From: a bacterium
GTDB lineage: Bacteria; Armatimonadota; Zipacnadia; Zipacnadales; UBA11051
Assembly: GCA_021372615.1 (NCBI GenBank)
Contig: JAJFUB010000080.1
Location: 1 to 64,000 of the forward strand
Reading direction: 5' to 3'
Length of the DNA: 64,000 nt
Shown: in pieces, positions 1 to 64,000 of the stretch
How positions within the stretch are numbered: the stretch's first letter is position 1
Layout: every line of letters starts with the position of its first letter
The notes under the pieces: generated by a model
What the model saw: the letters and a program-made list of their open reading frames with translations, nothing else
What the model was told of the DNA's origin: nothing
Database searches by the model: none
Program-made: the position numbers and the translations under genes

Positions 1-27
1 CGGCGCACACGACGCGCCACCCACGGC

Positions 28-1155
28 CTACGGCCGGTAGATGAGCAGGCAGCACGGGATGCGGCCGATGGTGGCAAAGTACACCGTCCCATCGAGCCCG
101 CACACGCCGCGCCATGTGAAGTACTGCTGCTTCTTGAACTCCATGACCGACAGACCCTCGCGCGCGCCGGTGGCGAGGTCATGGCGGGCCAGCACCGAGC
201 CCTTGCGCTGGCGACCGGTGGGCGTCGCCAGGTAGTACAGCCCGCCCCGCCGGTCCGGGACGAGGCAGCGCAACATGCTGCAGGGCTCATCCAGGCCCGG
301 CCCGAGGTCCTCGATCACCGGCCGCTCCTGGCGCGGGTCGAAGCGGAACAGGTGGTCGCTGGAGTACGTGACCCCGTAGATCCACCCATCCTCGGCCAGC
401 ACCATGTCCGTAATCCACTCGTAGCGGCTGTCGGTGTTCCACGGGTGCGTGTAGGGCCTGGTGCCCAGGAACACCAGCTCGTCGGCCGCGACGTCGTACC
501 TGATGAGCTGGGCCTGCGTGTCGGAGGTATACAGGTTCCCCGCGGCGTCGAAGACCATCGAGATGGGGTACTGGGCGCCGAGGCGGCCATAGTCCTTGAA
601 GTCCCGGCCCTGCAGGTTCGTGCGGAAGAAGTGGGCTTTGGGGTACGTGGCGCCGTACAGGCAGCCGCGCTGCTCGTCGAGCATCAGGTACGGGATGCCG
701 TCATGGGGGGTGATGACCCCGAAGTCCACGGTCTCGCCGGTGGCGGGGTCGTGGCGGAAGATGTGCCCACCGGGGAAGCTCATCTCCGGGTCGCCCCACA
801 TGGAGAGCGGGCTCCAGATGGTGTGGCCCAGCGGCGGGGTCGTGCAGTGCGTGGCCCCGTAGATCTTGCCGTCGCTGGCCTGGCAGAGCGAGAAGTGTAT
901 CTTGCCCTGGGTGGCGTGGCCGCTGTCGGCCGGCTCACCTGTCACCTCGCCCATGTCGGCCAGGTGCTGCAGCCGCCGCTCGCCGGTGTGGTACCGGTAC
1001 AGGTGGGCCACCTGCCCGCCCTTGCCCTCCAGGCACAGGCCGATGTACACATGCGCATCGGTGCCGAGGGTGATGGTCCAGATCGTGTCGTGGAGGGGAT
1101 GGTCCTCGAAGACCACGACCTCCCAGTGACGCGGGCTAAGGGATCTGAGGGGCAT
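28..1155 (-). CDS. Predicted beta-propeller protein, function unknown
   Basis: About 375 residues with a repeating pattern of short blades. Motifs of the form DGKIYGAT, RGCLYGAT, GNLYTSDT, DGWIYGVT, GGLYYLAT and DGTVYFAT recur roughly every 50-60 residues, each preceded by a strand such as FRHDPATGE or RYDVAADE. This is the signature of an NHL/SMP-30-like six- or seven-bladed propeller. I see no signal peptide, so a cytoplasmic location is likely. The ATG at 1155 is chosen because GGGAG lies 6 nt upstream; an in-frame GTG at 1194 has no ribosome site. No catalytic residues can be assigned, so a lactonase-like or purely binding role remains open. A palindromic repeat separates it from the metal-exporter gene upstream. 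Confidence 0.7.
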   Translation of the reverse strand: MPLRSLSPRHWEVVVFEDHPLHDTIWTITLGTDAHVYIGLCLEGKGGQVAHLYRYHTGERRLQHLADMGEVTGEPADSGHATQGKIHFSLCQASDGKIYGATHCTTPPLGHTIWSPLSMWGDPEMSFPGGHIFRHDPATGETVDFGVITPHDGIPYLMLDEQRGCLYGATYPKAHFFRTNLQGRDFKDYGRLGAQYPISMVFDAAGNLYTSDTQAQLIRYDVAADELVFLGTRPYTHPWNTDSRYEWITDMVLAEDGWIYGVTYSSDHLFRFDPRQERPVIEDLGPGLDEPCSMLRCLVPDRRGGLYYLATPTGRQRKGSVLARHDLATGAREGLSVMEFKKQQYFTWRGVCGLDGTVYFATIGRIPCCLLIYRP

Positions 1156-1235
1156 GAGGGGCTCCCGTGGCGGCGATAGGGCGCGGACGACCACCGGACA
1201 TTCCTCGCGCGGGAAGGGTTACCTGCGCCCGCCCC

Positions 1236-1336
1236 GGTACGCCCGACACTCTTGTCGGGCGGCATGACGGAAACGCCCGACAGGAGTGTCGGGCGTACCA
1301 CCGCGACGGCGGCCCGACAAGAGTGTCCGGCGTACC
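1236..1336. repeat. Intergenic palindromic repeat cluster (GCCCGACA type)
   Basis: Two inverted arms beginning GGTACGCCCGACA (1236) and ending TGTCGGGCGTACC (1299) form a long hairpin. A third, slightly diverged copy follows at 1311-1336. The cluster lies between two same-strand genes and could act as a terminator or a REP-like element. Confidence 0.75.
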
Positions 1337-1339
1337 GCG

Positions 1340-2278
1340 TTAGTGGCCGTGCTCCTCAGGGTCCGGGTGGGCGACCGGCTCGATCAGCCCATTGGCCGGG
1401 CAGGCCTGCTCCTCCAGTTCCAGCGTCACTTCCGTCACACCGAAGTCATGGGCCAGCAGGCGCCTGAGTTCCTCGCGGACCCGTACGCGCTCCGCCTCGG
1501 CCGCGGCGCAGGTCACCACATGGGCGCTGAGGATGGTCACGTTCGAGCAGGGAGCCCAGACGCGCAGGTTGTGGACCTCCGCGACGTCCGCGACGCGCCC
1601 CATCGCCTCGGCGATGGCGCGGACGTTCAGATGTCGCGGGACGCCCAGCAGGAGGATGTGGACGGCCTCATCCAGCACGCGCACCGCCCCGACCACGAGC
1701 AGCAGGCCGATGCACACCGAGATGATCGGGTCGGCCAGGTACCAGCCAGTGAAGGCCATGACGAGGGCGGCGATGACCACCCCCACCGAGGCCAGCATGT
1801 CGCCCAGGACGTGCAGATAGGCACTACGCACGTTGAGGTCATGGTGATGGCCCGACAGCTTCGTTAGCACCAGCCAGTTGGCCAGCAGGCCGACGACGGC
1901 CACCACGAGCATCTGAGTGGTCTTGATCTCCGGCGGCTGCCAGAACCGGTGCCAGGCCTCCCGCCCGATCAGCGCCGCCATCACCAGCAGCGTCAGGCCG
2001 TTGAGCAGCGCTGCGAGGACCTCGGCGCGGTGCAGACCGTAGGTGCGCGTCTCGGTGGGGAGGCGGCAGGCCAGCCGCAGAGCCAACAGGCTGAGGGCGA
2101 GGGACACGACATCGGCAAAGACATGCGCGGCGTCCGACAACAGCGCCAGGCTATGGCTGAGCCACGACCCGACGATCTCCACCAGCAGGATGCCGACCGT
2201 CACGGCCGTCGCGAAGACCAGCCGCCGCGACTTGTCAGCATCCGTCACCCCAAGCTCTACGCCGTGGTTATGACCCAT
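1340..2278 (-). CDS. Cation diffusion facilitator (CDF) family metal exporter
   Basis: 312 residues; an inner-membrane antiporter that would export Zn2+, Co2+, Cd2+ or similar ions in exchange for protons. About six membrane segments lie between residues 20 and 200. The two HxxxD metal-site motifs of CzcD/ZitB-type CDF proteins are present: H52-D56 in LSDAAHVFAD (segment 2) and H/D in HVLGDMLASVG (segment 5). The cytosolic loop contains a short HHH cluster. The C-terminal ferredoxin-like domain (about residues 205-300) follows, and the protein ends in a His-containing tail (HPDPEEHGH). Length is normal for the family. The start is ATG with no strong ribosome site. The metal specificity cannot be read from sequence. 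Confidence 0.92.
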   Translation of the reverse strand: MGHNHGVELGVTDADKSRRLVFATAVTVGILLVEIVGSWLSHSLALLSDAAHVFADVVSLALSLLALRLACRLPTETRTYGLHRAEVLAALLNGLTLLVMAALIGREAWHRFWQPPEIKTTQMLVVAVVGLLANWLVLTKLSGHHHDLNVRSAYLHVLGDMLASVGVVIAALVMAFTGWYLADPIISVCIGLLLVVGAVRVLDEAVHILLLGVPRHLNVRAIAEAMGRVADVAEVHNLRVWAPCSNVTILSAHVVTCAAAEAERVRVREELRRLLAHDFGVTEVTLELEEQACPANGLIEPVAHPDPEEHGH

Positions 2279-2302
2279 AGTCAGATCAGCGGTGACAACG
2301 CA

Positions 2303-2415
2303 AACAGGATGGAGAGGATGTCAGGGATGGGAAGGATGAGCGGCTTCACGTGCGACCCCAACCCTCGCCGTTGCTGTCATCCCTGATATCCCTGCCATCC
2401 TTCCATCCTGCTCAA
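2303..2415. repeat. Imperfect inverted repeat of GGATG-rich units
   Basis: A run of GGATGG/GGGATGG units at 2303-2340 is mirrored by an inverted CATCC-rich run at 2375-2415, about 35 nt apart. It sits between two minus-strand genes and could fold into a long imperfect hairpin. No coding content is seen. Confidence 0.6.
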
Positions 2416-2431
2416 GTCGTCGCCGTTGCCG

Positions 2432-3028
2432 TCAGTGTGCCTTCGCCAGCCGCGCCCCGGCCTCGCGGGCCTGGGCCAGCGCCTCCCAGTGGTCGCCGAT
2501 CTCACCGGCGCGGTCCACCTTCGGGAAGATCAGCTCCTCGTATGTGCCGTCGAGGGTCAGGACATCATGGAAGGTCTTGACGTTGATGCGGACGCCCTCG
2601 ACGAAGCTCTGCTTGTCGGCGCCCAGCACCGACAGGAAGAGCAGGTCGCGGCGGCGGTTGTCGGCCGACACGGGCGTCTTGGTGATGTACTTGCGGGCCC
2701 AGAAGGGCTGGCAGCGGTCAATGACCGCCTTCAGTTGGGCGGTGACGCCGCCGAAGTACACCGGCGAGGCGACCACGAGGGCATCCATGCGCTCGAGCGC
2801 CGCGACGATCTGGTCCATGTCGTCGCGGATGACGCACTTGCCGGTCTGGTAGCATCCCCCGCAGCCCTGGCAGGGACGGATGCTCATCTCATTGGGCTTG
2901 AACGTGACCACGCGGGCCCCGGCCTCGGCCGCGCCCTGCAGCGCCGCCTCCAGCAACATCGCCGTGTTGCCCTCATTGCGTGGACTGCCCTGCAAGCCAA
3001 CGATCAGCGGTTGGTGTTTGTCTGCCAT
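2432..3028 (-). CDS. Iron-sulfur flavoprotein / NADPH-dependent FMN reductase family
   Basis: 198 residues with a flavodoxin-like fold. The FMN phosphate loop GSPRNEGNT is at residues 14-22 and SPVYFGG at the second FMN contact. Cysteines at 53, 56, 59 and 65 (CX2CX2CX5C) match the compact [4Fe-4S] motif of Methanosarcina iron-sulfur flavoprotein (Isf), a family that passes electrons to O2, H2O2 or ferredoxin-linked acceptors. Length matches Isf (about 190). Start: ATG at 3028 has AAGGAG 6 nt upstream, whereas the TTG one codon earlier would be only 3 nt away. It is a soluble cytoplasmic redox protein. Its electron donor and physiological substrate are unknown. Confidence 0.85.
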   Translation of the reverse strand: MADKHQPLIVGLQGSPRNEGNTAMLLEAALQGAAEAGARVVTFKPNEMSIRPCQGCGGCYQTGKCVIRDDMDQIVAALERMDALVVASPVYFGGVTAQLKAVIDRCQPFWARKYITKTPVSADNRRRDLLFLSVLGADKQSFVEGVRINVKTFHDVLTLDGTYEELIFPKVDRAGEIGDHWEALAQAREAGARLAKAH

Positions 3029-3085
3029 CAATCGCTCCTTGTCGTGCGAGTTGGTCCGGCCATGTCGGCGCGACGAGTCGCGCCG

Positions 3086-3991
3086 CTACTTCAACGGTCG
3101 CGGGGACTGCGCCATGCCTTCCTTCTTGATGCGGGCGGTGATGGCGAGGGCCTCGTCCATGGGGCGCTGCCACATGTTGCGGCCGAAGATCAGCCCGGTG
3201 GCCCCGGTGGCCATACACAGGTGCGCCTTGGCCATCAGGTCATCATCCCCAAGTTTCGACCCGCCCGAGAACAGCACGAGCGTCCGCCCGGCCGACTCCA
3301 CCACCCGCCGCACGGCCGCCGCCTGATCGTCGGCCAGCGTGTTGTACGGCTTGGGCAGGTCTACTAGATTGTCCAGCTTCGGCAGGTTGATCTTCACGAC
3401 ATCGGCCCCGAGTTCGCACGCCACGCGCGCGGCGTAGTCCACCGCGTAGATCGAGTCGCGCCCGCCCTTGGCCTCGATGGCCGTACCGCGCGGGTAGGCC
3501 CAGACGATCACCGGCATGCCGAGGGCTTCGGCCTCGGCGCGGATCCGAGCGAACTGCCGGAAGTCCTCGGCCTGCGCCGGGGAGCCGACGTACAGCGTGT
3601 AGCCCACGGCGTCGGCCCCAAGGCGCAGGGCGTCCTCGACGGTGGCGCACTGGGGCGAGAAGGCCTCGTCATCAGGCGGGATGACGGTCTTGCCGTTAAG
3701 CTTGAGCACCAGCGGCACGCGCCCGGCGTAGGCGTGCATGTACTTTTCGGCCAACCCGATCTGGAACACGAGCCCGGTGTAGCCACCGCGCAGGGCCAGC
3801 TCGCACTGGAACGCGGGGTCCTTGCTGGACGGGTTGGGGAAGAAGTCCACGGGCCCGTGTTCGAGGCCCTGGTCGATGGGCAGGAACAGCGCGGTGCCGT
3901 TGGCCGGCCCATGCCCGTACAGCAGCCGGTACAGCCGCCCGCGCTTGCCCGTCGAGAGCGTCATGTCGTCGAGAGTGACGAAGCTCGCCAT
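3086..3991 (-). CDS. Class I fructose-bisphosphate aldolase, DhnA/archaeal type
   Basis: 301 residues. It would reversibly cleave fructose 1,6-bisphosphate (or a related sugar or deoxyribose phosphate) through a lysine Schiff base, in the cytoplasm. The DhnA-family landmarks are visible: LFLPIDQGLEHGP near the N-terminus, VIVWAYPRG in the middle, the Schiff-base lysine in VVKINLPK near residue 198, and the phosphate-binding SGGSK and GLIFGRNMWQR segments near the C-terminus. The ATG at 3991 is preceded by GGAGG at 6 nt; an upstream in-frame extension is within repeat DNA. Related family members act on 2-amino-3,7-dideoxy-heptulosonate or autoinducer-2 phosphate, so the exact substrate is inferred. 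Confidence 0.88.
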   Translation of the reverse strand: MASFVTLDDMTLSTGKRGRLYRLLYGHGPANGTALFLPIDQGLEHGPVDFFPNPSSKDPAFQCELALRGGYTGLVFQIGLAEKYMHAYAGRVPLVLKLNGKTVIPPDDEAFSPQCATVEDALRLGADAVGYTLYVGSPAQAEDFRQFARIRAEAEALGMPVIVWAYPRGTAIEAKGGRDSIYAVDYAARVACELGADVVKINLPKLDNLVDLPKPYNTLADDQAAAVRRVVESAGRTLVLFSGGSKLGDDDLMAKAHLCMATGATGLIFGRNMWQRPMDEALAITARIKKEGMAQSPRPLK

Positions 3992-4007
3992 GTGTGTCCT
4001 CCGATTC

Positions 4008-4070
4008 CCCCTCACCCCGCCTGCGGGCACCCCTCTCCCAGCGCTGCTGCGCAGCGGCGGGCGAGGGGAG
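4008..4070. repeat. CCCTCACCCC...GAGGGGAGTGT palindromic repeat, copy 1
   Basis: CCCTCACCCCGCCTGCGGGC leads into CCCTCTCCC and, after a hairpin of GCGCTGC/GCAGCG type, into GCGAGGGGAGTGTCG. Related copies lie at 4157-4222, 4615-4673 and 4915-4979. This one overlaps the 3' end of the DUF559 gene. Confidence 0.8.
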
Positions 4071-4611
4071 TGTCGTCCGCATCTGTCGTGGCCTCTTCGT
4101 CTGCTGTGGGGGCCCGACAGAACGGCATGGTAGCCACGTCGCGTCTTCCGCCACTGCCCTCTCCCTGGCGATCCGCAGGATCGCGATGGGAGAGGGGTGG
4201 CGCGCAGCGCCGGGGTGAGGGGCCTTTGCCGGCGTGCTCCGCAATCGTCCTGAGCACTCGCGGCAGGTCCTCGCGCACTTCCCGATTCGCGAACCGCGCC
4301 ACCCGCGCCCCGGCCGCTGTCAGTTCCCGGTCTCGGACCGCGTCGTACTCGCGTTGCCGTTGCTCAAGATGCACCGCGCCATCCAGCTCGACTACCAGCC
4401 CTGCCTCGTGGCAGTAGAAGTCGGCGATGTAGCGTCCCAGACCGTGTTGGCGGCGGAACTTCAGCCCAAACAGCCGCCGGGCGCGCAGGCATCTCCAGAG
4501 GGCCTCCTCAGGCGGCGTCTCGTCCTGGCGTAGCTGGCGGCATAGCTCCAGGAGATAGCCGGGCAGCTTCAGGATCGGCCGCCCAAGGCTGTCGTAGCCG
4601 TGGTGACTCAC
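4012..4611 (-). CDS. DUF559 family endonuclease-like protein with repeat-derived tail
   Basis: 199 residues. Residues about 28-125 are a DUF559 domain of the Vsr-like PD-(D/E)XK nuclease superfamily: TPPEEALWRCLRARRL, LKFRRQHGLGRYIADFYC and LVVELDGAVH carry the conserved charged residues. Length of the core is normal (about 120). The last 70 or so residues are low in hydrophobics and are read from two palindromic repeat copies, so they are probably not functional. The start is a GTG at 4611, and its upstream ribosome-site-like GGTGAGGG belongs to another repeat copy. Both ends of the gene therefore lie in the same repeat family. The family is thought to be linked to DNA cleavage, but its physiological role is unknown. 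Confidence 0.8.
   Translation of the reverse strand: MSHHGYDSLGRPILKLPGYLLELCRQLRQDETPPEEALWRCLRARRLFGLKFRRQHGLGRYIADFYCHEAGLVVELDGAVHLEQRQREYDAVRDRELTAAGARVARFANREVREDLPRVLRTIAEHAGKGPSPRRCAPPLSHRDPADRQGEGSGGRRDVATMPFCRAPTADEEATTDADDTPLARRCAAALGEGCPQAG
4157..4222. repeat. Palindromic repeat, copy 2 (inside DUF559 gene)
   Basis: CCCTCTCCC, an inner hairpin GCGATCCGCAGGATCGC, then GGGAGAGGGGTGG and GCGCCGGGGTGAGGGG. It is nearly identical to the copy at 4915-4979. Confidence 0.85.
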
Positions 4612-4614
4612 CGG

Positions 4615-4673
4615 CCCTCACCCCGTGCCCCCTCTCCCTGCGATCCTACGGATCGCAGGGAGAGGGGAGTCTC
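4615..4673. repeat. Palindromic repeat, copy 3 (upstream of DUF559 gene)
   Basis: CCCTCACCCCGTGCCCCCTCTCCC followed by the inner hairpin TGCGATCCTACGGATCGCA and GGGAGAGGGGAGTC. Its reverse strand supplies the GGTGAGGG just upstream of the DUF559 start codon. Confidence 0.85.
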
Positions 4674-4914
4674 ATCCGTCAATGGCGGCGGCTTCCCCGT
4701 CTGGGTGGTGGCTAACGCGATGGAAGCCACCGTAAACGGGCTAGATCAGTTCGTGCAATCACTGGAAGCAAGCCAGCCGCTGTTGGCGAGATCGCTTGCG
4801 GTCTCACCGGTGCGATGGGCCCCGCCCGCGGCCTGCACGCCGCGGTCGTTGCTGTCGGCCTTCCACACGGGTAGTCCGTGCTGTCATGGAAGCCACTATG
4901 CGTCATGCCTCACT
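4674..4914. other. Non-coding stretch between two repeat copies
   Basis: No gene, promoter or RNA could be recognised. Short phrases such as ATGGAAGCCAC recur here and in diverged form near 4128. This suggests the repeat unit is longer than its palindromic core. Confidence 0.5.
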
Positions 4915-4979
4915 CCCCTCTCCCCGCGATCCGCAGGACCGCGATGGGAGAGGGGTGGCGCGCAGCGCCGGGGTGAGGG
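4915..4979. repeat. Palindromic repeat, copy 4
   Basis: CCCCTCTCCCC, inner hairpin GCGATCCGCAGGACCGC, GGGAGAGGGGTGG and GCGCCGGGGTGAGGG. It abuts the stop codon of the large heparinase-like gene and may serve as its 3' hairpin. Confidence 0.85.
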
Positions 4980-7900
4980 CTACTGCGGCAGGTTGAGCAC
5001 CACGGGCACCGGCGACTTCACCTGGTAGGCCCCCGGCCCCACGCGCTTGACGCTGACTGCATATGGCCACACGACCTCATCGCCCACGCCGTAGTCATAG
5101 ACCTCAAACCACGAGCCCTGGGGGAACTGCTCGGCGAGCTTGGCCGCCGTGGCGTCCTTGTGCGTCTCGCGGTCAATGAAGGCGCCGACACCGCCCCGGA
5201 TCTCATTGATGCGGTACTCGGCATCCCCCTTGGCGTTGACGAGCCGCGCGCCCTCATAGTACGCCCAGCGCTGCAGCGTGAAGGGTGTCTCGGTCTTGAC
5301 CATGAAGTCGGCCGTGCCGCTGACCTGGCCGGTGCCAATGCGGGAATCCATGTCCAGCGTCAGCTCCGCCCCGGCCGGCACGGCCTTGGCGGCGGTCACC
5401 TTGTAGGCCTGCCGCCGCCCCCCGCTGACGAGGAACACGTACTGGCCCACGATGGCATTGACGACCGGCGGCGCGGGCGCTACCGTCGCTACCTCGCGCT
5501 TGCGGTCCACCTTCACGATCTTGCCGCGGAACTCCGGCTGGTCGATCTTGAGGCCGAACTTGCCCTTGCTGATCTCCGTGCCGCCGACGAGGCTGATGGC
5601 CACGGGCTGGCCGTTCTCCTCGGCATAGAGCCCGAACCGTCCCGCGAACTTGAGGTCACCCGGGGCGGTGCGCACGACCTTCGGGTCCGTGGCGGCCATC
5701 AGGTAGTCCGTGCGCGCGCCCAGGTTCACCACGCAGCCCGCCGGCGCGAAGCCCGCCTCTTCCTCCCCGCTCAGCGGCAGCTTCGCCACGCTCTGCACCG
5801 CCGGCGCGTCCCGGTAGGACTCCATGATGGTAAACACTTCACTCTTGGCCGGTTCCTCCGCTTGCTTGTGGAGCATCAGCCACTTCATCTCATACGGCTT
5901 ACCGCCGGCCGGGGAGGTGCCGTCCGTGAGGTTCACTTCCATGCCCGGGCTGGACACGACGTTGAGGCGGAACTGCAACCCTTCGCCGGTGGCCAGCTTC
6001 CAGTTGGCCGACCAGCCGCCATCGCTGGTCGCCTTCTCGACGTTGTACAGGTGGGGGAAGACGAAGTTCAGCCCGCCCCAGCCGTAGCCGCCGTAGTTGC
6101 AGCCGTTGGCCTTCATCCAGTCCGCGTCGCCGTACTTCACGTCCGGGCCGGCCAGCGTGCCGGTGGCTTGCCTGGTCAGGTTCAGCCCGGTGCTCTGGAA
6201 GTCGCCCTCCTGGCAGTGGAAAGCCCACCAGTGGTCCTTGCCGCCCAGGATGCGGTACAGGTCCACGCAGTAGGACTGGTCGGGCGAGACGTTGACCATC
6301 GCGAGCATGCGGCGCTGCCAGTAGTCCTGCGGGTCGGGGGTCTGAGTGCCGTCATCGGCGTACTCGTTGTGAGCGTGGGCGCGGGCCTCGCACACCTGGG
6401 CCACGCCGGCATCGGCGAAGAGCTGGGCCTGGGCCACGAGGTTCAGGTACGGGAACTGTCGGCAGACCTCATGGCTGCTCCACGAGTACTCCCAGTAGCC
6501 CCAGTTGCGCGGGTAGCCCATGTGCTGGAGCACGACGCCCTTGTGCGAGGCCAGGCCGATGTCGAGGATGTTGTCTTGCACGTGACCGCGCGCCCGGCCG
6601 TACATCATCCACAGCGCCCGCTTGTCCTCGCCCTTGCCGTCGCGCAGGATGGCGATGCCATAGCCGTCGTGCAGCGAGCTGGCGTCGTTCCAGTCGTCCG
6701 GCCACTTGGCGGCTTCCTTCTCGATCTGCTCGCGCGTGTAGGGGAAGTCGAGCGAGGGCTTCCAGCCGTGCTTGTGGGTCAGGGCCCAGGCGAACTTCGG
6801 CGTCTTGAACAGCCGGTAGGCGTGCTCGAAGGCGGCGTCGCTAGCGTCATGCCAGTTGATCTCGCTCAGCTTGTCGAACTTCGGGTGCGAGCCGCTGTCG
6901 CCGATCATCGGGCAGGTGCGGTCTATGATGACCGTATCCATGCAGAAGTCGAAGACACTGCGGTAGCGCCGCGACTTGGACAGCGAGGGGTACTTCTCGT
7001 CCGGGTAGACCTCGGGGCGCAGCTCCTTGAGGTGCTCGATCGAGTCGATGATCGGTCCGAGGGCCACGACGTGCATCCCGTTGTAGCCGTTGGTGGACTC
7101 GTAGGGCGCTCCATCGCGGAAGTACCCGTTGGGCACAAAGATGCGCATGTGCCCCGCGCCGTTGTAGAGCCAGTCGAAGAACTCATTGCCCCGCTGGTAG
7201 TTGAGCATCTCGGCCATCTTGACCAGGCCCCACTGGGAGTAGGGCTCGTTGGAGCTGGTGGCCCCGTCCATCGCCCCCTGCATCCACGTGGCCATGGCGT
7301 TCTCTTCGATGAACCGCCGCACGTCCTCGCCGGTCTTGACGGCGATCCCCTTCTTCTGCAGGAAGGGCACGATGTCGGGGTCCTTGTCAATGGCGTCGAA
7401 GATCTTGTCGTACGCCTCGGCGTGCGAGATCTGGTAGCTCGGCTGGTCAATCGGGTAGACGGTCAAGCCCGTGGCGCCCAGGATGGGGCCCTCGTCGAAG
7501 CGGCCCTGACCGAGGCGCTCGACCTGCGAGGCGCGATTGCGGTGGCGGTGTTGGGTCATGGTGGCCAGGTAGGCGTGCTCGACGGCGACCCGCGACAGCG
7601 CCACCAGCGCCTTGTGGACGTACTTGATGTCCCCGGTGCCCAGGTACGCCTGCGCGCACGCCGGGGCCACGCTCAGCATCCGGTGGCAGTAGAGCTGGCA
7701 GATCTCGGCGATGAAGCCGTAGTGCTTGCCGTCAGGCGCCACGTAGCCGCCGCCGATGCCGTCATCGGGGAACGGGCCACTGGTGAAGTCGTCCTTGCCG
7801 AAGTCGTTGGAGGGGTACAGCTCGTGGCCGACCGGGCACTCAATCTTCCACTTGTACGGATGCGTGCCGTCCTTGAGCCACGGATAGTAGGCCCGCTTCT

Positions 7901-8501
7901 CGTAGATCTGCTGGCCGTGGGTGGGGCAGCCGTACTGGACGTTGACCCAGTGCCAGCGCGGGATCGTGCTGTCGGGCTGCATGTTCCAGATGTCGTCGTC
8001 CGGCGTCTTCAGCCAGCCGTCAGCCCCGCCGCCCGCCTTGCGGGCCGCATCCTTCTGCGCCTGGGTGGTGAGCGTCTGCTGCTGCTTCAACTCCGGCAGC
8101 GTCTCCCCCAGCGGCCAGCGGCGCGGCAACTGCACGTTCTTGAGCTTGCGGAAGGCGTGCAGGTCGTCGAGCGACCACACCTCGATCGTAACCGTCAGCG
8201 GTCCGTCCGGGTGGGCGAAGACGATCTTGATGTCCTTGCCCGGCTGCTGGGAGCGGAAGTAGTAGCGCCGCATGTCCGCGGTGGTCGGCATGCGCGTCTG
8301 GTCCAGCAGCTTCACCTGCGTCGGGACTTGCACCGCGATCGGCGTGGCCCCCGGCGGGGCCTTGATCGCGATCATGAACAGCCGGTCAATGCCCACGATG
8401 TCCGGTGCGTACGCGATGCGGGGGTCCATCTTCGCCTCCTGGGCGCACACCGGCGCCATCAGGGCCGGCAGCATCAGCAGCAGTGTCCAAGCATGCCTCA
8501 T
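4980..8501 (-). CDS. Large secreted heparinase II/III-like polysaccharide lyase
   Basis: 1173 residues with a Sec signal peptide (charged start, LLLMLPALMAPV core, cleavage near VCA-QE at about 20). An N-terminal beta-rich region (30-130) precedes a cysteine segment, YGCPTHG ... ECPVGHELYP (about residues 190-230), that resembles a zinc knuckle. The alpha/alpha-toroid with HYGFIAEICQLY and HAYLATM follows. Near residue 634 comes the heparinase-type strand motif RGHVQDNILDIGLASHKG, equivalent to the GHxHxD...G region of PL12/PL21-like lyases. The C-terminal third is beta-sandwich. It would cleave uronate-containing or sulfated polysaccharide outside the cytoplasm by beta-elimination. The lyase class and substrate cannot be fixed from sequence. 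It lies between hairpins and looks monocistronic. Confidence 0.75.
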   Translation of the reverse strand: MRHAWTLLLMLPALMAPVCAQEAKMDPRIAYAPDIVGIDRLFMIAIKAPPGATPIAVQVPTQVKLLDQTRMPTTADMRRYYFRSQQPGKDIKIVFAHPDGPLTVTIEVWSLDDLHAFRKLKNVQLPRRWPLGETLPELKQQQTLTTQAQKDAARKAGGGADGWLKTPDDDIWNMQPDSTIPRWHWVNVQYGCPTHGQQIYEKRAYYPWLKDGTHPYKWKIECPVGHELYPSNDFGKDDFTSGPFPDDGIGGGYVAPDGKHYGFIAEICQLYCHRMLSVAPACAQAYLGTGDIKYVHKALVALSRVAVEHAYLATMTQHRHRNRASQVERLGQGRFDEGPILGATGLTVYPIDQPSYQISHAEAYDKIFDAIDKDPDIVPFLQKKGIAVKTGEDVRRFIEENAMATWMQGAMDGATSSNEPYSQWGLVKMAEMLNYQRGNEFFDWLYNGAGHMRIFVPNGYFRDGAPYESTNGYNGMHVVALGPIIDSIEHLKELRPEVYPDEKYPSLSKSRRYRSVFDFCMDTVIIDRTCPMIGDSGSHPKFDKLSEINWHDASDAAFEHAYRLFKTPKFAWALTHKHGWKPSLDFPYTREQIEKEAAKWPDDWNDASSLHDGYGIAILRDGKGEDKRALWMMYGRARGHVQDNILDIGLASHKGVVLQHMGYPRNWGYWEYSWSSHEVCRQFPYLNLVAQAQLFADAGVAQVCEARAHAHNEYADDGTQTPDPQDYWQRRMLAMVNVSPDQSYCVDLYRILGGKDHWWAFHCQEGDFQSTGLNLTRQATGTLAGPDVKYGDADWMKANGCNYGGYGWGGLNFVFPHLYNVEKATSDGGWSANWKLATGEGLQFRLNVVSSPGMEVNLTDGTSPAGGKPYEMKWLMLHKQAEEPAKSEVFTIMESYRDAPAVQSVAKLPLSGEEEAGFAPAGCVVNLGARTDYLMAATDPKVVRTAPGDLKFAGRFGLYAEENGQPVAISLVGGTEISKGKFGLKIDQPEFRGKIVKVDRKREVATVAPAPPVVNAIVGQYVFLVSGGRRQAYKVTAAKAVPAGAELTLDMDSRIGTGQVSGTADFMVKTETPFTLQRWAYYEGARLVNAKGDAEYRINEIRGGVGAFIDRETHKDATAAKLAEQFPQGSWFEVYDYGVGDEVVWPYAVSVKRVGPGAYQVKSPVPVVLNLPQ

Positions 8502-8616
8502 GGCGGATCAGCTCCAACCGCAGGCGGGGAAGCCCTGCTCAAGGCTGCCTCTATTCGTCGCCCGGCGCCTTGAAGCCTCTTGCACCGCCGTCTGACCGTC
8601 CCCCTGGACAAGCACA

Positions 8617-8642
8617 AAGGCCCGACCGCGGCGTCGGGCCTT
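8617..8642 (-). terminator. Rho-independent terminator for the S55 peptidase gene
   Basis: A perfect 10-bp stem AAGGCCCGAC/GTCGGGCCTT with a 6-nt loop, 35 bp past the stop codon of the minus-strand gene at 8678. The T tract that follows on the minus strand (TTTGTGCTTGT) is weak. Confidence 0.75.
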
Positions 8643-8677
8643 CACGTAGGTCAGCCAGGGCGGGGCGGCCGCTCGGC

Positions 8678-11600
8678 CTACTCCTTCTTGTCGCCCTTCT
8701 CTGCCTTCTTGGGGGTGGATGAGGCCTCGGGCACCGGCCACACCAACTCCCCGCTGCCGACGTTCCCAGCCGCGTCGCGGCAGCGGATGCTGACCTTGGC
8801 CTTCCCGTCCTTGTCGAGCGGCACGGTGAAGCGGAACTGCTCGTACGGTCCACCAAACAGGCCATCCACCGGGAGCGCGCCATACCACTGCTCGCCCGGC
8901 TTGTAGGCGACCTCGGCCACCCCCCCGTCGTCGGAGGCAATGCCCTCCACGGTCAGCACCCCGTCCTTGGCCACCTTGCTCTGGAGCACATAGACGGGCT
9001 GCGTGTTGTCAATCTGCACGGCGTAGAGCGCCGCGGTGGCGCTCAGGCCGGCGCCGGGGTTGGCGACTTCGTCGCTGACGACCAGCCGCACATCATAGCG
9101 GCCGTCCTTGAGGGTCGCCGTCGGCCACTCGTAGCTGTCGTCGTCGGCACCCAGCTCCTTGGCAGTCTGCCAAAGCTCGGTGCCGGCCGGGCGATACTGC
9201 AGGACCTTCGTGAGCGCGTCCTTGTCGGGGTCCTCGCTCGTCCAGTTGACCTCCACCTTGCCCTTCCAGGGCTTCTCCACCGACGTGTCGTCATCGAACT
9301 CGACCGTCGGCCTCTGATTGGCGGGCAGATAGGCCAGGCTCAGCCAGCGCACCTGCGGTGCGGCGGTCTGCCCGGCCGGGGACTTCATCTGCACCCGGTA
9401 CTGCAGGTACCGCCCCGCCGGGCTGGCGATCGTGTCCTGTCCCGGCTGTGTGTAGGGGGCGGACCAGACGCTCCAGCTTCCGTCCTCGGGGTCGGGGCTC
9501 TGCCCCGAGCGCGTCTGGACTGCCAGTTCGGAGCCCTGGGGCACTGTGGCCTGCCAGTCAATGCGGCACCAGCGCGACTGGCGCGTGGCGTCCAAGACCG
9601 AGGAGGTGAAGGCGCCCGTGGTGGGCGCGGCCGTCTGGAAGCGGATGACCTCGGCGGCGTTGCCGGTGCCGACTACGAATCCGTCGGCGCCCGGCGCCAG
9701 GCACAGCAGGTGGGTCACATCCGTATCGGCTGCGGTCTCGTACTGGCCCTCGCCGGTCACGACCAGCAGCTTCCCGTCTTTGCCCGTCGCCGCGTACAGG
9801 CGGTCGTTGCACAGCGCCAGGGCGTAGATCGGCAGGTCCTTGGCCTGCAGGTACACCCCCGCGCGCGGCTGGGCGGCGGCCGACGGCGACGGCACGCGGT
9901 AGACCGCGCCGTCGTCGCCGGCACTGGCAGCGTAGACCGTGCCGTCCGCGGCTGCCACCAGACTGGTGACATCTTCATCTTTCGCGGCGGTGAGCAGGGC
10001 GCGCAGCCGCCGGTCCGCTGTCCACTCATAGACCACGCCGCTGGCCCCGCTACCCAGCAGCACCCGGTCGCCCTGCACGAGCACCGCCATGATGTGAGCC
10101 TGCGGGACCTGGACCACCTGCTCCGCGCGGCCCGAGGCATCCACGGCGAACAGCTTGCCCGCCGGGCCGGTGCCCGCCAGCAGCCGCCCCGCCTGGTCGA
10201 ACGCCAGCGCCCACACATAGTCGCACGGCAGCTCGCACAGCAGCTTGGCTTTGCCGTCGGCGCCGAGGCGGAAGACCTTGCCGCCGGGCCAGGTGCCGAT
10301 GAAGACCTCTCCCTTGGCGTTCACGGCCAGGCCGCGAATGGCGAACACACCCGGGTCGCAAAGCAGGTTGGCCTTGCCGTCCGCGCCCATGCGGTAGACC
10401 CGTCCGGGCATGCCGGTGGCCAGGTACGTGGTTCCGCCCTGGGAGACAGCGTTCCAGATGTAGCCCTCGGCCCGGCGGCCCAGATCCGCCCTCCCAGGGG
10501 CCAGCGCCAGCCCGCCCCCGCTGCACAGACTGACCCCGTTGGCCTCGCCCTTGGCGAAGTCCTCAGCCTTCTGCTCGAGCCACACCGTCGGCTGGCGCAA
10601 GAGTGCCTTGTCCTCGGCCTCTCCAGTGGCGTCCTCGTCCTCCACTTCCTCCTCGTCCTTCGAGACCTCCTTGGCATCGGGCTTGGCCTCATCCTTGGCG
10701 GCAGGCTTGGCCTTGCCGTCCTCGTCCTTCTTCGTGTCGGAGGGAGGCGGCGGGGGCGGCGGAGGAGTAGCGACCGGCCAGGGGGTGCCCGCCGCGGCAG
10801 CCTCGGCCCGGAGGCGTTGCGCCACGGCCGGCTTCAGCGCGCTCTCCGCCCACCACAGCGCGCGCGGCGCCGCCAGTTGGGGCCCCACCGACTCCTCGGA
10901 GTCCTTGCTGCTGGAACTCGACTTGCTGCCGGCAGCCGCAGGGGTCTTGGCAGTCTCTCTGGTGACTGTCCCTCGTGTGCCCGCCTTGTCCTCGGTCGCC
11001 AGGATGATGGCCTCGCGGCCGGCGACGACGGCGTCCGTGTCCTGCCAGGCGAACAACTCGCCCTTGCCGGAGTCCATGTCGGTGCGGGTGGACTCTTCAA
11101 GCACCGCCGCGATGGAGGGCGGCACGCGCATCAGGCGCGTGCTGCCGGCCATCACGCCCTCATCGGGCAGCGCGGCCACCACGCACAGTTGCTTGTTCTG
11201 CTCCATGCGGTCCACGAAGCTGGCCACTTCAGGCAGGCTCTCGAACCGGGGCAGCATGATGCCCAGGCGGGCGCGGAAGTACAGAGCATCATCACCAGGA
11301 CCGATGCCGATGCGGATGCTGCCCTTGGGCAAGTCCGGCGGCATGTTCAGGGTGAACACCCGGTCCTGGAGTTCCCCGCCGTCGGGCCGCAGCAGCACGT
11401 GCAGGTGGAGGGGCTTGCCGGCGCGGGCCACGTTCTCCTCGGTATAGGCCTTCTCGATCATCAGGGTCTCGTCGCGACTGGTCAACTCGGCCCGGTAGAC
11501 CAGCTCGGAGACGCCCTGTGGCTCCCAGCGGTTGTCCTCCAGGACCTGCATGATGGCCGCCACTTCGCCGATGGCCATGTCGGCGGGCGACCCCTGCACT

Positions 11601-12796
11601 GCATACTGGTTGTCATGCGCCAGCGACGCCCCCCGCTTGCCCCGGACCTGGAAATGCGTGCGGACGGTACCCTCATAGCCCGGGTTGTAGACCGCCTCCA
11701 GGGCCTGTGAGATCGCCACGCTCAGCACGATCGGCGTCAGCCGCGGCTGGTCGAACACCTTCACATTGAAGACGCGGGTGTAGTGGCGCGACTCGTCCAC
11801 GATCTCCAGGCGCGCCGGGATGAGCGGCGCCCGCGGCCCGACCCGGCCGCCGATGGACCAGGCCGTGTCCGCCTGCAGGCTCCCTACGTCGGCCATCGCC
11901 GACCCCATCTTGTCGGCGCGCATGTAGCTGGGAATGAAGTCATGGATCCAGGCGGTCGCCAGCGGCATGTTGACCCGCCCGAGCTGCATCATAGGGTGGC
12001 CGAAGGCCAGGAGGCGGTCCCCCTGGCGCCAGGTCACCGTGCCGATGCCGGTCATGTCGAAGTCGCCCTCCATCAGGCGCACACCCACGGCAGCCCCGGG
12101 CTCGAGCTCCACCGGCACCGGATCAGCCTTGGCGCCGCCGCCGGCCAGCGGCTGGAGGCCCAGCGGACCCAGCTTCTGCTCCACCAGCTTGAGCGTCTGG
12201 GGGCCGAAGCCGCTGCAATTGACCGGCGTCATGACCGGCCGCAGGGGGAGCACGCCGGGGGCGGGCTTGACGCCGGCCGCGACGACAGCGGCGGAGTTGT
12301 ACCGTGTTCCGCCCACGACGAAGGGACGGCTGGCCGTCCAGGAGCGTGCCGCCGGGGCGGCCTGCGCCTGGGGGCTCTCCATGACGCTCAGCGCCTCCAG
12401 CATGGCGCGGATCGGCGTGATGCCGGTGATCGGCTCCTTCTCGAAGGGCCAGCCCCAGGCGACGGCGCCGATGAGCTTGCCGTCCACGTACACCGGGCTG
12501 CCGCTCATGCCACCGACAATGCCGGACTGCCGGTCTACGACCGGGCCGTCGAGAATTCGCGCCAGGATCATGTCCTGGCCCAGGTTCGCCTGCTTGAGGA
12601 TGTCGATGATCTCGAGGTGGAACTCGGTGATCTTCACGCCCGAGAAGACGGTCCTGCCCACGGCCCTGTCCCCGCGCTTGACCTGCGAGGCGTCCAGCAT
12701 CGTGCTCGGGTCGAAGGCGCTCTGGCCCAGGGCTGGCACGACAACGGCCAGGGCCCAGGCCAGCAGGAACAGGGGCGGCCAACGCAGCTTCATCAT
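8678..12796 (-). CDS. Secreted SpoIVB-type (S55) serine peptidase fused to a beta-propeller
   Basis: 1372 residues with a signal peptide (PPLFLLAWALAVVVPALG). Residues about 25-420 match the SpoIVB S55 peptidase family: GRTVFSGVKITEFHLEI, the nucleophile loop VGGMSGSPVYVDGKLIGAV, and FGHPMMQLGRV. SpoIVB normally cleaves a membrane-anchored partner during sporulation. Residues about 675-735 are a P/K/E/D-rich linker. A propeller built from blades such as GRVYRMGADGKA, GKVFRLGADGKA, GKLFAVDASGRA and GVVYEWTADRR follows at about 750-1090. After that come fibronectin/Ig-like beta domains to the end. Start: the ATG at 12796 has GGAG 6 nt upstream; earlier in-frame ATGs lack a site. SpoIVB itself is only about 430 residues, so most of this protein is extra. 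I infer an exported scaffold or sensor protease. Confidence 0.82.
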   Translation of the reverse strand: MMKLRWPPLFLLAWALAVVVPALGQSAFDPSTMLDASQVKRGDRAVGRTVFSGVKITEFHLEIIDILKQANLGQDMILARILDGPVVDRQSGIVGGMSGSPVYVDGKLIGAVAWGWPFEKEPITGITPIRAMLEALSVMESPQAQAAPAARSWTASRPFVVGGTRYNSAAVVAAGVKPAPGVLPLRPVMTPVNCSGFGPQTLKLVEQKLGPLGLQPLAGGGAKADPVPVELEPGAAVGVRLMEGDFDMTGIGTVTWRQGDRLLAFGHPMMQLGRVNMPLATAWIHDFIPSYMRADKMGSAMADVGSLQADTAWSIGGRVGPRAPLIPARLEIVDESRHYTRVFNVKVFDQPRLTPIVLSVAISQALEAVYNPGYEGTVRTHFQVRGKRGASLAHDNQYAVQGSPADMAIGEVAAIMQVLEDNRWEPQGVSELVYRAELTSRDETLMIEKAYTEENVARAGKPLHLHVLLRPDGGELQDRVFTLNMPPDLPKGSIRIGIGPGDDALYFRARLGIMLPRFESLPEVASFVDRMEQNKQLCVVAALPDEGVMAGSTRLMRVPPSIAAVLEESTRTDMDSGKGELFAWQDTDAVVAGREAIILATEDKAGTRGTVTRETAKTPAAAGSKSSSSSKDSEESVGPQLAAPRALWWAESALKPAVAQRLRAEAAAAGTPWPVATPPPPPPPPSDTKKDEDGKAKPAAKDEAKPDAKEVSKDEEEVEDEDATGEAEDKALLRQPTVWLEQKAEDFAKGEANGVSLCSGGGLALAPGRADLGRRAEGYIWNAVSQGGTTYLATGMPGRVYRMGADGKANLLCDPGVFAIRGLAVNAKGEVFIGTWPGGKVFRLGADGKAKLLCELPCDYVWALAFDQAGRLLAGTGPAGKLFAVDASGRAEQVVQVPQAHIMAVLVQGDRVLLGSGASGVVYEWTADRRLRALLTAAKDEDVTSLVAAADGTVYAASAGDDGAVYRVPSPSAAAQPRAGVYLQAKDLPIYALALCNDRLYAATGKDGKLLVVTGEGQYETAADTDVTHLLCLAPGADGFVVGTGNAAEVIRFQTAAPTTGAFTSSVLDATRQSRWCRIDWQATVPQGSELAVQTRSGQSPDPEDGSWSVWSAPYTQPGQDTIASPAGRYLQYRVQMKSPAGQTAAPQVRWLSLAYLPANQRPTVEFDDDTSVEKPWKGKVEVNWTSEDPDKDALTKVLQYRPAGTELWQTAKELGADDDSYEWPTATLKDGRYDVRLVVSDEVANPGAGLSATAALYAVQIDNTQPVYVLQSKVAKDGVLTVEGIASDDGGVAEVAYKPGEQWYGALPVDGLFGGPYEQFRFTVPLDKDGKAKVSIRCRDAAGNVGSGELVWPVPEASSTPKKAEKGDKKE

Positions 12797-13132
12797 CGGG
12801 TTCTCCATCATGCGGGGATCATGGAGGGGTTCGCAACCATCGGTGCCCCCACCTGCCGACACGGCGCGCGCCCACGGGGGCCCGCGCCGCTTTCGCCTCA
12901 AGGCAAACCGGCCGGCGCCCTGGCCGGCCTCTCCCGGATCGCCTCGACGACCAGGGAGCCGTCAGTTCGACCTTGCGGCCCGCCAGTGAGTTCCGGCAGG
13001 CTTGCCGAGAGCGCGGCGGGTGGCTTCCGCGTCGAGCCGCAGACGCCGGCCCCGGCGGACTCGCGGCGATCATACTGTATCATAGCACCCACAGCGCACT
13101 GGCGGTTCCACAAGATTCGGCGGGAATGGGTC
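12797..13132. other. Divergent intergenic region, no gene found
   Basis: GC-rich spacer between the S55 peptidase gene (minus) and blaI-like gene (plus). It contains several short hairpins such as CCGGCCGGCGCCCTGGCCGG. A TATGAT-like box near 13070-13085 on the minus strand might be part of the peptidase promoter but has no clear -35. Confidence 0.4.
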
Positions 13133-13169
13133 TTGACAGGGGGCGTCGTAACTACTACTATAAATAGTA
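13133..13169 (+). promoter_or_regulatory. Sigma-70 promoter overlapped by a perfect BlaI-like operator palindrome
   Basis: TTGACA at 13133-13138, a 17-nt spacer, and TACTAT at 13156-13161. The -10 is the left arm of a perfect palindrome TACTAT-AA-ATAGTA (13156-13169). A dyad lying on the -10 just upstream of a BlaI/MecI-type repressor gene is the usual layout for self-repression. Binding is inferred. Confidence 0.8.
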
Positions 13170-13217
13170 CGAGCGGGTCGAGGGACTGGAGTTCCCATCC
13201 TGCCGTGGAGGCGTCAC

Positions 13218-13664
13218 ATGAAACAGAGCACTCAACCGAACCTGCCGGTCTTCCGTCCCGGCGGCGAAGGCCTGGAGAAGATGCTGGGCAAGCTGGAGGC
13301 GCAGGTGATGGAGGCCGTGTGGGGGGCAGCGGGCCCGGTGTGCGTGGATGACGTGCGCGAGGCTCTGGCCGCCGGCGGCAAGGACGCCGCCTACACCACC
13401 ATCATGACGACCCTGAGCCGCCTGTACAGCAAGGGTCTGCTGGCCCGCGAGCAGCAGGGCAAGGCGTACTACTACACCCCCCGGGTCAGCCGCCGGGAAC
13501 TCACCAGCGGCGTGACCAAGCAGGTCATTGACAGTCTGCTGACCACCATCGCCGAGCCGGCCATGGCGTACTTCGTCGAGGCGCTGGGCGCCGATCACCC
13601 CGAGAAGCTGGATGCCCTCGCCGACATGATCCAGCGCCGGAAGAAGACCGGCAAGCAGCGCTAG
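13218..13664 (+). CDS. BlaI/MecI/CopY family transcriptional repressor
   Basis: 148 residues. The winged helix occupies about residues 22-95: LEAQVMEAVWG, VDDVREAL, AAYTTIMTTLSRLYSKGLLARE and the wing GKAYYYTPR are all family landmarks. The C-terminal helices (about 97-140) would dimerise the protein. It would bind a dyad operator as a dimer and be inactivated by proteolysis when its membrane partner is stimulated. The palindrome over its own promoter and the M56 peptidase gene 60 bp downstream complete the classic BlaI-BlaR1 arrangement. No beta-lactamase or mecA-like gene lies nearby, so the signal may be something other than a beta-lactam. Confidence 0.92.
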   Translation: MKQSTQPNLPVFRPGGEGLEKMLGKLEAQVMEAVWGAAGPVCVDDVREALAAGGKDAAYTTIMTTLSRLYSKGLLAREQQGKAYYYTPRVSRRELTSGVTKQVIDSLLTTIAEPAMAYFVEALGADHPEKLDALADMIQRRKKTGKQR

Positions 13665-13724
13665 CAGTCGCACGCCCCGGCCTGCCGGGCAGCCGGTCCG
13701 GCCGTCCATCGCGAGGCGATACGT

Positions 13725-14741
13725 TTGTCTGTCATCCTGGCCGCCGCCCTGATGTTTGTCTCCACCAGCGCGGCGGCCAGTCTGATTCTCCTACTGCCTG
13801 CTGTAGTGGCCGCCGAGTCGCTCCCCCATGCCCCGCTGCGCCTGGCCCGCCGCTTCTGGCTGATCGCCAACGCGGCCCCGGTGGCCGCCGGGGCCATCGC
13901 CACCGTCGCCGGCTTTCTCTTCCTGGGCGGCAACATCGCCGCCGATCCCCACCATGCGGAGATCCTCACCCGCTCTCATCTATGCCTGCGCCGGGTGACC
14001 GAGCTGCCCGATGCCCCCTTCCGGTTCCACATCTATGCCACGGTGGCGCTGGGCCTCGTGCTCTTTGCGCTGGTGCGGCTCGCCTGGGGGCTGCAGTCAT
14101 CGCTGCGCGCCCAGGCCCTGGCGGACCGCCTCGCCGACGTAGCGGTGCCGGGGGAGGCGCGGGTGCTGCCGGCGGACAGCCCCGAGGCGGACTGCTTCTC
14201 CCTGGGCCTCACCCGGCCGGCAATCGTCGTGACCGACGGGCTGGCCCGGGCTCTGACGGCCGAGGAACTGGAGGCCGTCCTGGCCCATGAGCAGTGCCAT
14301 GTGACCCATGGGGACCTGCCCGTCGCGTTGCTGCTCCGGGCCGTCAGTGATGCCCTCATCTGGCTGCCCACCACGCACTACTTCCTCTACATGGCCCGGG
14401 GTATCATCGAGCGCCGGTGTGATGAGGTGGCGGCCGCGCACACCTCGCGTCCGGCCCTGGCCTCGGCCCTGCGGAAGCTCGCGGACCTCAAGCAGGCGCG
14501 GCAGGTCCAGCTGCAGGGCGACCTGGCGCCGCTGCGGCCCACCTTCCCCGACCACTCCCACCCCCGCGCCCGGCTGGCGGCCCTGGCGAGCGAGGGCTAT
14601 GTCTCCCTGGCCCTGCCCCTCCCGGTCATCCTGGGCCTAGAAGCTGCGCTGGCCCTCGCGGCCGTGGCCTGGCTGGCCGACCCGCTGCACGACACCCTCT
14701 ACTGTGCCGCCAAGTCGCTACTCCAGGTCCTGCAGCCGTAG
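13725..14741 (+). CDS. M56 family (BlaR1-like) membrane metallopeptidase
   Basis: 338 residues. Hydrophobic segments near residues 1-30, 40-70, 105-122 and 292-318 bracket a cytoplasmic zinc-peptidase domain with the HExxH motif in LAHEQCHVTHGD and a downstream ERRCDEVAAAH helix supplying the third ligand. M56 proteins such as BlaR1 and MecR1 cleave the BlaI/MecI repressor after sensing a ligand. This one lacks the extracellular penicillin-binding sensor domain (BlaR1 is about 600 residues), so what it senses is unknown. The start is uncertain: a TTG at 13725 has GAGG 8 nt upstream, and an ATG at 13752 is the alternative. It is co-directional with and probably co-transcribed with the BlaI-like gene. 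Confidence 0.88.
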   Translation: MSVILAAALMFVSTSAAASLILLLPAVVAAESLPHAPLRLARRFWLIANAAPVAAGAIATVAGFLFLGGNIAADPHHAEILTRSHLCLRRVTELPDAPFRFHIYATVALGLVLFALVRLAWGLQSSLRAQALADRLADVAVPGEARVLPADSPEADCFSLGLTRPAIVVTDGLARALTAEELEAVLAHEQCHVTHGDLPVALLLRAVSDALIWLPTTHYFLYMARGIIERRCDEVAAAHTSRPALASALRKLADLKQARQVQLQGDLAPLRPTFPDHSHPRARLAALASEGYVSLALPLPVILGLEAALALAAVAWLADPLHDTLYCAAKSLLQVLQP

Positions 14742-14758
14742 CCGGGGGGAGGGGAGTC

Positions 14759-14833
14759 GCGTGGGCGCGCGTGTCCTCACGCGCGCAGTCCGTTCCGCTC
14801 ACGTTGCGCGCGTGAGGACACGCGCGCCCACGC
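14759..14833. repeat. Long inverted repeat (GCGTGGGCGCGCGTGTCC type)
   Basis: 28-nt arms starting GCGTGGGCGCGCGTG at 14759 and ending CACGCGCGCCCACGC at 14833, separated by about 19 nt. The same family recurs at 27021-27052 and 28267-28324. It sits just after the M56 gene and may terminate transcription. Confidence 0.85.
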
Positions 14834-14892
14834 GGCAGGTCTTCCCCGCTGCCCCGACGAAGACGCTCCACACCAACCCACGGAGCCCTACC

Positions 14893-15897
14893 ATGCGCAC
14901 TGCCATCATCGGCGCCGGCCGCGTCGGCGGCCACCATGCCGACGCCCTCGCCAACTTCCCGGACCATCCCATCGCCGCGTTCGTGGACCCCAACGAGGAG
15001 CAGGCCCGCCTCATGGCCGAGCGCTACGGGGGCGAGGCGTACGGCGACTACCGCGACATGCTCGACCGCTGCGACTGCGACGCCGTCGTCGTGGGCGTGC
15101 CGCACTGCTTGCACCGCGAAGTGGCCATCGCCGCGCTGGAGGCCGGCAAGCATGTGCTGCTGGAGAAGCCCATGGCCTGCTCGGTCGCGGAGTGTGATCA
15201 GATCATCGCCGCCCAGCAGCGGACCGGGCGCAAGCTGATGGTCGGCTACACGCACCACTTCATGCCCACGCTGCGCACGGCCCGTGAGATCATCCAGGCC
15301 GGGCGTCTGGGCCATCTCGTCCTGGGGCTGGACCAGATGTCGTATGGTCAGGTGGAGCCGGAGAGCGAGCGGAAGATCAAGTGGCTGCTGCGCAAGGACA
15401 TGGCCGGCGGCGGCACGGTGATGAACAACGGCTCGCACAGCATCGGCCGCCTGATGTGGCTGACGGGCCAGCACGTCGTGGCCGTCTACGCCACCTGCGG
15501 CAACGAGCGGCCGGACCTGACCCACATTGACATCGAGCTGCACACGCTGGGGATGCTGCACCTGTCGGGCGGGGCCACGATCACGCTCTGGCAGGACGCC
15601 TACGGTCGGCGCAACCTCGGCCGCCTGGAGCTGACCGGCACTGACGCGGCGCTGGCGTGCGACACGTCCGGCCCGCTGACGCTCTACCGCGACGGGCAGG
15701 CGGAGGAGCTGCAGCCGGGGGACTTCCCGCCCGCGTGGACCGCCGAGTGGCAGGAGTTCATTGACTGCGTCGAGCAGGACCGCGACCCCTCTATCGGCGG
15801 CGCGTGGGGGCGGCGGGTGGTCGAGGTGGCGCAGGCGATGTACCAGTCCTCACGCACGCGCCAGGTCGTGGAGTTGCCCCCGCCGGTCGGGCTGTAG
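14893..15897 (+). CDS. Gfo/Idh/MocA family NAD(P)-dependent oxidoreductase
   Basis: 334 residues. The N-terminal Rossmann fold opens with IIGAGRVGGHHADAL, followed by AAFVDPNEEQA and the family hallmark LLEKPMA, whose Lys-Pro pair sits at the active site. The C-terminal alpha/beta half contains GGTVMNNGSHSIGRLMWLTG, where the His of this motif is the usual catalytic position. Members oxidise sugars, inositols or sugar nucleotides, and several act on polysaccharide breakdown products, which fits the neighbouring lyase genes. The ATG at 14893 has GGAG 7 nt upstream; the reading frame extends upstream through the inverted repeat but that part is not gene-like. The substrate is unknown. Confidence 0.92.
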   Translation: MRTAIIGAGRVGGHHADALANFPDHPIAAFVDPNEEQARLMAERYGGEAYGDYRDMLDRCDCDAVVVGVPHCLHREVAIAALEAGKHVLLEKPMACSVAECDQIIAAQQRTGRKLMVGYTHHFMPTLRTAREIIQAGRLGHLVLGLDQMSYGQVEPESERKIKWLLRKDMAGGGTVMNNGSHSIGRLMWLTGQHVVAVYATCGNERPDLTHIDIELHTLGMLHLSGGATITLWQDAYGRRNLGRLELTGTDAALACDTSGPLTLYRDGQAEELQPGDFPPAWTAEWQEFIDCVEQDRDPSIGGAWGRRVVEVAQAMYQSSRTRQVVELPPPVGL

Positions 15898-15933
15898 CAC
15901 GCACCGGCCAGACGCACCCGGAGGCCTGACCAG

Positions 15934-18666
15934 ATGATGACGCCCCTACCCCTCGAGCGTCTCGTGGCACCGGCGACGCTGCTGGCCTGGCTGCTGTGCC
16001 TGTGCGTGCCGGCCCATGCCGGCGGGCGCGCCCTGGGCCTCAAGCACCCCGTCCTCGACCCTGGTCTGGACCCAGCCAAGACCGCCGAATACGAGCGGGC
16101 GGCCGCACCCGTGATGGCCCTGACCGAGGCGCAGATGCTCGCCTTCGTCCCGGCCGAGCACTTCACCCGCTTCTGCCATTGCCCCGAGTGCTTCGGCGGG
16201 GTGGATGCCGACCATGTGTTCAGTTGGAGCGTGGACCGGCCTGAGGAGCTGAAGTGCCGGTACTGCGGCTTCGTGTGGACCGCGGAGGGCAAGTACCGCG
16301 AGACCGAGGTGCTGGAGGGCAAGAACTCCCTGGGGGAGACGGTACGGTACCACTACTACAACGACGAGAAGCATCAGACGCGGCACTTCTTCACGCTCAA
16401 CATCGCGATGTACAAGCGCAACTGGCTCCAGGGGCAGATGACGGCGCTGGCGCAGGCCCATCTGGCCACCGGCAAGCCCGAGTATGCCCGCCGCGTGGCC
16501 CTGATCCTCGACCGCATGGCGCAGGTCTACCCGCACCTGCCGGTCATCCGGGTGGGCGGCATCCCGCGCCGCGTGTTCGAGTTCGCCCCCTCGCAGCAGC
16601 CGCCGTACACCTGGGACGCGGGCAAGTGGGGGTGGCACTACCCGGGCGGCGAGTTGCCCGCGGGCGTCATCGAGGCCTACGACATGGTCTACGCCAGCCC
16701 CGAGTTCGACCGCCTTTCGGCCGAGCGGGGCTACGACGTACGCGAGCGCCTGGAGCAGGACTTCCTCATCCCCGTCTTCGAGTCCGTCCGCGCCAACCCC
16801 AAGCACATAGACAACTACGTGGCCTACCTGGGCACGGCGGCCAAGATGGGCCGGGTCCTCAACGAGCCCGCGTGGGTGCACTGGGCCTTCGGCTGGATCG
16901 CCCGGAACGTGAACGCCGGCTGCTTCTATGACGGCATGTGGCACGAATCGGCCTCGTATCACTACATGACCACCGGCGGCCTGCGTAGCTGCTTCAACTG
17001 CGTCCGGGGTTACTCCGACCCGCCCGGATATACCGATGCCACCGATGGCCGGCACTTCGAGAACCTGAACCCCGAGCAGGAGTTGCCCTTCTGGGCGCGG
17101 GTGCAGCACGCCCCGGAGATCGTGGACTTCCCCAACGGCTGCTCGCCGCCGGTGCATGATGTCTGGGCCGGGGAGCGCCGCTCAGCGCCGCGGGAGGCCA
17201 CGGCCTCGGCGCTGCTGCCGGGGTTCGGCCAGGCCTCCCTGGGCCGTGGCGCGGGCGACCACCAGATGCAGGCCCTCCTGCACTTCTCCGGCGCCTACGG
17301 GCACAACCACCTCGACACCCTGAGCTTCCAGCTCTGGGCCAAGGGGCGCGAGATGCTGTCGGACCTCGGCTACACCTGGTCCGACATCCGCGCCTGGAAC
17401 ACCAGCACCATCAGCCACAACCTCGTCGCCGTGGACGGCCAGGACCAGACCGGACGGCCCTCCGACGGCGACCTGCTGGCGTTCTTCCCCGGCACCGGCG
17501 GCGTCAGCGCGGTCGAGGCCGACGGCCGGCGCGCCTACGGGCGTCTCCCGGGTGTGGACTGCTACCAGCGCCTGCTGGTGCTCGTACCCGTGTCCGCCCA
17601 GGACGCCTATGTGGTGGACCTGTTCCGCGTGCGCGGCGGGCAGGTGCATGACTGGCTGATGCACGGCGACGCCGATGAGGACATGACGGCCGAGTGCAGC
17701 CTCCCGCTGACGGCGACGACGGAGCTGACCGCGCCGCCGGCGGAAGCGCCGTCCGTGAAGCCATCGGCCTCCTACGGGATGCTGCGCGACCTGCGCTCGG
17801 CCCCGGCCGACGGCGGCTTCGTGACGACCTTCCGCTATGCCGCCGAGGCCACACGGGGCGTGCGCCTGCATGTCGCCCCACCCGGGTCGGTCAGCGTCTT
17901 TCTGGGCCGCAGCCCCTCCGTCCGCCGCACCGGCACGGGCACCCAGGCCGACAACCGCAAGATCTATGACTACTGGATGCCCCACCTCGTGGTGCGCCGC
18001 CAGAGCGCGACCGGCCCCCTGGAGTCGGCGTTCGCCAGTGTGCTCGAACCCTTCGCCGGGGAGCCCTGCATCCAGTCCGTCGAACGCCTCCCGCTGACGG
18101 ACGCCCCGCCGGGCGCCGTGGCCCTGCGCGTCCGCCACGGGCAGACCGAGGACCTCATCCTCAGCACGACCCAGGAGCCGCCCTTCGCCGCCTGGGAGCC
18201 GACCTCGGGCGTACGGCTGCGCGGACGCCTCGCCCTCATCCGCCGTGTCGCCGGGCAGCCGCAGGGCCTGTGGCTCTTTGACGGGGAGGAGGTGGCGGCC
18301 GGCCCGATGAAGCTGACGCAGCCTGCCGCTCGCTACGAGGGGACCATGGAGAGCGCGACCCGACAGGCCGACGGCGCGCCTGAGGACGCCTTCGTCACGA
18401 CCGCCGACCTGCCGGCGGGGGAGGCCCTGCGAGGCGCCTGGGCGATCGTCACCCATGCCGGCGGCGTCACCCACGGCTACCCGATTGACCATGTCGCGAA
18501 GCGCGACGGGAAGTCCGTCGTGGTGCTGAACATGGACCACGGCCTGCGACTGGCGGAAGGCAATACCCGAGAGGTATACTTCCCCCAGCGCACTTTTGAG
18601 GGGCCGAACACCTTCGCCATCTCGCTCGCGGCGTCCGTAGGACCGGCGACCCAGCCGACCCCATGA
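15934..18666 (+). CDS. Secreted heparinase II/III family protein
   Basis: 910 residues with a signal peptide (LLAWLLCLCVPAHAG, cleavage near residue 30). An early cysteine pair set, FCHCPECFGG and LKCRYCGF (about residues 80-112), looks like a zinc ribbon. The alpha/alpha-toroid runs to about 400. The Hepar_II_III signature GAYGHNHLDTLSFQLWAKGREMLSDLG-like segment is near residue 455, with the His and Asp expected of these lyases. The remainder is beta-sandwich. It would depolymerise an acidic polysaccharide by beta-elimination outside the cytoplasm. GGAGG lies 9 nt before the ATG. It follows the oxidoreductase gene by 36 bp, so the two are probably one transcript. The specific substrate is not evident. 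Confidence 0.85.
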   Translation: MMTPLPLERLVAPATLLAWLLCLCVPAHAGGRALGLKHPVLDPGLDPAKTAEYERAAAPVMALTEAQMLAFVPAEHFTRFCHCPECFGGVDADHVFSWSVDRPEELKCRYCGFVWTAEGKYRETEVLEGKNSLGETVRYHYYNDEKHQTRHFFTLNIAMYKRNWLQGQMTALAQAHLATGKPEYARRVALILDRMAQVYPHLPVIRVGGIPRRVFEFAPSQQPPYTWDAGKWGWHYPGGELPAGVIEAYDMVYASPEFDRLSAERGYDVRERLEQDFLIPVFESVRANPKHIDNYVAYLGTAAKMGRVLNEPAWVHWAFGWIARNVNAGCFYDGMWHESASYHYMTTGGLRSCFNCVRGYSDPPGYTDATDGRHFENLNPEQELPFWARVQHAPEIVDFPNGCSPPVHDVWAGERRSAPREATASALLPGFGQASLGRGAGDHQMQALLHFSGAYGHNHLDTLSFQLWAKGREMLSDLGYTWSDIRAWNTSTISHNLVAVDGQDQTGRPSDGDLLAFFPGTGGVSAVEADGRRAYGRLPGVDCYQRLLVLVPVSAQDAYVVDLFRVRGGQVHDWLMHGDADEDMTAECSLPLTATTELTAPPAEAPSVKPSASYGMLRDLRSAPADGGFVTTFRYAAEATRGVRLHVAPPGSVSVFLGRSPSVRRTGTGTQADNRKIYDYWMPHLVVRRQSATGPLESAFASVLEPFAGEPCIQSVERLPLTDAPPGAVALRVRHGQTEDLILSTTQEPPFAAWEPTSGVRLRGRLALIRRVAGQPQGLWLFDGEEVAAGPMKLTQPAARYEGTMESATRQADGAPEDAFVTTADLPAGEALRGAWAIVTHAGGVTHGYPIDHVAKRDGKSVVVLNMDHGLRLAEGNTREVYFPQRTFEGPNTFAISLAASVGPATQPTP

Positions 18667-18707
18667 GGCCGTCCATGGCGCTGGAGGTCTTCCTGGAGAG
18701 GTGAGTA

Positions 18708-18769
18708 TGCCTTACCCACAGTTCGACCGTTCCCGACTGATCCTCCGCCCGCTGCGCGGGTGGCGGCAT
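18708..18769 (+). repeat. Partial duplicate of the start of the gene at 19296
   Basis: 62 bp match 19297-19358 with four mismatches, encoding MPYPQFDRSRLILRPLR preceded by its own GGAGAGG ribosome site and ATG (18707), after which the frame breaks off. The two copies are 589 bp apart and bracket the DUF4375-like gene. Confidence 0.9.
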
Positions 18770-18849
18770 GGGGTGCGACCTGGCGCCAGTTGAGATGGTG
18801 AACCAGAAGGGCAGGCAGAGGCTGTAACAGCGACAGGAGGTCGAGACAC

Positions 18850-19230
18850 GTGGGCCTAGCGGAACGGCTACAAGATGCCTTCGATCGTGGGGTCAATGAC
18901 GACGGGGCCTCACTGCCGCCTGAGGTTGTTCCGTTCTATCTTGCGTGGAAGTTCATTCTCGACTGGGAAATGGGGATGCTTGCAGGCTACTTCTACAACA
19001 CACTCCCGGATCTCGCTGCAGTGCAAGCACAGGGGGAGGCCCTGGAGACCGTCGGCCTGACGGACATGGCCAAGATACTCCGGAAGGGCCTCGACCTGTT
19101 CCGTGACTACAAAGATCCCGAGCAGCCGTCGACCTGGGGCGATGTGCTGGCGCAGTATGACCCAGAGGGTATCCTCGCGGCCCTTGACGATGAGATAATG
19201 GCCCTGGACAACTACGGCATAGATAGCTGA
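18850..19230 (+). CDS. Small DUF4375 (DMP19-like) protein, probable insertion
   Basis: 126 residues, acidic and all-helical by appearance: EVVPFYLAWKFILDWEMGMLAGYFYNTLPDL, then ALETVGLTDMAKILRKGLDLF. The pattern of an N/G-F-QYFYN-like helix followed by A-LE-xG---A resembles DUF4375/DMP19-like proteins, whose role is unknown; a DMP19-related protein mimics DNA. The start is GTG at 18850 with GGAGG 9 nt upstream. Its codons end in A or T much more often than those of both neighbours, suggesting acquisition from elsewhere. It is flanked by a 62-bp direct duplication of the beginning of the downstream gene. It could alternatively be an immunity-type protein. The family assignment is tentative. 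Confidence 0.6.
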   Translation: MGLAERLQDAFDRGVNDDGASLPPEVVPFYLAWKFILDWEMGMLAGYFYNTLPDLAAVQAQGEALETVGLTDMAKILRKGLDLFRDYKDPEQPSTWGDVLAQYDPEGILAALDDEIMALDNYGIDS

Positions 19231-19295
19231 CGCAGCACTGTTGCCGGCCCACGAGTACACAGCGCGACACCCACGGCACGGACAAGGAGTCACAG

Positions 19296-20252
19296 GTGCC
19301 TTACCCACAGTTCGACCGTTCCCGCCTGATCCTCCGCCCGTTGCGCGAGCGGCGGCATGACATGACGCTGGATGATGTCCTGCAACTCGACGCCCCTGTC
19401 GCGCCGCTGGATAACCCCGACCTCGACACCATCGCTGCCGCCATGCGCAGCGCCCGCGCCCAGGGCTGCCCGGTCATCTGGATGATGGGCGCTCATGTCA
19501 TCAAGCAGGGCCTGTCGCGCTTCGTCGTGGACCTGCTGCGGCGCGGCGTCATCACCCATGTCGCGATGAACGGCGCCTGCACCATCCACGACTGGGAGCT
19601 GGCGCTCATCGGCGCCACGACCGAGAGTGTGGCCGACTACATCCGCGTCGGGGAGTTCGGCCTGTGGCAGGAGACCGGGGCCGTGAATGAGGCGGCGAAG
19701 GCCGCGGCGGCCGAGGGGATCGGCCTGGGGGAGGCCATCGGGCGGATGATCCGCCAGGCCAACCCGCCCCACCTGCAGGTCAGCATCGTCGCCACCGCGC
19801 ATGAGCTGAGTGTGCCCGCCACCGTGCACCTGGGCATCGGCTACGACATCACCCACGAGCACCCCAACTGCGACGGCGCGGCGCTGGGCGCGGCCTCGTA
19901 TGCCGACTTCCTGGTCTTCGCCGAGGCCATCCGGAGCCTGGAGGGCGGGGTCTTCCTGAACTTCGGCAGCGCCGTCATGGGGCCCGAAGTGTACCTGAAG
20001 GCCCTGAGCATGGCCCGCAACGTGGCCCGGCAGGACGGGCAGGAGATCCGGCGCTTCCTGACCGCCAACTTCGATCTGCACGACCTGGGAGAGGACTGTC
20101 ACAAGCAGGCGCCGAAATCTCACCCGATGTACTACTACCGGCCCTGGAAAACGATCCTGGTCCGCACCGTGGCTGACGGCGGCCAGAGCATCTACATCCA
20201 GGCGGACCACCGGCAGAGCATCCCGAACCTGTGGAGAAGGCTAACTGGGTAA
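19296..20252 (+). CDS. Uncharacterised protein distantly like deoxyhypusine synthase
   Basis: 318 residues. The segment IWMMGAHVIKQGLSRFVVDLLRRGVITHVAMNGACTIHDWELALIG resembles the NAD-binding portion of deoxyhypusine-synthase-fold proteins (GSKVIKxGLSP...NGAGxIHD-like). ESVADYIRVGEFGLWQETG follows in the same order as in that family. The lysine-containing active-site region of true deoxyhypusine synthase is not recognisable; the protein instead has GGVFLNFGSAVMGPEVYLKA. Bacteria of this kind lack eIF5A, so the classical reaction is unlikely. The start is GTG at 19296 with AAGGAG 6 nt upstream. The next gene is a PfkB kinase, and the two may form a functional pair in carbohydrate modification. 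The function is unknown. Confidence 0.6.
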   Translation: MPYPQFDRSRLILRPLRERRHDMTLDDVLQLDAPVAPLDNPDLDTIAAAMRSARAQGCPVIWMMGAHVIKQGLSRFVVDLLRRGVITHVAMNGACTIHDWELALIGATTESVADYIRVGEFGLWQETGAVNEAAKAAAAEGIGLGEAIGRMIRQANPPHLQVSIVATAHELSVPATVHLGIGYDITHEHPNCDGAALGAASYADFLVFAEAIRSLEGGVFLNFGSAVMGPEVYLKALSMARNVARQDGQEIRRFLTANFDLHDLGEDCHKQAPKSHPMYYYRPWKTILVRTVADGGQSIYIQADHRQSIPNLWRRLTG

Positions 20253-20259
20253 GCCAGAA

Positions 20260-20446
20260 AAGGGCGTGGGAGCGGTGACAAGGGCGTGGGAGCGGTCACC
20301 GACCGCGACAGTCGTTCTACCGGTCGCGGTCGGTGACCGCTCCCACAGGCGTCCTGCCATGTGCCGGTCGCGGTCGGTGACCGCTCCCACAGGCGTCCTG
20401 CCATGTGCCGGTCGCGGTCGGTGACCGCTCCCACGGGCGTCCTGCC
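20260..20446 (+). repeat. 44-bp tandem repeat with inverted leader copies, upstream of the PfkB gene
   Basis: Three direct units start at 20320, 20364 and 20408 with an exact 44-bp period, each beginning CCGGTCGCGGTCGGTGACCG and ending with a GGCGTCCTGCC tail. The last unit is slightly short. Upstream, 20266-20309 carries inverted partial copies of the same core (GTGGGAGCGGTCACCGACCG). The whole array can fold into alternative long hairpins just before the kinase gene. Confidence 0.92.
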
Positions 20447-20491
20447 TAACGTTGCCCTCATCCTGCCTATCCTGTTCAAGGTCGTTTACGC

Positions 20492-21532
20492 ATGATTGAC
20501 TCCGACCGCTTCCTCGATATCCTCGACCGCTTCCCCACCGTGCGGCTGGCGGTCTGCGGCGATTTCTTCCTGGACAAGTACCTCGTCATTGACCCGGCCC
20601 TCAACGAGCCCTCGCTGGAGACGGGCCTGGACGCCTTCCAGGTGGTGAGCATCCGCCATAGCCCCGGCGCCGCGGGCACGGTGACCTCGAACCTGGCCGC
20701 GCTGCAGATCGGCAGCATCCATGCAGTCGGCGCCATCGGCGACGACGGGCAGGGCTACGAGTTGCGCCAGGGCCTGCAGCGCACCGGCGTGGACATGACG
20801 CACCTGCTCGTGCTGGAGGAGATCTTCACTCCCACCTACACCAAGCCCATGGTCATCCAGCCCGATGGCAGCGAGCAAGAGAGCCACCGCCTGGACCTCA
20901 AGAACCGCCGGCCGCTGACCGAGGCAGTGCAGGAGCGCCTCCTGGCCGAGCTGGAGGCGGTCCTGCCGGAAGTGCAGGCCGTCATCATCGCCGATCAGGT
21001 GGCCGAGGAGCAACTGGGAGTCATCACGCCCTTCATGCGCGACCGGGTGGCCGAGCTGGCCGCGGCGCATGAGGACGTGATCTTCTTCGCCGACTCACGG
21101 GCGAACGCCGGCGACTTCCGCAACGCCATCATCAAGCCCAATGCCCGCGAGGCAGCGGGAATCATGGGCGAGCCGGAGCCCACGGGGGGCGAGGACGCGC
21201 GGGCCGCGCTGGAGCGTGTCGGACGCGAACTCGCCCGCCGCAACGGCCGGCCGGTTTACATCACCCTCGGTCCCGATGGCATGCTCGTGTGCCGGGACGA
21301 GGGAGCGACACACGTGCCGGGCATCCCGGTCACCGGCCCCTTGGACATCTGTGGCGCGGGCGACAGTGCCACCGCGGGCATCGTGTCGGCCCTGTGCGCC
21401 GGCGCCACGGTCGAGGAGGCCGCCTTGATGGGTAACCTCGTGGCCAGCATCACCGTCCAGCAGGTCGGCACGACCGGCACGGCCACCCCGACCGAGGTGC
21501 TGCAACGGTTCATTGACACGTGCGCTTCCTGA
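20492..21532 (+). CDS. PfkB family carbohydrate kinase (RfaE/HldE-like)
   Basis: 346 residues of ribokinase fold. VAVCGDFFLDKY-type N-terminus (here LAVCGDFFLDKYL), the glycine-rich substrate loop SPGAAGTVTSNLAAL, IKPNAREA, YITLGPDGMLV, and the PfkB second signature PLDICGAGDSATAGI with the catalytic Asp in GAGDS. The arrangement is closest to the kinase half of HldE, which phosphorylates heptose 7-phosphate; other family members act on ribose, fructose or adenosine. No nucleotidyltransferase domain is fused or adjacent, so heptose activation is not supported here. It lies behind the tandem repeat and downstream of the deoxyhypusine-synthase-like gene. The sugar specificity is unknown. Confidence 0.88.
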   Translation: MIDSDRFLDILDRFPTVRLAVCGDFFLDKYLVIDPALNEPSLETGLDAFQVVSIRHSPGAAGTVTSNLAALQIGSIHAVGAIGDDGQGYELRQGLQRTGVDMTHLLVLEEIFTPTYTKPMVIQPDGSEQESHRLDLKNRRPLTEAVQERLLAELEAVLPEVQAVIIADQVAEEQLGVITPFMRDRVAELAAAHEDVIFFADSRANAGDFRNAIIKPNAREAAGIMGEPEPTGGEDARAALERVGRELARRNGRPVYITLGPDGMLVCRDEGATHVPGIPVTGPLDICGAGDSATAGIVSALCAGATVEEAALMGNLVASITVQQVGTTGTATPTEVLQRFIDTCAS

Positions 21533-21596
21533 CCGCCGGCTCTCGGGCCCGCTCCGCGTGTCGTGCAACGAATTCGCAACGCAGCAGTCACGGATG

Positions 21597-21605
21597 TGCT
21601 ACAAT
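21597..21605 (+). promoter_or_regulatory. Extended -10 promoter element for the isochorismatase-fold gene
   Basis: TGCTACAAT: a TGN extension followed by TACAAT, about 70 nt before the start codon at 21674. There is no convincing -35, which extended -10 promoters can do without. Confidence 0.45.
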
Positions 21606-21673
21606 GGGGGTGCTTGTCTCAGAACAGCTTCTGGCGGCGCGGCCCGGCACCGACAGAACCCCGGAGTAGGCGC

Positions 21674-22558
21674 ATGGCGGAACTGGACCTCAAGCTGCGG
21701 CACTACCACTTCGACTTCGGTGAAGGCCAACTCTGGCTGGAGGAGAACACGCGCGCCGTCGAGAGCGTGCGGTCGTTCAAGCCCCAGGAGATGGCCCTGA
21801 TCCTCGTAGACTGCTGGGACCGCCATTACCTCAAGAGCTTCCTGGCGCGCAGCGACCAGATCATCCGCGAGTGCATCGTCCCCCTCCGCGACGCGTGCCA
21901 TGAGATCGGCATCACCGTCGTCCACGCTCCCTCGCCCGCACAGGCCAAGAGGTACCCGCAGTGGCTGCAGTACGCCGGCGATGAGGAGCTATTCAGCCGG
22001 CAGGCGACCTCCGTTCCCGACTGGCCGCCCCCGGGCTTCCGCAGCCGCAGTGGCGAGTACCAGCAGTTCGCCAAGCAGCCCGGCGCGGTCGTGCAGGCCT
22101 GGCGGGTCGTCGAGGCGGACCAGCGCCGCATCGCGCCGGAACTCGAGCCGCAGGACGGGGAGTTCGTGATCGCCACCGGGCGGCAACTGCACCGCCTGCT
22201 GCGCCACCGCAAGATTCTGCACCTGCTGTACGCCGGCTTCGCCGCCAACATGTGCGTCCTGGCCCGCGACTACGGCATGAGGGCCATGCACCACCGCGGC
22301 TACAACACCATCCTGCTGCGCGACTGCACCACCGGGATCGAGGCGCACGATACCGTCGGCGCACAGGCGCTGACCCGGGCGGCGGTCCTCGAAGCGGAAA
22401 TGCTGCTGGACTTCACGGCCGACTCGCAGGACCTGCGGGCGGCCATCCGGCGCTGCCTGGGCCCCGAGGCCCCCGACAGTCAGGGCGGCAGCGGCGGCAC
22501 CTCCGTGGCCAACGGCGAATTCGTCCGGCGCCTCACCGGGCGGGTCGCGCGAAAATAG
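21674..22558 (+). CDS. Isochorismatase-like cysteine hydrolase
   Basis: 294 residues. The cysteine-hydrolase fold is shown by MALILVDCWDRHYL (catalytic Asp strand), GITVVHAPSP, and the nucleophile strand LLYAGFAANMCVLARDYGMRAM, followed by a typical NTILLRDCTTGIE. Members hydrolyse amides or isochorismate-like ethers; nicotinamidase, N-carbamoylsarcosine amidase and biuret hydrolase are relatives. The core is of normal length, with an extra N-terminal 40 residues and a Gly/Ser-rich C-terminal tail. The ATG at 21674 has GGAG 7 nt upstream. It is cytoplasmic, with no signal. The substrate cannot be inferred from neighbours. Confidence 0.85.
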   Translation: MAELDLKLRHYHFDFGEGQLWLEENTRAVESVRSFKPQEMALILVDCWDRHYLKSFLARSDQIIRECIVPLRDACHEIGITVVHAPSPAQAKRYPQWLQYAGDEELFSRQATSVPDWPPPGFRSRSGEYQQFAKQPGAVVQAWRVVEADQRRIAPELEPQDGEFVIATGRQLHRLLRHRKILHLLYAGFAANMCVLARDYGMRAMHHRGYNTILLRDCTTGIEAHDTVGAQALTRAAVLEAEMLLDFTADSQDLRAAIRRCLGPEAPDSQGGSGGTSVANGEFVRRLTGRVARK

Positions 22559-22581
22559 TTGCCACGACCGTTCGGTTCTCC

Positions 22582-22610
22582 TTAACAAGTACCCCGGTTT
22601 GGACTATAAT
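22582..22610 (+). promoter_or_regulatory. Strong sigma-70 promoter driving a structured RNA
   Basis: TTAACA at 22582-22587, exactly 17 nt, then a perfect TATAAT at 22605-22610. Transcription would begin near 22617. It is one of the best promoter matches in the window and no gene start lies within 360 bp downstream. Confidence 0.88.
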
Positions 22611-22616
22611 GTAGCC

Positions 22617-22918
22617 GTAGCAGCCTCGCATAGGTGTGTACCTCCCGCTTGCGCGGGGGGCAAACGTGTCGCATACAGAGTTGAGTTCAGTGAAGACGCG
22701 TCTGGTCAGGGACAACATGAATGTGAACGGCGCGCTGTTGAGCGCGTCCCTTCATGTCTGCTCCCTGCTGCTTGGCCTCCACGTGGACATTACGGGCGTT
22801 AATGCCCCCCACGCGGCGCCCGGCTCGCGGCCACGACGCTCACCTGATGGATAGACCCTAGGTCCTTACCTGTCATCAGAACGGCCGCGAGCAAAGACAG
22901 CTCGCGGCCGTTTTGTTT
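22617..22918 (+). ncRNA. Candidate structured non-coding RNA or 5' regulatory leader
   Basis: About 300 nt run from a consensus promoter to a perfect intrinsic terminator with no plausible gene inside. At least four hairpins are readable. (1) CCTCCCGC 22641-22648 pairs with GCGGGGGG 22653-22660. (2) A compound stem spans 22707-22767: CAGGGA/TCCCTG, ACATGAA/TTCATGT and GGCGCGCT/AGCGCGTC with a GTTG tetraloop. (3) CGTGG 22782-22786 pairs with CCACG 22809-22813, enclosing GGGC/GCCC. (4) CTGATG 22844-22849 pairs with CATCAG 22874-22879, enclosing GACC/GGTC. I do not recognise tmRNA, RNase P, SRP or 6S consensus blocks. The sigma-factor gene starts 61 bp beyond the terminator, so the RNA may be an attenuating leader for it, or an independent small RNA. 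Confidence 0.7.
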
Positions 22919-22920
22919 TG
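22880..22920 (+). terminator. Perfect rho-independent terminator at the end of the structured RNA
   Basis: A 13-bp stem AACGGCCGCGAGC (22880-22892) and GCTCGCGGCCGTT (22900-22912), a 7-nt loop, and the tract TTTTGTTTT. It is the strongest terminator in the window. Confidence 0.93.
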
Positions 22921-22980
22921 TCGGCCGCAACTTATGCGGGATAGAGGCCCGCACCACCCGCCGGGAGAGCGGGAGAAGAA

Positions 22981-23523
22981 GTGAGACCGATGAGAGCTTT
23001 GATCGCGGCGGCACAGACAGGTTGTACCAGGGCGAGGGCGCAACTGGCGGCAGCGTTGCGGCCCCGGCTGGCCTCGATGGCGCGGTACTACGCGCGACGC
23101 GGCAATCTCGACTATGATGATCTGCTGCAAGAGGCGTGGTGCGCGGTCTTCGAGGCCCTCCCCGAGACACGCCTGCACATCGGGTCGCCGCAGGAGTACC
23201 TGCTGCGCCGGGCCCGCTGGGCGGTCCTGGACTACCTGAAGTGGTCCCTGCGCCGCCAGATGGCGCCCCTGGAAGACTACCAGGGCGAGGACGAGCGGGC
23301 GAACACGGAGGCCGAGACGGTGCTGCGCCTGGCGGTGGACAAGCTGGCCGACACGATGACCCCGATGCAGCAGAGCGTCCTGGACATGCTGATCGCCGGC
23401 GAGAGCTGCACCAGCGCGGCCGACCGGCTGGGCTGCACCACGGCGAACGTCTCGTACCACCTGGGGCAGGTCCGGCGGCAGATGCAGGGTCTGTTCGCCG
23501 AAGAGGCCGTCCCGGCGACCTAG
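22981..23523 (+). CDS. Sigma-70 family RNA polymerase sigma factor
   Basis: 180 residues. Region 2 is at about residues 25-90, with MARYYARRGNLDYDDLLQEAW matching the core-binding 2.2 helix (DLxQE) and an aromatic-rich 2.3/2.4 helix ending RRARWAVLDYLKW. Region 4 (about 125-170) has the helix-turn-helix MTPMQQSVLDMLIAGESCTSAADRLGC-TTANVSYHL. No region 1 or 3 is present, so it resembles ECF-type or short sigma factors (160-200 residues). The start is GTG at 22981 with GGGAG 5 nt upstream; an ATG nine bases later is the alternative. No anti-sigma gene is adjacent. The structured leader and terminator upstream suggest expression may be set by attenuation. Confidence 0.87.
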   Translation: MRPMRALIAAAQTGCTRARAQLAAALRPRLASMARYYARRGNLDYDDLLQEAWCAVFEALPETRLHIGSPQEYLLRRARWAVLDYLKWSLRRQMAPLEDYQGEDERANTEAETVLRLAVDKLADTMTPMQQSVLDMLIAGESCTSAADRLGCTTANVSYHLGQVRRQMQGLFAEEAVPAT

Positions 23524-23564
23524 TGGGAGCGCGGCGCTCCCGAGCCGCACGGGGGAAGGTAAGG

Positions 23565-23608
23565 GGCCGGGGGCCTGACGCGATTGCAGCGCGTCAGGTC
23601 CTCCGGCC
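23565..23608. terminator. Bidirectional hairpin terminator between convergent genes
   Basis: CCTGACGCG/CGCGTCAGG (23574-23582 with 23590-23598), extended outward by GGCCGG/CCGGCC. It lies between the sigma-factor gene (plus) and the TIM-barrel gene (minus). There is no T tract. Confidence 0.65.
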
Positions 23609-23679
23609 CCACGGCGGGGTCAGCCCCCTCTGGGGCCGGCTGCGCCGACCCCGGCGGGGACAGACCCCTCAGTACGCTC

Positions 23680-24501
23680 TCAGCACAGCGGCTCGAGGAT
23701 CGCCATCGCCCGCTGGATGTCCTCGACCTGCTTGTCGCCGCTGATCTCGCGCTCGATGGTCAGCGCCCCGCAGTAGCCCAGGCTCTTGAGCTTGGGCACC
23801 AGCACCGGGAAGTTCACCCGGCCCTCGCCCATCGGCTTCTCCACGCCCAGCTTCTCGCCGCCGGTGGGGTACTCCCCGTCCTTGGCGTGCACGCCGCGCA
23901 CCCAGGTGCCAAAGACATCCAGGGCGTCCACCGGGTTGCCATTGCCGTACATCAGCAGGTTGGCGGGGTCCAGGTTGATGCCCTGGTTCTCGTAACCCAC
24001 GTCCTGGATGGTGCGCAGGAGCGTGATGGGCGTCTCCTGGCCGGTCTCATACCAGAACTGCACGCCGCTGTCGGTGCAGGCGGCCAGGACGTCCTTGAGG
24101 GCCGCCACGGTCTCCTGGTACTGGCGGTCGCCGGGCCACGAGGGGATGAAGCCGCAGTGGGTGGTGATGGACTGGATGCCGATCTTGCCGGCCATGACGG
24201 CGGCGGCCTGGAGAGCCTTGACGCGCTCGGGGCGCCATTCGTCGGGGACGAGGCCGATGGTGGACGGCCCCTCGGTGAAGTTCCACACCGCCGGGCCGGG
24301 CAGCGATGCCCAGAGCGTCGTCACGGTGACCCCCGCGGCCTGGGCGGCGGCCTGGAGCGCCTGGCCGACCTCGAGCGCCGTGTTCGGGGGCCAGCCGAGC
24401 TGGCACGACGGCAGGCCCAGCGACTTGACCTTGTCCACGGCTGCCTGCGGATCGCCCTCACGCAGGTGTAGCATTACGCCAATCATCAGTTTGCAGGACA
24501 T
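23680..24501 (-). CDS. Sugar phosphate isomerase/epimerase (xylose-isomerase-like TIM barrel)
   Basis: 273 residues. An AP-endonuclease-2/IolE-like TIM barrel: MIGVMLHLREGDPQAAVDKVKSLGL at strand 1, SITTHCGFIP mid-barrel, ALKDVLAACTDSGVQFWYETG with the metal-ligand Glu, GINLDPANLLMYG with the Asp ligand, VRGVHAKDGEYP with the His/Asp pair, and ALTIEREISGDK with the final Glu. These match the divalent-metal site of the family. It would isomerise or epimerise a sugar or ketose. GAGG stands 7 nt before the ATG at 24501. It is divergent from the glycosidase gene at 24614, and both could serve the same sugar pathway. The substrate is unknown. Confidence 0.9.
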   Translation of the reverse strand: MSCKLMIGVMLHLREGDPQAAVDKVKSLGLPSCQLGWPPNTALEVGQALQAAAQAAGVTVTTLWASLPGPAVWNFTEGPSTIGLVPDEWRPERVKALQAAAVMAGKIGIQSITTHCGFIPSWPGDRQYQETVAALKDVLAACTDSGVQFWYETGQETPITLLRTIQDVGYENQGINLDPANLLMYGNGNPVDALDVFGTWVRGVHAKDGEYPTGGEKLGVEKPMGEGRVNFPVLVPKLKSLGYCGALTIEREISGDKQVEDIQRAMAILEPLC

Positions 24502-24613
24502 CGGATTGCCTCACGGTTGGTGGGAGATGGAGCCAGGCCGTGCGGCCCGGCCTTCGGGAGGTTCCCCGCGCCGCCGGAGCGAACCTTCCCGCACTACACG
24601 GAGGTACCCCGAC

Positions 24614-27013
24614 ATGCGCCTGCTTCTGCCTGTCCTCTGCCTGTTGCTGACCGTGGCGGCCACGGCCGCCGAGGTCCAGACCATTGACGATTTCGCCACG
24701 TACGCCAACCCCGCGGCCCTGCAAGCCGTCTGGCAGCCGATGGAGGGCACTCCCCCGGCGGAGTTCGTCAAGTACGGCGACAAGCAAGCGCTGAGGATTC
24801 CCTGCCCCTTCGCCACGGCGCCCAACATCGAGCGCGGGTCCTATGACCGCATGGGCGCCCTGAACCTGATGACCGCCGGGGCCATCACCTTTGACTTCTA
24901 CTGTGACGACGCCTCGCTCATCAGCTACCCCTCGATCTACTTCCACAGCGGCGATGGCTGGTATTGCCATAGCTTCAGCCTGGTGAAGGGCTGGCAGCAC
25001 CTGGTTCTGCCCAAGGGCGCCTTCCGCGTCGAGGGGGAACCCGCCGGGTGGGACAAGGTGGACACCGTGCGCGTGAGCGCCTGGAAGAGCAAGCCGGTGG
25101 ACACGTACTGCGCCGTGGCCAACATCCAGGCCCGCACCGAGGACATTGCGGTCATCGCCGGGGTGGCCAAGGGCGCCGAGGGCAAGGAACTAAACCGCTA
25201 CGCCCAACGGATCTGCGACCTGCTGGGCGGATCCGGCCTGCCCGTGGGCGCTCTGACCGATACCGATGTCGCTGGCGGGGCGCTGGCCCAGCAGAAGCTG
25301 GCGATCTTCGCCTACAGCCCGGCGATGACCCCCGAGGTCATCCAGAAGGTCCAGGAGTACGTCGCCGCCGGCGGCAAGATCATCGTGTTCTACTCGCTGC
25401 CCAAGCCCGTGGCGGACCTGCTGGGCGTCGGCAGCATCCAGTGGCAGAAGGCCGACCCGCCCGGGAAGTTCGCGCACGTGGCCTTCGATGGCAGCCTGCC
25501 CGGCCTGCCCGCCTCGATGCCACAGAACTCGTGGAACGTCAACCTGTTCGAGCCCGCCGGCCACAACGCCCGGGTCATCGCCAAGTGGCGCGACGGCAAC
25601 GGCAACGAGCAGGGGAACGCGGTGCTGGTCAGCGACAGCGGCGCATACATGGGCCACGTGCTGATGGAGGGCGATACGCCCGCCAAGCAAGCCTTCATGA
25701 TGGCCCTCGTCGGGAACCTCGTTCCCGGCGCCTGGCAGACCGCGGCGGAGGTCGCCCTCCAACGCTCCCAGCGGGTGGGCCCCTTCCCCGGCACCGACGA
25801 GCTGCGGAAGTTCCTGGACAGCGCCAGTGCCGGCGCGCCGTTTGCCGCCAAAGTCCGCGCGGCGCTGCAGCAGGCCGACGGGGCGGCCGCCGAGGCCCGG
25901 AAGCTGCTGGCGGCCAAGCAGTACCCACAGGTGCTGGTCGCGGCCGGGCGATACCACGCGTCGCTGCAGGAGGCGTACTTCCTGGCTCACAAGTCCCGCA
26001 CGCCCGAGTGGCGCGCGGTGTGGAACCACTCGGGCACGGGCGACTGCGGCAGTTGGGAGGAGGCCATGAAGCGGCTGAAGGCCGCCAACTTCAACGCCGT
26101 GGTGCCCAACATGTGGTGGGGCGGCGTCGCCTACTACGACAGCAAGCTGCTGCCGCACGGGGCGACCTTCGAGAAGTACGGCGACCAGATCGCCCAGTGC
26201 GTCGCGGCCGGCAAGAAGTACGGGATCGAGGTGCACCCCTGGAAGGTGAACTGGAACCTCGGCAACGCGCCCGCCGACTTCATCGAGAAGATGCGCGCCG
26301 AGAAGCGCCTGCTGATCAACAGCAAGGGCGAGGAGGGCAAGTGGCTCTGCGCCTCCAACCCGGCCAACCAGCAGCTCGAGATTGACACGATGCTGGAGGT
26401 CGCGCGCAACTACGACGTGGACGGCATCCACTTCGACTACATCCGCTACCCCGGCGGCGACGGCTGCTTCTGCGACGGCTGCCGCGAGCGGTTCGAGAAG
26501 CGGATCGGCAAGCAGGTCGAGAACTGGCCCCGCGACTGCGGCACGGTGCTCAAGGAAGAGTGGATGCAGTTCCGCTGTGACAACATCACAACCGTCGTGC
26601 GGACGGTCTCCGAGCAGGCCCACAAGCTGAAGCCGAACCTGAAGGTCTCGGCGGCGGTCTTCGGCGACTACCCCGGCTGCAAGTACGGCGTCGGGCAGGA
26701 CTGGGTGTACTGGTGCCAGCAGCACTATCTGGACTTCGTCTGCCCGATGGACTACACCGACAGCGACACGCGCTTCCGCAACCTGGTGACCAATCAGGTT
26801 GCAGCCGTGAACCACGCCGTGCCCCTGTACGCGGGCATCGGCCAGTTCATCACCCCGGACGATCAGGTGGTGGGGCAGATCGAGATGACGCGCGAGCTAG
26901 GGGCCGACGGGTTCATCCTGTTCAACATGGGCCTGGGGCTGGCCGAGCAGACGCTGCCGAACCTCGTGAAGGGCGTGACCTCGGCGCCGGCAGCGGTGCC
27001 GCACCGGAAGTAG
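24614..27013 (+). CDS. Secreted GHL10 (DUF187)-like glycoside hydrolase
   Basis: 799 residues with a signal peptide (LLLPVLCLLLTVAATAA). Residues about 20-170 look like a carbohydrate-binding beta-sandwich; about 180-340 resemble a class I amidotransferase/ThuA-like flavodoxin fold (KLAIFAYSPAMTPEVIQKVQEY, KIIVFYSLP). A family-10-like glycosyl hydrolase TIM barrel fills about 470-785: FNAVVPNMWWGG, VDGIHFDYIRYPG near residue 601 with the strand-4 acidic residues, and DFVCPMDYTDS. GHL10 proteins are predicted cell-wall or polysaccharide hydrolases. GGAGG is 9 nt before the ATG. It probably acts in the periplasm or outside. The specificity is unknown. Confidence 0.85.
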   Translation: MRLLLPVLCLLLTVAATAAEVQTIDDFATYANPAALQAVWQPMEGTPPAEFVKYGDKQALRIPCPFATAPNIERGSYDRMGALNLMTAGAITFDFYCDDASLISYPSIYFHSGDGWYCHSFSLVKGWQHLVLPKGAFRVEGEPAGWDKVDTVRVSAWKSKPVDTYCAVANIQARTEDIAVIAGVAKGAEGKELNRYAQRICDLLGGSGLPVGALTDTDVAGGALAQQKLAIFAYSPAMTPEVIQKVQEYVAAGGKIIVFYSLPKPVADLLGVGSIQWQKADPPGKFAHVAFDGSLPGLPASMPQNSWNVNLFEPAGHNARVIAKWRDGNGNEQGNAVLVSDSGAYMGHVLMEGDTPAKQAFMMALVGNLVPGAWQTAAEVALQRSQRVGPFPGTDELRKFLDSASAGAPFAAKVRAALQQADGAAAEARKLLAAKQYPQVLVAAGRYHASLQEAYFLAHKSRTPEWRAVWNHSGTGDCGSWEEAMKRLKAANFNAVVPNMWWGGVAYYDSKLLPHGATFEKYGDQIAQCVAAGKKYGIEVHPWKVNWNLGNAPADFIEKMRAEKRLLINSKGEEGKWLCASNPANQQLEIDTMLEVARNYDVDGIHFDYIRYPGGDGCFCDGCRERFEKRIGKQVENWPRDCGTVLKEEWMQFRCDNITTVVRTVSEQAHKLKPNLKVSAAVFGDYPGCKYGVGQDWVYWCQQHYLDFVCPMDYTDSDTRFRNLVTNQVAAVNHAVPLYAGIGQFITPDDQVVGQIEMTRELGADGFILFNMGLGLAEQTLPNLVKGVTSAPAAVPHRK

Positions 27014-27020
27014 CGGGGGC

Positions 27021-27130
27021 AGTGCGCGCGTGGGGACACGCGCGCCCACACGACGGAAGGCAACGGAGCGCGGGCCATGTGGCCCGCGCTCCCATCGTGA
27101 ACGGCTCACGGCTGCCGGCTGGAAGCCGGC
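27021..27130. repeat. Hairpin cluster between convergent genes
   Basis: It contains a half copy of the GCGCGCGTGGGGACACGCGCGC repeat family (27021-27052). It also has a perfect 12-bp hairpin GGAGCGCGGGCC/GGCCCGCGCTCC with an ATGT loop (27065-27092) and a GCCGGCT/AGCCGGC hairpin (27113-27130). It probably terminates transcription from both sides. Confidence 0.8.
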
Positions 27131-27141
27131 GCTCCTACGGC

Positions 27142-28170
27142 CTACGTCACGCTCGGGTTCCACAGCAAGTGGACGCGGTGGCCGGCGGGGTCGGTTCCCT
27201 GCAGGTAAGCCGCCTTCAGGCCCGGCTTCTCGCCGAACTCCTCGAAGTCGAAGCCCTTGGCGCGCAGCTCGGCCAGCGCCGCCTCGAAGTTGCTCACCAG
27301 GACGCAGACATGCGCCTTGGGTTGGGTCGCGTTCTTGGCGACCTCCAGCCGCCCCTTCCCCTGGCCCGACACGAACACCGAGCTGTTGCCGACCTTGACG
27401 CTGAAGCCGAAGGTGTCGCCATACCACTGGGCCAGCGCCTCGCCCTCGCCGTCGGCGTTGGGGTAGAGGCCGGGGTGCTCAATGCCCAGGAAGACCGGCA
27501 CGCCGCGCGCCTGCTTGACCCACGCCAGGCACTGGGCGACGTTCCTGCTGAGCGTCTCCCAGTCGCCGGCTGCGACCAGGTCCTTAGTGATGAGGTTGCT
27601 GCCGATGCCCAGGGCCGCCGCGCCGGCCTTGATCCAGGCGGTGATGCTCTCCTCCGTGGCGTCCACGCCGCCGGTGGGCATGATCGAGGTCCACGGCATC
27701 GGCCCCAGGACCGCCTTGACGAACTTGGGCCCACCCACTTCGCCGCCGGGGAAGACCTTGACGATCTCGACCCCGAGTTCCTCGGCCTGCGAGATCTCGC
27801 TGGCGCTGCCGCAGCCGGGCGAGTAGGACACCTTGCGCCGGTTGCAGACGCGCGCCACCTCGGGGTTGAGGATCGGGCCGACGATGAAGTTGGCGCCATT
27901 GGCGAGGTACAGCGCGGCGGTGGGAGCGTCAATGACCGAGCCCACGCCCATGATGATCTCGGGTCGGCTCTCCTGGCAGTACTTCACCAGCTCGGCGAAG
28001 ACCTCGTAGGCGAAGTCGCCGCGGTTGGTGAACTCGATGGCCTTCGCGCCGCCCGCGGCGCAGGCGTCCACGATCTGCTTGGCGACCTCAACATCCTTGT
28101 TGTAGAACACGGGCACGAGCCCCGTGTCGGTGATGGCATTCAGAACCTGCATGCGTGTGAACTTGGCCAT
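27142..28170 (-). CDS. KHG/KDPG aldolase fused to a VOC (glyoxalase-fold) domain
   Basis: 342 residues. Residues 1-215 are a complete KHG/KDPG aldolase TIM barrel: catalytic Glu46 in AIEFTNRG, Schiff-base Lys138 in VEIVKVFPGG, and the phosphate-binding MPTGGVDATEES. It would split 2-keto-3-deoxy-6-phosphogluconate or 4-hydroxy-2-oxoglutarate to pyruvate plus an aldehyde, the step that follows uronate breakdown. Residues about 220-342 form a second domain of VOC type (GVPVFLGIEHPGLYP, HVCVLVSNFEAALAELRAKG, DPAGHRVHLLW). The aldolase alone is normally about 210 residues, so this is a genuine fusion. AGGAGG lies 7 nt before the ATG. The role of the VOC half is unknown. Confidence 0.88.
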   Translation of the reverse strand: MAKFTRMQVLNAITDTGLVPVFYNKDVEVAKQIVDACAAGGAKAIEFTNRGDFAYEVFAELVKYCQESRPEIIMGVGSVIDAPTAALYLANGANFIVGPILNPEVARVCNRRKVSYSPGCGSASEISQAEELGVEIVKVFPGGEVGGPKFVKAVLGPMPWTSIMPTGGVDATEESITAWIKAGAAALGIGSNLITKDLVAAGDWETLSRNVAQCLAWVKQARGVPVFLGIEHPGLYPNADGEGEALAQWYGDTFGFSVKVGNSSVFVSGQGKGRLEVAKNATQPKAHVCVLVSNFEAALAELRAKGFDFEEFGEKPGLKAAYLQGTDPAGHRVHLLWNPSVT

Positions 28171-28266
28171 GGTGCGTCCTCCTGTATGACAGTGGGTGGA
28201 TGGTTCGTGAGTTGAGGGTCGGGAACCTGCGCGTGGAGCGGGGAAGTCCGCGTGGACGCCAGAGTT

Positions 28267-28324
28267 CGCGTGGGCGCGCGTGTCGTGCGGCTTGGCCGCG
28301 TGAGGACACGCGGCCCCACGCGGG
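28267..28324. repeat. Inverted repeat of the GCGTGGGCGCGCGTGTC family
   Basis: CGCGTGGGCGCGCGTGTC and CGTGAGGACACGCGGCCCCACGCG-type arms around GTGCGGCTTGG. It ends directly at the stop codon of the HAD gene and is related to 14759-14833. Confidence 0.8.
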
Positions 28325-29182
28325 CTAGACGCCCAGGTAGTCCAGCAGCTTGTCCGCCTCGGCGAAGTCGCCGATGATGAGGTCGGCCCCGGCCTGGATC
28401 AGCCGGTTGCGCTTCCACTCGTTGATGCCCTCGCGCGTCTCCTCATTCGTCGCCACACCCACCGCGAGGCCCCCGGAGTCCTTGGCGTCCTCGACCTCGA
28501 CGAACCCATCGCCGAAGGCGCAGAACTCCGGGCCGTGCAGGCTGTTCTCGGCGATGATCCGGTCAATGACCATCTTCTTGGAGAAGTTCTGGTAGTTGTC
28601 CTGGGCGCCGTAGATGTACTCGCCGAAGAAGTGGTCCACTTTCAGGGCCTGGGCCTCGGAGACCACGAAGCGGTGGTCGGTGCCGCTGGCGAGGTACATG
28701 GTGATCCCGGCGTCGGCGAGGCGCTGGAGCATGTGCCGGGCGCCGGGCACCAGCATCGCCTCGGGGTCAATCTCCCCCCGCTGCAGGCCCTCGACGCGGT
28801 GGCAGATGCGCTCCCACAGCAGGTCCAGGTACATGTTCTTGTAGACCAGCGGTTCCTCGGGCTCGAGGCCGCGCAGCTTGATCTCATCGGCCAGCGCGAT
28901 CATCTGGTAGATGGTCTGCTTGCCGGTCAGGCGAGTGACGAACTCGCTGACGATGGCCTCCAGTTGCTCGGCGCTCTCGTCGGTGCCAGTCTGCTGGAGC
29001 AGCTCGACCATCATCGGGATCATGACCTGCTGCCAACCCTCGCGGATGAGGGAGATGGTGCCATCGAAGTCGAACAAGGCAAACCGCAGGCGCCCACGCA
29101 CCAGGTCGGGGCTGCGCACCTCGATGTGGGTGCCGGGCAGAAACTCAGCAGGCGGGTAAGCGGGGAAGCTCGTCGTGTCCAC
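28325..29182 (-). CDS. HAD superfamily hydrolase (phosphatase)
   Basis: About 286 residues. HAD motif I is FALFDFDGTISLI (nucleophile Asp and acid/base Asp), motif II MYLASGTDH, motif III the Lys in NFSKKMVI, and motif IV FGDGFVEVEDAKD. A four-helix cap between about residues 55 and 140 makes it a C1-type phosphatase. It would hydrolyse a phosphorylated sugar or nucleotide in the cytoplasm; the substrate is not evident, though it sits beside the KDPG aldolase gene and may share a transcript. The start chosen is GTG at 29182 with GGAGG 6 nt upstream. A TTG two codons earlier directly abuts the ribosome site and cannot be used. Confidence 0.88.
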   Translation of the reverse strand: MDTTSFPAYPPAEFLPGTHIEVRSPDLVRGRLRFALFDFDGTISLIREGWQQVMIPMMVELLQQTGTDESAEQLEAIVSEFVTRLTGKQTIYQMIALADEIKLRGLEPEEPLVYKNMYLDLLWERICHRVEGLQRGEIDPEAMLVPGARHMLQRLADAGITMYLASGTDHRFVVSEAQALKVDHFFGEYIYGAQDNYQNFSKKMVIDRIIAENSLHGPEFCAFGDGFVEVEDAKDSGGLAVGVATNEETREGINEWKRNRLIQAGADLIIGDFAEADKLLDYLGV

Positions 29183-29250
29183 AGGCAACCTCCATAGGCA
29201 AGCATGGAGTCCTTCGCTCTGGGCGCGGCCGGCACCTGCCGGTGGCGCTC

Positions 29251-29279
29251 TTGACAGTCCCGGGGCTACTGGTCATAAT
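29251..29279 (+). promoter_or_regulatory. Sigma-70 promoter of the MATE transporter gene
   Basis: TTGACA at 29251-29256, a 17-nt spacer and CATAAT at 29274-29279, about 75 bp before the transporter start codon. Confidence 0.85.
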
Positions 29280-29356
29280 CTTTTGCTCATCCAATAGTTT
29301 GTGAAGCGTAATGTTATCCCGACGGGCGCGTGACCGCACGGGAGAAGGATGTCGTC

Positions 29357-30783
29357 ATGGCAGGCGCCGCACCAGCCGCAGGGGAGATGAGCCAGCGCAC
29401 CGCCGACCTGGGGACGGTGCCGCTGGGCCGACTGCTGATCCGGCTTAGCCTGCCCAGCATCGCCGGCATGGTCGTGATGAGCCTGTACAACCTGATTGAC
29501 ACCTTCTGGGTGGGGCGGCTGCCGCACGGCACGGCGGCCATGGCGGCGCTGACGGTGCTGTTCCCGCTGCAGATGGTGACGGGGTCGCTGGGCATGGGGA
29601 CCGGAGTGGGGGTGGCGTCGCTGGCGGCGCGCCGCTTCGGGGCGCGGCGGCTGGAAGAAGTGGGGCAAGTCGCCGGCCACGCGGTGCTGCTGCCGCTGAT
29701 CTTCGGCGTGCTGATCGGGCTCATCTGCCTCACCTGGCCCGGGCCGCTGGTGCGCTTCTTCGGCGCCCCGCCGGATGTGGCGCCACTGGCCATCGAGTAC
29801 CTGCGGGCCCTCGCGCTGGCACGCCGTTCCTGATGTCGGTGATGACCCTGAGCGGCCTGTTCCGCGGCGCGGCGAACACGGTCCTGCCGATGGTCGTGAT
29901 GATCGTGTCGGCGGTCATCAACGCGATCCTGGCGCCGCTGCTGATCTTCGGCTGGTGGGGGTTCCCGGCGCTGGGGATGCAGGGGGCCGGGCTGGCGACG
30001 GCGTGCGCGCAGTTCGGCGGCGCCGCGCTGGCGAGTGTCTGCCTGTGGGGCGGCAAGGCCGGCTATCGGATCGCGCTGCGCCACCTGCGGCTGCGCACGG
30101 GGATTCTGGCCGACATCGGGCGGGTGGGGCTGCCGGCGGCGGCGCAGGGCTGTGTGAGCAGCGTCGTCGGCCTCACCTTCAACACGGTGCTGGCCGGGTT
30201 CGGCACGCAGGCCGTGGCGGCGCAGGGGCTGGCTCTGCGCATCATGATGCTCATCATCTCGTTCATCGGCGGCGGGGTGTACCAGGGGCTGCTGCCCATC
30301 GTGGCCTACAACTTCGGGGCGCAGAATTACCGGCGCATGTGGCGGGCCTACCGGGCGGCAGCGATGGGCACCTCGGCCATCGCCGTGGGCCTGGCGGCCC
30401 TGACCATCAGCCTGACCCCCCAGATCGTGGGGCTGTTCACGCGCGATCCCGAACTGATGAGGCTGGGCGTGCTCGCCTTCCGCCTACGGATCATCACGCT
30501 GTTCATCGTCGAGCCGCAGATGATGGGCGTTGCTTCGCTACAGGGGATGGGCCGGGGGCTGCAGGCCATGATGGTAACGATGGTGCAGCAGGCGCTGCTG
30601 GTCGTCCCGGCGCTGCTGCTCCTGGCGCACTTCGGCGGCGTGCTGTGGGCCTATGGGGCGCAGCCGATCGCGGATGTGCTCGCGGTGTTCGTCACGGCGA
30701 CCATCCTGGTAGCGGCCTACCGCAAGTACCCGCCCGCCGCGACCGTCCGCCCGGCGGACGAGGTGGCGGCGGCCTCCGGGTAG
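29357..30783 (+). pseudogene. MATE family efflux transporter gene split by a frameshift
   Basis: Two adjacent frames together encode one MATE (MOP) multidrug/Na+ antiporter of about 475 residues. The first (to 29833) has PLGRLLIRLSLPSIAGMVVMSLYNLIDTFWVG and GMGTGVGVASLAARRFG. The second (29833-30783) continues in the correct order with SGLFRGAANTVLPMVVMI, GLTFNTVLAGFG and PIVAYNFGAQNYRRM. One added G in the GCTGGCACG around 29815-29823 would read through as ALALGTPFLMSVMTLSG, exactly as in intact homologues. The stop and the next ATG overlap as TGATG, so reinitiation could in principle yield two pieces. The start is ATG at 29357 behind GGAGAAGGA. It may be a true mutation or a sequencing/assembly error. 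Confidence 0.85.
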
Positions 30784-30784
30784 C

Positions 30785-32737
30785 TCACGGCCAGCGCATC
30801 GCGGGCGGCTGCCCGGTCTTCCGCCACTCCGCCTCCTGCCGATCCAGTTGCGGGAAGTAGAACCCCCGGTACGGGTCCTTGTCCACCTCACCCAACGGGA
30901 ACCGCGGGTACGCCCAGCGGCAGCGCCCGTTGAGCTTCAGCATCGTCTCCAGTTGCAGCCGCAGGTCCGCCTTCTGCTCCCCGTCCGCCACCGCCCGCAT
31001 CTGGTCGCCCTTGAGAGTCGCGATGGCGTTGGAGATGTTCTGCGTGCCGATGACGTAGCGGAAGTACGGGTCGGCCGGGCCGTTGATGAACTGGGCTTCG
31101 CCGCGCAGCAGGAAGTCACAGTACGAGTCAATGAACGGGCAGTACAGCTCTGTCGTGCCGGCCGGGGGGTTGAGCGTGCAGTGCACGTAGAGCGTCCTGC
31201 TGCCGATCTCCTCGCGCAGCCGGCGGATGGTCAGGTACGAGTCGAACCAGTCGGTCCACGCCGGGTAGCCGTCCAGATACCACCCATCGAAACCGTAGTC
31301 GTCCCGCCAGCGCTTCATGTCCGCGAGCATGTCATCGAGCGATATGCCCGCCCACTCGTAGCTGGTCGGGTGGCGGTAGATGATGACCTCGAAGCCCAGG
31401 CCGTGCGCCTGCTTGATGGTCTCGCGCAGCAGGGCCGGGTCCTTGGCCTCATACGGGGCATGGCAGTTCCCCTGCGCGTACTCGGCGTAGATGCCGGCGA
31501 ACATGAACAGGATGTTGGCATACTGGCGGTAGGCCTTCAGCTCCTCGACCGACGGGCAGGCGCTGGTGTTGACGATCCGCTTGGTGAACGACTGCTCCCA
31601 GTTGAAGGGGCGGCCGGGGAAGATAGCGAAGCCGAGCATCTCACGCGCGCCGACGCGGAACTCCACCGTCCAGCCGGGCTGCTTCACATCCTGCTCGGGC
31701 ATCTGCAGGACGGTGCCGGGGGAGGAGAGGTTCGGCCGCGAGTGCGGCATGACGCAGAAGCCGCCGGCCTCATCCACAGCCAGCAGGTACGGGTCCACGC
31801 GCCGGAAGTGTTGTGCCCCGATCCGGGCCTGCACGCGCACGGTCACCGGCGCGTTGGTCGCCAGCGTGACCAGTGAATCGCCCTGGAAGCCTAGCGCGGC
31901 GTTGGCGCCCTGCACGACCGCCACGTCGTCGCTGCGGGTGCTGAAGCGCCACGGGCCGCGCAGGCCGGTGAGCGTGGCCGCGCACACGGGGCGCTGCGTG
32001 CCGATTCGCTGGCGGGCCGCGAGCGTCCCCGCCGTCGCGTCGAAGGTCCAGACAGCGCCCGTCGTCGTGATCGTGAAGCGCTGCCCCTCCTGGCGGGCCT
32101 GCTCGACCTTCATGCCCATGCGCGAGGGCTGGCCGGGGAAGGTGACGGCGGCGGGGAACTGCCAGGCCGGCGCCTCCGGGTAGCGCACCTCCTCGACCCG
32201 CACGTCATCCACATAGACGCTGTCGGCCCCGTCGCGCAGCAGGATGACCAGTTGCATGGCGCCCAGGTCGGGATGCTGATTGCGGATGATCCCCGCCAGC
32301 CGGCACCAGCGGCCAGTCTGCTCGCCCGTGCGCGAGGTGATCGGCATCGCGCGGGGCATGGCCCACGTCTTGGAGATCATCAGCCGGCCGCCCTGCCGGT
32401 CGCGCCAGTTGCAGTGGACGTATACATAGCCCCGCCCGGTCGTCCGGTACAGCGACAGCGAGACGCAGTAGTACTTGCCGCTCTCCAGCGGCACGGACGT
32501 CTGGGCGACGTACGGGATCTTGCTGCCGCCGTCGCCGTCAATGCGGGCGGCCTGCTGGCCCTCGGCCTTCCGGTCGGTCGCCAGCTTGCCCGTGCCTCCC
32601 CACCCGGTCAGGCCCTGCTCGAAGCCGCCGTTGGCGACGAGGTTCGGCCCCACGACCTCGGGCTCGGCGGCGGGCAGGGCCGTCGTGCCCACGAGCAGGG
32701 CGGTGAGTGCGACGATCGCGGGCAGTGTCAGACGCAT
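30785..32737 (-). CDS. Secreted TIM-barrel glycoside-hydrolase-like protein with N-terminal CBM-like domain
   Basis: 650 residues with a signal peptide (AIVALTALLVGTTALPA). Residues about 30-195 form a carbohydrate-binding-like jelly roll (VANGGFEQGLTGWGG ... DSVYVDDVRVEEV). Residues about 200-370 are beta-rich, and about 380-620 a TIM barrel with LGFEVIIYRHPTSYEW and the acidic strand YGFDGWYLDGYPAWTDW, where paired Asp residues are likely catalytic. No numbered GH family could be assigned. The start is ATG at 32737, 3 nt beyond the stop of the upstream gene, with GGAG 6 nt before it. It is therefore the last gene of a three-gene minus-strand operon for polysaccharide breakdown. Confidence 0.72.
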   Translation of the reverse strand: MRLTLPAIVALTALLVGTTALPAAEPEVVGPNLVANGGFEQGLTGWGGTGKLATDRKAEGQQAARIDGDGGSKIPYVAQTSVPLESGKYYCVSLSLYRTTGRGYVYVHCNWRDRQGGRLMISKTWAMPRAMPITSRTGEQTGRWCRLAGIIRNQHPDLGAMQLVILLRDGADSVYVDDVRVEEVRYPEAPAWQFPAAVTFPGQPSRMGMKVEQARQEGQRFTITTTGAVWTFDATAGTLAARQRIGTQRPVCAATLTGLRGPWRFSTRSDDVAVVQGANAALGFQGDSLVTLATNAPVTVRVQARIGAQHFRRVDPYLLAVDEAGGFCVMPHSRPNLSSPGTVLQMPEQDVKQPGWTVEFRVGAREMLGFAIFPGRPFNWEQSFTKRIVNTSACPSVEELKAYRQYANILFMFAGIYAEYAQGNCHAPYEAKDPALLRETIKQAHGLGFEVIIYRHPTSYEWAGISLDDMLADMKRWRDDYGFDGWYLDGYPAWTDWFDSYLTIRRLREEIGSRTLYVHCTLNPPAGTTELYCPFIDSYCDFLLRGEAQFINGPADPYFRYVIGTQNISNAIATLKGDQMRAVADGEQKADLRLQLETMLKLNGRCRWAYPRFPLGEVDKDPYRGFYFPQLDRQEAEWRKTGQPPAMRWP

Positions 32738-32740
32738 GGC

Positions 32741-35206
32741 TTACTCCGGTACGGTGAGCTTGAGGTTGTCCAGGTAGAACGCGGCGGCAGTCTCGCCGCC
32801 GGAGATGACATACAGGTCGGTCACGACGGCGAAGTCCGGCTTGACGAAGGGCAGCGTGGCCGTGACGGGCTGGCCGGAGCCGGGCGTGACCGTCAGTTCG
32901 TACTCCTTGGGCGCACCCTCCCCGACGCTGAACGCAACCTTGAGGTGGCTCCACTGCCCGGCGGGCAGCTCGGCCTGCGTCTTGCCGCCGGCGTTGACCT
33001 TGCCGTCGGGGGTGATGGTGAGGCTCGGGCCGACGCTGAAGGCGCCGGGGGCCTTGTCCTGGTAGTCGCGGAACTCCAGGCAGGCGTCGCCGCCCGGCTC
33101 GCCCTGGCGGAAGTCCAACTCCAGCGCCACGGCGCCCTGCGTGGTCTTGAACCCATATGTGACGTACGGGTAGAACGACTTGCCCAGGCCCGGCTTGTCG
33201 GTGACCTTGAGGCTGCGCTGCCCGCCGGCGGCCAGCTCGTCAGTGACAGCGAAGGTGGCACCCTCAGTCGCCCCCGCCAGGCCCCAACGCCGCGGCATCA
33301 TCCCCACCGGCACGTCCTCGAAGGTCAGGTTCAGGCTCTGGGGCACCTTGGGCAGCTTGGGCCACTGCATGGCGTAGACGGGGTTGGGCGTGAGGCGCAC
33401 CGGGAAGGCGACGCCAGCCCAGTCCTTCTCCACCCCGGCGCGCGCCGCGATGTCCTTCGGGAACCGCGGGTCGTCCGGCTTGACCCCGAGGCTGTTGTTG
33501 CGGATCGTGTGGTCGTTGGCGGTGTTGCGGTTCTGGGCGATCTGCGAGTTGTTCCAGTCCACATCGTAGACAATGTTGTCCTCGACGAGGAAGCCCGTGC
33601 TGCCCTCGTCGAAGTACAGGCCGCACTGGCCGTCGGCGCAGGCGAACGTGCCGCGGTGGTTGTCGTGGATCAGGTTGCCACGGATGATGTTGCCCAGCTG
33701 GCGGCCGAGGGTGTAGATGCCGCCACCGTCCTGCACGAGGTCCATCACGTCATGCACGTGGTTCGCCTCGATGACGTTCCCGCCGGCCGAGGTCGGTGTG
33801 GGCGACCAGTTCCAGCCGCACGCGATCCCGGTGTACGGGCCATGGCTCACCTCGTTGTGGCGGATCTTCGTGTCCCGCACGATCCCGGCCCATACGCCGT
33901 TGGACGAGTAGTGCACCACGCCGTAGTGGGTGATGAGGTTGTTCTCGACCATGTTGCCGACCGGCAGCAGCGGCGGCTGGGCCTGCTGGTTCATGCGGTA
34001 GTCGCCGACCTTCACCCCGCCCCCGCCCAGGTCGTACAGGAAACACCCGCGCACATAGCACTGCTCGCAGCCGAGCCCCAGCGACACGCCATAGGCCCCG
34101 GTGTCGGCCACGACGCAACGCTCCAGCCCGCAGAAGCGGGCCCCGATCATCTCGATGGCGGCCGGGAGCTGCGGCTGGCCTTGTGAGGTGTCGTAGCCCG
34201 CGTCCGGCACGGGCCACTCATTCTGCCCGAAGCGCAGGCCCTCGAAGCGGATGTGCTCGACGAACGGGCCCTTCTCCGGGTCGCCCTGGAGGACGACCAG
34301 CTTCTCCAGTAGTGGCGCGACGAGCGTCACGTTGGTGAGCTTCTCGTCCGGAAGGGGCAGATAGGTGAGCACGCCGGTGGAGCGGTCGAGATACCACTGG
34401 CCCGGCTGGTTCAACTCCTCACGCACGTTCTCCACGTAGTAGGGGTTCTGCTCGTTCTTGTACCAGCTGCCGATGCGGAACGTCGGGACTGAGGTGAAGG
34501 TGACGACATTGGTCTGCAGGTCCAGGGCCTTGATCTTCAGCCGCGAGGCGCTCCAGGAGTGCAGCGCCACGACCTCGACCTCGGGCAGGTTGCCGAACTG
34601 CTGCAGGTCACCGGGGAAGAAGATGAAGTCCTGCTGGGCCGCGCGGTGGGCGATGGTCTTGCGTTGGGGCGAGTACGTCAGCCCCGCGACGGCCAGCATG
34701 CCCTTGTGGGGCCGAAAGCGCCGGGTGAAGAAGCTCTCCCCCTGCTTGCGGACGAAGAGCTGGCGGAAGTTCCACTCGCCCGACTTCACCGCCGGCAGCG
34801 TCGTCTGCCACGCGCGCAGACCGCCCAGCTTCGTCTCCTTGAGGTCCGTGACGGGACGGCCCCCGCTGATGAGCACCGTCTCGCCCGGGTAGGCCTGCCA
34901 CGTGACGGGCGCGGCGGCCGTGCCGCTGTCCTCGAGGCCGAGGGCGAGGGTCTCGGGCAGGAAGTAGGTCCCGCCGCGCAAGATGACATGGAGCGGCTCG
35001 TGGGGGCTGGCGAGGCGGAGTTGGCGCACCCTGTCCCGCGCAGCCTGTAGCGTCTGCAGCGGGCCGTCGGTCCTGGCGGCGTTGGCTTTCTCCAGCCTCC
35101 CCGACCAGGCGTCGTTGCCGCCCGGCGCCACGTAGAGGTTGACATCGGCGGCGGCCGCCGCCGCGCAGGCTGCCAGAGCAACGACGGTCCAGATCAGCCG
35201 TTCCAT
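32741..35206 (-). CDS. Secreted right-handed parallel beta-helix protein (polysaccharide lyase-like)
   Basis: 821 residues with a short signal peptide (IWTVVALAACAAAAAA). LYVAPGGNDAWSGRLEKAN and LQTLQAARDRVRQLR open the characteristic DUF1565/pectate-lyase-like beta-helix. The helix is recognisable by repeating N-rich turns such as NMVENNLITHYG, TKIRHNEVSHG, NVIEANHVHDV, NIIRGNLIHDN and FLVEDNIVYDV (about residues 430-620). The last 180 residues look like a LamG-type binding domain. The ATG at 35206 lies immediately after the upstream stop (TAGGATG) with GGAGG inside that gene, so translation is coupled. Likely role: cleavage of a uronic-acid polymer. The exact lyase or hydrolase type is not assigned. 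Confidence 0.82.
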   Translation of the reverse strand: MERLIWTVVALAACAAAAAADVNLYVAPGGNDAWSGRLEKANAARTDGPLQTLQAARDRVRQLRLASPHEPLHVILRGGTYFLPETLALGLEDSGTAAAPVTWQAYPGETVLISGGRPVTDLKETKLGGLRAWQTTLPAVKSGEWNFRQLFVRKQGESFFTRRFRPHKGMLAVAGLTYSPQRKTIAHRAAQQDFIFFPGDLQQFGNLPEVEVVALHSWSASRLKIKALDLQTNVVTFTSVPTFRIGSWYKNEQNPYYVENVREELNQPGQWYLDRSTGVLTYLPLPDEKLTNVTLVAPLLEKLVVLQGDPEKGPFVEHIRFEGLRFGQNEWPVPDAGYDTSQGQPQLPAAIEMIGARFCGLERCVVADTGAYGVSLGLGCEQCYVRGCFLYDLGGGGVKVGDYRMNQQAQPPLLPVGNMVENNLITHYGVVHYSSNGVWAGIVRDTKIRHNEVSHGPYTGIACGWNWSPTPTSAGGNVIEANHVHDVMDLVQDGGGIYTLGRQLGNIIRGNLIHDNHRGTFACADGQCGLYFDEGSTGFLVEDNIVYDVDWNNSQIAQNRNTANDHTIRNNSLGVKPDDPRFPKDIAARAGVEKDWAGVAFPVRLTPNPVYAMQWPKLPKVPQSLNLTFEDVPVGMMPRRWGLAGATEGATFAVTDELAAGGQRSLKVTDKPGLGKSFYPYVTYGFKTTQGAVALELDFRQGEPGGDACLEFRDYQDKAPGAFSVGPSLTITPDGKVNAGGKTQAELPAGQWSHLKVAFSVGEGAPKEYELTVTPGSGQPVTATLPFVKPDFAVVTDLYVISGGETAAAFYLDNLKLTVPE

Positions 35207-35207
35207 C

Positions 35208-37541
35208 CTATTGTGCCTCCACTTTGAGGTCATCCAGGTAAGCCTCGACCACCGCGCTGCTGTAGCTGTGAATCCACAGCTGCATCCTGGCCGTTCCCGC
35301 AGGCGTGCGGAAGGGGAAGCGGAAGTCCACCCACTGCCCGGCTGCGCCGGTGAGGCTGCCCACCGGCGCGATGTTCCCCTTCTCGTCCGCCTGGTTGAGT
35401 GGCTTGCCGTCCGCGTCATAGGTCTTGATGTACATCCCGATCCCGTTGCCGGAGACATGCCAGACCTTGCCGCTGAGCGCGTAGTCCGCCTCGGGTCTGG
35501 CGGGCATCATCGCCGAGCTGACGTTGGAGCCGTTGTCCTTCTGGTCGTCGGCGATCTTCAGCGAGGTCGTGCCGCTCGCGGCCCGTTCCGTGGACAGGGA
35601 ACTGATCTGGTCGCGCAGGTCCCAGGCGAAGCTGCCCAGTTCGAAGTCGCCGTTGCGCAGCACGCCGCTCCCCGGGGGCATGGCGAGGGGCTTGATGGCC
35701 ATCTCGATGGTCGCCGTCGTGACCGGCGCCTTGAGGCGCAGGCCCAGGCGGATCGGGTGCTCGGAGGCGTCCTCGCTGATCTGCTCGGGCACGATCTCAA
35801 CCTCGCCGCCGGTGGCCTTGACCGCGACCTGCACGGCCTGGTCCATGTCGTAGATCATTAGCGTGCCGTCAGGCAACTGCCGCCAACCCTTGCGCACAAT
35901 CAGGGCGGTCTCGAAGGTTTGCGCTGCGGTCAGCTCCACCGTGTCCGTGACCGTGAGACTGCCCTGCTCGGCGCGCGAGAAGACAAAGGTGCGCTCCAGC
36001 GTCTTCAACTCCGGCACGGCGTAGGCCGCCCTCAGGCTCATGCGGACCGTGTCGCGTGCGTCGGTGAAGTCGGTGGAGAGGATCTCGGCCTTCGCGTCAG
36101 CGCCGGGGCGTTGCATCTTCCCGGCTACGAGCGGCACCGGATGGCCGAAGGAGTTCAGCAGGTTGCTGTCATAGCGATGGCTGCTGAACGTCCGACGGGT
36201 GTACACCTCGGCCCCCGGGTCCAGCAGCGGCATGCGGCTGTTGAGGAAGACCGTGTATGAGCCCACGTCGTTGTGGTTGTGGTGCTCGTTGTTGTGGCCG
36301 CCCTTGAGCGCGATGGCGAGCTTGTCGGCGGGGTCGCCCGCGGGCCGGGACACGAGGATGCCCGCATCGCCGAACCAGTCGCGCAGCGGCCGCGTGGGCG
36401 CGTCGCCGGTGGCCTCGGGCATGTCCCAGGCCTTGTTCGGGAAGCAGAAGAGCATCCACTGGAAGAGGTCGCCGCGCATCGCGTCATCGCCCAGTGTGTC
36501 CCAGCGGGCATAGCCGAGTTGGAAGGTGCGGTTCAGGTAGAACATGGAAGCCAGGCCGGGCTGGGAGTTGGTCCCGCAATCGGCGAAGGCCGGGCCGACG
36601 TGGTCGTCCACCATGATGCGCGTCGGGAACAGCGCGGGGGCCTTCGCCTGCGGCTGGGCGAGCAGGTCGAGCTTGCCGCCGGTGGCCTGCCGCACGGTCT
36701 CGCTCAGCAGGATGAAGTGCCCGAAGCCGTAGTTCCAGTAGCCGAGGCCCTCGGAGCAGTAGCCGTCGGGCGTGAAGCCCTTCAGGAAGTTCTGTGAGAA
36801 CTGCTCGGCGGCCGCGACGAACTGCGCCCGCTCCTGCTTGCTCGCGACCATCGCCAGACCCGTGCCTGTCACGCCCGCCAAACACACAGCGTTCCAGTTG
36901 TTCGTCGTCAGGATCCACCAGTTCGGCGGACGCTTGCCGGTGAACATGTCGCGATAGGGGGTGAGGATGAAGTGATCCACGCGCTCGCGCAGCAGTTGCC
37001 GCGTGGCGGGTGTGAGCTTGTCGCCCAGCAGCCAGTCCGTCGTCGCCAGGTTCCAGCCCAGCGCCGAGGAGGCCAGATCAATGTCCACAGCCTCGCCCCG
37101 GAAGTTGGTGAGCTTGCTGTCGTGGGCGGGCATGACCCACGTCTTCTCGGCGCAGAGGGCCTGGATGAGCTGCTCGATGGCGGGCAGGAAGCGGCCCTGG
37201 TTCTCGACACACTCGGCGAACACCAGCGGCGCCAGCCGCCCGCGACGCCGCCCGGCAACGTTCTGCCAGTGGGTACGGTTACCGGTGCGGGAGAAATCCA
37301 GGAACAGGTCGTCGGGCTGTTCGGGCAGCGGGGAGTTCAGGTACTGCTCAGCTACCGTCGGCTTGCCGAGCCGGGCCCATCCGGCGCGGTCGGAGACGGG
37401 CTGGCCGAGGCCCGCAGGCTGGTCGGGCAGCATCTCCGCAATGGCCTGCACTCGCGCCGGGTCGAGGGGGTCGGCGATCAGGCCGTCGGCGGATAGGAGC
37501 AGCAGTAGTAGCACACAGATGGGCAAGAAATACGCGAACAT
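35208..37541 (-). CDS. Secreted heparinase II/III or alginate-lyase-like protein with C-terminal CBM
   Basis: 777 residues; signal peptide PICVLLLLLLSADG. An alginate-lyase-like alpha/alpha-toroid covers about 60-360 (WWILTTNNWNAVCLAGV, YCSEGLGYWNYGFGHF). The Hepar_II_III strand motif EHHNHNDVGSYTVFLNSRMPLLDPG lies near residue 420 and has the catalytic-type His/Asn/Asp cluster. A binding domain beginning LRNGDFELGSFAWD occupies about 627-777. The start is ATG at 37541 with GGGAGG 6 nt upstream; a longer upstream frame is not gene-like. It heads the operon that continues with the beta-helix and TIM-barrel genes. It would act outside the cytoplasm on an acidic glycan. Confidence 0.83.
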   Translation of the reverse strand: MFAYFLPICVLLLLLLSADGLIADPLDPARVQAIAEMLPDQPAGLGQPVSDRAGWARLGKPTVAEQYLNSPLPEQPDDLFLDFSRTGNRTHWQNVAGRRRGRLAPLVFAECVENQGRFLPAIEQLIQALCAEKTWVMPAHDSKLTNFRGEAVDIDLASSALGWNLATTDWLLGDKLTPATRQLLRERVDHFILTPYRDMFTGKRPPNWWILTTNNWNAVCLAGVTGTGLAMVASKQERAQFVAAAEQFSQNFLKGFTPDGYCSEGLGYWNYGFGHFILLSETVRQATGGKLDLLAQPQAKAPALFPTRIMVDDHVGPAFADCGTNSQPGLASMFYLNRTFQLGYARWDTLGDDAMRGDLFQWMLFCFPNKAWDMPEATGDAPTRPLRDWFGDAGILVSRPAGDPADKLAIALKGGHNNEHHNHNDVGSYTVFLNSRMPLLDPGAEVYTRRTFSSHRYDSNLLNSFGHPVPLVAGKMQRPGADAKAEILSTDFTDARDTVRMSLRAAYAVPELKTLERTFVFSRAEQGSLTVTDTVELTAAQTFETALIVRKGWRQLPDGTLMIYDMDQAVQVAVKATGGEVEIVPEQISEDASEHPIRLGLRLKAPVTTATIEMAIKPLAMPPGSGVLRNGDFELGSFAWDLRDQISSLSTERAASGTTSLKIADDQKDNGSNVSSAMMPARPEADYALSGKVWHVSGNGIGMYIKTYDADGKPLNQADEKGNIAPVGSLTGAAGQWVDFRFPFRTPAGTARMQLWIHSYSSAVVEAYLDDLKVEAQ

Positions 37542-37647
37542 GCCATGCCTCCCGGCAGATGGATGATGCGAAGTTGTCGTCCCTGCCGTCGTCGTTGCGT
37601 CCTGCGGACGAACAGCGACGGCAACGCCAACGGCGGCGGCAACACCA

Positions 37648-40600
37648 CTACTTCCTGGTCTGCACAACCACCCCGATGCCGCGCGGGCCCAGCGTCGTCT
37701 CCAGGACGGCCTGGCCCTGCACGATCTTCGGCTGCAGTGCCCTCGCGTTCCACACGTCACGGTACGTCGCCCCCGCGACGTGCTTCACCTTCAGCACGGG
37801 GCCGGTGAAGGTGTCGTAGCGCCCGTTAAACAGCGTCCAGACTGTCCGCTTCGCGCCGGGGAACTCGTTGGCGAAGACCTCGGCCTGCTCGGTGTCCACG
37901 AACGACTGCGGGGCCATCGTGTTGAACTCCGCGCTGTACTCGTGCAGGATCTGGCTGTACCTGCGGAAGATCGGCAGGCACTCGTCGTCATGGCCCCACG
38001 AGAGCGAGTACAGCGGCACGCCGGAGAAGAGACTGTACTTGACGCCCTCCCAGATGCCGTCGTACATGCTGCCGCCGTTGCTGATGGTCAGCACACGGAA
38101 GTCCGGGAAGGCGAAGCGCGTAGTCTGCACGAAGCCCGGCGAGAGCAGTGGATCGGAGAAGCGCAGGCCGGCCTGGTAGGCGCCGTCGAGGTAGGGGATG
38201 AGGCAGTCGGGCGGCACCCACTCGGTGTAGAAGGCGACATTGGCGGGGAGCGCCGCCCGCACCTGCTTGCACAGGTCCAGTAACCCCACCTGGTTGACGC
38301 CGGGCACCGGGTGCCCGTGGTTCTTGCGCCAGCACCAGTAGCCCGGGTAGTCGCTCATGCCCTCATCGAGGTAGATGCCGTCGCAGCCGGTCTCGCGGGC
38401 CACACGGGCGCAGGTCTGGGCCAGGTAGTCCTGCCAGCCCGGGTGGTTGACGCACATGTTGAGCATCGGGTCGTCCGGCTGACTGTAGGCGGTGCGGAAG
38501 CGGCCGGTCTGGTCCTGGATGGCCCACTCCTCGCCGTGCGCCTGGCCGATGAGCGACTTGCGGCTGCACAGGTACGTGTCCAGGTACAACCCGACGCGAA
38601 TGCCACGGCCCTGCAGGTCCTTGACCATGCCCCGGAACTTGTCCAGCCCGCCGACGTCCTCGTAGTGGCTGTAGTCCCCCCACAGGCCGTATTGCTTGGA
38701 GATGCGCCAGTCGAAGAAGTGGACCATGTCCACATCGCCGAACTGCTCGCGATCGCGCGCGACGAACTTGTCCGTCTGGTACTCCTGCCGGTCGGCATCA
38801 AACAGGTTGCAGTCCTTCCAGCGGTCCTTGGTCACGCCCATGGTGTGCGTCCACCAGGTGCGGAAGTTCCACACATCCCGATACCAGTCCAAGCGCGCCT
38901 GCGCGGGCTTATACCACTCTCGCTTCCAGGCCAGGTAGCCGCGCCACGGCTCGCGCCAGTCCCCGCCGTGGACATCCAGCACGGTCTCGGGCAACTCCAC
39001 CCACTCGCCGGGCGGGTAGGGCGGGTTGTCGCGGTACTCCAGGCGCTGAATGAGGCGCCCACCGCTCTTGGACAGCTTGAAGTAGCGCTGCCGCAAGTCG
39101 AGGCTCCGCGTGCCCAGGCACACGCCCCCGCCGGTGCGGCGGTCGTAGCAGTCCTGGAACTGCAGCGGCAGGTGCCCGCTGTAGGCGGTCTCGTACGCGG
39201 CATCGCGGTTGCTCCACACCGCCGACATGAAGGGGATGAACACCCACAGGTCCTCGGGCCGGCTGGTGGTGAGTTGGACCTGCGGGCAAGTCACCTCCAG
39301 CGTGCGCGGCTGGTCGGCGAGGTTGCGGACCGCGGCGCTGATCCGCACCGGCAGGAGACCGTCGAACCGCAGGCGTACCTCCGCCTGCGCCTCGTCGCTG
39401 CGGAAGAGCAACTCGGCCTCCATCGTCTTGCACTGACCGTCCACGAGCTTGAACTGGTCGCTCGTCCAGCGCTTGTTGCCCTCGCTGACGGCAAAGAACG
39501 GCGCGGGCTCCGCACGCAGCGGCCAGCCCGCCTTGGCCTCGTGCACGACCTCGGAGAGCTTGATCCCCTGCGACAGGTCGAACACCAGGCGCGAGTAGAT
39601 CCCCGGGAGCGTCAGCTTGCCATTGGCCAGGCGGAAGGTGCCGACCGCGCCGTTCCACGTGGAGCGGCGATCCGGCGGCGTGCGCAGCGGCGGCCCGGCG
39701 ACCGCGGGCGTGAGCGCCTGTGGGCAGATGCTCGCAGCCACAAGATGGAAGGTCGAGGTGCGCATCCCGTCGTACAGGCGCAGCTCCTTGAGCGCCTGGC
39801 CCGGCCGCAGCGGCACCGCATAGGCGTTCAGCCCGCGCCACATCCCGTGCCGCTTCTGCCCCAGGCAGAAGGGCACATGCTCGTCCACGGTTCCGTCCGC
39901 ATAGGCCAGGCGCACGACGAACTGCTCGGGCCGGTCGGTCATGTCGCCGGGCTCCCACCCGCTGTAGCCCAGCATCTGCGGGGGGAACTTGGCGGCGATC
40001 AGCAGGCCCAGCGCCGCGCCGGAGCCCGTGAGGGGTACGGTCGTCTCGCCGCGCGCTTCTCCCGGCGTGGAGATGGCGGCCGCCCCGCTCAGGGGCACGG
40101 TGAAGTTGACACCGTAGGCGGTGATGCCGGCTTCGGCGAACCAGTCCTCCAGGCTCAGGTCGCTCTGGAGCCGGGCCAGGTCGGTCTGTAGCGGGAGGGC
40201 CAGCGGCTGTCCCTGGCCCTGGTGGCCGGCCTGCCAGCGGAGCGTCTCGGTCAGTGACGAGGGCAGGGGCTTGTCCGACAAGCGCAGCCAAGCCACATCC
40301 AGCCGCCCCTGTTGGCCCTCCTGCGCCCGGATCCGCAGGGCCACGGTCTGCAACGTGTCGAAGTCCTGGAGCGTCGTGCGGGCCGTGTGCCACTGGCCGT
40401 CGTGCATCAGGTTCTCGGCGCCGAAGATGAGGTTACGCGCCAGCATCCCGCCGCCGGCCTGGTCGGCGAAGTACACCGTGTATGAGTAGAGCTTGGGGTC
40501 CGTGCCCTGCAGGCGGTAGCGGAAGGTGACGTAGCGGCGGCCCTGGAGGTCCAGCGGTGGGTCGAAGTCGCGCGTCCAGATCATCGTGCCCTTGCCGCCG

Positions 40601-40773
40601 GATGCGGTGAAGGAGCTGACGCCGTCCTGACGTGCGAAGTCGTAGGCCTCCGCCCTCTCGTAGGCACACCAGCCCGGCGCCGCGCCAAAGCGTTCAAGCG
40701 GCACGTCGAGTACCTGCGCCGGCGCGCCGGCGGCGGCGATCAGAGCAACAAGGGGCAAGGTGATCCGGTGCAT
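37648..40773 (-). CDS. Large secreted glycoside-hydrolase-like protein (DUF6259-type TIM barrel)
   Basis: 1041 residues with a signal peptide (LPLVALIAAAGAPA). An N-terminal jelly-roll (about 25-190, MIWTRDFDPPLDLQGRRYVTF) and a beta-supersandwich (about 200-570) precede a TIM barrel at about 600-930. The barrel carries VDMVHFFDW, GIRVGLYLDTYLCSR, the acidic strand GCDGIYLDEGMSDYPGYW near residue 798, and ALPANVAFYTEWVPPD. The order and the LDEG motif resemble DUF6259 proteins, which are distant relatives of alpha-glucosidase/galactosidase clans. AAGGAG lies 6 nt before the ATG at 40773. Its stop is 107 bp before the start of the lyase operon, so it is probably the first gene of a four-gene unit. 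The substrate is unknown. Confidence 0.72.
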   Translation of the reverse strand: MHRITLPLVALIAAAGAPAQVLDVPLERFGAAPGWCAYERAEAYDFARQDGVSSFTASGGKGTMIWTRDFDPPLDLQGRRYVTFRYRLQGTDPKLYSYTVYFADQAGGGMLARNLIFGAENLMHDGQWHTARTTLQDFDTLQTVALRIRAQEGQQGRLDVAWLRLSDKPLPSSLTETLRWQAGHQGQGQPLALPLQTDLARLQSDLSLEDWFAEAGITAYGVNFTVPLSGAAAISTPGEARGETTVPLTGSGAALGLLIAAKFPPQMLGYSGWEPGDMTDRPEQFVVRLAYADGTVDEHVPFCLGQKRHGMWRGLNAYAVPLRPGQALKELRLYDGMRTSTFHLVAASICPQALTPAVAGPPLRTPPDRRSTWNGAVGTFRLANGKLTLPGIYSRLVFDLSQGIKLSEVVHEAKAGWPLRAEPAPFFAVSEGNKRWTSDQFKLVDGQCKTMEAELLFRSDEAQAEVRLRFDGLLPVRISAAVRNLADQPRTLEVTCPQVQLTTSRPEDLWVFIPFMSAVWSNRDAAYETAYSGHLPLQFQDCYDRRTGGGVCLGTRSLDLRQRYFKLSKSGGRLIQRLEYRDNPPYPPGEWVELPETVLDVHGGDWREPWRGYLAWKREWYKPAQARLDWYRDVWNFRTWWTHTMGVTKDRWKDCNLFDADRQEYQTDKFVARDREQFGDVDMVHFFDWRISKQYGLWGDYSHYEDVGGLDKFRGMVKDLQGRGIRVGLYLDTYLCSRKSLIGQAHGEEWAIQDQTGRFRTAYSQPDDPMLNMCVNHPGWQDYLAQTCARVARETGCDGIYLDEGMSDYPGYWCWRKNHGHPVPGVNQVGLLDLCKQVRAALPANVAFYTEWVPPDCLIPYLDGAYQAGLRFSDPLLSPGFVQTTRFAFPDFRVLTISNGGSMYDGIWEGVKYSLFSGVPLYSLSWGHDDECLPIFRRYSQILHEYSAEFNTMAPQSFVDTEQAEVFANEFPGAKRTVWTLFNGRYDTFTGPVLKVKHVAGATYRDVWNARALQPKIVQGQAVLETTLGPRGIGVVVQTRK

Positions 40774-40909
40774 GGGACGCTCCTTGTCTCGGCTGTGCAG
40801 AGAGGATTCATGCGCGGAGGCGTCGGGACCTGCCTGCCGGTGGAGCGCGGCCCGAGGAGGACGTGGCGCGGGGGGTGGCGAACGCGTCACGGAAGACACA
40901 GGGGGTCCC

Positions 40910-43660
40910 ATGACCGCAACGGAATTCCGGCTGAAGTGGACCGGACACGAACTCAAGGAGCGCTCCGCCGCGCAGGAGCACTTTCTGGACCTGTGCCACC
41001 TCATCGGCCACAAGACCCCCGCCGAGGCCGACCCGGCGGGAGAATGGTTCTGCTTTGAGAAGGGCGCCGAGAAGCTCGGCGGCGGCGACGGCTGGGCTGA
41101 CGTGTGGAAGAAGGGGTGCTTCGGCTGGGAGTACAAAGGACCGAAGGCAGACCTCGCCACGGCCTACCGCCAACTGCAACAGTACCGCGACTCGCTGGAG
41201 AACCCGCCGCTGCTGGTGGTGTGTGACACCGACATCATCGAGGTGCACACCAACTTCACCGGCACCGTCAGCCGCGTCCACACCGTCACCCTCGCCGACA
41301 TCGAGTCGCGCGACGGCCTGCAGCTCCTCCGCAACGTCTTCACCAACCCGCAGGCCCTGCACCCCGGCACCACGCTCGAACGCGCCACGGAGGACGCCGC
41401 CGGGCGCATCGGCGAGCTGGCCGAGCGCCTGCGCGACCGCGGCGTGGACGCCCACGACGCCGCGCACTTCCTCATGAAGCTCGTCTTCTGCCTCTTCGCC
41501 GAAGACGTCACCTTGCTCCCCCACGGCCTGATGACCCGCCTGCTCGACGCCACCCGCGACCGCCCCGACGACTTCGACGCCGCCGTCGGCGACCTCTTCC
41601 GCGCCATGCGGACCGGTGGGCTGGTCGCCTTCGAGCGGATCGAGCATTTCAACGGCGGGCTGTTCGATGACGAGGCGACCATCCGCCTGGAGGGAAGCGA
41701 ACTGCAGGCCCTGGCGCGACTGGCGAAGCTGGACTGGAGCCAGATTGAGCCCGCCGTCTTCGGCACGCTCTTTGAGCGTAGCCTCGACCTCCGCAAGCGC
41801 GCGCAACTGGGCGCCCACTACACCTCCCGCCACGACATCGAGGACATCATCCAGCCGGTGCTGATGGAGCCGCTGCGGCGCGAGTGGGCCGAGGTGAAGG
41901 CCGAGGGCGACACGCTCGCCGCCCACCGCGACGCCCGTAAGGCCGGCTCAGCCAGCAGCAAGAAGCTGGCCAAGCTCGTGCGCGACTTCATGCACCGCCT
42001 CACGCAGGTCCGCGTGCTCGACCCCGCCTGCGGCAGCGGCAACTTCCTGTACGTGGCGCTGACCTCGCTCAAGGACCTGGAGTTGGAGGTCATCCGCGCC
42101 GCCTGGGAGTGGGGCGCGGTCCCGCCCTTCCCCGATGTGGACCCCGCGCAGCTCTTCGGCCTCGAGATTGACGCCTATGCGGCGGAACTGGCGCAACTGA
42201 CCGTCTGGATCGGCTATCTGCAGTGGCTGCACTTCAACGGCTTCACCAAGGACGAACGGCCCATCCTCAAGCCTCTGCACAACATCGTGGAGCAGGACGC
42301 CATCCTGCAAGTGAACGAAGACGGCACGGTCACGGAACCGCAGTGGCCGGAGGCGGATGTGATCGTGGGCAACCCACCGTTCCTGGGTGGGAAGCGGCTG
42401 CGCAGCGAACTCCACGACGAGTACGTCGAGAGCATGTTCCGCCTGTACGAGGGGCGGGTGCCGCACGAGGCGGACCTGTGCTGCTACTGGTTCGAGCGGG
42501 CGAGGAGCGAGATCGAGAGGAAGAGGGCAGGGAGGGCGGGGCTGCTGGCGACGAACTCCATCCGTCACGGGCGCAACCGGGCCGTCCTGGATCGCGTCAA
42601 ATCGTCGGGCGGGATCTTCGTTGCTTGGTCTGACAGGGACTGGGTCCTCGATGGCGCCCAAGTACGCGTCTCAATCGTGGGCTTTGATGACGGAGGGCAA
42701 CAGACGCGCGTGCTTGACGGCCAGCCAGTATCGACGGTCAACCCGAATCTGACGGCGGGTCTGGACTTCACTCGCGCCCAGACGCTATCGGCGAACGCAG
42801 GGCTGTCGTTCATGGGCGACACGAAGGGTGGAGCCTTTGACATACCGGGCGACCTCGCGGGCGAGATGCTCGCGGCGCCCAACCCCTTGGGCCGCAGCAA
42901 TGCGGATGTCATACGGCCATGGGTCAACGGTCTCGACATTACCCGCAAGCCGCGTGACATGTGGATCGTTGACTTCGGCGTGGACATGCCGGAAAGGGAA
43001 GCCGCGCTCTACGAGGTTCCGTACGAGTACGTCAGGCAGCACGTCCTGCCCGTCCGTGCCACCAACCGCCGCGCATCGTACCGAGAGAAATGGTGGATAC
43101 ACGTAGAGCCGCGCCCCGCGATGCGCAAGGCCTTGGCACCTCTGTCGCGGTACTTGGGCACACCTATCCTTGGCAGGCAGCGCCCCTTCGTATGGCTGCC
43201 GTCGGAAGTCCTCGCCGACCACCAACTCATCGTCTTTGCGCGCGACGATGACTACTTCTTTGGCGTCCTGCACTCAGTTGTGCACAGGCTGTGGATACCG
43301 GCAGTCAGCTCCTGGATGGGCGTAGGCAACGACCCGCGCTACACACCCTCCACCTGCTTCGAGACCTTCCCCTTCCCCGTCCCGACCGACGCCCGGCGGG
43401 AAGCCATCGCCGCCGCCGCGCGCGCCCTGCATGAGACTCGCCAGTCAGCCCTGGACAACGACCCGAAGCTGACCCTGACCGCCCTGTACAACAAGCGTCC
43501 GACGTGGCTGCAGCACCTGCATGAGGACCTCGACCGCGCCGTACTGGAGGCCTACGGCTGGCCCGCCGACCTGTCCGACGACGACTTGCTGGAGCGGCTG
43601 CTGGCCCTGAACCTGGAGCGGGCCGAGGGGGAGAGGCAGGGCGTGATCGTGCGGCCCTGA
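40910..43660 (+). CDS. MmeI-type (type IIL) restriction endonuclease-methyltransferase
   Basis: 916 residues, almost exactly the length of MmeI. The N-terminal nuclease has the D...ExK motif in WADVWKKGCFGWEYKG (about residues 62-78). Helical connector (about 150-330) follows, with FGTLFERSLD and GAHYTS. The gamma-class N6-adenine methyltransferase has motif I DPACGSGNFLYVAL and motif IV DVIVGNPPFLGG. The target-recognition domain (about 560-810) and a C-terminal helical tail complete the protein. Such enzymes methylate one strand of an asymmetric site and cut about 20 bp away, needing no separate subunit. No other R-M gene is nearby. Codons in the recognition-domain part end in A/T more often than in the rest. 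The site recognised cannot be read. Confidence 0.93.
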   Translation: MTATEFRLKWTGHELKERSAAQEHFLDLCHLIGHKTPAEADPAGEWFCFEKGAEKLGGGDGWADVWKKGCFGWEYKGPKADLATAYRQLQQYRDSLENPPLLVVCDTDIIEVHTNFTGTVSRVHTVTLADIESRDGLQLLRNVFTNPQALHPGTTLERATEDAAGRIGELAERLRDRGVDAHDAAHFLMKLVFCLFAEDVTLLPHGLMTRLLDATRDRPDDFDAAVGDLFRAMRTGGLVAFERIEHFNGGLFDDEATIRLEGSELQALARLAKLDWSQIEPAVFGTLFERSLDLRKRAQLGAHYTSRHDIEDIIQPVLMEPLRREWAEVKAEGDTLAAHRDARKAGSASSKKLAKLVRDFMHRLTQVRVLDPACGSGNFLYVALTSLKDLELEVIRAAWEWGAVPPFPDVDPAQLFGLEIDAYAAELAQLTVWIGYLQWLHFNGFTKDERPILKPLHNIVEQDAILQVNEDGTVTEPQWPEADVIVGNPPFLGGKRLRSELHDEYVESMFRLYEGRVPHEADLCCYWFERARSEIERKRAGRAGLLATNSIRHGRNRAVLDRVKSSGGIFVAWSDRDWVLDGAQVRVSIVGFDDGGQQTRVLDGQPVSTVNPNLTAGLDFTRAQTLSANAGLSFMGDTKGGAFDIPGDLAGEMLAAPNPLGRSNADVIRPWVNGLDITRKPRDMWIVDFGVDMPEREAALYEVPYEYVRQHVLPVRATNRRASYREKWWIHVEPRPAMRKALAPLSRYLGTPILGRQRPFVWLPSEVLADHQLIVFARDDDYFFGVLHSVVHRLWIPAVSSWMGVGNDPRYTPSTCFETFPFPVPTDARREAIAAAARALHETRQSALDNDPKLTLTALYNKRPTWLQHLHEDLDRAVLEAYGWPADLSDDDLLERLLALNLERAEGERQGVIVRP

Positions 43661-43700
43661 ACGCAGGACACCACCTTGCCGGGGGCGAAACCGTGCCCCC

Positions 43701-44516
43701 ATGGAACTGCTCTTCGTCGGCACGGGCGCGGCGGACGTCGAGACCGCCCTGAAGTGTGATTGTGCCCACTGCTCCGCCATCCGCCGGCTGGGCGGGCGCA
43801 ACCTGCGCCACTACGCCAGCCTGCTCGTGGACGGGCGCCTGCTGCTGGACTGCGGGCCGACCGTGCCCTGGCGGCTGGCCGAGCTGCATGTCCCGCCCGC
43901 CCAGGTCGAAGCCCTTGTCATCACCCACTCGCATGATGATCATCTGGACCTGCGGGCCGTGGGCGACCTGCTGCAGGCCCGGGCGCCCGAGCGCGGGCCG
44001 CTGCCTGTCTATGGCAACAGCGGCGCCGTGGCTCTCCTGGAGCCGCTGCGGGACCGGCTGGAGCTGATCGAGGTGGCACCCGGGGACGAGGTGACCGTGC
44101 TGGGGCGGCCGTGTGTGGCGCTGCCGGCCAACCACTCCGTGCCGGGGGAAGAGACTCTGATCTGGCTAATCGGCGACGCGCGCGGCTGGCTGCTGTACGG
44201 CACCGACAACGGCTGGCCGCTGCCGCAGGCGTGGGACCTGCTGGCCTCGCACCCGCTGTGCGCGGCCGTCCTGGAGGCGACGTTCGGCCTGGCCACGGAG
44301 CACGACCTGCCCCCCGGCTACCTCACCCAGCACCTGAACTGGCCCAACTTCCTGCGCCTGCGCGAGGAGTTCATCGCCCGGGGGCTGCTGTCCGCCGACG
44401 CACCCACGTTCGCCACCCATGTCAGCCTGCACCACGCGCCGATCCACGACGAGTTGAGCCAATTGGCCGTGCCGCCGGTGGTGCTGGCGTATGACGGGTT
44501 GCGGGTGACGATGTGA
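43701..44516 (+). CDS. MBL-fold metallo-hydrolase (PhnP-like)
   Basis: 271 residues. The metallo-beta-lactamase fold is shown by MELLFVGTGAAD at the first strand and the metal motif THSHDDHLD (HxHxDH). An ANHSVPG segment supplies the third-ligand His. YGTDNG carries the bridging Asp and THVSLHHAP the last His. An early CDCAHCSA cysteine cluster resembles the structural zinc loop of PhnP, a phosphodiesterase of phosphonate metabolism. No other phn gene is present, so a general phosphodiesterase role is safer. The start codon has no clear ribosome site. It begins 40 bp after the restriction-modification gene. Confidence 0.87.
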   Translation: MELLFVGTGAADVETALKCDCAHCSAIRRLGGRNLRHYASLLVDGRLLLDCGPTVPWRLAELHVPPAQVEALVITHSHDDHLDLRAVGDLLQARAPERGPLPVYGNSGAVALLEPLRDRLELIEVAPGDEVTVLGRPCVALPANHSVPGEETLIWLIGDARGWLLYGTDNGWPLPQAWDLLASHPLCAAVLEATFGLATEHDLPPGYLTQHLNWPNFLRLREEFIARGLLSADAPTFATHVSLHHAPIHDELSQLAVPPVVLAYDGLRVTM

Positions 44517-44536
44517 CCCGCGCCATCCGCCCAGTA

Positions 44537-44706
44537 GCACGGGCGACCTCGCCCGTGCACGGTGGGGCCGGGCAGGCGAGGCCGCCTGCCCTACGCGGGA
44601 CGTGCCGGGGGTTGGAACTCCCGGCTTCCAGAACCGTCCCTCCGGGACGGAGCCGACCGCGTCCCGGAGGGACGCTTCTATCGCAGGCGGGGGCTTCAAC
44701 CCCCGA
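44537..44706. repeat. Cluster of four palindromic hairpins
   Basis: GCACGGGC/GCCCGTGC (44537-44558), GGGCAGGCG/CGCCTGCCC (44570-44591), CCGTCCC/GGGACGG (44634-44650) with an inverted partner GTCCCGGAGGGAC (44661-44673), and GGGGGTTGGAACTCCC/GGGGGCTTCAACCCCC-type arms. It fills the gap between two plus-strand genes. No coding content. Confidence 0.8.
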
Positions 44707-44729
44707 CCAAGACCCCCAAGAGGCCACCC

Positions 44730-46628
44730 ATGCTCTACGACGCCCTGTGCCAGGAAGCCCGCGCCATCACCAGCAACTCGCTGGCCCACCCGCTGTCGCC
44801 GCAGCGCTGGGAAGCGACCGTACAGCAGCGCCGCCGGCAGTGGCTGGAGATGCTCGGCCTGTGGCCGCTGCCCGAGCGCACGCCGCACGAGGCCACCGTG
44901 ACCGGGACGCTTGACCGGGGCGACTACGTGGTGGAGAAGATCCACTTCCAGCCCGTCCCGCACGCCTACATTGCCGGCAACCTGTACCGCCCGGCGCACG
45001 TGACCGAACCTCTGCCCGCGGTGCTGTACCTGTGCGGCCACACCAAGGGCAAGGTGGCCCCGACCTACCAGGCCCACCCGCGCTACTTCGGCCAGCACGG
45101 GTATGTGGCGCTGGTGCTCGACACCATCGAGCAGGGCGAATGCCAGGGCGACCACCACGGGACCTACAGCCACGGCCGCTGGGACTGGCACAGCCGGGGC
45201 TACACGCCGGCGGGGATGGAGGTGTGGGCCGGAATGCGGGCGCTGGACATCCTGGCGGCCCGCGACGACGTGGACGCCGAGCGGATGGGCGTAACGGGGC
45301 TAAGCGGCGGCGGGGCTATCTCGTGGTTCCTGGGCGCCGCCGATGAGCGCGTGAAGGTCGTCGTCCCCGTGTGCCAGACCGGCTCCATCGAGCACATCGT
45401 CACCGACCGCGCCACCGACGGCCACTGCGACTGCGCCTTCTGGGTCAATCTGTACCGCTGGTGCACCGCTGACATCGGGAGCCTGATCGCCCCACGTGCC
45501 CTGCTGGTGGCTTCCGGCACTGAGGATGTGCTGTGGCGGCCACACGGCTTCCGCCGCGCCCTGCACCGCATCCACCATCAGTACGCCGCGCTGGGGATCC
45601 CCGAGCGGGTGCAACTGGTCGAGGACCTCACACCCCACGGCTACACTCCCCGGCTGAATCGCGCCATCTTCCAGTGGTTCAACAAGCACCTCAAGGGCGA
45701 CGACACGCCGGTGACCGACGATGTGACGGACCATGTCGAGCCCGAGGAGAACCTGCTGGTCTTCGGGGGCCAGTTGCCCACCGATGATGTGATGGCGGAG
45801 GTCGAGACGCACCTGGTGCGGCTCGCGGAGCGGCCGGAGGTGGTGGACGAGGCCCAGTGGGGCGACCTGCAGGCCGAGCGGCTGAGCCGCCTGTGTGCTA
45901 CCACCTTCCACTGTCATCCCGACCTGCCGGCTCCGCAGGTGCTGGAATACCGCGACGATGGCTGCGGCGGCCGGCGCGCCGGCACGTATGTCGTGCGCAC
46001 CGATGATGACACTGTCATCCGGCTGCGGCTGTCGCTGCCACCGGCGGGCGAGTCGCTGGAGCACCTGGTGGTCTTCGCGCTGCCCGAGGACGCCCGCAGC
46101 GGCTTCTTCGGCGCCTCGGGGAGCCGCCCGGATCTCCCGGCCCGCATCGGGACGGTGGGGGTGGAGGTGCGCAACACGGGCGCCAGCTCCGTCGGCCCGG
46201 GCTATGCGTGGACAATGCGGCGCGTCTACCCCCTGCTCGGCCACACCCTCCCCGAGCGCCAGACCTATGACCTGGTGCAGGCCATGGCGGCGGTGCGCGA
46301 GCAGTTCCCGGGCGTGCCGCTGAGCGTCTACGGGGCGGGGCGCACGGCCGTGCTGGCCCTCTACGCGGCCCTCCTGGATGAGCTGGTCACCGAGGTGATC
46401 CTGGCCGACCCGCCGGCCTCGCACCGCGACCCGGAGACCCCGGAGTACCTCCACATCCTGCGCACGGGCGACCTGCCTGAGAACCTCGCGCTACTGTTCC
46501 CGAGACCAGTTACGTTTGTCGGCAGCATGCCAGAGGCGTACAGGTGGACGTGGGAGGTTTACGAGCGGCTGGGGCAGGGGAATACTGTTCGTACGGTGCA
46601 GAGGGCGGCAGACTGGCAACCCGAGTAG
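44730..46628 (+). CDS. Alpha/beta-hydrolase of the prolyl oligopeptidase/acetyl esterase type
   Basis: 632 residues. The fold is clear from PAVLYLCGHTKGK (strand 3), HGYVALVLDTIEQGE, and the nucleophile elbow MGVTGLSGGGAISWFLGA (GLSGG, Ser nucleophile near residue 190). VASGTEDVLW carries the catalytic Asp and the His is in LTPHGYTPR. About 330 residues of a second, degenerate hydrolase-like domain follow (ASSVGPGYAWTMRR, LSVYGAGRTAVLAL), which seems to lack a full triad. There is no signal peptide. Related proteins deacetylate xylan oligosaccharides or hydrolyse peptides; an esterase acting on glycan fragments suits the context. The ATG at 44730 has AGAGG 6 nt upstream. Confidence 0.8.
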   Translation: MLYDALCQEARAITSNSLAHPLSPQRWEATVQQRRRQWLEMLGLWPLPERTPHEATVTGTLDRGDYVVEKIHFQPVPHAYIAGNLYRPAHVTEPLPAVLYLCGHTKGKVAPTYQAHPRYFGQHGYVALVLDTIEQGECQGDHHGTYSHGRWDWHSRGYTPAGMEVWAGMRALDILAARDDVDAERMGVTGLSGGGAISWFLGAADERVKVVVPVCQTGSIEHIVTDRATDGHCDCAFWVNLYRWCTADIGSLIAPRALLVASGTEDVLWRPHGFRRALHRIHHQYAALGIPERVQLVEDLTPHGYTPRLNRAIFQWFNKHLKGDDTPVTDDVTDHVEPEENLLVFGGQLPTDDVMAEVETHLVRLAERPEVVDEAQWGDLQAERLSRLCATTFHCHPDLPAPQVLEYRDDGCGGRRAGTYVVRTDDDTVIRLRLSLPPAGESLEHLVVFALPEDARSGFFGASGSRPDLPARIGTVGVEVRNTGASSVGPGYAWTMRRVYPLLGHTLPERQTYDLVQAMAAVREQFPGVPLSVYGAGRTAVLALYAALLDELVTEVILADPPASHRDPETPEYLHILRTGDLPENLALLFPRPVTFVGSMPEAYRWTWEVYERLGQGNTVRTVQRAADWQPE

Positions 46629-46687
46629 GCCTCGGGCAGCCGCTGGGCCTGTTGCGTCAGGGAGGGTCACAGCGGAGGGCGCCTGTC

Positions 46688-46942
46688 ATGCCTGTACATG
46701 TTTGGATCATCTTGGGGCTCTTGGCCGGTTGGCTGGGGTCGCTAGTGATGGGGGAGCGCCAGGGATTTGTCATGAATGTCCTGGTGGGAGTCATTGGCGC
46801 CATCCTGGGCGGCTTTCTCTTCAGCCTCTGTGGCCAAGACGCCATCACGGGATTGAACCTGTGGAGCTTCTTCGTGGCCCTGGTGGGCGCGATCATCCTG
46901 ATCGCGTTCTTCCGGGTGATTCGGGGCCCACAGGTCGGGTAA
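46688..46942 (+). CDS. GlsB/YeaQ/YmgE family small stress-associated membrane protein
   Basis: 84 residues with three hydrophobic segments: [36 protein letters not shown] and [18 protein letters not shown]. The G-rich pattern [14 protein letters not shown] matches the transglycosylase-associated protein family. These proteins are induced by stress and are of unknown mechanism. Length is typical (80-90). GGAGG lies 9 nt before the ATG at 46688, which fixes the start inside a longer frame. Confidence 0.88.
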
Positions 46943-47033
46943 CAGCCGCCAGGAAGGGGGCCCTCCCTCCGGGCTGGCAGCGCCTCAGAGCTCTACCATG
47001 CCGTCACCACCAAGCACAAGGAGGTTAGTGACC

Positions 47034-47702
47034 ATGAGGAGAGGTTTCACGCTCATCGAGTTGCTGGTCGTGATCGCGATCATCGCCATTCTGGCGGCCA
47101 TTCTCTTCCCCGTGTTCGCCAAGGCCCGTGAGAAGGCGCGCCAGACCAGTTGCCTGTCGAACGTCAAGCAAGTGCTGCTCGCGCACCTATCCTATGCGCA
47201 GGACTACGATGAGACGTTCCTGTCCGGCCGCTACACCGGCGTGTGCATGTATGGACACACTCACCTGGACGCTGCGCCTGCCGCCATCAATGACTACCGC
47301 GGCTGGGCCAACCACCTGGTCCCCTACATCAAGAACAGCCAGATCTTCCGCTGTCCCAGCCAGACGCCCGGCACCTGCACCAGTGGCACGGGCGAGGCGT
47401 ACACGAACAGCGCCTACGGCCTCAACTACGACGGGTGCGTCGGTCGGTCCCTGGGCGCCATCAATACGCCGGCCGAGCAGATGATCATGCAGGACATGCA
47501 GGACACCTTCGTCATCTCTAGCACGAATACGCGGGCGACGTGCCTCTCGCAGATGGGAACGGGCCTGGCACGCCACAACGAGGGCGCCAATGTGGGCTTC
47601 GTCGACGGCCACGCCAAGTGGCTGTCGGGCAGCACCATCAGGGGCAACATCCCGGCGACCGCCGGCACCTGGTGCCCGTACCTGGGCATCACCATGCAGT
47701 AG
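47034..47702 (+). CDS. Type II secretion/pseudopilin-like protein with H-X9-DG C-terminus
   Basis: 222 residues. The class III prepilin signal is [24 protein letters not shown], with cleavage after Gly4 and Glu at +5. It runs into [21 protein letters not shown]. The C-terminal part contains the DUF1559-type segments and the H-X9-DG motif [14 protein letters not shown]. It would be processed by a prepilin peptidase and assembled at the inner membrane or exported. Such single genes are highly multiplied in Planctomycetes, Lentisphaerae and Armatimonadota; the [13 protein letters not shown] form is the Armatimonadota style. AAGGAGG is 9 nt before the ATG. No secretion-machine genes are adjacent. 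Confidence 0.92.
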
Positions 47703-47729
47703 ACCAGCCCACTTGCACGGATCACGACG

Positions 47730-47755
47730 GGGGCCACCTCATCTGAGGTGGCCCC
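47730..47755 (+). terminator. Terminator hairpin after the pseudopilin gene
   Basis: A perfect stem GGGGCCACCTCA/TGAGGTGGCCCC with a minimal loop, 27 bp past the stop codon, followed by TGTTAGTT. Confidence 0.8.
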
Positions 47756-47843
47756 TGTTAGTTCCTGGCTATTGCCTGATACGGCTTCCTACCCCCGGCG
47801 CTGCGCGCCGACCCCTCCCTGTAGGGATTGGTGACGACCTCCC

Positions 47844-49265
47844 CTACTTCGCCGATACCCACTCCACGAACTTGTCGTACTGCTCGGAGAAGCCCGTGAG
47901 CGTCTTGGTGACCGGCAGGTAGGTGTCGAACTCGTCCACGGTCATGCCGTCGGGCTCGTAGGCCATGCGGAAGAGCTTGCTCTTGTAGAGCTTCTCCATG
48001 GTGTCGCAGGGCGCCGGCTCCCACATGCCGTTGGGGTTGATCTCGCGCGGCTCGGCGTCGAACTCCTCCTGCCGCGGCGGGAAGATCGTCAGGAAGATCG
48101 GCACGGGGCCGCTGGTGATAGAGCGCGTGACGTTCCACGGACCGCGCCCGGAAGCCGGCAGCGGAATGGACTTGGTGAAGCCCAGGCCGCCCTCAGTCGG
48201 CGGCAGGCAGAGCATGCGGTACTCGCGCTGCCGGATGGCCGTCGTCGCCCACGTCTTGACCTGTTCCCAGTCCGCCACGCCGGCCGCCTTCAGCTCGTCG
48301 CCGATGGGATCGTCAATGCGGCCGTCCATCTGCGTGCGGTACGACACCTGGGCCGTGCTATAGCTCTCGATGGCCCCGGCGAACGCGATCTGCTGGGGCA
48401 GGGAGAAGTTGACGGTGATGTTGACGCCGCGCGCGCCGGAGGTCAGTTCCTGGCAGGCTTCGATGCCGGCCTTCGTGCCCGGCAGCTTGAACACGCAGTT
48501 GGGGGTGCCGTCCAGGCCGGCTGTCAACTGATCCCACACCCACTTGCCCTCGCTGACCATGGCCTCGGCGTTGAAGGCCATCTTGGGGGAGAGTTGGAGG
48601 GAGACATAGCCCATGGCGCCGCCGGTCAGCTCCCAGACGGGGCGCAGCATCCGCGCGTTGTAGAGCACGACCTCGATGGTCATGGCATACGCGAGCTGGG
48701 TGGGGCTGTAGTCGGGATAGCGCTGCTGGAGGGCGTCGCGGATGGGCGTCCAGTACTCGGGCGCCTCCTCGCGGGCGATGTTGACCAGCTGCGGGTTGGT
48801 GGTGCACATGGCGCCACCCTTGCGCATGGACTCGCGCAGCCCGGAGGCGAAGTCGTTGCCCCACCAGGTGTTGCACTCGCCGGCCATGCTCATGCGGGTG
48901 AGCTTGGCCAGGTTGCTGCGGCCGAGGGCCGCGATCTTCTCGCGCGCCGCGGCGGCGAGGTCCTTGCCCCCCAGTTCCTCCACCAGCGCCAGGTTGGTCT
49001 CAGCTTCCTGCGCCAGGGCGCCGTCACACAGCGCCAGGTCGCCATGCCGGCACTGGCACTTCAGGTGCCAGTCGGCCAGGACCGAGCACAGGTCAATGGC
49101 GTTCTCGGCGAGCAGCTCAAGCGCTTCCTGCTTGGCGTCGGGGCAGGGCGAGGACACGGCAACGGCCTTTTGCTCGGCGCGGAAAGCCTGCAACTCTCCG
49201 GCCAGGTCGCTGGGTTCAGTATAGAAGACAAGACGCTGCAGGACGCGAAGGCCACGATCGGTCAT
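47844..49265 (-). CDS. Transaldolase family protein
   Basis: 473 residues. The transaldolase barrel is seen in MCTTNPQLVN, YVSLQLSPKMAFNAEAMV, and the Schiff-base segment NCVFKLPGTKAGIEACQELTS (Lys in VFKLPGT, equivalent to the IKIPAT lysine). GVNITVNFSLPQQIAFA follows. Transaldolase transfers dihydroxyacetone between sugar phosphates in the pentose phosphate pathway. Classical enzymes are 220-380 residues, so this one carries an extra N-terminal region (about 120 residues, with cysteines) and a long C-terminal tail. The second of two ATGs (49265) is chosen because GGAG is 9 nt from it and abuts the first. It might act on a non-standard sugar. Confidence 0.8.
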   Translation of the reverse strand: MTDRGLRVLQRLVFYTEPSDLAGELQAFRAEQKAVAVSSPCPDAKQEALELLAENAIDLCSVLADWHLKCQCRHGDLALCDGALAQEAETNLALVEELGGKDLAAAAREKIAALGRSNLAKLTRMSMAGECNTWWGNDFASGLRESMRKGGAMCTTNPQLVNIAREEAPEYWTPIRDALQQRYPDYSPTQLAYAMTIEVVLYNARMLRPVWELTGGAMGYVSLQLSPKMAFNAEAMVSEGKWVWDQLTAGLDGTPNCVFKLPGTKAGIEACQELTSGARGVNITVNFSLPQQIAFAGAIESYSTAQVSYRTQMDGRIDDPIGDELKAAGVADWEQVKTWATTAIRQREYRMLCLPPTEGGLGFTKSIPLPASGRGPWNVTRSITSGPVPIFLTIFPPRQEEFDAEPREINPNGMWEPAPCDTMEKLYKSKLFRMAYEPDGMTVDEFDTYLPVTKTLTGFSEQYDKFVEWVSAK

Positions 49266-49325
49266 GGGAGGCATCTCCGTTCGGAATAGTCAATGTGCGC
49301 GGCCCGTGGCCGCGCAAGTGGGAGG

Positions 49326-49354
49326 AGTATAGCACAGCCCGGAGGAGGGGACAA
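49326..49354 (-). promoter_or_regulatory. Sigma-70 promoter of the transaldolase gene
   Basis: On the minus strand: TTGTCC (49354-49349), a 17-nt spacer ending in TGC, then TATACT (49331-49326). It lies about 60 bp before the start codon. Confidence 0.78.
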
Positions 49355-49426
49355 GGCAAGGGCGCGGTGCAGAAGGCCACAGCCGCGGCCCACGCCCCGG
49401 GCGACGATGGCGGTCACCGGCGGCCA

Positions 49427-52177
49427 CTAGTTGAACGGCGCCGGGTCGGCCGTTACCGCGATCAGGTCGAGATACAGAGACTCCCGCGGTGCGAGCTTGA
49501 CGACGTGCTCGCCGGCCTTGAGCTTGAAGGGCTGCAGGCAGGTCAGGCGCTGCTGCCGGTTCTGGGCCACCATGGACCAGGTCCAGGCGGTGTCGCTGCG
49601 GAGGGTCGCCTCGGCCAGCGGCAAGTCGTCCACGCCGAACTGCAGCGCATCATGCGACCCGACCGGCGCCTCCGATCGCGCCCGCATGAGCACGATGTAG
49701 CTGCCATCGGCCGGGACTGTGAAGCGGTACTCCGTGGGCTGGCTATCGCGCGCCCCGGCGACGAGGACACACTTCCCGCCCGACGCAGCTTCATCGGCAG
49801 TGACTTCGTAGGCGGGCCCCGCCGAGGGTGCCTCCGCCTCCAGGTAGGCCACAAAGCTCCCATCGCCGGCGGGCTTCACCGGCGCTAAGAGATCAGTCCT
49901 GGCGTACACGGTGACCGGCCGGGAGTAGCCGTTACCCAGGCGGACGAGGAAGACGCCGCGATACACCTTCCGGGTCTTCATCCGGTCGGGGATGACGCTC
50001 ACGGTGAACGGCACCGTCTGCCCGGACTTCAGCGTGCCCTGCCCGGGGGTGACGGTGAACCAGTCGAAGGCCTCATTCTGCGCGATCCGGTAGGCGCTGG
50101 AGAAGCCCTGGCCCTGCACCGTGGCCACCACCGACTTGCTGCCGCCGGCCTTCACCTCATCCGGAGAGAACCCGAGCTGATAGCGATCCAGGAAGACTGG
50201 GATCGGGCGCTCAGGCAGCACCAGACCGGAGCCGGCAGGGATGGCGCCCATGTCCACCTTGCCGCCCGTGGCGGGCGTGAAGTTGTCCAGCGGCGTCCCG
50301 TTACCGATGGCCTTCGAGGTAGCCAGCGGCTGGAAGAGCCCCGCGGCGGCGTCGGTGAAGTCGGGCGCCGCGAGCAGGCCGTGAGCCTCCGGAACGGTGT
50401 CGGCGGTGGATAGCAGGTTGTAGTCGCACTCGGAGCCCGGTGACGCTGCCCGCCCGCGAACCGCACCCCGCCCGGCGAAGATGTTGTTCGTGGCGATGAT
50501 GCGGAGGTTCGGCGGGATGGCAAGGTCGCCCGAGTCCCCGTAGCAGGTGTTGTTGAAGATGAACGAAGTGGCGCTGCGACCGTTGGCATAGGAGGAGGTC
50601 TTGATGGTCTGTCCCCCGATGCCGCGCTCGTCCCCCATGTTGACCAGCAGGTTCTCGAAGACGTAGGACGGGCTGGACATGCAGCCCTGGATGCTCAGCC
50701 CGCACAGGCAGCCCTCGAACTTGTTGCGGAAGACGCGGACGTTCGTCTGCCCGCCGTCAATCTCCAGGGCGTCGTCGTTGGCGAAACAGTGGAAGTTGCC
50801 GTAGATGTCCGCGTCCCGGTTGAACCCGCCGTCGAGGTCGTAGTTGCCTGCTCCCTCCCCCGCGTCGTTCCAGCGGTGCAGGTCGCTGCCCACGAAGTCG
50901 TTGTAGCGCAGCACGGTGGACTGGGGCTTATCCAGGCCCACAGCCTGCGGGCCGGCGGGATGCGAACAGTACCACGAGTTGGCCGTGCCGACCGGATCGT
51001 GGATGTAGCAGCGCTCCACGACGGTCCCGGTGCTCCGGCTGATGCGGATGCCGGTGTCCCAGTTGATCGCCGCGCCATCGTCGGTGTAGAACTTGCCGTC
51101 GAGATCGAAGCGCTGCTTCCCGATCCTCCCCCAGCCGGCGATGTCGCAGTTGATGATCCTGACGTGGTCACACTTCTCGACCGCGATCGCGTCCCGCAGC
51201 CCGCCGCGCAGCGTCAGCCCGTCGAGGATAACGTACTTCGCCTTCCGCAGCTCGATGAGCGCGCTCTGGCGGTCGTTGCGGAGCACGAAGCCCTCGCGGG
51301 CCGTGTACCGGATCCAGCCATCCGGCGTGCCGGACTCGCTGATCGTGAGGCGCCCCGGGAAGCTCTTCTCGTCGAGTACGACTGTCCGGGCGATGGGGAC
51401 CTCGCTGCTCCAGGTGGTGAAGTCCGTGCGGGCCAGCACCTCGCCCTCGCCCCTGGTCAGTTCCAGCTCGTACGTCGTGCCCTCTTCGAGGTGGACGATG
51501 CTGCCCCGGTACATGTTGTCTTCGGCGAAGTAGGCGGGCGGGAACGCGCGCTGCCACTGGCCCCCCTGGCGGCGGAAGCGCATCTGCAGGGCGTCCAGCC
51601 TGGGGCTGGTGTAGTAGACGGAGCAGGCGTTGAACAGGGGCACAGCGCAGAAGGGCGGCACCGTCAGCTTGATGTTCCCCCCGGCGTTGCGCTCGTCTAT
51701 CAGCGCCTGTTCCTGTGCCGTGGGCTTGTCCACGAACTTGACGAGCTTGTAGGTGATGCTCTCGCCTTCGCCGATCGCGTACAGGCAGGCCTCGATGTCC
51801 ACCGTGCCCTTCCAGCCGAACGTGCTGCGCATGTCCACGGCATACAGGCCGGGCCGATCAATCTCAATGGCGACGCGCTTGTCAAAGGGCTGCTGCTGGA
51901 TCAGCTTGACGGTTCCCCCGTCCGAAACCGCCGCGACCTCGACCAGGAAGAAGGGGGTCTTGTCCACATCCACATGGAAGACCCGGCTGGCAGTGACCCA
52001 GGCCGGCTCTCCCTCGGCATCCTCCAGGTGCAGGCTCCCTGCCTGCGCGGTGATCTTCCCCGGCGTGGAGGTGAACAGCTTCCACTCGCTCTGGGAGAAG
52101 TCGTCCACGATCTGCGCGTGGAGCGGGCAGAGCGGAAGAAGGGCCCCGATGAACGCCCAGCAGTGAGCACCTCGCAT
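49427..52177 (-). CDS. Secreted beta-helix protein with C-terminal carbohydrate-binding domain
   Basis: 916 residues with a signal peptide (CWAFIGALLPLCPLHA). A beta-sandwich comes first. Then a right-handed parallel beta-helix at about 280-640 is marked by YVILDGLTLRGGLRDAIAVE, VRIINCDIAGWG, TVVERCYIHDPVG, TVLRYNDFVGSD, VRVFRNKFEGC and YVFENLLVNMGD. An Ig-like segment (FTVTPGQGTLKSGQTVPF) precedes a CBM6/CBM35-like domain at about 790-916 (VAYLEAEAPSAGPAYE ... ESLYLDLIAVT). This architecture fits an extracellular pectate-lyase-like or glycan-binding enzyme. GGAGG is 8 nt before the ATG at 52177. No catalytic residues could be fixed. Confidence 0.8.
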   Translation of the reverse strand: MRGAHCWAFIGALLPLCPLHAQIVDDFSQSEWKLFTSTPGKITAQAGSLHLEDAEGEPAWVTASRVFHVDVDKTPFFLVEVAAVSDGGTVKLIQQQPFDKRVAIEIDRPGLYAVDMRSTFGWKGTVDIEACLYAIGEGESITYKLVKFVDKPTAQEQALIDERNAGGNIKLTVPPFCAVPLFNACSVYYTSPRLDALQMRFRRQGGQWQRAFPPAYFAEDNMYRGSIVHLEEGTTYELELTRGEGEVLARTDFTTWSSEVPIARTVVLDEKSFPGRLTISESGTPDGWIRYTAREGFVLRNDRQSALIELRKAKYVILDGLTLRGGLRDAIAVEKCDHVRIINCDIAGWGRIGKQRFDLDGKFYTDDGAAINWDTGIRISRSTGTVVERCYIHDPVGTANSWYCSHPAGPQAVGLDKPQSTVLRYNDFVGSDLHRWNDAGEGAGNYDLDGGFNRDADIYGNFHCFANDDALEIDGGQTNVRVFRNKFEGCLCGLSIQGCMSSPSYVFENLLVNMGDERGIGGQTIKTSSYANGRSATSFIFNNTCYGDSGDLAIPPNLRIIATNNIFAGRGAVRGRAASPGSECDYNLLSTADTVPEAHGLLAAPDFTDAAAGLFQPLATSKAIGNGTPLDNFTPATGGKVDMGAIPAGSGLVLPERPIPVFLDRYQLGFSPDEVKAGGSKSVVATVQGQGFSSAYRIAQNEAFDWFTVTPGQGTLKSGQTVPFTVSVIPDRMKTRKVYRGVFLVRLGNGYSRPVTVYARTDLLAPVKPAGDGSFVAYLEAEAPSAGPAYEVTADEAASGGKCVLVAGARDSQPTEYRFTVPADGSYIVLMRARSEAPVGSHDALQFGVDDLPLAEATLRSDTAWTWSMVAQNRQQRLTCLQPFKLKAGEHVVKLAPRESLYLDLIAVTADPAPFN

Positions 52178-52315
52178 GATGTGTGCCTCCAGGTGGCACT
52201 GGCGGGGCAGGGCCCCGCCGCGTCTGTCTCGCGACGGGAGGATCATACCCCACCGCTAGCGCGGTTGGGAAGGGGCTCAGGGCCAAGCAGCCGGGCAGCC
52301 GGGCCGACGTACCGC

Positions 52316-53182
52316 CTACTGCTGCTGCGTCAGGCGGTACTCCGCGCCGCGAGTCGCCACGGCCCAGTTGTACTCCCGGTCCACCCCTTCGTCGAAGGCA
52401 CTCAGCAGCACGGGTCGCCACCGCACCCCATCGTACCGCAAGTCCACGGTGGCTCCCCACCAGCGATGGCTGAACTGGATCGACACGCAGTCTGCCGTCC
52501 GGTCTGTCACCTCGTATGGGAACCACAGGTCGCCCTTCTTCCACCCTTGCTGCTGCAGGAGCTTGCGGAACCGCCGGTCGGTATAGGGCCACTGGGCCAG
52601 ATCGTTGTCGTCCGTCATGAACGCGGGGCCCTTGCCTCGCATCCACGGGTACTGGAGCGGGTCGAAGCAGACGCAGAGCTTCTTGCCCTCCCTCTCGGCC
52701 ATCGGCCCCTGGCGTAGGTACGCCTTGAACACCGCCACCGCCAGTTCAGCGGGGGTAGGGAGGGTGATGGCCAGGACCAGCGGCGCCAGGCCCTCGTGAC
52801 GCATCGTCACCTCGCGCTCCCGCAGGCGGTACCGGGAGGTGGCATCGAGGCTGCCCGTCATGAACTTGAGTGCGACGTAGAGCACTCCGCCACGCACCGT
52901 CGGGGGCACCACGACCGGTTGGGGGCGGCCGTTGACCGTGGCCTCCGTGCTGCCCACCGCCAGGCTGATGGCATCCTCGCCGCGCACCGCTGTGACCTTC
53001 CCCTGCGTGTACGTCATCGTGCCTCCCAGCCAGTCCATGACCGTGCGCATCGGCACCATCACCTCATCGCCGATCAGGATGGCGGGGGGAGCCTCCGCCA
53101 GGGCCGGCGACAGCCCGCCCAGGGCCAGCAGGACCACCGGCAACAGTCCCACGACGGGGCGCAGTCCAACTCGCGATTCCAT
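52316..53182 (-). CDS. Exported protein: copper amine oxidase N-terminal-like domain plus novel domain
   Basis: 288 residues with a signal peptide (VGLLPVVLLALGGLSPALA). Residues about 30-125 match the Cu_amine_oxidN1 domain found in many wall-associated proteins: ILIGDEVMVPMRTVMDWLGGTMTY and ISLAVGSTEATVNG. From about 150 to 260 there is a second domain with FDPLQYPWMR, WPYTDRRFRKLLQQQGWKKGDLWFP, ADCVSIQF and GVRWRPV. This same pattern is present in the neighbouring lipoprotein (53204-54169). I do not recognise the domain. It lies 21 bp downstream of that lipoprotein gene in one transcription unit. The function is unknown. Confidence 0.75.
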   Translation of the reverse strand: MESRVGLRPVVGLLPVVLLALGGLSPALAEAPPAILIGDEVMVPMRTVMDWLGGTMTYTQGKVTAVRGEDAISLAVGSTEATVNGRPQPVVVPPTVRGGVLYVALKFMTGSLDATSRYRLREREVTMRHEGLAPLVLAITLPTPAELAVAVFKAYLRQGPMAEREGKKLCVCFDPLQYPWMRGKGPAFMTDDNDLAQWPYTDRRFRKLLQQQGWKKGDLWFPYEVTDRTADCVSIQFSHRWWGATVDLRYDGVRWRPVLLSAFDEGVDREYNWAVATRGAEYRLTQQQ

Positions 53183-53203
53183 GGGGTTGGTCCTTTCGTC
53201 TGC

Positions 53204-54169
53204 TCAGTGATTCGTGGTGAACCGGTACGTGTTGCCCGCGCCCGACACCGTCCAGACCTGCGCAGAGCCCCCGGCTTCGCCCTCGCCATCTATCCTGACC
53301 TGCGTGGGGCGCCATCCGCTGCTGGTGCGCCGCAGCACCACTCGCCAGCCGCCGTTCCACTCGGCGAATGAAACGGAGGCTGCGTCAGCGCCGGAGTGGT
53401 CCACGGAACAGGGGAACCAGAAGTCACCACTCCGCCAGCCCAGCCCCTGGAGAAACGCGCGGAAACGGGCGTCGCTCAGCGGCCACTCGCTAGCGCCGCT
53501 CCCCTTCATCACGGGCGTGCCGTGCTCTTTGACGGCACTGCGCAGCCAGGCCGTCCGGCTCGGGTCGAAGCAGACGATGCGGCGCCCCCGGTATCGCTCG
53601 AAGCCCGGCGTCCTGGCCAGGAACTGCCGCAGCACGGCGGTCGCCACCTGGGCCGGGCCCGTGCCCGCCGGCTGGAGCAGCCCCTTGGCCTCGTCGAACT
53701 CGCGGCGCGCCTGAGCGGCGGCGGCGGAGCGGCCGTTCCCGGTGCGCACCTTCGTCTGGATCGCCTCGATGCCGTGGCTGATGCCGGCCTCAATCAGGCT
53801 CTTGGCCCGCGCGAGGTCTCCCGTGGCCGATACCTGCCGCAACTGGTCCAGGAGGGCCCGCCGGCGGGCGACCTGCTCGGTCAGGAAGGCCTCTCGATCC
53901 GGCACGCCGGCGTCCATGCCCCTGTTGAAGCCGACGCGGAGCGTCTCGTACTCGGTGATGATCGCCAGCAACTGCTGCCGCGGAATCCCGGACGGAGGCG
54001 CGGGAGGGGGCGTTGGTGCGGGCGGGGCCGGCGCCCTGGCGGCGACAGGAGCGGGGAGAGTCGCCGGGGCCGTGGCTGCCGGCGCGGACTGCCTGCCACA
54101 GCCGACCAGAGCGGCTGCGATCATGGTTACGACCAGGGCTACGATGGCGTACGGCGCAGACTTCTGCAT
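53204..54169 (-). CDS. Lipoprotein with novel C-terminal domain shared with its neighbour
   Basis: 321 residues. A signal peptide with lipobox LVGC (Cys near residue 24) leads into an A/P-rich linker (about 28-62) and a helical region (about 63-165, QQLLAIITEYETLRVGF, RRRALLDQLRQV). The C-terminal 150 residues match the downstream protein: FDPSRTAWLR, WPLSDARFRAFLQGLGWRSGDFWFP, ADAASVSF and SGWRPTQV. Start: ATG at 54169 with GGAGG 6 nt upstream; the GTG one codon earlier would be only 3 nt away. It is probably anchored in the membrane facing outward. I do not recognise the family. Confidence 0.75.
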   Translation of the reverse strand: MQKSAPYAIVALVVTMIAAALVGCGRQSAPAATAPATLPAPVAARAPAPPAPTPPPAPPSGIPRQQLLAIITEYETLRVGFNRGMDAGVPDREAFLTEQVARRRALLDQLRQVSATGDLARAKSLIEAGISHGIEAIQTKVRTGNGRSAAAAQARREFDEAKGLLQPAGTGPAQVATAVLRQFLARTPGFERYRGRRIVCFDPSRTAWLRSAVKEHGTPVMKGSGASEWPLSDARFRAFLQGLGWRSGDFWFPCSVDHSGADAASVSFAEWNGGWRVVLRRTSSGWRPTQVRIDGEGEAGGSAQVWTVSGAGNTYRFTTNH

Positions 54170-54229
54170 CACTCGCCTCCCGGGGCGACCGGCATGTTGC
54201 GTACGGGGAATGACTGAGGGGGGCGGCGC

Positions 54230-54793
54230 TCAGTGGCGTATGCGGATGCGGTACGCCCCCGGCGCCTCGATGTAGATGATCTGCCCGTCCACCACGTTGA
54301 GTTCAGTCGGGGTCGATCGTTCCGCCGCCTTCCCGCTGATCAGGCGCGGAGACACCATCCTGATCTGCGTGAGGCCGAACAGATCGTTGGGCATCTTGAA
54401 CTGCAGACTCGACTTCCCGGACACCCGCAGGCCCAGCAGCTGTGGGTCCTGTCCGGGGTTGATGGTGACCTTCCGGTCATACTGACCGTCCATGTAGACC
54501 AGGAAGCAGATAGGGTGCTCGGAATCATGGGCCAGCCGCATCTGCAGCAGGTCCCAGGCTCCGCCCAGACGGAACGTCACCTGGCGGTCGGTGGGCCAGG
54601 CCACTGACCACGAGTCGGCAATGATCCGCCCGCGCACCTGGAACTCCTCCGGGCCGCTCCAACTGCAGTTCTCCAGCGTCGGACACTCATGGAGCGGCAG
54701 AGATCGCTCCCCATCCTGCGCCAGTCCATAGGCGATGAGACCAACCAGCATGACCCCGACGAAGGCAGCGGCGGTGGCGGTTCGACGCGACAT
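54230..54793 (-). CDS. Exported hypothetical protein, possibly NPCBM-like
   Basis: 187 residues with an N-terminal hydrophobic segment (ATAAAFVGVMLVGLIAYGLA) that serves as a signal peptide or anchor. The rest is beta-rich: ECPTLENCSWSGPEEF, VTFRLGGAWDLLQMRLAHDSEHPICFLVYMDGQ, SLQFKMP. The pattern LGG-...-V/I-F-V-x-DGQ is reminiscent of NPCBM-type carbohydrate-binding domains, but the match is weak. GAGGGG lies 8 nt before the ATG at 54793. It is the first gene of a minus-strand cluster of exported proteins and has a good promoter upstream. The function is unknown. Confidence 0.62.
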   Translation of the reverse strand: MSRRTATAAAFVGVMLVGLIAYGLAQDGERSLPLHECPTLENCSWSGPEEFQVRGRIIADSWSVAWPTDRQVTFRLGGAWDLLQMRLAHDSEHPICFLVYMDGQYDRKVTINPGQDPQLLGLRVSGKSSLQFKMPNDLFGLTQIRMVSPRLISGKAAERSTPTELNVVDGQIIYIEAPGAYRIRIRH

Positions 54794-54889
54794 GGTGGTG
54801 ACCCCTCTGCGGAGAGATGCGCGGCAATGCGATAGCCAGAGGCCGGAAGACACGTGGGGACGTATGGCCGTGGCAACGATCCACTACGG

Positions 54890-54918
54890 AGTATAGTAGC
54901 AACGCGTTGGTCCGTCAA
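54890..54918 (-). promoter_or_regulatory. Sigma-70 promoter of the exported-protein cluster
   Basis: On the minus strand TTGACG (54918-54913), 17 nt, TATACT (54895-54890). The -10 overlaps TAC-N8-GTA, the same half-site spacing as in the BlaI-like palindrome at 13156. Confidence 0.82.
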
Positions 54919-55030
54919 GCTCGTGGTCTGTCGGGGTGTGACCTGACAGCAGCCCCCGCCCTGATGATCCCTGACAGACTGCCGACGACCTGCGGTCACG
55001 CCCGGGTGACCTGTGTCTGCCCACGCTTCC

Positions 55031-55059
55031 TTGCCTCCGCTGCTGTCGCATCCTATAAT
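55031..55059 (+). promoter_or_regulatory. Sigma-70 promoter of the CpsB-like phosphatase gene
   Basis: TTGCCT at 55031-55036, a 17-nt spacer, perfect TATAAT at 55054-55059, about 25 bp before the GTG start. Confidence 0.78.
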
Positions 55060-55084
55060 CGGTACATGTTCGGAGTTGCCGCCT

Positions 55085-55816
55085 GTGATTGACCTGCATT
55101 GCCACATCCTGCCGGGGCTGGATGACGGCCCGGCCACCATGGAGGAGTCGTTGGCCATGGCCCGTATGGCCGCGGCCGACGGTGTCCGCATCATCGTCGC
55201 TACGCCGCACGTGGACCGGGAGTTCCGGGAGCCGGACCCGGAGCTGGTGCGGCGGCTGGTGGTCAGCCTGAATCGGGCCCTGGGGGCCGAAGGGCTGCCG
55301 CTACGCGTGCTGCCCGGCGCCGAAGCCCCGGCTGAGCCGGAGCTGCTCGAGGCGCTGCAGGCCGGGCAGGTACTGACCGTCGGCGACCGCGGGCGGCATG
55401 TGCTGGTGGAGCTGCCCACCAACGCCCCGGCCACCTACGCCCCCGAGCTGTTCTTCCGCCTGCAACTGGCGGGCTACACGCCCGTCGTCGCCCATGTCGA
55501 GCGCGCCGCGATCTTCCGCGTGCAGCCCAACATGCTCCGCGACTTCCACGAGCGCGGCTACCGCCTGCAGATGAACGTGTCGAGCCTCTCGTCGGGCTTC
55601 ACCACGCGCCGCTATGCCCGACGGCTGCTGCGAGAGGGCCTGGTGGACATCCTGGCCAGCGATGGCCACGACACGAGGCGGCGCAAGCCGCTGCTGTCCG
55701 GGGCGCGCAGTCTGCTCCGGTCCGCCGAGCTGTTCGAGGCACTGACACTGACCAACCCGGGCGAGCTGCTGCGGCCCCCGGGGGCAGGAAGAAAGGCCGG
55801 TCCAGGCATCACCTAA
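55085..55816 (+). CDS. PHP-type protein-tyrosine phosphatase, CpsB/CapC (YwqE) family
   Basis: 243 residues. The metal-binding PHP signatures are present: DLHCHILPGLDDGP at the N-terminus, IIVATPHVDREF, AEAPAEPELL, VVAHVERAAIF and ILASDGHDTRRR. In Firmicutes and relatives these enzymes dephosphorylate the tyrosine kinase that controls capsule or exopolysaccharide export. Here no kinase or Wzx/Wzy genes are adjacent, so the partner must lie elsewhere. The GTG at 55085 is used, with GGAG 9 nt upstream; the frame upstream overlaps the promoter. Cytoplasmic. Confidence 0.9.
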   Translation: MIDLHCHILPGLDDGPATMEESLAMARMAAADGVRIIVATPHVDREFREPDPELVRRLVVSLNRALGAEGLPLRVLPGAEAPAEPELLEALQAGQVLTVGDRGRHVLVELPTNAPATYAPELFFRLQLAGYTPVVAHVERAAIFRVQPNMLRDFHERGYRLQMNVSSLSSGFTTRRYARRLLREGLVDILASDGHDTRRRKPLLSGARSLLRSAELFEALTLTNPGELLRPPGAGRKAGPGIT

Positions 55817-55847
55817 GCAGGCAGAAAGCCAGGAAGGGTGATGGGCG

Positions 55848-56786
55848 ATGAAGAGAACGCGCACTGTCGCATTGCTGCTGGTCGTGTTGCTGGTGCTGGT
55901 GTGGTGCTGTGGCTGCGCGACCAAGATGGCCGCGCGCTTGTCTGAACCGGGCGCAGCGCCGCCAGCGCCGGCCCAGATGGCAGCAACCCCCGCCGGTGAG
56001 GCCGACGCCGCCGGGAGAGGCGCCTCGGACGAGAAGCAGGTTGCCGGGACTTCCGGCGCCTCGGCTCCGACCGCAAACGCCGCCGCCAACCGCAAGATCA
56101 TCACCACCGGCAGCATGACGATCGAGGTGCGGGACCTCGACCGGGCCGTGGGCGAGCTGACCCGGCTGGTGACGCAGGCTGGCGGCTTCTTCGCGAACAA
56201 GACCGTGTCGGTCGAAGAGGACTGGCGGCACGCCGAGCTGACGATCCGCGTCCCGGCCGACAGCTTCGGCAAGCTCCACGACGGTGCCCGCGCGTTGGGG
56301 ACCGTCACGCGCGACGAGCAGCAGGGCGAGGACGTCACCAAGCAGTGGCAGGACCTGGAGGCCCGCATCAAGATCCGCCAGGCCGAGGAACAGGCGCTGG
56401 TGCGGTTGATGGCACGGCAGGGGCGCCTGGCTGACTTGCTCGAGGTGGAGAAGCGGCTGTGGGAAGTGCGCGAGCAGATCGAGCAGGCCCAGGGCGAGTT
56501 GCGGGTGCTGCGCGACCAGGTGACGCTCGCGACGCTGACGGTCACGCTGCGTGAGGAAGTCCCGGCGGGCGTCGGCAAGGTGGGCCCGTGGAACCTGGGC
56601 TATCACGTCGTGAACGCCGTGCACGCCCTGGTCAGCGCCGTCCGGGCTGTCCTCATCGCCCTGATCTACGTGGCCCTGCCCGGCGCCATCGTGTGGGTGC
56701 CTCTGTTGTTGCTGATCCGCTGGCTGCGCCGGCGGGCCCGGGCGCGGCGCGCCCAGGTACCACCGCCGCCCGACACGACAGCGTAG
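55848..56786 (+). CDS. DUF4349 lipoprotein
   Basis: 312 residues. A lipoprotein signal with CCGC near residue 20-23 is followed by an A/P-rich linker. The DUF4349 domain (about 80-235) has KIITTGSMTIEVRDLDRAV, AGGFFANKTVS, LTIRVPADSF and GEDVTKQWQDLEARI. A coiled coil EEQALVRLMARQG...LEVEKRLWEVREQIEQAQGELRVL and a strand TLATLTVTL follow. C-terminal hydrophobic helices (about 260-290) end in a basic R-rich tail. DUF4349 proteins are membrane-associated and of unknown function, sometimes linked to anti-sigma control. It starts 32 bp after the CpsB-like gene. Confidence 0.9.
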   Translation: MKRTRTVALLLVVLLVLVWCCGCATKMAARLSEPGAAPPAPAQMAATPAGEADAAGRGASDEKQVAGTSGASAPTANAAANRKIITTGSMTIEVRDLDRAVGELTRLVTQAGGFFANKTVSVEEDWRHAELTIRVPADSFGKLHDGARALGTVTRDEQQGEDVTKQWQDLEARIKIRQAEEQALVRLMARQGRLADLLEVEKRLWEVREQIEQAQGELRVLRDQVTLATLTVTLREEVPAGVGKVGPWNLGYHVVNAVHALVSAVRAVLIALIYVALPGAIVWVPLLLLIRWLRRRARARRAQVPPPPDTTA

Positions 56787-56800
56787 GTGAGGTGGACAAC

Positions 56801-57352
56801 ATGATGACCCCTGCCGGAGCGCTGATGATCGAGCATCGCCTCATCGAGCGCATGGTGGCGCTCATGGAAGAGCAACTTGCGCGGGTGCGGGGCCGGCATG
56901 ACTGCGACCCGGACTTCATCAGCGCCGCAGTGGACTTCACTCGCAGCTATGCCGATCGCTGCCATCACGGGAAGGAAGAGGACATCCTCTTCCGGGCCCT
57001 GGCAGCACAGCCGCTGGATGAGCCGCTGCAGACCGTCCTGCAGGAACTGATTGACGAGCACGTTCGCAGCCGCCGGGCGACGGGTCGGCTTGCCGACGCC
57101 GGCGAGCGCTATCGACAGGGCGAGGCGGGGGCGCTGGCCGAGATCGAGCAGCGCCTGGCGGAACTCGTGTCGCTCTATCCTCAGCACATCGCCAAGGAAG
57201 ACAAGCGCTTCTTCGTGCCTGCCCAGCAGCGCTTCAGTCAGCCCGAACTGGCCGCCATGCTCGACCAGTTCGGGGAGTTCGACCGACAACTGTTCCACGA
57301 GCACTACCGCCATCTGGTGGGTCAGTGGGAGGGAGCACAACACCGGCCATGA
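56801..57352 (+). CDS. Hemerythrin HHE domain protein
   Basis: 183 residues, all helical. Iron-ligand His/Glu positions of a four-helix hemerythrin domain are visible: LMIEHRLIERMV, CHHGKEEDILF, LIDEHVRSRRA and PQHIAKEDKRFF. Such proteins bind a di-iron centre and sense or detoxify oxygen, NO or store iron. The ATG at 56801 is 14 bp past the DUF4349 stop with a GAGGTGG site. Its stop overlaps the ABC ATPase start (ATGA), so the pair is translationally coupled. This suggests a link between iron/oxygen handling and metal import. Confidence 0.9.
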   Translation: MMTPAGALMIEHRLIERMVALMEEQLARVRGRHDCDPDFISAAVDFTRSYADRCHHGKEEDILFRALAAQPLDEPLQTVLQELIDEHVRSRRATGRLADAGERYRQGEAGALAEIEQRLAELVSLYPQHIAKEDKRFFVPAQQRFSQPELAAMLDQFGEFDRQLFHEHYRHLVGQWEGAQHRP

Positions 57353-58161
57353 CGCACGAACCGTGCCCGCCGCAAGGCGCCCTCATTACGGCCCGCGACC
57401 TGGGATACACCTATCCCCAGCCGCCGACGTCGGCGCTGTCCGGGGTGACCATGCAGGTGCAGCGCGGGCAGTTCGTGGCCGTCATCGGCCCCAACGGCTC
57501 GGGCAAGACCACCTTCGTCAAGCTCCTGCTGGGGCTGCTGCGGCCGACGGACGGCGAGGTGCTGCTGCACGGGCGCCCGGCGTACGATGCCCAGGGCGGC
57601 ATCCACCACTGCTTCGGCTACGTGCCCCAGCACCGCACGGTGAACCGGCAAGTGCCGGTGCGGGTGCGCGACGTGGTGGCCATGGCGGCACACTGCCGCT
57701 ATGCCGGGCAACTGGGCCGGGCGGAGATCGGGCGGCGGGTGCAGCAGTCGCTGGAAATGGTGGAGCTGGCCGACCTGGCGGGGAGGCCCTTCTCGGCCCT
57801 CAGCGGCGGCCAGCAGCAGCGCGCGCTCATCGCCCGCGCCCTGGTCGTGGACCCGCTCGTGCTGATCGCCGACGAGCCCTTCGCGGCCGTGGACGCCGCC
57901 AGCTCGCAGACGATCACCCACCTGCTGCAATGGCTCGTGGCTGAGAAGTCGGTCACCGTGCTGGCCGTCGTGCATGACATCAACGCGCTGGTACACTCGC
58001 TGGACCGGGTGCTGCTGCTGAACACGGAGATGGTGGCGTACGGTGCGCCGACCGAGGTGCTCACCGCCGAGCACCTGCGCGCGGCCTACGGCCGGGCAGT
58101 GCCGATCCTGGTGTGTGACGACGGCTTCCTGCACCCGCTGACCGAGGCGCAGCATGGCTGA
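57349..58161 (+). CDS. Zn/Mn-type ABC transporter ATP-binding protein
   Basis: 270 residues. Walker A GPNGSGKTT, Q-loop region FGYVPQHRTVNRQVPVRVRDVV (the family-typical VPQ), signature LSGGQQQRALIARAL, Walker B LVLIADEPFAAVD and switch His in VVHDIN. It is most like ZnuC/MntB ATPases, which power uptake of Zn2+, Mn2+ or Fe2+ across the inner membrane. It overlaps the hemerythrin stop by 4 bp and the permease start by 8 bp. No periplasmic metal-binding protein gene (ZnuA) is found here, so it must be supplied from elsewhere. Confidence 0.92.
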   Translation: MTHEPCPPQGALITARDLGYTYPQPPTSALSGVTMQVQRGQFVAVIGPNGSGKTTFVKLLLGLLRPTDGEVLLHGRPAYDAQGGIHHCFGYVPQHRTVNRQVPVRVRDVVAMAAHCRYAGQLGRAEIGRRVQQSLEMVELADLAGRPFSALSGGQQQRALIARALVVDPLVLIADEPFAAVDAASSQTITHLLQWLVAEKSVTVLAVVHDINALVHSLDRVLLLNTEMVAYGAPTEVLTAEHLRAAYGRAVPILVCDDGFLHPLTEAQHG

Positions 58162-59011
58162 CCTGGCGGAGTACCTGCAGTCGCCCTTCGTGTGGCGGGC
58201 AGCGTTGGGGTTGCTGTTCATCGCGATCAACGCGGCCCTGGCCGGGGCCTTCGCGGCCTTTCGCAGCGCCACGTTCCTGATCTCCGGCGCGGCGCACGCG
58301 GCCCTGGCGGGAGCGGCGCTGGTGCTGGTGGCGGGCGGGGCGCTGGCCCAGAGCGACATCAGCCCCGTGCTGGGTGGGGCGGTGTTCGCCATCGGCCTGG
58401 CCCTGCTTGCCGCCGCCGCGCGGGATACGCAGGGACAGCGCGAGACGGATGTCACCATCGGCGTGGGCTTCGCCTTCTCGATGGCGCTGGCCGTGCTGCT
58501 CATCTCGCTGATCCCCGACAAGGCGGCGCGCGTGTGGGGTATCCTGCTGGGGGACTTGCTGCTGCTGACCGCCGGCGACCTGTGGGTCCTGGGCCTGACG
58601 ACCGCGCTGATCGTCCTGTGCTTCGCGATCTTCTGGCGGCCGTTCATCTTCGTGACCTTCGACATGGAGGGAGCGCAGGCGTTCGGCCTGCGCGCCGCTC
58701 CGTACAACTACCTGCTCTTTGCGCTGATCGGCCTGTCCACGGCGGTGCTGCTCAAGAGCGTCGGGGCCATCGTGGTCTTCGCCATGCTGGCGGCGCCCGC
58801 CGCGACGGCCCGGCTCCTGGCCCACTCGGTGCGCCGCACCATGGCCTACGCCTTCCTGATCGCCCTGCTCTCCGGCGTCGTGGCCTTGCTGCTCTCGAGC
58901 GTCGTGCGCTTTTCGGTCAGCGGTCTGGCGGCCCTGCTGGCCTCGGGCAGCTACTTCGTCGGCCGGGGCTATGTCTGGCTCGCAGAGCGACAGGTCGCCA
59001 ACAGCGCGTAG
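58154..59011 (+). CDS. Zn/Mn-type ABC transporter permease (ABC-3 family)
   Basis: 285 residues with about eight hydrophobic segments. ABC-3 family features include the conserved strings FRSATFLISGAAHAALAGAAL, TDVTIGVGFAFSMALAVLLIS and SVGAIVVFAMLAAPAATARLL. It would form the channel for the adjacent ATPase. GAGG lies 6 nt before the ATG, inside the ATPase gene. The exact metal is not evident. Confidence 0.92.
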   Translation: MADLAEYLQSPFVWRAALGLLFIAINAALAGAFAAFRSATFLISGAAHAALAGAALVLVAGGALAQSDISPVLGGAVFAIGLALLAAAARDTQGQRETDVTIGVGFAFSMALAVLLISLIPDKAARVWGILLGDLLLLTAGDLWVLGLTTALIVLCFAIFWRPFIFVTFDMEGAQAFGLRAAPYNYLLFALIGLSTAVLLKSVGAIVVFAMLAAPAATARLLAHSVRRTMAYAFLIALLSGVVALLLSSVVRFSVSGLAALLASGSYFVGRGYVWLAERQVANSA

Positions 59012-59012
59012 C

Positions 59013-59080
59013 GGCGCGATCCATCGCGCTCGCCGTACAGGACCATTCCCACAGACTCCCCGGGCGCGATGAATCGCGCC
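59013..59080. repeat. Pair of GGCGCGAT palindromes
   Basis: GGCGCGAT-CC-ATCGCGC (59013-59029) and GGCGCGAT-GA-ATCGCGCC (59063-59080), with 33 nt between. They lie between the permease and SIS genes. Confidence 0.75.
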
Positions 59081-59104
59081 ACTACATGAAGGACTGACCT
59101 ACCC

Positions 59105-60163
59105 ATGCCTACCGACAAGTACCCCCACCAGATGCTGCGTGAGATCCATGAGCAGCCCCAGGCCATCCGCGAGACCCTCACCAAGGAGGGCGCGCGCATC
59201 GCGGAGACCGCCGCGGTCTTGCGCGAGCGCAAGCCGCGCTTCGTCATCCTCGCGGCCCGCGGCACCTCCGACAATGCCGGCACCTATCTGCGCTACATCG
59301 TCGGCGCCGTCAACGGGATGGTCGTGGCGCCGGCGGCCCCGTCGCTGCTGACCGTCTACGGCAGCCACATGCACATTGAGGACACCGTCGTCATCGGCAT
59401 CTCGCAGTCGGGGAAGGCGACCGACGTGATCGAGGTGCTGGAGGCCTCGCGACAGCTCGGGGCGATGACCGTGGCGCTGACGAACACGGCCGACTCCCCG
59501 ATCGTCCAGGCGGCGGAGTTCCCGCTACTCACCCACGCCCACGAGGAGAAGGCAGTCGCCGCCACCAAGACCTACACGACCGCGCTGACGGCCCTGTACC
59601 AGTTGGCGGCGTGTTGGGCGGAGCGGACGGACCTGCAGGAGGAGATCGCGCAGGCGCCCGCGGCCATCGAGCAGGTCTTCGCCGACCTGGAGCCCTGGAT
59701 CGCCGACCGGTCCGAGCGCTACCGCTACATGGACACCTGCACGATTCTGGCGCGCGGGCTGAACTACGCCACTGCCAAGGAGATCGGGCTGAAGCTGCAG
59801 GAGACCTGCTACATCAACCCCGAGCCGTGGAGCGCCGCGGACTACATGCACGGCCCGATCGCGGCGCTGAACCCGGGCGACCCGGTGGTCCTGATCGCCC
59901 CGCAGGGGGCCTCGCTGGACTCGATGCTGGAGGTCGGCGCCGCGGTGCAGGAGAGGCAGGGGGAGATGGTCGTGTTCTCGGACGACGAGGAGGCGCTGGC
60001 GCTGGCGACAGTGCCGATGAAGCTCCCGCCCCTGGGCAAGTCCTATTGGTCGCCGATCGTGATCGCCGCAGCAGGGCAACTGTTCGCGTACTACCTGGCG
60101 GTCCACAAGGGGCTGAACCCCGACCAGCCACGGGGGCTGCACAAGGTAACGTTGACGTACTGA
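59105..60163 (+). CDS. SIS-domain sugar isomerase/deaminase (GlmS-type, NagB-II-like)
   Basis: 352 residues with two SIS domains. The first has FVILAARGTSDNAGTYLRYI and VVIGISQSGKATDV (the phosphate-binding Ser loop); the second has ILARGLNYATAKEIGLKLQETCYI and PWSAADYMHGPIAAL (the GlmS-type HGP). It lacks the glutamine amidotransferase half of GlmS, so it probably deaminates or isomerises a hexosamine phosphate, as in the NagB-II group. It fits use of amino sugars freed by the heparinase-like enzymes. The start is ATG at 59105. Confidence 0.85.
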   Translation: MPTDKYPHQMLREIHEQPQAIRETLTKEGARIAETAAVLRERKPRFVILAARGTSDNAGTYLRYIVGAVNGMVVAPAAPSLLTVYGSHMHIEDTVVIGISQSGKATDVIEVLEASRQLGAMTVALTNTADSPIVQAAEFPLLTHAHEEKAVAATKTYTTALTALYQLAACWAERTDLQEEIAQAPAAIEQVFADLEPWIADRSERYRYMDTCTILARGLNYATAKEIGLKLQETCYINPEPWSAADYMHGPIAALNPGDPVVLIAPQGASLDSMLEVGAAVQERQGEMVVFSDDEEALALATVPMKLPPLGKSYWSPIVIAAAGQLFAYYLAVHKGLNPDQPRGLHKVTLTY

Positions 60164-60173
60164 GGGTGTCGTC

Positions 60174-60318
60174 TCAGTAGCGCTCCATGAACTGCTCTTC
60201 GGTGATGCCGACGCCGCGCAGTATGCCACGCAGCAGGTCGCGCTTGATCTGCGTATGTCGTGGGATCGCTATCGTTGCGGCACCTCAACCGTCTGGTAGG
60301 GCAGGAAGCGCTGTTCTC
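60174..60318 (-). pseudogene. Remnant of a HicA-type toxin gene
   Basis: In the minus strand, the last 37 or so codons read GAATIAIPRHTQIKRDLLRG and LRGVGITEEQFMERY, then TGA. This matches the IPxHxEIKxGTLRxILRxxG C-terminus of HicA mRNA interferases. Upstream the frame is broken by a TGA at 60285, and the expected strand (RFLPYQTVEVPQR) is found in a different frame up to purF. The N-terminal dsRBD core is missing and no HicB antitoxin gene is seen. It is therefore a decayed fragment. Confidence 0.6.
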
Positions 60319-61800
60319 CTATCCCCCCGCCTCCGCCGTCTCTTTCGGCTTCTCCAAGTCGAACTTCGTCACCTTGATCTCCCGCGGGACGGGGATCGGG
60401 TACTGGCGGTCGAAGCAGGCGGTGCAGAAGTTGGTCTTCGGGAGGCCGACCGCCTTGACCAGGTTCTTGATGTCCAGGTACTCCAGGCTGTCGGCATCGA
60501 GGAGGTCGCGGATCTCCGGCACTGTCAGGCGCGCCGCGATCAGTTCCTTGCGGCCGGCCGAGGTGTCAATGCCGTAGAAGCACGGGTACTTGATGGGGGG
60601 GCTGCTGATGCGCAGGTGGATCTCCCGCGCGCCAGCCTCTCGGAGGAGCGCCACCTCGGGGCCAGTGGTCGTGCCGCGCACGATCGAGTCGTCCACGACA
60701 ATGACCCGCCGCCCCGCGAGGTTCTCTCGCAGCGGCGTCAGCTTCATCTTCACGCCCAGGTCGCGCAGGCGCTGGTCCGGGGCGATGAAGGTGCGGAAGA
60801 TGTAGCGGTTCTTGATGAGGCCCTCGCCATAGGGAATCTTGGAGACCTGGGCGTAGCCCATGGCGTGGGGGAGGGCGCTCTCGGGGACCGGGATGACCAG
60901 GTCGGCGTCCACCGGGGCCTGCTGGGCCAGCAGGTGCCCCATGCGCAGGCGCGCCATGTAGACCGACTTGCCGTAGATATGGCTGTCGGGGCGGGCGAAG
61001 TAGATGAACTCGAAGATGCAGCAGGACTTGCGCCCCGGGTCCACGGCCTGGATGGCGTTGAGGCCGTCGGCGCTGAGGCTCACGATCTCCCCGGGCTGCA
61101 CCTCACGCACGAACTCCGCGCCGATGACGTGCATGGCGCAGGTCTCGGAGGTGATGATCCAGCCGCTGCTGTTGAACTGCCCGATCGCCAGCGGCCGCAC
61201 GCCGTTGGGATCGCGCACCGCCAGGAGCTTGCCGGGGGCCACGATCCCCAGCGAGTACGCGCCGCGCATGTGCTTCATCGCCGCGGCGACGGCCTCCTCG
61301 ATCGTGTCCCCGCCCATGGCCTCGATCAGCTTGACGATGACCTCGGTGTCGCTGGTGGCTTGGAACTCGATGCCCCGCTTTTCCAGGTCGTGCCGCAGGG
61401 CCGTCGTGTTGATGAGATTGCCGTTGTGGGCGACGGCGAACGGACCCCACTTGCCCTCGCCCAGCATCGGCTGGGTGTTGACGTAGGTGTTGCCGCCGGT
61501 GGTGGAGTACCGCACATGGCCGAGGGCCACGTCGCCCTGCATGTCGCGGATGATCTGCTCGTTGAAGACCTGCGCGGCCAGCCCCAGGCCCTTGTGGTGC
61601 TTGAGTTCCTGGCCGTCCCAGACGGCGATGCCGGCGCCCTCCTGGCCCCGGTGCTGCAGGGCATAGAGCCCGAAGTAGGTGAAGTTGGCGACATCCTGGC
61701 CGGGAGCGTAGATGCCGAAGACGCCGCACGCGTCCCGCCAGGCGTCATCCCCGCCGCCACAACCGGTACATCCTCGGCCGCACGCGGTTTCCGCAACCAT
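60319..61800 (-). CDS. purF: Amidophosphoribosyltransferase (purine step 1)
   Basis: 493 residues. It makes 5-phosphoribosylamine from PRPP and glutamine. A short propeptide precedes the N-terminal nucleophile Cys25 in DACGVFGIYA. The Ntn glutaminase half has LQHRGQEGAGIAV and GHVRYSTTG; the PRTase half has the PRPP loop VIVVDDSIVRGTTT. Cysteines in CIFEFIYFARPDS and NFCTACFDRQ are those that bind a [4Fe-4S] cluster in the Bacillus-type enzyme. The propeptide here is unusual in containing three more cysteines (CGRGCTGC). AGGAAGG is 8 nt before the ATG at 61800. It follows purE by 29 bp in the same operon. Confidence 0.96.
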   Translation of the reverse strand: MVAETACGRGCTGCGGGDDAWRDACGVFGIYAPGQDVANFTYFGLYALQHRGQEGAGIAVWDGQELKHHKGLGLAAQVFNEQIIRDMQGDVALGHVRYSTTGGNTYVNTQPMLGEGKWGPFAVAHNGNLINTTALRHDLEKRGIEFQATSDTEVIVKLIEAMGGDTIEEAVAAAMKHMRGAYSLGIVAPGKLLAVRDPNGVRPLAIGQFNSSGWIITSETCAMHVIGAEFVREVQPGEIVSLSADGLNAIQAVDPGRKSCCIFEFIYFARPDSHIYGKSVYMARLRMGHLLAQQAPVDADLVIPVPESALPHAMGYAQVSKIPYGEGLIKNRYIFRTFIAPDQRLRDLGVKMKLTPLRENLAGRRVIVVDDSIVRGTTTGPEVALLREAGAREIHLRISSPPIKYPCFYGIDTSAGRKELIAARLTVPEIRDLLDADSLEYLDIKNLVKAVGLPKTNFCTACFDRQYPIPVPREIKVTKFDLEKPKETAEAGG

Positions 61801-61829
61801 GGGCAAAGCCTTCCTGTCTGTGCAGCTCG

Positions 61830-62318
61830 CTAGAGCTCTTGTTCGACCTGCTGCGCCTTCTCGATGACCTTGGCGGCCATCTGGGCCCGCAACGCCTGCA
61901 GGCGCTCGGCCAGGGCGGGGTCGCTGAGGGCCAGGATCTCGGCCGCCAGCAGCCCGGCGTTCCGGGCGCCGTTGATCCCCACCGTCGCCACGGGAATCCC
62001 CGGCGGCATCTGCACGATGGCATAGAGCGCGTCCACGCCCTGCAGGGCCCCGGAGTTGATCGGCACGCCGATGATGGGCAGCGTCGTGAAGGCCGCCAGC
62101 ACGCCGGGCAGGTGGGCCGCCATGCCCGCCCCGGCGATGATGACCTTCAGGCCGCGCTCCGCGGCGGTCTTGGCCCACTCGGCGGCGCGCTCGGGTGTGC
62201 GGTGGGCCGAGGCCACCGTGGCCTCGTACGACACCCCCAACTCCTTGAGCGCCGCGGCCGCGTCCTTCATGATCGCGGCGTCGGAGTCACTCCCCATGAT
62301 GATGCCGACCAGTGCCAT
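61830..62318 (-). CDS. purE: N5-carboxyaminoimidazole ribonucleotide mutase
   Basis: 162 residues. [13 protein letters not shown] and [11 protein letters not shown] are the substrate-binding motifs of class I Pur[24 protein letters not shown] is also typical. It converts N5-CAIR to CAIR in purine synthesis. GGAG lies 8 nt before the ATG. No purK is adjacent. It stands between purD and purF on the same strand. Confidence 0.96.
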
Positions 62319-62349
62319 AGCGTCGTCTCCTGCGTGGCCGAGGGCCGTT

Positions 62350-62442
62350 GGAGGGGCCGGCTATCAGCCGGCCCGCCGTCGGCCTCGATGACCACTTGCT
62401 GGTGTGCGCAGGAGTGCGGGCCGGCTGATAGCCGGCCCCTCC
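62350..62442. repeat. Inverted pair of GGCCGGCTATCAGCCGGCC palindromes
   Basis: GGAGGGGCCGGCTATCAGCC (62350 on) and its inverted copy ending GCCGGCCCCTCC (62442). Each arm is itself a palindrome (GGCCGGCT/AGCCGGCC). They lie between purD and purE. Confidence 0.85.
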
Positions 62443-62455
62443 TACGGCCACGGCC

Positions 62456-63717
<1,262 letters not shown>

Positions 63718-63721
<4 letters not shown>

Positions 63722-64000
63722 TGCTCAAAGCTCCGAATGTCAGTGTCGTGGAAGGTGCGGAAGCCGGGATCGAACATGGCGTCAATGGAGCCGACCGGAC
63801 CATTGCGGTGCTTGGCGATGATGATCTCGGCCACGTCGGGCCGCTGCTCCTCGTGGGCCTGCGGCTGGGCCGGCGTGTCCCCCTTGCCCTGTTGGCCCTG
63901 CTCCAGCTTCTTGCGCCGCTCGTAGTACGCGGGGCGGTACAGAAAGCAGACGAGGTCGGCTTCGGCCTCGATGGAGCCGCTTTCGGCCAGGTCCGACAGG
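63718..64000 (-). CDS. dnaB: Replicative DNA helicase DnaB, 3' end only
   Basis: The last 93 codons. LSDLAESGSIEAEADLVCFLYR and VAEIIIAKHRNGPVGSI are the RecA-fold C-terminal motifs of DnaB (normally SDLRESGAIEQDAD...AEIIIAKQRNGP). The gene runs off the window edge at 64000. An inserted loop rich in Gln/Lys (KKLEQGQQGKGDTPAQPQ) replaces the usual short YYxP turn. It overlaps purD by 4 bp, so a housekeeping gene and the purine genes share a transcript. Confidence 0.93.

Follow-up and report, generated by a model that had tools for sequence, protein, structure and literature searches.

The window analysed here, i.e. a stretch of 64,000 nucleotides of contig JAJFUB010000080.1 (GCA_021372615.1) from a bacterium of the phylum Armatimonadota, carries at positions 22582-22980 a leader region placed directly upstream of a sigma factor gene. 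The features of the locus are as follows.

22582-22610, forward strand: promoter TTAACA-N17-TATAAT (-35 element at 22582-22587, -10 element at 22605-22610), from a scan and comparison with relatives
22641-22660, forward strand: hairpin CCTCCCGC-TTGC-GCGGGGGG, from sequence and fold, the 3' arm of which includes the SD sequence GGGGGG (22655-22660) of the upstream ORF
22666-22854, forward strand: upstream ORF (uORF) for the leader peptide VSHTELSSVKTRLVRDNMNVNGALLSASLHVCSLLLGLHVDITGVNAPHAAPGSRPRRSPDG, 62 codons, SD-preceded, with GTG start and TAG stop (22852-22854)
22708-22767, forward strand: compound stem with GTTG loop, from the fold, inside the uORF
22823-22832, forward strand: antiterminator strand GCTCGCGGCC, exact complement of 22883-22892, inside the uORF
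22877-22921, forward strand: intrinsic terminator with a 16-pair stem (22877-22915), a 7-nt loop and a T tract, from a scan and conservation
22883-22892, forward strand: 5' arm of the terminator GGCCGCGAGC, partner of both the antiterminator strand and the terminator 3' arm
22981-23523, forward strand: gene for an ECF-type sigma-70 family factor of 180 aa, starting with GTG at 22981 (in-frame ATG at 22990 also possible)

A preliminary description of this DNA had placed a sigma factor downstream of the leader, which was borne out: the gene, which starts at GTG 22981 or ATG 22990, was recognised as sigma-70 by both Pfam (Sigma70_r2, 2.7e-9) and NCBIfam (TIGR02937, 3.2e-14). The protein combines sigma-70 region 2 (Sigma70_r2, residues 23-87) with a region-4-like HTH (GerE-type, residues 125-169) and is devoid of regions 1 and 3, which is the layout of an ECF-type factor. 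TIGR02937 (sigma70-ECF) scored above its own cut-off, and every other NCBIfam subfamily remained below its own. This sigma factor was detected in 63 of the 291 Armatimonadota genomes searched.

The promoter TTAACA-N17-TATAAT, pointed out in the same description, scored 11 of 12 in the promoter scan and is the sole promoter-like site within positions 22000-24000, with 0.1 expected by chance. It is the positional homologue of the element TTTAGCA-N16-CGATA found before sigma orthologues of other families. The order of parts, namely promoter, small ORF, hairpins with terminator and sigma gene, is repeated in relatives, and the leader keeps its place upstream of the sigma gene across Armatimonadota, while its sequence outside promoter, SD and terminator diverges rapidly. 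The stretch between promoter and terminator was alignable in close relatives only and is filled by a coding frame; DNA similarity across relatives consisted mostly of G+C-rich chance matches, with the exception of the terminator.

Predicted folding of positions 22617-22922 yielded -134.8 kcal/mol (z = -3.86 against dinucleotide shuffles), in line with the earlier characterisation of the leader as highly structured. The search of Rfam that had been recommended was performed, and in the whole window no family reached its gathering score, tmRNA, RNase P, SRP, 6S, riboswitches and leaders included, which agrees with the earlier failure to match hallmarks of the first four; at relaxed thresholds, the leader gave weak, chance-level sub-threshold matches only. 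A metabolite-binding riboswitch, with an aptamer controlling the terminator, would fit a structured leader with a terminator ahead of a gene. It is nevertheless highly improbable, given that there was no conserved aptamer-like core in the leader, the region between promoter and terminator being alignable in close relatives only and taken by a coding frame, and no match to a riboswitch in Rfam.

The approximately 300 nt behind the promoter were previously regarded as having no credible gene. This has to be corrected, since an open frame extends from GTG 22666 (or, alternatively, from the in-frame GTG 22690) to TAG 22854 and is preceded by GGGGGG at 22655-22660, with an SD energy of -9.4 kcal/mol. 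A leader ORF with a ribosome-binding site, as needed for a ribosome-mediated attenuator, is thus predicted from the sequence. With an ORF defined as having at least 12 codons and an SD energy of -9 kcal/mol or lower, SD-preceded small ORFs were identified in 47 of the 64 sigma leaders from Armatimonadota vs 2.3% of dinucleotide-shuffled leaders. The hairpin at 22641-22660 may limit initiation at the uORF.

The uORF peptides vary from 15 to 64 codons, and neither length nor sequence is kept across families. In several close pairs dN was about equal to dS, and length differences corresponded to whole codons. Because of these two properties, the comparison suggests that the act of translation is under selection more than the peptide itself. 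The small ORF could alternatively encode a functional small protein, e.g. an anti-sigma factor or another sigma partner, with an ordinary terminator merely tuning the operon. Its conserved position immediately upstream of the sigma gene and the C-terminal motifs, such as CSPR(S)G or PRFGS, that are common to some close relatives would be compatible with that, but this reading is quite unlikely: it is opposed by the lack of conservation across families and by the dN to dS relation, on account of which a conserved small protein was rejected, and it leaves unexplained why the ORF end overlaps with the antiterminator strand.

The compound stem highlighted in the preliminary description as a 61-nt element was found at 22708-22767 with its GTTG loop, but it lies inside the uORF, in a segment upstream of the antiterminator strand whose structure is unexceptional (z = -1.31 vs shuffles). 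It was therefore rejected as a functional core; possibly it acts as a pause hairpin.

The terminator at 22877-22915 has a predicted energy of -31.1 kcal/mol and is followed by the tail TTTTGTTTTG. It had been described with a stem of 13 bp and a T tract; the terminator is present, but its stem counts 16 pairs. Although the scan alone would return 0.7 such terminators by chance, a terminator is conserved in the same place in relatives. It is located between the leader ORF and the sigma gene, as expected of an attenuator, and the order to which the window belongs has conserved this arrangement. In many families an intrinsic terminator closely precedes the sigma gene, and some leaders have no clear terminator.

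The antiterminator strand begins at codon 53 of 63 of the uORF, and its distance to the last base of the stop codon is 22 nt. Complements of 7-10 nt to the 5' arm of the terminator were found within the 3' end of the uORF in the window's order. Tested against shuffled upstream DNA and combined by Fisher's method over seven leaders of this order, the complement was significant both for longest match (p ~5e-7) and for duplex energy (p = 1.5e-5), some individual leaders (G020, G031) being not significant in the duplex-energy test. The eight leaders of the order, among them one close pair, all have the antiterminator strand within the uORF, at a distance of 22-36 nt from the last base of the stop codon. 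In predicted stability, their antiterminator domains (-29 to -40 kcal/mol) are comparable to the terminators (-24 to -31 kcal/mol) or surpass them. When folding is modelled with a ribosome close to the antiterminator strand or beyond it, the antiterminator is lost; with a ribosome stalled upstream it generally persists, with exceptions in G001. For G001 and G011, the ribosome-free RNA was predicted to fold otherwise.

In the alignment of the eight leaders, 82.5% of cells were paired for the antiterminator, as compared with 25-49% after sliding, and 98.8% for the terminator. A single coordinated change across the three strands was detected, C/G/C in the window vs T/A/T in the others. The check for covariation in relatives proposed in the preliminary description hence gave one supporting change, but with eight sequences 59 of 500 shuffles were as good, which is explained by the few sequences available and by the nearly invariant terminator sequence. 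Covariation was accordingly rejected as a proof of the antiterminator, since it amounts to one coordinated change in too few sequences.

Mutually exclusive pairing of an antiterminator that overlaps the ORF end with the terminator thus characterises the window's order and is not general outside of it: among 28 other leaders, longest-match Fisher p was 0.35, and a simple antiterminator rule for all families was unsupported. Since the complement is not general and some leaders have no clear terminator, the switch may differ between families, others possibly using, for example, SD masking. Sequences before the terminator of L029, L034 and L081 look, by eye, complementary to the sigma SD region, which hints at added translational control in other families. 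One could go further and assume that control is mainly translational, the uORF governing access to the sigma SD and the hairpin being less important. For the leader studied here, with its strong terminator, its T tract and an antiterminator conserved in its order, this is unlikely.

Originally, the locus had been read either as a stand-alone RNA or as a leader with a terminator gating sigma expression in the manner of a riboswitch or attenuator. The attenuator is upheld by the constant position of the leader before the sigma gene and by the conservation of the antiterminator in the order; the uORF, the fast divergence and the Rfam result speak against the other options. A stand-alone regulatory RNA of ~300 nt, made from a promoter and terminator of its own, with a separately promoted sigma gene as an incidental neighbour, would account for the complete promoter-to-terminator unit and for the folding z-score of -3.86. 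We regard it as very unlikely, because throughout the phylum the unit keeps its position before the sigma gene despite its divergence, SD-preceded ORFs are far commoner than chance, the terminator arm pairs with uORF sequence, the promoter-like site is the only one in 22000-24000, and Rfam offered no match.

We therefore favour, with a probability of roughly 0.78 and on the strength of sequence comparison, the reading of 22582-22980 as the 5' leader of the ECF-type sigma gene, acting as a ribosome-mediated transcription attenuator, with the sigma factor driving its own gene and a translation-repair regulon. RNA polymerase would transcribe the uORF (22666-22854), and ribosomes would translate it co-transcriptionally, their position presumably setting the fold. 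Ribosomes reaching the uORF end would cover or pass 22823-22832, the terminator 22877-22921 would form and the sigma gene would be switched off, so that a terminated transcript of ~300 nt is the product to be expected under healthy translation. If ribosomes stall, slow down or fail to initiate upstream of 22823-22832, this strand would pair with 22883-22892, no terminator would be formed and the sigma gene would be transcribed. The trigger might be a translation inhibitor, a shortage of tRNA or tRNA damage. The sigma factor would then transcribe its own gene together with the translation-repair regulon, and in relatives it would boost genes for RNA repair, ribosome rescue and tRNA replacement.

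In orders other than that of the window, the sigma gene typically has TTTAGCA-N16-CGATA, or a near variant of it, as its promoter. We took this element to be the site of the sigma factor itself, and exact matches were compared with reversed-pattern controls and tallied by hand. The 63 sigma-carrying genomes contained 121 matches, the promoters of the sigma genes included, vs 19 controls, and the 228 sigma-less genomes 45 matches vs 45 controls. Sigma factor and motif thus co-occur across the genomes, which is consistent with recognition of the motif by this factor. Ten matches were present in G075, a MAG of 82% completeness in which the sigma factor was not found, although its congener G074 carries it; this genome is an exception.

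The genes directly behind sigma-type promoters, as identified with Pfam, comprise HflX (G057, G055 and G104), RsgA (G055 and, just after the sigma gene, G046), T4-type RNA ligase (G057 and G067), a MutS2-like protein with MutS domain V, Ro60 (TROVE with vWA), RtcB, KptA/Tpt1, Thg1, RIO kinase, GNAT acetyltransferases and YceD. Other sites precede unrelated-looking genes, such as AAA ATPases, ABC transporters and an AbiEii-like nucleotidyltransferase, and some of the motif sites will be due to chance. In the genome of the window, the diverged promoter CTTADCA-N16-CTATA occurs at only two sites, in its own leader and at L175; this species may possess the same kind of regulon.

Several sigma-type promoter sites in family f22 precede tRNA genes. 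Operons of this kind (L094, L099, L102, L103, L134, L192, L194 and L196) share the layout of promoter, short ORF, intrinsic terminator and tRNAs. Leader peptide MNAFFYQPYPYPPPPALPRGA precedes tRNA-Tyr and tRNA-Pro, MIVKRTTTRKTRRTTRRGKAPLRV precedes tRNA-Thr and tRNA-Lys, MVQRIHREIRIGQIICPSTVASPLWT precedes tRNA-Ile, a Gly/Ala-rich peptide precedes two tRNA-Gly and one tRNA-Ala, and a peptide of 48 residues with many E, D, N, R, Q, L, C and H stands before a stretch of nine tRNAs carrying those residues. Across six operons, the true pairing of peptides and tRNAs was the best of 720, i.e. the leader peptides are enriched in the regulated residues, as are those of amino-acid attenuators; L118, L134 and L125 were not individually enriched, as far as single-operon P values with approximate background residue frequencies can tell. 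In the sigma leader itself, no run of regulatory codons is obvious.

The usual targets of attenuators are enzymes or resistance genes, and what is known of RNA repair comes mainly from RtcR/sigma-54. The regulon of whiB7/wblC includes hflX and a GNAT acetyltransferase, and the targets inferred in relatives of the window likewise include HflX and GNAT acetyltransferases. In actinobacteria, full translation of the whiB7/wblC uORF favours a Rho-independent terminator, and disrupted translation leads to an antiterminator and read-through (PMC11550727, PMC13236596). The leader described here would follow the same logic of uORF, terminator and antiterminator, and again the controlled gene is a transcription regulator. 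Unlike in whiB7/wblC, it is an ECF-type sigma factor with Sigma70_r2 and TIGR02937 matches instead of a WhiB-family protein, it belongs to Armatimonadota, and RNA-repair enzymes and tRNA operons with cognate leader peptides are among the inferred targets.

A uORF with mutually exclusive terminator and antiterminator is also shared with vmlR of Bacillota and related resistance leaders. In vmlR, ribosome stalling induces the downstream gene (PMC9226507); unlike the window's leader, it has an anti-antiterminator that is disrupted by the stalled ribosome, and it controls a resistance ATPase directly (PMC9226507). The leader peptides of the tRNA operons resemble those of the trp, his and ilv attenuators (for ilvB1, see PMC13236596) in being rich in the amino acids of the product and followed by a terminator, whereas the genes regulated are the tRNAs themselves and not enzymes of amino-acid biosynthesis. 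The operon rsr-yrlBA-rtcBA, controlled by RtcR and sigma-54, responds to tRNA fragments that bind the CARF domain of RtcR (PMC7790460). It has in common with the present system a dedicated regulatory route to RtcB and Ro60-type genes upon tRNA damage, whereas the sensor proposed here is the ribosome translating a leader ORF and the factor is of the ECF type. In the literature searched, within the scope of which most subscription papers did not fall, we found neither an ECF sigma factor controlled by a uORF attenuator nor tRNA operons behind cognate leader peptides.

Taken together, the data raise the prospect, to which we would give even odds, of a two-tier response to translation failure. The uORF-gated ECF sigma factor would answer general stalling, and codon-matched leaders with terminators at the tRNA operons would resupply only those tRNAs whose codons stall, alongside RNA-repair (RtcB, KptA, RNA ligase, Thg1, Ro60) and ribosome-rescue (HflX, RsgA, MutS2-like) proteins. 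A poorly studied phylum appears to have linked a sensor based on the ribosome to a sigma factor, the promoter of which lies in front of RNA-repair, ribosome-rescue and tRNA genes. If true, the cognate-rich leader peptides before tRNA operons would show directly that bacteria are able to adjust their supply of tRNAs in response to failed decoding, and the matching of peptides and tRNAs yields sharp predictions.

Some minor observations should be added. The site L175 of the window's genome (G000:C31:8412; CTTATCA-N16-CTATA) stands before a methyltransferase-like ORF, and the ORF after that one resembles an acetyltransferase. Six identical matches to TTTAGCA-N16-CGATA were found in G256 on contigs C6, C12, C31, C32, C72 and C151, several of them 30 bases from the contig start, and are probably copies of a repeat element. 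A second family of short leader peptides, for which Rfam gave no match, was noticed at sigma-type promoters, in many cases right behind the sigma gene (L149, L148, L105, L106, L107, L100, L113, L119 and L140); in L042, L043 and L083, such peptides lie before the sigma promoter. These peptides have 13-17 codons and endings such as APASGGGRF*, TPAPGAGRR* and SASGVGRN*; in some, CACCCGCC inside the ORF appears to be a complement of the SD GGAGGTGGGTG, and in G046 the leader is followed by RsgA.
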